Below, in pieces: positions 1-9,829 of a DNA stretch of 9,829 bases. Source of the DNA: Peptococcaceae bacterium BRH_c23 (GTDB lineage Bacteria > Bacillota_B > Desulfitobacteriia > Desulfitobacteriales > Desulfitobacteriaceae); the NCBI GenBank assembly GCA_000961805.1, contig LADV01000232.1, positions 1 through 9,829 of the forward strand, read 5' to 3'. The notes beneath the pieces were generated by a model, which worked only from the letters and a program-made list of their open reading frames with translations, did not search any database and was not told the DNA's origin. The position numbers and the translations under genes were made by a program. Numbering within the stretch: position 1 is the first letter of the stretch; every line of letters begins with the position of its first letter.

Positions 1-333
1 ACTCAACTTGTTGATATGAAGCTGCTTTTTCCTATTATTTCGCTCCATGTGTGGATACAACTGCTTATATATCTCCTGAGCAGCTGTTTTAACTTCTTCA
101 CGCTGATCATGGAGTCTGTTTTCAAGCCAGCTCTTTTCTGCCTGGCTAAGCTTTCTGAATGGCATATTATTGATTCTGTTCAAGGTCATATCAGCAGCTT
201 GCACAGCTGGAGACTTTTTACTGCATCTTTTGCATATGTGATTTGCATGTCCCTTACCCGAAAAGCTCTCATTCGATCTAAATTCATGGCAAATCTTACA
301 GTAATGACCGCTTCTGCGTTTTTTCTTTGACAT
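1..333 (-). CDS. Zinc-ribbon conserved hypothetical protein (3' end outside window)
   Basis: The reading frame is open from an ATG at 333 to the window edge, giving 111 residues without a stop, so the C-terminus is missing. A purine-rich GGAGAGGG lies just upstream of the ATG. The N-terminus is very basic (MSKKKRR) and carries two CxxC knuckles, C12-x2-C15 and C34-x2-C37, about 20 residues apart, which is a classic four-cysteine zinc ribbon. Residues 60-111 are charged and probably helical. I recognise the pattern (CKIC...SGKGH..HICK.C) as that of small conserved hypothetical proteins of Firmicutes, but know no function; nucleic-acid binding is only inference. It lies 38 bases downstream of the 221-aa gene on the same strand with no terminator between them, so the two probably form an operon. 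Confidence 0.75.
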   Translation of the reverse strand, partial: MSKKKRRSGHYCKICHEFRSNESFSGKGHANHICKRCSKKSPAVQAADMTLNRINNMPFRKLSQAEKSWLENRLHDQREEVKTAAQEIYKQLYPHMERNNRKKQLHINKLS

Positions 334-371
334 TTCCCTCTCCAATACCACTAGTTTTAAGATAAAGTATT

Positions 372-1037
372 TTATTCATCCAGCTCTCTATGCCCCGTAG
401 ACTCTTCATCCACCCAATCTTCCTCTTCGTACACCATCCCGTTTCTGCCTTCTACCTTCCTGATTGGACCTGCCTTATACAAGTTACACGACAAAGGGCC
501 ATAACAAAATGTCTCAAACCGGTATTTTCGTTTCCTTGGATTCCAGTTATCAACAATAATTTCCACAGGCATCCTGCATCCCCATAGACATGTAGTACAT
601 TTACTATCATAAGTCCTAGCTGCTAATCGCCGGTGCCCCCTCTCTCTATATTCCTCCAGCTCTGGTGTTACCTCTTCCCAGGGTGGTGGAGCATGTCGAT
701 GGGTGGTATTATTACCGGCCTTTTTCAACTTAGATACTTTATAAAACTCAACCGGCTCCAGCCGTTCATCTGCGACTGGTGCGCATTCACCCGATACCTC
801 ATTCCCAACACAAAATTGATGTTTCTGCTGGGCAGCCTTACCAATGCCTACAGAAAAGATTCTATTAGATGGATCTTGCTCAGCTTCTTCTGAGAACTCT
901 GGCTCAACATTATCAATCACACCTTTAATCAAAAGCGAATAGCCAAGATAGTTATGGGACCGCTCATCGAACGAACGTATCATCCTGATTCTCGGTTGTA
1001 CTGATATAATAATTCCCTTGAAAGCTAGTTTTGACAT
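372..1037 (-). CDS. Conserved hypothetical protein, cysteine-rich, possible OB-fold N-terminus
   Basis: The protein has 221 aa and starts at an ATG preceded by AGAGAGGA about nine bases upstream. Residues 1-105 contain beta-like segments (GIIISVQPRIRMIRSFD, then FCVGNEVSGECAPV and EFYKVSKLK) that could form an OB-like fold; this is a weak structural guess. Residues 147-184 form a cysteine cluster, C147-x2-C150-x3-C154 followed by C178-x5-C184, likely to bind zinc or an iron-sulfur cluster; C76 and C85 are further candidates. The C-terminus is strongly acidic (YEEEDWVDEE). It resembles a conserved hypothetical family of anaerobic Firmicutes whose function I do not know. It is the first gene of a minus-strand pair with the zinc-ribbon gene. 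No signal peptide or membrane segment is visible, so it should be cytoplasmic. Confidence 0.8.
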   Translation of the reverse strand: MSKLAFKGIIISVQPRIRMIRSFDERSHNYLGYSLLIKGVIDNVEPEFSEEAEQDPSNRIFSVGIGKAAQQKHQFCVGNEVSGECAPVADERLEPVEFYKVSKLKKAGNNTTHRHAPPPWEEVTPELEEYRERGHRRLAARTYDSKCTTCLWGCRMPVEIIVDNWNPRKRKYRFETFCYGPLSCNLYKAGPIRKVEGRNGMVYEEEDWVDEESTGHRELDE

Positions 1038-1097
1038 CAGCTTATATCCTCTCTTTGTCTGTTGCTATCGTTAGTCAATTCGACAAGTATTTTCCTT

Positions 1098-1113
1098 TTA
1101 CCTTTGTAGGTAA
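1098..1113. repeat. Short palindrome upstream of the 221-aa gene
   Basis: TTACCT-N4-AGGTAA is a perfect 6-bp inverted repeat 61 bases upstream of the start at 1037. It could be an operator or a small leader hairpin. No clear promoter boxes were found next to it, so the role is open. Confidence 0.3.
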
Positions 1114-1154
1114 CAAAAAAGCGCCATAACAAAGACTACAAAATATAACCAGCC

Positions 1155-1184
1155 CAAATAAAAAACCTCCCATCATGGGAGGTT
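1155..1184 (-). terminator. Intrinsic terminator, minus strand
   Basis: AACCTCCCAT and ATGGGAGGTT form a perfect 10-bp stem (1164-1184). Read on the minus strand it is followed by a T-rich run (TTTTTTATTT). It would end transcripts arriving from the 1262-1796 side and insulate the 221-aa gene. Confidence 0.7.
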
Positions 1185-1261
1185 AATTTTAAATGACTTA
1201 TTTTGAGTATTTTTCAGGCTAATATCAGTTCATGAGAAGGTTAGCAAAGCCTGTTGGAACG

Positions 1262-1539
1262 TTAACTGCAGCACAATTTTATTTCAGTCAGACAGAAACT
1301 GTTTAAATACTTGCGAAAGACTCGGGTAATCGTACCGCTCGGTACCAGGGTGTTAAGTACAATCTCCTATCTCGTACTGCTCCTACCCAGCTCATCACTT
1401 AACTTCTACAGCTCCTCTTTACCAAGCCGGTTCACATCTGGGAATGAGCGGGCGAGTGGATAGGAAATTTCCCTTTATATAAAATATATGGTTTACCTAC
1501 CAGTGTATGTTGCTCTTCTTCCATAGGTTTCTTTTCCAT
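1262..1539 (-). pseudogene. Probable decayed small gene, unidentified
   Basis: On the minus strand an ATG at 1539 opens a 35-codon frame (MEKKPMEEEQHTLVGKPY...) that ends at a TGA at 1434. One frame over, the reading continues with protein-like sequence (RSFPDVNRLGKEEL, stop, KLSDELGRSSTR, stop, EIVLNTLVPSGTITR...) as far as a TAA at 1262. One frameshift and two in-frame stops would join the pieces. No good ribosome binding site precedes the ATG. I do not recognise the family, and the coding character is judged by eye only. The alternative is non-coding spacer with chance open frames. Confidence 0.25.
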
Positions 1540-1580
1540 CGTTTTTATTTTACGGCTGCGGTCCCCAAGTTATTGAGCGA

Positions 1581-1608
1581 AAAAAGAAAAAAGACCACTT
1601 TGTGGTCT
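1581..1608 (-). terminator. Intrinsic terminator of the 39-aa gene, minus strand
   Basis: AGACCAC-TTT-GTGGTCT (1592-1608) is a 7-bp stem with a 3-base loop. Read on the minus strand it is followed by TTTTTTCTTTTTT. It lies 68 bases beyond the stop of the small gene at 1677. Confidence 0.8.
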
Positions 1609-1676
1609 CCAATTGCCATTTTGGTATCCGTTGGCTTGAGCGAATCCATTAAGAAGGCTCAATATCCAGCAAGATC

Positions 1677-1796
1677 TTAGTTCGACCCTTTAGAATAAAT
1701 TGAAGCCATAATACGATCGAATAATGTGTCGTTGCATTTTGTGTTGCTTGCAATTTTGTACAGGCTCTTAGAAATAGATTTTAAATGTTTAGTCAT
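1677..1796 (-). CDS. 39-aa basic small protein, unknown function
   Basis: An ATG at 1796 starts a 39-codon frame ending in TAA. A strong ribosome binding site, CGGAGGCG, sits about eight bases upstream. The protein begins MTKHLKSISKSLYKIAS and ends IMASIYSKGSN. It is basic in its first half, contains one cysteine, and has no membrane segment or recognisable motif; the N-terminal half could be an amphipathic helix. A T-tailed terminator follows at 1581-1608, so the locus looks like a free-standing monocistronic transcript. The combination of ribosome binding site, start, stop and terminator is the argument for a real gene. I do not recognise the family; a short regulatory or host-interaction peptide is possible but unproven. 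Confidence 0.55.
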   Translation of the reverse strand: MTKHLKSISKSLYKIASNTKCNDTLFDRIMASIYSKGSN

Positions 1797-2020
1797 GAGT
1801 GTGATCGCCTCCGTTTTTTCTAGATCCTTTATATCTATAATACACTCTTTTCGGTTGCTTTGCGCTATATATCACAAAGTTCTAAAATTAAAATAATTGC
1901 AAATATTTACACTAATCTAATTTATCTCATTATGTCAAAAGTTTGAAACAATTATGTCATTATGTTTCAAGTTCAAATTTATCCGTCAACAGCAAAAGAA
2001 ATGAATCTTACTTTCCACAA
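1797..2020. other. AT-rich spacer with inverted repeat
   Basis: No credible gene is seen. The stretch is very AT-rich. It contains TTGAAACA (1943-1950) and its inverse TGTTTCAA (1963-1970) with 12 bases between, and ATTATGTCA occurs twice, 22 bases apart (1929 and 1951). These could be binding sites for a regulator of the 39-aa gene. A convincing -35/-10 pair for that gene was not found. Confidence 0.4.
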
Positions 2021-2044
2021 TAAAAATCCCCTCACTAGGAGGGG
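2021..2044 (-). terminator. Intrinsic terminator-like hairpin, minus strand
   Basis: CCCCTC-ACTAG-GAGGGG (2028-2044), read on the minus strand, is followed by ATTTTTATTG. No intact minus-strand gene precedes it, so it may terminate antisense transcription or be left over from a lost gene. Confidence 0.5.
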
Positions 2045-2068
2045 TATAGGAAAAAAGGAGGTGTAGAA

Positions 2069-2104
2069 ATGAAAAGAAGTTCAATATTTCAACCGCTAAA
2101 CTAG
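2069..2104 (+). CDS. 11-codon leader-like ORF
   Basis: ATG at 2069 follows a near-consensus ribosome binding site AAAAAAGGAGGTG at good spacing and encodes MKRSSIFQPLN before TAG. The last codons and the stop lie inside a perfect 6-bp hairpin, CCGCTA-AAC-TAGCGG (2093-2107), followed by ATTGTTAT. This arrangement suggests either a leader peptide with an overlapping attenuator-like hairpin or the surviving 5' end of a deleted gene, for example a transposase. Nothing downstream continues the frame. The strong ribosome binding site argues that it was once translated. Confidence 0.35.
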   Translation: MKRSSIFQPLN

Positions 2105-2107
2105 CGG

Positions 2108-2618
2108 ATTGTTATCTCTGTTATTTATCATAATATATAATTGTAACCAGTTTGTGACCTTTGTATGGAGAATATGTGAAGCCTAATAATGAGAAAGAAG
2201 TATGCCTTTATTGCGTAAAGGATTATCACTTAGGTTTATGATGTCGGTAGCACCAAACGGCAGATTTGACATACAAGAGAACCCAATTTATAATTAGTTA
2301 TACCCCTCACGGGTATAACTGTCCTTTAGTAAGGAAGCGAAACATCATACCGATACTAAGTATGACCTGCTCTGCCAGGAATTCGGAGAGAAATTCTCTG
2401 TATACTGCAGTGTATCCGCCAAAAGGAAAGCAGACGTGTTGCGCTATCAAAATCCTTGATCAGCCAGCGGTTTAGTGCAGTCGATATCGGTACTAGTAAA
2501 AGTGGCGGCACCGTCAGCAGTGGGGTCTAAACAGCCTTCGGGTTTTGGGATGCTGAAAAAACTTGTAGGCAATAAGAATTCTGTTGAGCATACGCAAAAG
2601 AGAAAGGAGTATGTTTCT
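2108..2618 (+). other. Upstream region of the selenoprotein gene; no intact gene
   Basis: No intact gene is seen. Two tiny frames are possible: GTG at 2176 (21 aa, preceded by GGAG, containing CLYC, stop at 2241) and ATG at 2202 (31 aa, stop at 2297). From 2319 a frame in phase with the glutaredoxin runs to 2966 with only two stops, both TGA (2457 and 2652). The part before 2457 reads protein-like (KYDLLCQEFGEKFSVYC). An in-frame ATG at 2550 could extend the glutaredoxin by 23 residues but has no clear ribosome binding site. This may be a decayed upstream gene. Confidence 0.35.
2296..2320. promoter_or_regulatory. Perfect palindrome resembling a CsoR-family operator
   Basis: AGTTATACCC-N5-GGGTATAACT is a perfect 10-bp inverted repeat. 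The core TATACCCC...GGGTATA resembles operators bound by CsoR/CstR/FrmR-type (DUF156) repressors, which sense copper, persulfide or formaldehyde. No such regulator is encoded in this window. It lies about 300 bases upstream of the glutaredoxin start. It could equally be an RNA hairpin; the following bases are not a clean T-run. Confidence 0.4.
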
Positions 2619-2966
2619 ATGAAGAACGTCATCATATTCACCACACAAACCTGACCGCATTGTTATACAGCGAAGAAGTTTCTTTCGCAGCATAGGATTC
2701 ATTTTGTGGAAAAGGATATCAACCGTGATGATCAAGCCCGCGCGGAGTTAATCCGCAGAAACGTCAGCGGGGTTCCTTCTTTTCTGATTGGGGATGAGTT
2801 AGTAGTCGGATTCGATCAGGCACGAATTCTACAGCTAGTCGATCATCGGGTCATTGAATGCGAAAAATGCAAGACTAAGATGCGAGTTCCTATTAATAAA
2901 GGGACACTCCAGGTGACTTGTCCGAAATGTTCGTATTGCTTTAATACTACGCCGGAGAAAATTTAA
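2619..2966 (+). CDS. Selenocysteine glutaredoxin fused to a C-terminal zinc ribbon
   Basis: The frame starts at ATG 2619 (AAAGGAG nine bases upstream) and reads MKNVIIFTTQT, then TGA at 2652-2654, then PHCYTAKKF, continuing to TAA at 2966. Decoding TGA as selenocysteine gives a 115-aa protein with a glutaredoxin active site U12-P-H-C15 in place of CPxC, the cis-proline motif GVPSFLIG (P53) and VVGFD: a full thioredoxin fold of about 75 residues. Residues 81-107 form a zinc ribbon, C81-x2-C84 and C101-x2-C104, similar to MJ0042-type ribbons. Glutaredoxins reduce disulfides or glutathionylated proteins; selenium at the attacking position is known in a few anaerobes such as Alkaliphilus oremlandii. 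A hairpin at 2670-2688 fits a bacterial SECIS and a terminator follows. A start at GTG 2706, reading only the C-terminal part, would lose the active site. Alternative: a nonsense mutation, unlikely because TGA falls exactly on the catalytic cysteine and the rest is intact. Confidence 0.88.
2670..2688 (+). promoter_or_regulatory. Candidate bacterial SECIS element
   Basis: Immediately downstream of the TGA codon, GCGAA (2670-2674) pairs with TTCGC (2684-2688). G2675-C2682 and A2676-T2681 can extend the stem, leaving an unpaired T2683 and an apical loop AGTT. The loop G (2678) is 24 bases after the TGA, within the spacing typical of bacterial SECIS elements. The unpaired U and the GU in the loop match features recognised by SelB, although here the bulge is on the 3' side, unlike E. 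coli fdhF. The structure was folded by eye. Confidence 0.6.
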
Positions 2967-2980
2967 ACTGGTTAAGTAGG

Positions 2981-3008
2981 AAACCCGCTCAATGTAGCGG
3001 GTTTTATT
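2981..3008 (+). terminator. Intrinsic terminator of the selenoprotein gene
   Basis: AAACCCGCT-N6-AGCGGGTTT (2981-3004) is a perfect 9-bp stem ending in TTTTATTA, 15 bases after the glutaredoxin stop on the same strand. Confidence 0.85.
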
Positions 3009-3129
3009 ACATGACATAGTAATCTGCTATTATACAAATATGTAACAAACCTACAAGATCCATTCCGTATCCAGTTGTTAAGGCACCAAAATCCGAGAAA
3101 CATCTTGAGTTATTTCCATGAGCTTCACA

Positions 3130-3400
3130 TCATTTACTGGATACCACCTGGCCCTGGGCATTATAAAGGACTCCGGGATCGCCATTGATAAGTTGGTGCA
3201 CCAGGTTCCTTTGACACCAGGTTCCTTTGAAACACCGCCCTTACCCCACTGATATCTCGATAACTTCAACCCCTAAATCAATATTTGTACCCTTTACATT
3301 CCAACTTGCAATATTCTTCCATTCCAGAGCTCCTTTTTGTAGACGCTTGCACATAACTCAAAACAACGATAATAGCGAGACTTAAAACTAAAAATAACAT
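3130..3400 (-). pseudogene. Small membrane protein gene, apparently frameshifted
   Basis: ATG at 3400, with AAGGAG ten bases upstream, starts a 40-aa frame (stop at 3278) whose first 19 residues are a membrane segment or signal peptide (MLFLVLSLAIIVVLSYVQA). After that the coding character moves to other frames: one reads ALEWKNIASWNVKGTNI then DLGVEVIEISVG to a TAA at 3241-3243, another reads LVHQLINGDPGVLYNAQG then QVVSSK to a TGA at 3130-3132. A perfect 16-bp tandem duplication at 3199-3230 lies between the last two, as expected of a frame-shifting insertion. Either the 40-aa peptide (3278-3400, with C31 and C35) is the functional product, or this is a decaying gene for a membrane-anchored protein of roughly 85-95 residues. 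It follows the MarR gene and has its own operator copy. I do not recognise the family. Confidence 0.4.
3199..3230. repeat. Tandem 16-bp duplication
   Basis: CACCAGGTTCCTTTGA occurs twice in direct succession (3199-3214 and 3215-3230). Because 16 is not a multiple of three, the duplication shifts the reading frame of the small gene around it. Confidence 0.9.
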
Positions 3401-3421
3401 TTAAATCACTCCTTAATATTT

Positions 3422-3440
3422 GTTGCATTATACAACTATA
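3422..3440 (-). promoter_or_regulatory. Second MarR-type operator over a -10 box
   Basis: This 19-bp site matches the palindrome ahead of the MarR gene at 17 of 19 positions (GTTGCA...CAACTATA). On the minus strand it contains TATAAT (3427-3432), about 26 bases upstream of the start at 3400, so binding would block a promoter of the small membrane-protein gene. The -35 box is poor. Confidence 0.6.
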
Positions 3441-3453
3441 TTCTCGAAAAAAA

Positions 3454-3909
3454 TTATATCACTCTACGACAACATTCCGGACTCTTTGAAATTGCATTTA
3501 GTAGAAGAGTGAGACTTTCATTGACCTGATCTCTTCTTTCTTCTGGTATCTGGTTGAAAATATCTACCACATAGCCCGCCAGAGAATTAGTTAAACTCTG
3601 ATTAATTAAAAGTCCTTGCTCCGTTAGATTTAAGTTTAGATACCGTTTATCTTCAATTGATTGGAGACTTTTAACGATCCCAGATTCAATAAGTCCTTGG
3701 ACATGACGGCTAATGGTACTTTTCTCTAAACCTAACATATGTGCTAAATCATTAACAATGATTCCAGGATGTCTACCAATTTCATAAATGATATGGTTTT
3801 GGGCAGGGGTAATCCCACAGCACTGAGCCCCTTCCTTCTGTAAAAGACCTAGGCTACGAATTAGGTCATTCAACAAATCACTTAATCTCTCGACTTCAAG
3901 CCTTTCCAT
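3454..3909 (-). CDS. MarR-family transcriptional regulator with vicinal cysteines
   Basis: This 151-aa protein begins at ATG 3909, preceded by GAGGAGGG. It is a winged-helix regulator of normal MarR length: an N-terminal dimerisation helix (1-27), a helix-turn-helix around 48-72 (VNDLAHMLGLEKSTISRHV), the wing with the DKRY motif (SIEDKRYLNLNLTEQG, about 81-96), and a C-terminal dimerisation helix. MarR proteins repress as dimers and release DNA when a ligand or oxidant binds. Two vicinal cysteine pairs stand out, C30-C31 in QCCGIT before the DNA-binding domain and C146-C147 near the C-terminus, suggesting thiol, metal(loid) or redox sensing; this is inference. A 29-bp palindrome covers its own promoter, implying autoregulation, and a second copy precedes the downstream membrane gene, the likely target. 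Confidence 0.88.
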   Translation of the reverse strand: MERLEVERLSDLLNDLIRSLGLLQKEGAQCCGITPAQNHIIYEIGRHPGIIVNDLAHMLGLEKSTISRHVQGLIESGIVKSLQSIEDKRYLNLNLTEQGLLINQSLTNSLAGYVVDIFNQIPEERRDQVNESLTLLLNAISKSPECCRRVI

Positions 3910-3930
3910 AACATCCCTCCTCTTAGTTGT

Positions 3931-3967
3931 AGTATATTATTTATAGTTGCAATATGCAACTATAAAT
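3931..3967 (-). promoter_or_regulatory. marR promoter with overlapping 29-bp palindromic operator
   Basis: On the minus strand TTGCAT (3954-3959), a 17-base spacer and TATACT (3931-3936) form a good sigma-A promoter ahead of the start at 3909. A perfect palindrome with 13-bp arms (ATTTATAGTTGCA around ATA, 3939-3967) covers the -35 box and most of the spacer. That is the expected layout for an autorepressing MarR protein. Confidence 0.75.
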
Positions 3968-3980
3968 TTAATGGGAATCC

Positions 3981-4298
3981 TTAATTTTTTTTGGTTCCAA
4001 CTCCAATCCAAGAAGTATAATTGTCCTTATCTAAAATCTTATCAATGATATCGGCTGTTTGCTCTAAGCTTGACTTTGATTGATACCTACGAAACATTGG
4101 ATTCTCAGATATTCTAGCAGACACCAATTGAGATAGCGTTATTTTGAAGAGTACATTAAGATTTTGTAAAGCCTTAATCCCATCTTCAGGAATAGGATGC
4201 CTTCCCCGCGTTATGTCAATTTCTCGTTGAAGATGCTTAATAGCCTCTGAAAAGATGTTAAAAGAACGTGAGGCTATTAAACTCTTCTGGTGACACAA
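3981..4298 (-). CDS. Hypothetical protein, possibly N-terminally truncated
   Basis: A 105-codon frame is open between a TAA and the stop at 3981. It has no ATG near its 5' end. The only possible start there is TTG at 4298, with no ribosome binding site, and the upstream 24 bases lead straight into the terminator of the preceding gene. The protein is charged and mostly helical in appearance (SEAIKHLQREIDITRGRHP; SSLEQTADIIDKILDKDNY) with no membrane segment or cysteine cluster. I do not recognise it. The missing start and the terminator directly upstream suggest the surviving C-terminal part of a longer gene rather than a functional gene. Confidence 0.4.
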   Translation of the reverse strand: MCHQKSLIASRSFNIFSEAIKHLQREIDITRGRHPIPEDGIKALQNLNVLFKITLSQLVSARISENPMFRRYQSKSSLEQTADIIDKILDKDNYTSWIGVGTKKN

Positions 4299-4304
4299 AG
4301 AAAA

Positions 4305-4342
4305 TTAAAATACAAAAAGAATAGGCCCCTCGTCAGGGGCCT
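4305..4342 (-). terminator. Intrinsic terminator of the muconolactone-isomerase-like gene
   Basis: AGGCCCCT-CGTC-AGGGGCCT (4323-4342) is a perfect 8-bp stem with a tetraloop. On the minus strand it is followed by ATTCTTTTTGTATTTT. It lies 36 bases after the stop at 4379. Confidence 0.88.
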
Positions 4343-4378
4343 TAAATCGAGATAATGTTATGGTGAGGCATAATCTAA

Positions 4379-4699
4379 TTATTTTTTGAGGGTTTGTTTT
4401 GCTTCCAAATCAAATTTAACGGACTTCAGAGCATTTTCAATACTGATTAAGGGAGTAATCTCTGTCTCAAGAAAAGGAAATATAGGAGATTGGGATATTA
4501 ATGTATGGAGTTCCTCGACGGACTCAACATCCCAAATAACACAACCACCTTTTCTACCGGCAATCATCCCTTGTGCCAAAATCTTCCCCTGTTTCTGATA
4601 GTTTATAACTTTTTCCCACCCTTGTACCATAATTTCTTTGACCTGTTGAGGTGGGAACGGAGGCAATTGTGTCAATTCGCTTTTAACAAAGAATAACAT
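4379..4699 (-). CDS. Muconolactone delta-isomerase-like ABM protein
   Basis: This 106-aa protein starts at ATG 4699, with GAAGGG upstream. The pattern MLFFVKSEL, QGWEKVINYQKQGKI, GRKGGCVIWDVESVEEL, then FPFLETEITPLISIENAL is that of the muconolactone delta-isomerase family, a ferredoxin-like dimeric alpha/beta barrel. True CatC isomerises muconolactone in the beta-ketoadipate pathway. Stand-alone homologues in anaerobic Firmicutes are common and usually of unknown substrate, and no other catechol-pathway gene is in this window, so the enzymatic label should be held loosely. Length is close to that of the family. It is a single-gene unit with its own terminator. The 12-mer TATGGTGAGGCA occurs on opposite strands on both sides of the gene (4359-4370 and 4758-4769). 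Confidence 0.8.
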   Translation of the reverse strand: MLFFVKSELTQLPPFPPQQVKEIMVQGWEKVINYQKQGKILAQGMIAGRKGGCVIWDVESVEELHTLISQSPIFPFLETEITPLISIENALKSVKFDLEAKQTLKK

Positions 4700-4779
4700 A
4701 CTTAACCCTTCTTTCCATTTGATTTTGGCTGTTCATTTAGGAAATGCTTGAGCATCTTGCCTCACCATAGCAAGACAAT

Positions 4780-4813
4780 CGGGTTGACAGTTTATCTTTT
4801 CAGTTTCAACCCG
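4780..4813. repeat. Inverted repeat upstream of the ABM gene
   Basis: CGGGTTGA (4780-4787) and TCAACCCG (4806-4813) form perfect 8-bp arms separated by 18 bases; CAGTTT is present twice inside. It lies about 80 bases upstream of the start at 4699 and could be an operator or leader hairpin. Confidence 0.45.
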
Positions 4814-4814
4814 A

Positions 4815-4866
4815 AATAAAAAACAAGAGCAACCGTCCACCTTATTAGGTCTGGGTTGCTCTTGTT
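4815..4866 (-). terminator. Large hairpin terminator, possibly bidirectional
   Basis: AACAAGAGCAACC (4822-4834) pairs perfectly with GGTTGCTCTTGTT (4854-4866), and ACCT/AGGT pair again inside the loop. On the minus strand it is followed by TTTTTTATTT, a strong terminator; on the plus strand by CCTTATTT, a weaker one. It separates the ABM gene from whatever lies upstream. Confidence 0.75.
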
Positions 4867-4937
4867 CCTTATTTGGGACTGAAAGACTGATTCTGATTCT
4901 CCTTCCACTTTTGAGGGAGAAATCGGAGCAGGAATAA

Positions 4938-5047
4938 AGAAAACCGGCACAAAGCCGATTCTAATCTAATAATAAATTTTAGAAATTAAGTGACTATGTA
5001 TCGTCACTATAAACCTCGTAAGCAAGGTTACCTTCCATTTCCTTATA
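4938..5047 (-). ncRNA. Candidate small RNA of about 110 nt
   Basis: A strong promoter (5054-5081) would start a minus-strand transcript near 5047, and a hairpin with T-tail (CGGC-TTTGT-GCCG then GTTTTCTTT) would end it near 4938. Between them lie two further small hairpins, AACCT...AGGTT (5012-5029) and GTGAC...GTCAC (4991-5008). No convincing ORF fits: the best are 14-18 codons with poor ribosome binding site spacing. Promoter, compact hairpins and terminator together suggest a trans-acting small RNA or a leader cut off from a lost gene. I do not match it to a known RNA family. Confidence 0.4.
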
Positions 5048-5053
5048 TTCATA

Positions 5054-5081
5054 ATAATAGCACTAAATGAATTTCTGTCAA
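5054..5081 (-). promoter_or_regulatory. Consensus-like sigma-A promoter, minus strand
   Basis: On the minus strand TTGACA (5076-5081), a 16-base spacer and TATTAT (5054-5059) form a near-consensus promoter. No gene of ordinary size follows before a terminator. Confidence 0.6.
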
Positions 5082-5526
5082 TAGCATTTGACGGAATAAA
5101 TAAAAAGATTTTCCTAAATGCAAGCGTTGATATTGAACATACCTATTTCCACACCGAATATGAACCGAGGGATTATATTATCAAGTCAGTCATTCATGTA
5201 CTTGATTACGAGAACTATTTCCATTCTTTCCTTCATCTTCCTAAAAAATTGCCATAAAAACAAAAAGCCAAACCGTCCTGGATCCGGCAACACAAAATCA
5301 AAATATATTCCCCTTTACGCCACATACTTTAAAAAGACTATATGTCTTATCAAAGCCGCTGATACCAAGGCTTTCACTCAACCCCGATATAGCACTATTA
5401 TTGTCTCCACGTGCCCAGTCCACGGAAACATATCTCCTGATTATGTTCTAAATGGTATCTAATTCAATTTAATAAACTTTGCAGAGTTATTCAAATGGTA
5501 CGTAAGGATTAATCATGGAAAATCCC
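5082..5526. other. Gene-free spacer with coding debris
   Basis: No intact gene is supported on either strand. A 114-codon plus-strand frame starting at 5118 has no ribosome binding site and low-complexity composition, so it is rejected. On the minus strand short protein-like pieces occur in different frames, including the remnant at 5378-5431. Confidence 0.5.
5378..5431 (-). pseudogene. Remnant resembling the C-terminus of a TrmA/RlmCD-type RNA methyltransferase
   Basis: The minus strand reads SGDMFPWTGHVETIIVLYRG and then a stop. The pattern D-M-F-P-x-T-x-H-V-E-x-(V/I)-x-L-L is the typical end of class-I SAM-dependent (uracil-5-)methyltransferases of the RlmCD/RumA/TrmA family. Only about 20 codons remain; a TAA interrupts the frame just upstream and no further catalytic motif is seen. 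It is most likely the scar of a lost gene. The match rests on memory of the motif. Confidence 0.4.
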
Positions 5527-5562
5527 AAAACTAATCCCCTCGTAATCGAGAGGATTAGTTTT
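5527..5562. terminator. Large hairpin upstream of hicAB
   Basis: AAAACTAATCC (5527-5537) pairs with GGATTAGTTTT (5552-5562); the stem continues past one mismatch into CTC/GAG. The terminal TTTT arm makes it a plausible terminator in either direction. It insulates hicAB from the upstream spacer. Confidence 0.6.
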
Positions 5563-5569
5563 AAAACGC

Positions 5570-5598
5570 TTGATTTATACGTATTAAATGCGTACAAT
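5570..5598 (+). promoter_or_regulatory. hicAB promoter with possible HicB operator
   Basis: TTGATT (5570-5575), a 17-base spacer and TACAAT (5593-5598) form a good promoter 20 bases ahead of hicA. The spacer contains TACG...CGTA (arms at 5578-5581 and 5591-5594), a small inverted repeat where an autoregulating HicB dimer could bind. Confidence 0.65.
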
Positions 5599-5617
5599 AT
5601 AACTAAGGGGTGAGGAA

Positions 5618-5791
5618 ATGAAGCGGAAAGACTTAATAAAAAAGTTAACTGATAATGGTTGGTGGTTATTGAGAAACGGTGCAAACCATGATTTGTACAC
5701 CAACGGAATATACAGTGAACCGATTCCTCGCCATAGAGAAGTTGATGAAAAGCTAGCAAAAGCTATCATCAAGCGACAGGGGCTAAACTAA
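5618..5791 (+). CDS. hicA: HicA toxin, mRNA interferase
   Basis: This 57-aa protein begins MKRKDLIKKLTDNGWWLLRN with GGGGTGAGG upstream of the ATG. It has the compact HicA double-stranded-RNA-binding-like fold: an N-terminal helix, GANHDLY with the probable catalytic histidine H24, IPRH at the end of the strand, and EVDEKLAKAIIKRQG as the last helix. HicA cleaves mRNA and arrests growth when it is not bound by HicB. Length is normal for the family. It lies 37 bases upstream of hicB in the usual toxin-first order. The stop codon is part of a small hairpin (5779-5796). Confidence 0.9.
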   Translation: MKRKDLIKKLTDNGWWLLRNGANHDLYTNGIYSEPIPRHREVDEKLAKAIIKRQGLN

Positions 5792-5796
5792 GCCCC
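5779..5796 (+). other. Hairpin at the hicA stop codon
   Basis: GGGGCT-AAACTA-AGCCCC is a perfect 6-bp stem spanning the hicA stop codon. It has no T-run. It could modulate the toxin-to-antitoxin ratio through transcript stability or translation, but that is inference. Confidence 0.4.
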
Positions 5797-5828
5797 TAAA
5801 CGCTTTGAAAATATGGAGGTGTTTTTTG

Positions 5829-6215
5829 ATGAAAAAAGTATATCCTGTTGTTTTAACTCCGGCAGACGTAGGCTATGTTGTCTTTGTCCCTGATTTGCAT
5901 ATTAACACCGAGGGTATCGATGTAGCTAACGCCATCGAAATGGCCCGCGACGCGATTGGACTTTGGGGAATCTGTGAAGAGGATATGGGCCGGTCTATTC
6001 CATCACCATCTACTCTGCACCCTGTATGCGAAGCCAATGAGCTTGTTACCTTGGTAGATATTGATTTCGACGCATACCGCAGGGCAAACGATAATCGTAC
6101 GATCAGAAAAAATTTGACGATTCCAAGTTGGCTGAACGTTCAAGCTGAGAAAGCTGGGATAAACTTTTCCCAAGTCCTACAAAGCGCTTTAAAAGACCAA
6201 CTTGGCATTCAGTGA
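5829..6215 (+). CDS. hicB: HicB antitoxin with C-terminal ribbon-helix-helix
   Basis: ATG 5829 is preceded by ATGGAGGTG at good spacing and is preferred over an in-frame ATG at 5805, giving MKKVYPVVLTPADVGYVVFVPDLH. The 128-aa protein has an N-terminal partial RNase-H-like domain (1-60, with the typical DVANAIEMARDAIGLW helix) that binds and neutralises HicA. Its C-terminal segment (RKNLTIPSWLNVQAEKAG, then INFSQVLQSALKDQL) is a ribbon-helix-helix DNA-binding motif. HicB-type antitoxins bind HicA and repress their own promoter. It forms an operon with hicA and is followed directly by a strong terminator. All expected parts are present, so the pair should be functional. Confidence 0.9.
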   Translation: MKKVYPVVLTPADVGYVVFVPDLHINTEGIDVANAIEMARDAIGLWGICEEDMGRSIPSPSTLHPVCEANELVTLVDIDFDAYRRANDNRTIRKNLTIPSWLNVQAEKAGINFSQVLQSALKDQLGIQ

Positions 6216-6244
6216 TAAACAAATCAAAAATAATTAATCTCAAA

Positions 6245-6284
6245 ATAATGTAGATCGAGTTAATTCGATCTACATTATCTTTTG
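6245..6284 (+). terminator. hicAB terminator
   Basis: ATAATGTAGATCGA (6245-6258) and TCGATCTACATTAT (6265-6278) form a perfect 14-bp stem followed by CTTTTG. It starts 29 bases after the hicB stop, and the stop codon of the tnpB fragment on the other strand lies inside it. Confidence 0.85.
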
Positions 6285-6797
6285 TCTTTCAACTAATAAA
6301 TCGAAGTATTTTATACTCGGGTTCGACTGTCTATAGGCAATTTTGCCAGAGGGCAAATCCTTTACCCGAACCACTATAGGTTTTTGACGTTTACCACTGA
6401 AAAGCCCCAAACTTAACTCGATTTTTCCGTTTTCACCAACCCGAAACCCGTCTTTTTTCCATTTAGTATTGAAATGCTTTTTTTCTTTGTACGGATACCG
6501 AATTTGGGTGAATCCCAATGATCTCGCTTTATGGGCATTTTCTCTAGCATCGATGTATTTTTCGTATACCGCCTGTATGGACTGACTGTGGATTGGGTAT
6601 TGACCTTTGGTAGCTAAATGCAACGTCCCTCGGTCAATCCAGCTATCGGTTTTTTGAAAATGCTCTTTGGCCAATCCTAGACAATCATTCCAAACATTAG
6701 CAGATGTGCGATTACAGGCAAAGAGACGGTCAATGTTGTCTTTAGTAGTCAGGAATTTTGTCTTTAAGACTCGGATTATTTTGAACACCCCCTCCAA
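6270..6797 (-). pseudogene. tnpB: Truncated TnpB (IS605/IS1341 OrfB), N-terminal part only
   Basis: The 175-aa frame shows the typical TnpB N-terminus: IRVLKTKFLTTKDNIDRLFACNR, NVWNDCLGLAKEHF, helical YEKYIDARENAHKAR, then the beta segment SLGLFSGKRQKPIVVRV. It stops in SIKYFDLLVERQKIM, just before the RuvC-like catalytic core and zinc ribbon would begin. Full TnpB proteins are about 370-420 aa, so more than half is missing and no RNA-guided nuclease activity is possible. The break falls exactly in the hicAB terminator hairpin, suggesting a deletion or insertion junction. The 5' end is odd: GGAGGGGG is present but at the expected start position there is ATA rather than ATG, so only TTG (6797) or GTG (6788) could be used. 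No neighbouring tnpA was seen. Confidence 0.85.
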
Positions 6798-6864
6798 TAT
6801 TCTATACCCTTATTTTACCATAGGAAGAACAGTTTTGGAACGGGTGTTCTGGTAATATTTTGGG

Positions 6865-6912
6865 GCGGCGATTCATCTCACCACCTATAGAGGATGGGAG
6901 TCTTCTCGCCGC
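6865..6912 (+). mobile_element. IS605/IS1341-like terminal palindrome
   Basis: GCGGCGA (6865-6871) and TCGCCGC (6906-6912) enclose ATTCATCTCACCACC, TATAGA and GGATGGGAGTCTTC, an imperfect nested hairpin. The layout GGCGATTCATC...GGGAG...CTTCTCGCC resembles the right-end or omega-RNA 3' hairpin found downstream of tnpB in clostridial IS605-family elements. Its orientation points away from the minus-strand tnpB fragment, so it probably comes from a different element copy or a rearranged end. Upstream, GAACA...TGTTC (6827-6849) could form another scaffold hairpin. Confidence 0.45.
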
Positions 6913-6915
6913 GCG

Positions 6916-6939
6916 ATGATAAAAGACCTCTTCAGGTCT
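6916..6939 (-). terminator. Intrinsic terminator, minus strand
   Basis: AGACCT-CTTC-AGGTCT (6924-6939), read on the minus strand, is followed by TTTATCATC. It is a second, weaker terminator downstream of the primase-helicase gene, or belonged to a lost short gene whose frame ends at 6953. Confidence 0.55.
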
Positions 6940-7049
6940 CTTATAATCTCTTCTAAACTTCTCCACGAGGAGCAATTTTGATGATACTAATTAATATGTT
7001 TTCATCATTCATCTTTGCTAAATACAATTCTAGATAAATTGAAGATCCA

Positions 7050-7089
7050 TTAAGAATAATATAGCCGGGAAACTTTGTGTTTCCCGGCT
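7050..7089 (-). terminator. Terminator of the primase-helicase-nuclease gene
   Basis: AGCCGGGAAAC-TTTGT-GTTTCCCGGCT (7063-7089) is a perfect 11-bp stem starting three bases after the stop codon at 7093 on the minus strand. The tail (ATATTATTCTT) is T-rich but not a pure run. Confidence 0.75.
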
Positions 7090-7092
7090 GTA

Positions 7093-9813
7093 TTATTTGT
7101 CCATGCTCATCACTAATTCATTAGCAATGTTTGGGCTATCCAGTCGCATGATACTTTCTTCAGCACTACCAAAACTCAAAAGATTGATACTCCCATACCA
7201 CACGATTCGTTGGTCTATGAGTGCATATTTTTGGTGAATATTCGATTTGAAAACTAAGCTTACTCCAGCAACCTTCAATAGATCCAGCGCACCCTGTAAC
7301 GCACTCGTATTCTTGTCCTTGAAATCTCCAAGTGACCGGGTTATGACGATAACTCTCACCTTATTTTCTAAGGCAACCTTCAGATGCTGCATCATTTGTA
7401 GAGTACGTCTCTTGGTAACAAAAGGGCTAACTATCAGAATTTCTCTTGCAGCATTGATAATATCATTAGTATAGACCGATAAAAAATTGCTCTTGTCAAA
7501 AATCACATTGATTGACTCTGATGTACTACTTTTCCCTTTTGCTTTATAACCAATCGTGGCATATCCGTTTAGCCGTTTATGGTACATCCGTTCAAGCATC
7601 CTTACATGGATATCCACATAGTCGTAGATTTGCACTTCATTTTTGTTTGCAAAGAGTCTGTGAAGCCTTCCTGCATATTGTTGCAAGGTGCCTTTCCAGG
7701 ATATTGGCATCACTAAAAATAACGTGTCAAGGCGTGGTTCGTCAAAGCCCTCTCCAATGTATTTTCCAGTGGCAACAATTGTTAATTGCTTGTCAGCAGG
7801 TGTCTCTGATATTTGTGTCATTATCTCCCTAGTTTGTTTTACTCCCATTCCACCCGTTAAAGAGATCACTTCAGGAATTCTTTCACGCAGTTTCTTTAAA
7901 AGCAATTCGACATGCGCCGTTCTCTCAGTTAAAACAAGACAGTTTCTGCCACTTTCAAAGCTTCGAGCGATATCATCTACGATAAGCTGATTCCTAAATT
8001 CATTGACGACAATTTCGGAGTACAGTTCTTGAATCGATACATCCTTTTCATTCTTATCCAGAGGGACTCTAAGCGACGTAAACCTTGGAATGACATAATG
8101 CTCAAAGGGCCTTTTTGCTGCCTGTTTTTTGGCATCATCCTTGTATCGTATGGAACCACATTGCATAAATATGATCGGATGATGTCCATCTTTTCGTACA
8201 GGTGTCGCAGTTAATCCGTATACATATTTTGCATTTGAACTTTTAAGTACTTTCTCAAAGCTAAAAGCTGATATATGATGACACTCATCTACAATAATCA
8301 TGCCATAATTTTTAACACAATCGTTCACGTCACCCATTTTATTCAAGGATTGCATGACAGCTATATCTATTATTCCATTCAAATTATTCTTGCCCGCTCC
8401 CAATTGCCCTATCGTGCTATTTGCCTTTTTTCTTCCTTTCTTTTTGATTTCGAACATGTCTGGAAGGGCTTCATTTATAGTCAAGAATTCTGTTAATCTT
8501 CTTTTCCATTGGGTTACCAAATTTACTTTATCCACGATAATCAGCGTATTAACTTTTCTCTCAGCAATCAGATTTATGGCAACCACAGTTTTCCCAAAAG
8601 CGGTTGTTCCAGAGAGTACTCCTATATCCTGTTTGAGCAATTGAAAAAGTGCCTGTGGTTGTTCGTCCCTCAAACTACCGTTAAATTCTACCTCGATGCT
8701 CCTGCCAGGGTTGGTTTCATCTATAAATTCAGGTTCAATCTTTAGTTCTGCGAAAAAAGACTTTAAGTCGGCTTCACACCCTCTTGGCAGACAGAGATAG
8801 TCTTCTGTTTCGTCAGAACATGATATTATTCTAGGTATTTCAAAGATGGGCAGCCGCATGGCCTGAGCCTTATAAAACTCTGGATTTTTGAAAGCTGCCA
8901 ACCGTTTTAAATGGTTTAGCGCTCTTTGAGAAATGCCCGTTTTCGGGATAAACAGCATATTTGCTTTGACTATTGTTATTGATTGAGGAAAATCATTCAT
9001 TGATAGTTTGATTATGTTTATATCCCAGGGCTTTTGTGGTTCTTCTTGATCATCTTTTTTCAAAATGCCAAGTTCATTTCCAGTGCAAAGTTTCGATATA
9101 AGACTTTCGACGTCATCTTCAGAGAGCTTTCGTAGGGTGGTCATGAATTCCCATTGATCCTTAAAAGGCTCAAAATTGTCATCGATAAAAACGCTGTTAT
9201 TATGACTCCTTGCAGCTTTTTGCAAGGGCAAGGCAATTAAATTCCCAAAGCCGCCCATTGGCATAGTGTCCTGATTAGGAAAAAACCTGTCATAAGATTT
9301 AAAGGTAATCTCATGTCTTTTGTTCATGGCGTAGGTAAGGAGTGCGCTTCCGAGTTTCCTTGCTAAAGTAGCGGCAATAGGGCTTTCAAAGAAAATCCAA
9401 GCATGGGCTCCATTTCCTGACCTCGAGCGTTCAATGGCTATTGGAAAATCAAATTCTGAACATACTTCTCTAAGCTGTGAAATATCCTTCTGCCACTCTC
9501 CATCGTCAAAGTCAATCGCTAAAAAGTGACACGTATCATCAAGGCACAGCGGATATATTCCCGCAACTAAATTACCACGCCCTCGTAAATGATCGCCAAT
9601 AGCCTTTTCGTCCAAACGGGCATAGGCCTTATTGGAGCAAGCGGTGCATTTTACCTTTGGTTTTCTGCACAGTTCAGTTTTCCATTCATTCAAACAGCAC
9701 TGCGAATATCCACTCGTCCCCTTCTTTTTGTTTTCCCATCGTTTAGCAAAAACATCATCCCGGCCTTTAAAGAGTGACATAAATAACTCGATTTTGTCCT
9801 TGGGATCTGACAT
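7093..9813 (-). CDS. TOTE-type primase, SF2 DECH helicase and PLD-family nuclease fusion
   Basis: The 906-aa protein starts at ATG 9813; the 16 bases left upstream are open in frame and show no ribosome binding site, so the start is provisional. Residues 35-60 hold a cysteine knuckle region (CC39-40, C49, C56, C59). Residues 80-240 are an archaeo-eukaryotic primase domain of the TOTE conflict type: catalytic acidic motif AIDFDD (D101, D103), SRSGNGAHAWIFF (H137) and FGNLIALPLQ. Residues 375-750 are an SF2 helicase: Walker A TTAFGKT (K408), DECH box (509-512), motif III LTATP and motif VI QQYAGRLHR. Residues 770-890 are a phospholipase-D-like domain with one half-site, H860-x-K862...D867 and GSIN (874-877), so two subunits would be needed for nuclease activity. 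Such fusions are associated with mobile elements and defence. All core motifs look intact. Confidence 0.88.
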   Translation of the reverse strand: MSDPKDKIELFMSLFKGRDDVFAKRWENKKKGTSGYSQCCLNEWKTELCRKPKVKCTACSNKAYARLDEKAIGDHLRGRGNLVAGIYPLCLDDTCHFLAIDFDDGEWQKDISQLREVCSEFDFPIAIERSRSGNGAHAWIFFESPIAATLARKLGSALLTYAMNKRHEITFKSYDRFFPNQDTMPMGGFGNLIALPLQKAARSHNNSVFIDDNFEPFKDQWEFMTTLRKLSEDDVESLISKLCTGNELGILKKDDQEEPQKPWDINIIKLSMNDFPQSITIVKANMLFIPKTGISQRALNHLKRLAAFKNPEFYKAQAMRLPIFEIPRIISCSDETEDYLCLPRGCEADLKSFFAELKIEPEFIDETNPGRSIEVEFNGSLRDEQPQALFQLLKQDIGVLSGTTAFGKTVVAINLIAERKVNTLIIVDKVNLVTQWKRRLTEFLTINEALPDMFEIKKKGRKKANSTIGQLGAGKNNLNGIIDIAVMQSLNKMGDVNDCVKNYGMIIVDECHHISAFSFEKVLKSSNAKYVYGLTATPVRKDGHHPIIFMQCGSIRYKDDAKKQAAKRPFEHYVIPRFTSLRVPLDKNEKDVSIQELYSEIVVNEFRNQLIVDDIARSFESGRNCLVLTERTAHVELLLKKLRERIPEVISLTGGMGVKQTREIMTQISETPADKQLTIVATGKYIGEGFDEPRLDTLFLVMPISWKGTLQQYAGRLHRLFANKNEVQIYDYVDIHVRMLERMYHKRLNGYATIGYKAKGKSSTSESINVIFDKSNFLSVYTNDIINAAREILIVSPFVTKRRTLQMMQHLKVALENKVRVIVITRSLGDFKDKNTSALQGALDLLKVAGVSLVFKSNIHQKYALIDQRIVWYGSINLLSFGSAEESIMRLDSPNIANELVMSMDK

Positions 9814-9829
9814 GCTGTTTATGTTTGAT

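Follow-up and report, generated by a model that had tools for sequence, protein, structure and literature searches.

A Predicted Selenocysteine-Containing Glutaredoxin Fused to a Zinc Ribbon in Peptococcaceae Bacterium BRH_c23

The gene at positions 2619-2966 of the window (the whole stretch of 9,829 nucleotides of Peptococcaceae bacterium BRH_c23 DNA analyzed here) very probably encodes a selenoprotein, namely a dithiol-type glutaredoxin with a UPHC active site followed by a zinc ribbon, in which an in-frame TGA would be read as selenocysteine (Sec) by way of a SECIS element. This reading was drawn from comparison with related genes and genomes, which display an exchange of Sec and Cys at codon 12, a hairpin that is linked to the TGA and the co-occurrence of Sec machinery. 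A sequence-only reading of the same DNA had proposed a Sec glutaredoxin at this place, an interpretation that is supported by the present analysis.

Gene Layout and Reading Frame

The features predicted for the gene and its surroundings were as follows.

2266..2294, forward strand: sigma-70 type promoter, TTGACA-17-TATAAT, matching the consensus at 12 of 12 positions
2603..2609, forward strand: ribosome binding site AAAGGAG, read from the sequence, upstream of ATG 2619
2619..2966, forward strand: predicted selenoprotein gene (glutaredoxin and zinc ribbon), 115 aa, ATG to TAA
2652..2654, forward strand: in-frame TGA, predicted Sec codon (Sec12 of UPHC); TGA in 40 of 55 genes, TGT or TGC in 15 of 55
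2670..2688, forward strand: predicted bacterial SECIS hairpin, 22 nt past the TGA, with apical loop AGUU at 2677-2680
2859..2930, forward strand: C-terminal zinc ribbon, Cys81-Cys84 and Cys101-Cys104 (CxxC...CxxC), invariant in alignment A1 (19 sequences)
2981..3004, forward strand: terminator-like stem AAACCCGCT/AGCGGGTTT, a 9-bp stem read from the sequence and followed by a short T run only

Under translation table 11 the frame is interrupted. Its sole internal stop is the TGA at codon 12, on either side of which it reads MKNVIIFTTQT-U-PHCYTAKKF..., so that the TGA occupies the position of the first catalytic cysteine of a glutaredoxin (TUPHC), exactly where it had been placed by the sequence-only reading. 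It had also been foreseen that a gene finder would start at GTG 2706 and lose the active site; an 86-aa ORF with this start is present at 2706-2966, and a database protein of 98% identity (P0006) begins exactly there. The ribosome binding site, the ATG, the GVP motif and the zinc-ribbon cysteines, all of which had been described as intact, were found to be so, but the terminator described with them is only partly borne out, as the terminator scan did not accept the stem at 2981-3004 by its T-tract rule. With a loose pattern, all 55 genes showed a Shine-Dalgarno-like word no more than 20 nt 5' of the start.

A promoter scan of the region returned 3 sites, with 1.8 expected from shuffles, and the only 12/12 match among them was that at 2266..2294. 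Both hexamers and their spacing are also present in Desulfosporosinus lacus (locus L002), and judged by its consensus match this site is likely to be the promoter of the glutaredoxin gene. Approximately 320 nt (2295-2618, forward strand) separate the promoter sequence from the gene. This stretch is recognizable in D. lacus (68% identity) and was not recognizable in the seven other genomes searched, and the frame of the short ORFs within it is not preserved between the window organism and D. lacus.

Domains and Predicted Structure of the Protein

With the TGA read as Cys, residues 4-62 match the Pfam glutaredoxin family (PF00462) at E=3e-14 with 53.4 bits, the cut-off being 22.9. Residues 51-53 (GVP), which we take to be the cis-proline motif, are invariant in the 19 sequences of alignment A1. 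The CxxC..CxxC arrangement of the zinc ribbon was found in 53 of the 55 genes, the two without it being L049 and L054, the frames of which end at about residue 76. None of the zinc-ribbon families of Pfam and NCBIfam matched the window protein at E 0.001, while PF13717 is precomputed for many of its homologs and MJ0042_CXXC was matched by 5 of the 19 members of A1.

The full protein was modeled with AlphaFold2, Cys being substituted for Sec; the model has a mean pLDDT of 94 and matches glutaredoxins, its best fold match being cGrx1 of Clostridium oremlandii OhILAs (known too as Alkaliphilus oremlandii). cGrx1 is also the closest solved structure (7c10; profile E 1.2e-26), with 46% identity and an rmsd of 0.9 over 73 columns.

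Codon 12 in Related Genes

A protein search returned 48 homologs of the window protein. At residue 12, Cys is present in nine of these and Trp in five, whereas the other 34 start beyond that position. A genome scan yielded 58 loci, of which 53 were read by codon together with L001, a plasmid-collection record from Acetoanaerobium noterae. Left out of all counts were the distant or partial matches L055-L059 and the viral loci L060-L063; seven of these have Cys at the matching position, and the matches of L058 and L059 begin downstream of the site.

Of the 54 relatives, 39 have TGA as codon 12, and the remaining 15 have TGT or TGC. With the window gene included, the 55 genes comprise 40 with TGA, 10 with TGT and 5 with TGC, and no other codon occurs, in agreement with the proposal that homologs would carry either C or U at residue 12. 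The recurrence of TGA at this one codon in 39 of 54 relatives, with Cys codons in the other 15, is more than chance would be expected to produce. Among the 40 TGA genes, T11, P13 and C15 are each present in 40 and K2 in 37.

The nearest relatives are D. lacus and Desulfosporosinus sp. I2 (93% identical), and in the tree the window gene pairs with that of D. lacus. The tree of the genes has seven changes of the Sec/Cys label, three of which are forced by well-supported branches. Desulfosporosinus metallidurans carries both a Sec-form gene and a Cys-form paralog in one genome (L009 and L020).

The Predicted SECIS Hairpin

The hairpin downstream of the TGA was assessed with a synonymous-codon test, in which codons 17-25 of each gene were compared with 500 synonymous recodings drawn from the pooled codon usage of the family. 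The mean z was -2.56 in the TGA genes (p at or below 0.05 in 28 of 40, p at or below 0.01 in 9 of 40) and +0.12 in the Cys genes (p at or below 0.05 in 1 of 15), while at eight further nine-codon segments of the TGA genes the mean z ranged from -0.25 to +0.39. Since the segment 17-25 was picked after the folds had been inspected, its z values are to be judged against the Cys genes and these other segments. The window hairpin itself gave z -2.66 (p 0.036), and 12 of the 40 TGA genes miss p 0.05. Compared with dinucleotide shuffles, the 54-nt stretch downstream of the TGA in the window is not significant (z -0.39, with 72 of 200 shuffles as good), so the signal rests on the family and the synonymous-codon test.

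Rules for bacterial SECIS elements are given in the legend to Fig. 2 of PMC13188914, the part of that article drawn on here, and ask for a loop of 3-9 nt, a stem of 4-16 bp, a spacing of 16-37 nt, a G in the first two loop positions and an MFE of -7.5 or lower. With several stretches tried in each gene and the best retained, the full set of rules is satisfied by 33 of the 40 TGA genes and none of the 15 Cys genes; with the energy rule omitted, the figures are 38 of 40 and 4 of 15, the TGA genes L005 and L037 breaking the loop rule. For the window, the best stretch has the loop AGUU, a spacing of 22 nt and an MFE of -10.5. In 33 of the 40 TGA genes, 22 or 23 nt separate the TGA from the hairpin.

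Ser occupies residue 23, which lies under the 3' arm, in 32 of the 40 TGA genes and in 2 of the 15 Cys genes. Of 39 distinct rows, 23 have C-G at column pair 20-36 and 5 have G-C, the latter being the rows that encode Gly18 by GGG and Ser23 by TCC; judging from the alignment, the coupling of these two codons is a compensatory change. Across the seven-pair helix, the 39 distinct rows of the TGA genes have 79.1% of cells paired, and the 14 distinct rows of the Cys genes have 50.0%. The value of 79.1% exceeds those of all slid controls (26.0 to 68.5), although the covariation score is equivocal, as a 3' arm slid by -2 scores 0.199 and the unslid arm 0.157. Taken over the family, it is the TGA genes specifically that preserve a SECIS-like hairpin, and they do so beyond what the protein sequence needs.

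The only positive Cys gene is that of L006 (5460-5801), which retains a SECIS-like hairpin. Its genome has selA, selB and selD and no tRNA-Sec above 60 bits, and L006 is likely to represent a recent Sec-to-Cys replacement that has left a SECIS remnant. Cases of this kind are described for other families in the accessible portion of Zhang et al., 2006 (PMC1794560).

A search of the window with Rfam gave nothing above the gathering scores. With permissive settings over 2000-3030, only far sub-threshold matches appeared, namely Hrs1 at 2019-2091 (E 0.008, 26.8 bits with a gathering score of 56.4) and Leu_leader (18.3 bits, gathering score 50).

Selenocysteine Machinery in the Genomes of Relatives

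The survey of sel genes covered 50 of the 54 loci, leaving out L001, L020, L028 and L047 (the genomes of L020 and L047 are counted through other loci). It comprised 50 genomes, 39 with a TGA gene and 11 with a Cys gene only, the latter being genomes in which a single genome scan found only a Cys gene. Genes selA, selB and selD were counted over curated cut-offs, and tRNA-Sec above 60 bits, a threshold of our own choosing. At the Rfam level of 47 bits, 40 of the 50 genomes pass, as do 5 of 14 control genomes, and this level was therefore taken to include other tRNAs.

Both selA and selB were found in 37 of the 39 TGA-gene genomes as against 3 of the 11 Cys-gene genomes (Fisher p 1.2e-5 for each gene), selD in 38 of 39 as against 6 of 11 (p 1.2e-3) and tRNA-Sec in 35 of 39 as against 2 of 11 (p 1.3e-5), all of these p values overstating independence on account of the shared history of close relatives. 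Three Cys-gene genomes carry selA together with selB. In the genomes of D. lacus (G001) and Desulfosporosinus sp. I2 (G002), all of selA, selB, selC and selD were found, and from the sel genes of the relatives we infer that the window organism would possess the machinery as well.

Among the TGA-gene genomes, searches of G047 (L051) found no selA, selB or tRNA-Sec above 60 bits, those of G014 (L015, Paradesulfitobacterium ferrireducens) no selA or selD, those of G028 (L031) no selB, and those of G007, G010 and G016 no tRNA-Sec above 60 bits. All of these except G014 are metagenome bins, and as contigs of fewer than 3,000 bases are absent from the genome set, gaps in the sel genes are to be expected.

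Alternative Readings of the In-Frame TGA

Were the TGA a nonsense mutation that had killed a glutaredoxin gene, the broken frame under table 11 would follow directly. Independent mutations of this kind would, however, fall at varied positions, and 39 relatives share the TGA at codon 12 and keep an otherwise open frame (ending near residue 76 in L049 and L054). The D. lacus protein is moreover 93% identical over residues 1-115 and the hairpin has been preserved beyond the needs of the protein, which makes a pseudogene extremely improbable. It is equally hard to credit an alternative code with TGA as tryptophan, by which residue 12 would be Trp. Five database entries do show W at this residue (P0002, P0003, P0004, P0008, and P0018), and these are most simply seen as short contigs called under a code of that kind. 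Against such a code, the alternative codons at this position are always TGT or TGC and never TGG among the 55 genes, the HicB-like gene of the window terminates at TGA, and selB and tRNA-Sec are present in most genomes of relatives with TGA genes.

It may also be supposed that the true product is the 86-aa protein from GTG 2706, consisting of the zinc ribbon and a partial thioredoxin fold, with the upstream part left untranslated. Gene callers choose this start, and 34 of the 48 database homologs begin past the position of the TGA. We consider this very unlikely, given that the 40 TGA genes share conserved residues both ahead of the TGA and next to it, that the ribosome binding site precedes ATG 2619 and that the short form would be without the first strand and the active site; the 86-aa protein may nonetheless arise as a truncated by-product at low selenium.

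Comparison with Known Selenoprotein Glutaredoxins

The selenoprotein reading places the window gene among proteins of an established kind. Glutaredoxin is listed among the experimentally verified selenoprotein families in the section of PMC13188914 available to us, and the accessible text of PMC7642778 presents cGrx1, with its U(or C)PXC motif, as a native selenoprotein. Like the window protein, cGrx1 (PDB 7c10, 7c12, 7c13) has a U(C)PHC active site and a glutaredoxin fold, but its solved chain is a single domain of 84 residues without a zinc ribbon and matches only residues 2-74 of the window protein. The same text of PMC7642778 proposes that cGrx1 reduces a Sec-containing MsrA. Sec-MsrA was considered as a general partner of the family and rejected, a TGA being present inside MsrA in 1 of 42 genomes with an MsrA match.

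Sec glutaredoxins are reported in the accessible portion of Zhang et al., 2006 (PMC1794560) for Geobacter sulfurreducens, Alkaliphilus metalliredigenes and Moorella thermoacetica, and the hosts of such proteins are there given as anaerobic or facultative. Sec glutaredoxins with a UXXC motif are also included in the Sargasso Sea set, going by the excerpt of PMC1088965. Sec glutaredoxins are thus already known, and the window gene is strongly supported as a further member.

The UXX-star glutaredoxin-like selenoproteins (NF041212, NF041114, NF041211) are weakly similar to the window protein, which scores 41.0 bits with NF041212, below the curated cut-off of 66 bits, and so falls outside that family. 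For two UXX-star families, the available section of PMC13188914 lists the motifs UxxT and GxGU. The best NCBIfam match is GlrX_YruB (TIGR02196) with 62.5 bits over residues 4-74, again short of the cut-off (88.55) and of membership, and no NCBIfam model scored above its cut-off for the window protein. At E 0.001 all 19 members of A1 match TIGR02196, a model of 74 positions that ends before the zinc ribbon.

Literature searches, with most subscription papers outside their reach, found no publication on a fusion of glutaredoxin and zinc ribbon (with selenocysteine or MJ0042 as search terms), nothing on selenocysteine and glutaredoxin in Desulfosporosinus and no use of the phrase 'selenocysteine-containing glutaredoxin'. 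The zinc-ribbon fusion architecture is thus possibly unreported so far.

Neighborhood and Other Genes of the Window

Among ORFs of at least 80 aa centered within 5 kb, the glutaredoxin was the only window ORF to cluster with those of other loci. In the loci of relatives, which extend at most 8 kb per side, no tblastn match at E 1e-4 was obtained for eight further window proteins. The clearest shared neighborhood is that of six Acetobacterium-like Cys-gene loci, in five of which the next gene is from one cluster. In L021, the only copy scanned, this next gene encodes an FAD pyridine-nucleotide disulfide oxidoreductase with a rhodanese domain, and an oxidoreductase of this type may be taken only as a lead to the electron donor.

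The remaining genes of the window include a MarR-family regulator with two Cys-Cys pairs in its sequence (3454-3909, reverse strand; PF12802, 46.8 bits) and a protein similar to muconolactone delta-isomerase (4379-4699, reverse strand; PF02426, 55.4 bits). The forward strand at 5618-6215 carries a HicA-like gene, which at 26.8 bits narrowly misses the Pfam cut-off of 27, and after it a gene for a HicB-like antitoxin, which passes that cut-off with 29.6 bits. The short ORF at 6270-6797 (reverse strand) resembles TnpB in that protein's N-terminal part, with 34.3 bits against a cut-off of 100, and is probably a transposon remnant. The protein encoded at 7093-9813 (reverse strand) combines an AEP-TOTE primase domain (PF22548, 335.6 bits) with helicase and PLD-like domains and belongs to a TOTE conflict system; as a database copy of 100% identity has 984 aa, its start lies beyond the end of the window. 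No near match of the window that would point to a plasmid or phage origin was found.

Proposed Function and Significance

In the proposed mechanism, SelB with Sec-tRNA would decode the TGA at 2652-2654 as Sec, with the hairpin at 2670-2688 acting as a bacterial SECIS, and going by the relatives such insertion would take place in the window organism itself. The product would be a dithiol-type glutaredoxin in which Sec replaces the attacking cysteine of CPHC, giving UPHC, with a small zinc ribbon behind it. The selenolate of Sec12 would attack a disulfide or other oxidized group of a partner protein, after which Cys15 would resolve the mixed selenylsulfide, a chemistry taken from cGrx1 and from glutaredoxins generally. 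The zinc ribbon would contact the substrate or provide a second redox site.

A more far-reaching and rather improbable reading would have the gene belong to a distinct and widely distributed clostridial subfamily of Sec glutaredoxins fused to a redox-active zinc ribbon, in which oxidation of Sec12 would be passed to the thiolates of the ribbon, with zinc release as the switch, making the protein a selenium-based redox sensor or relay and not a plain disulfide reductase. The fusion occurs in 53 of 55 genes, while communication between the modules is hypothetical.

For the family as a whole, the results point to a systematic annotation error, as 34 of 48 database homologs start past the active site and five have Trp for the expected Sec. 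The 40 Sec and 15 Cys genes form a clean natural data set on Sec/Cys exchange, with special cases in D. metallidurans, which has both forms, and in L006, with its Cys gene and SECIS-like hairpin. The same set of genes can serve to follow how a SECIS constrains its own protein, at Ser23 and Gly18.
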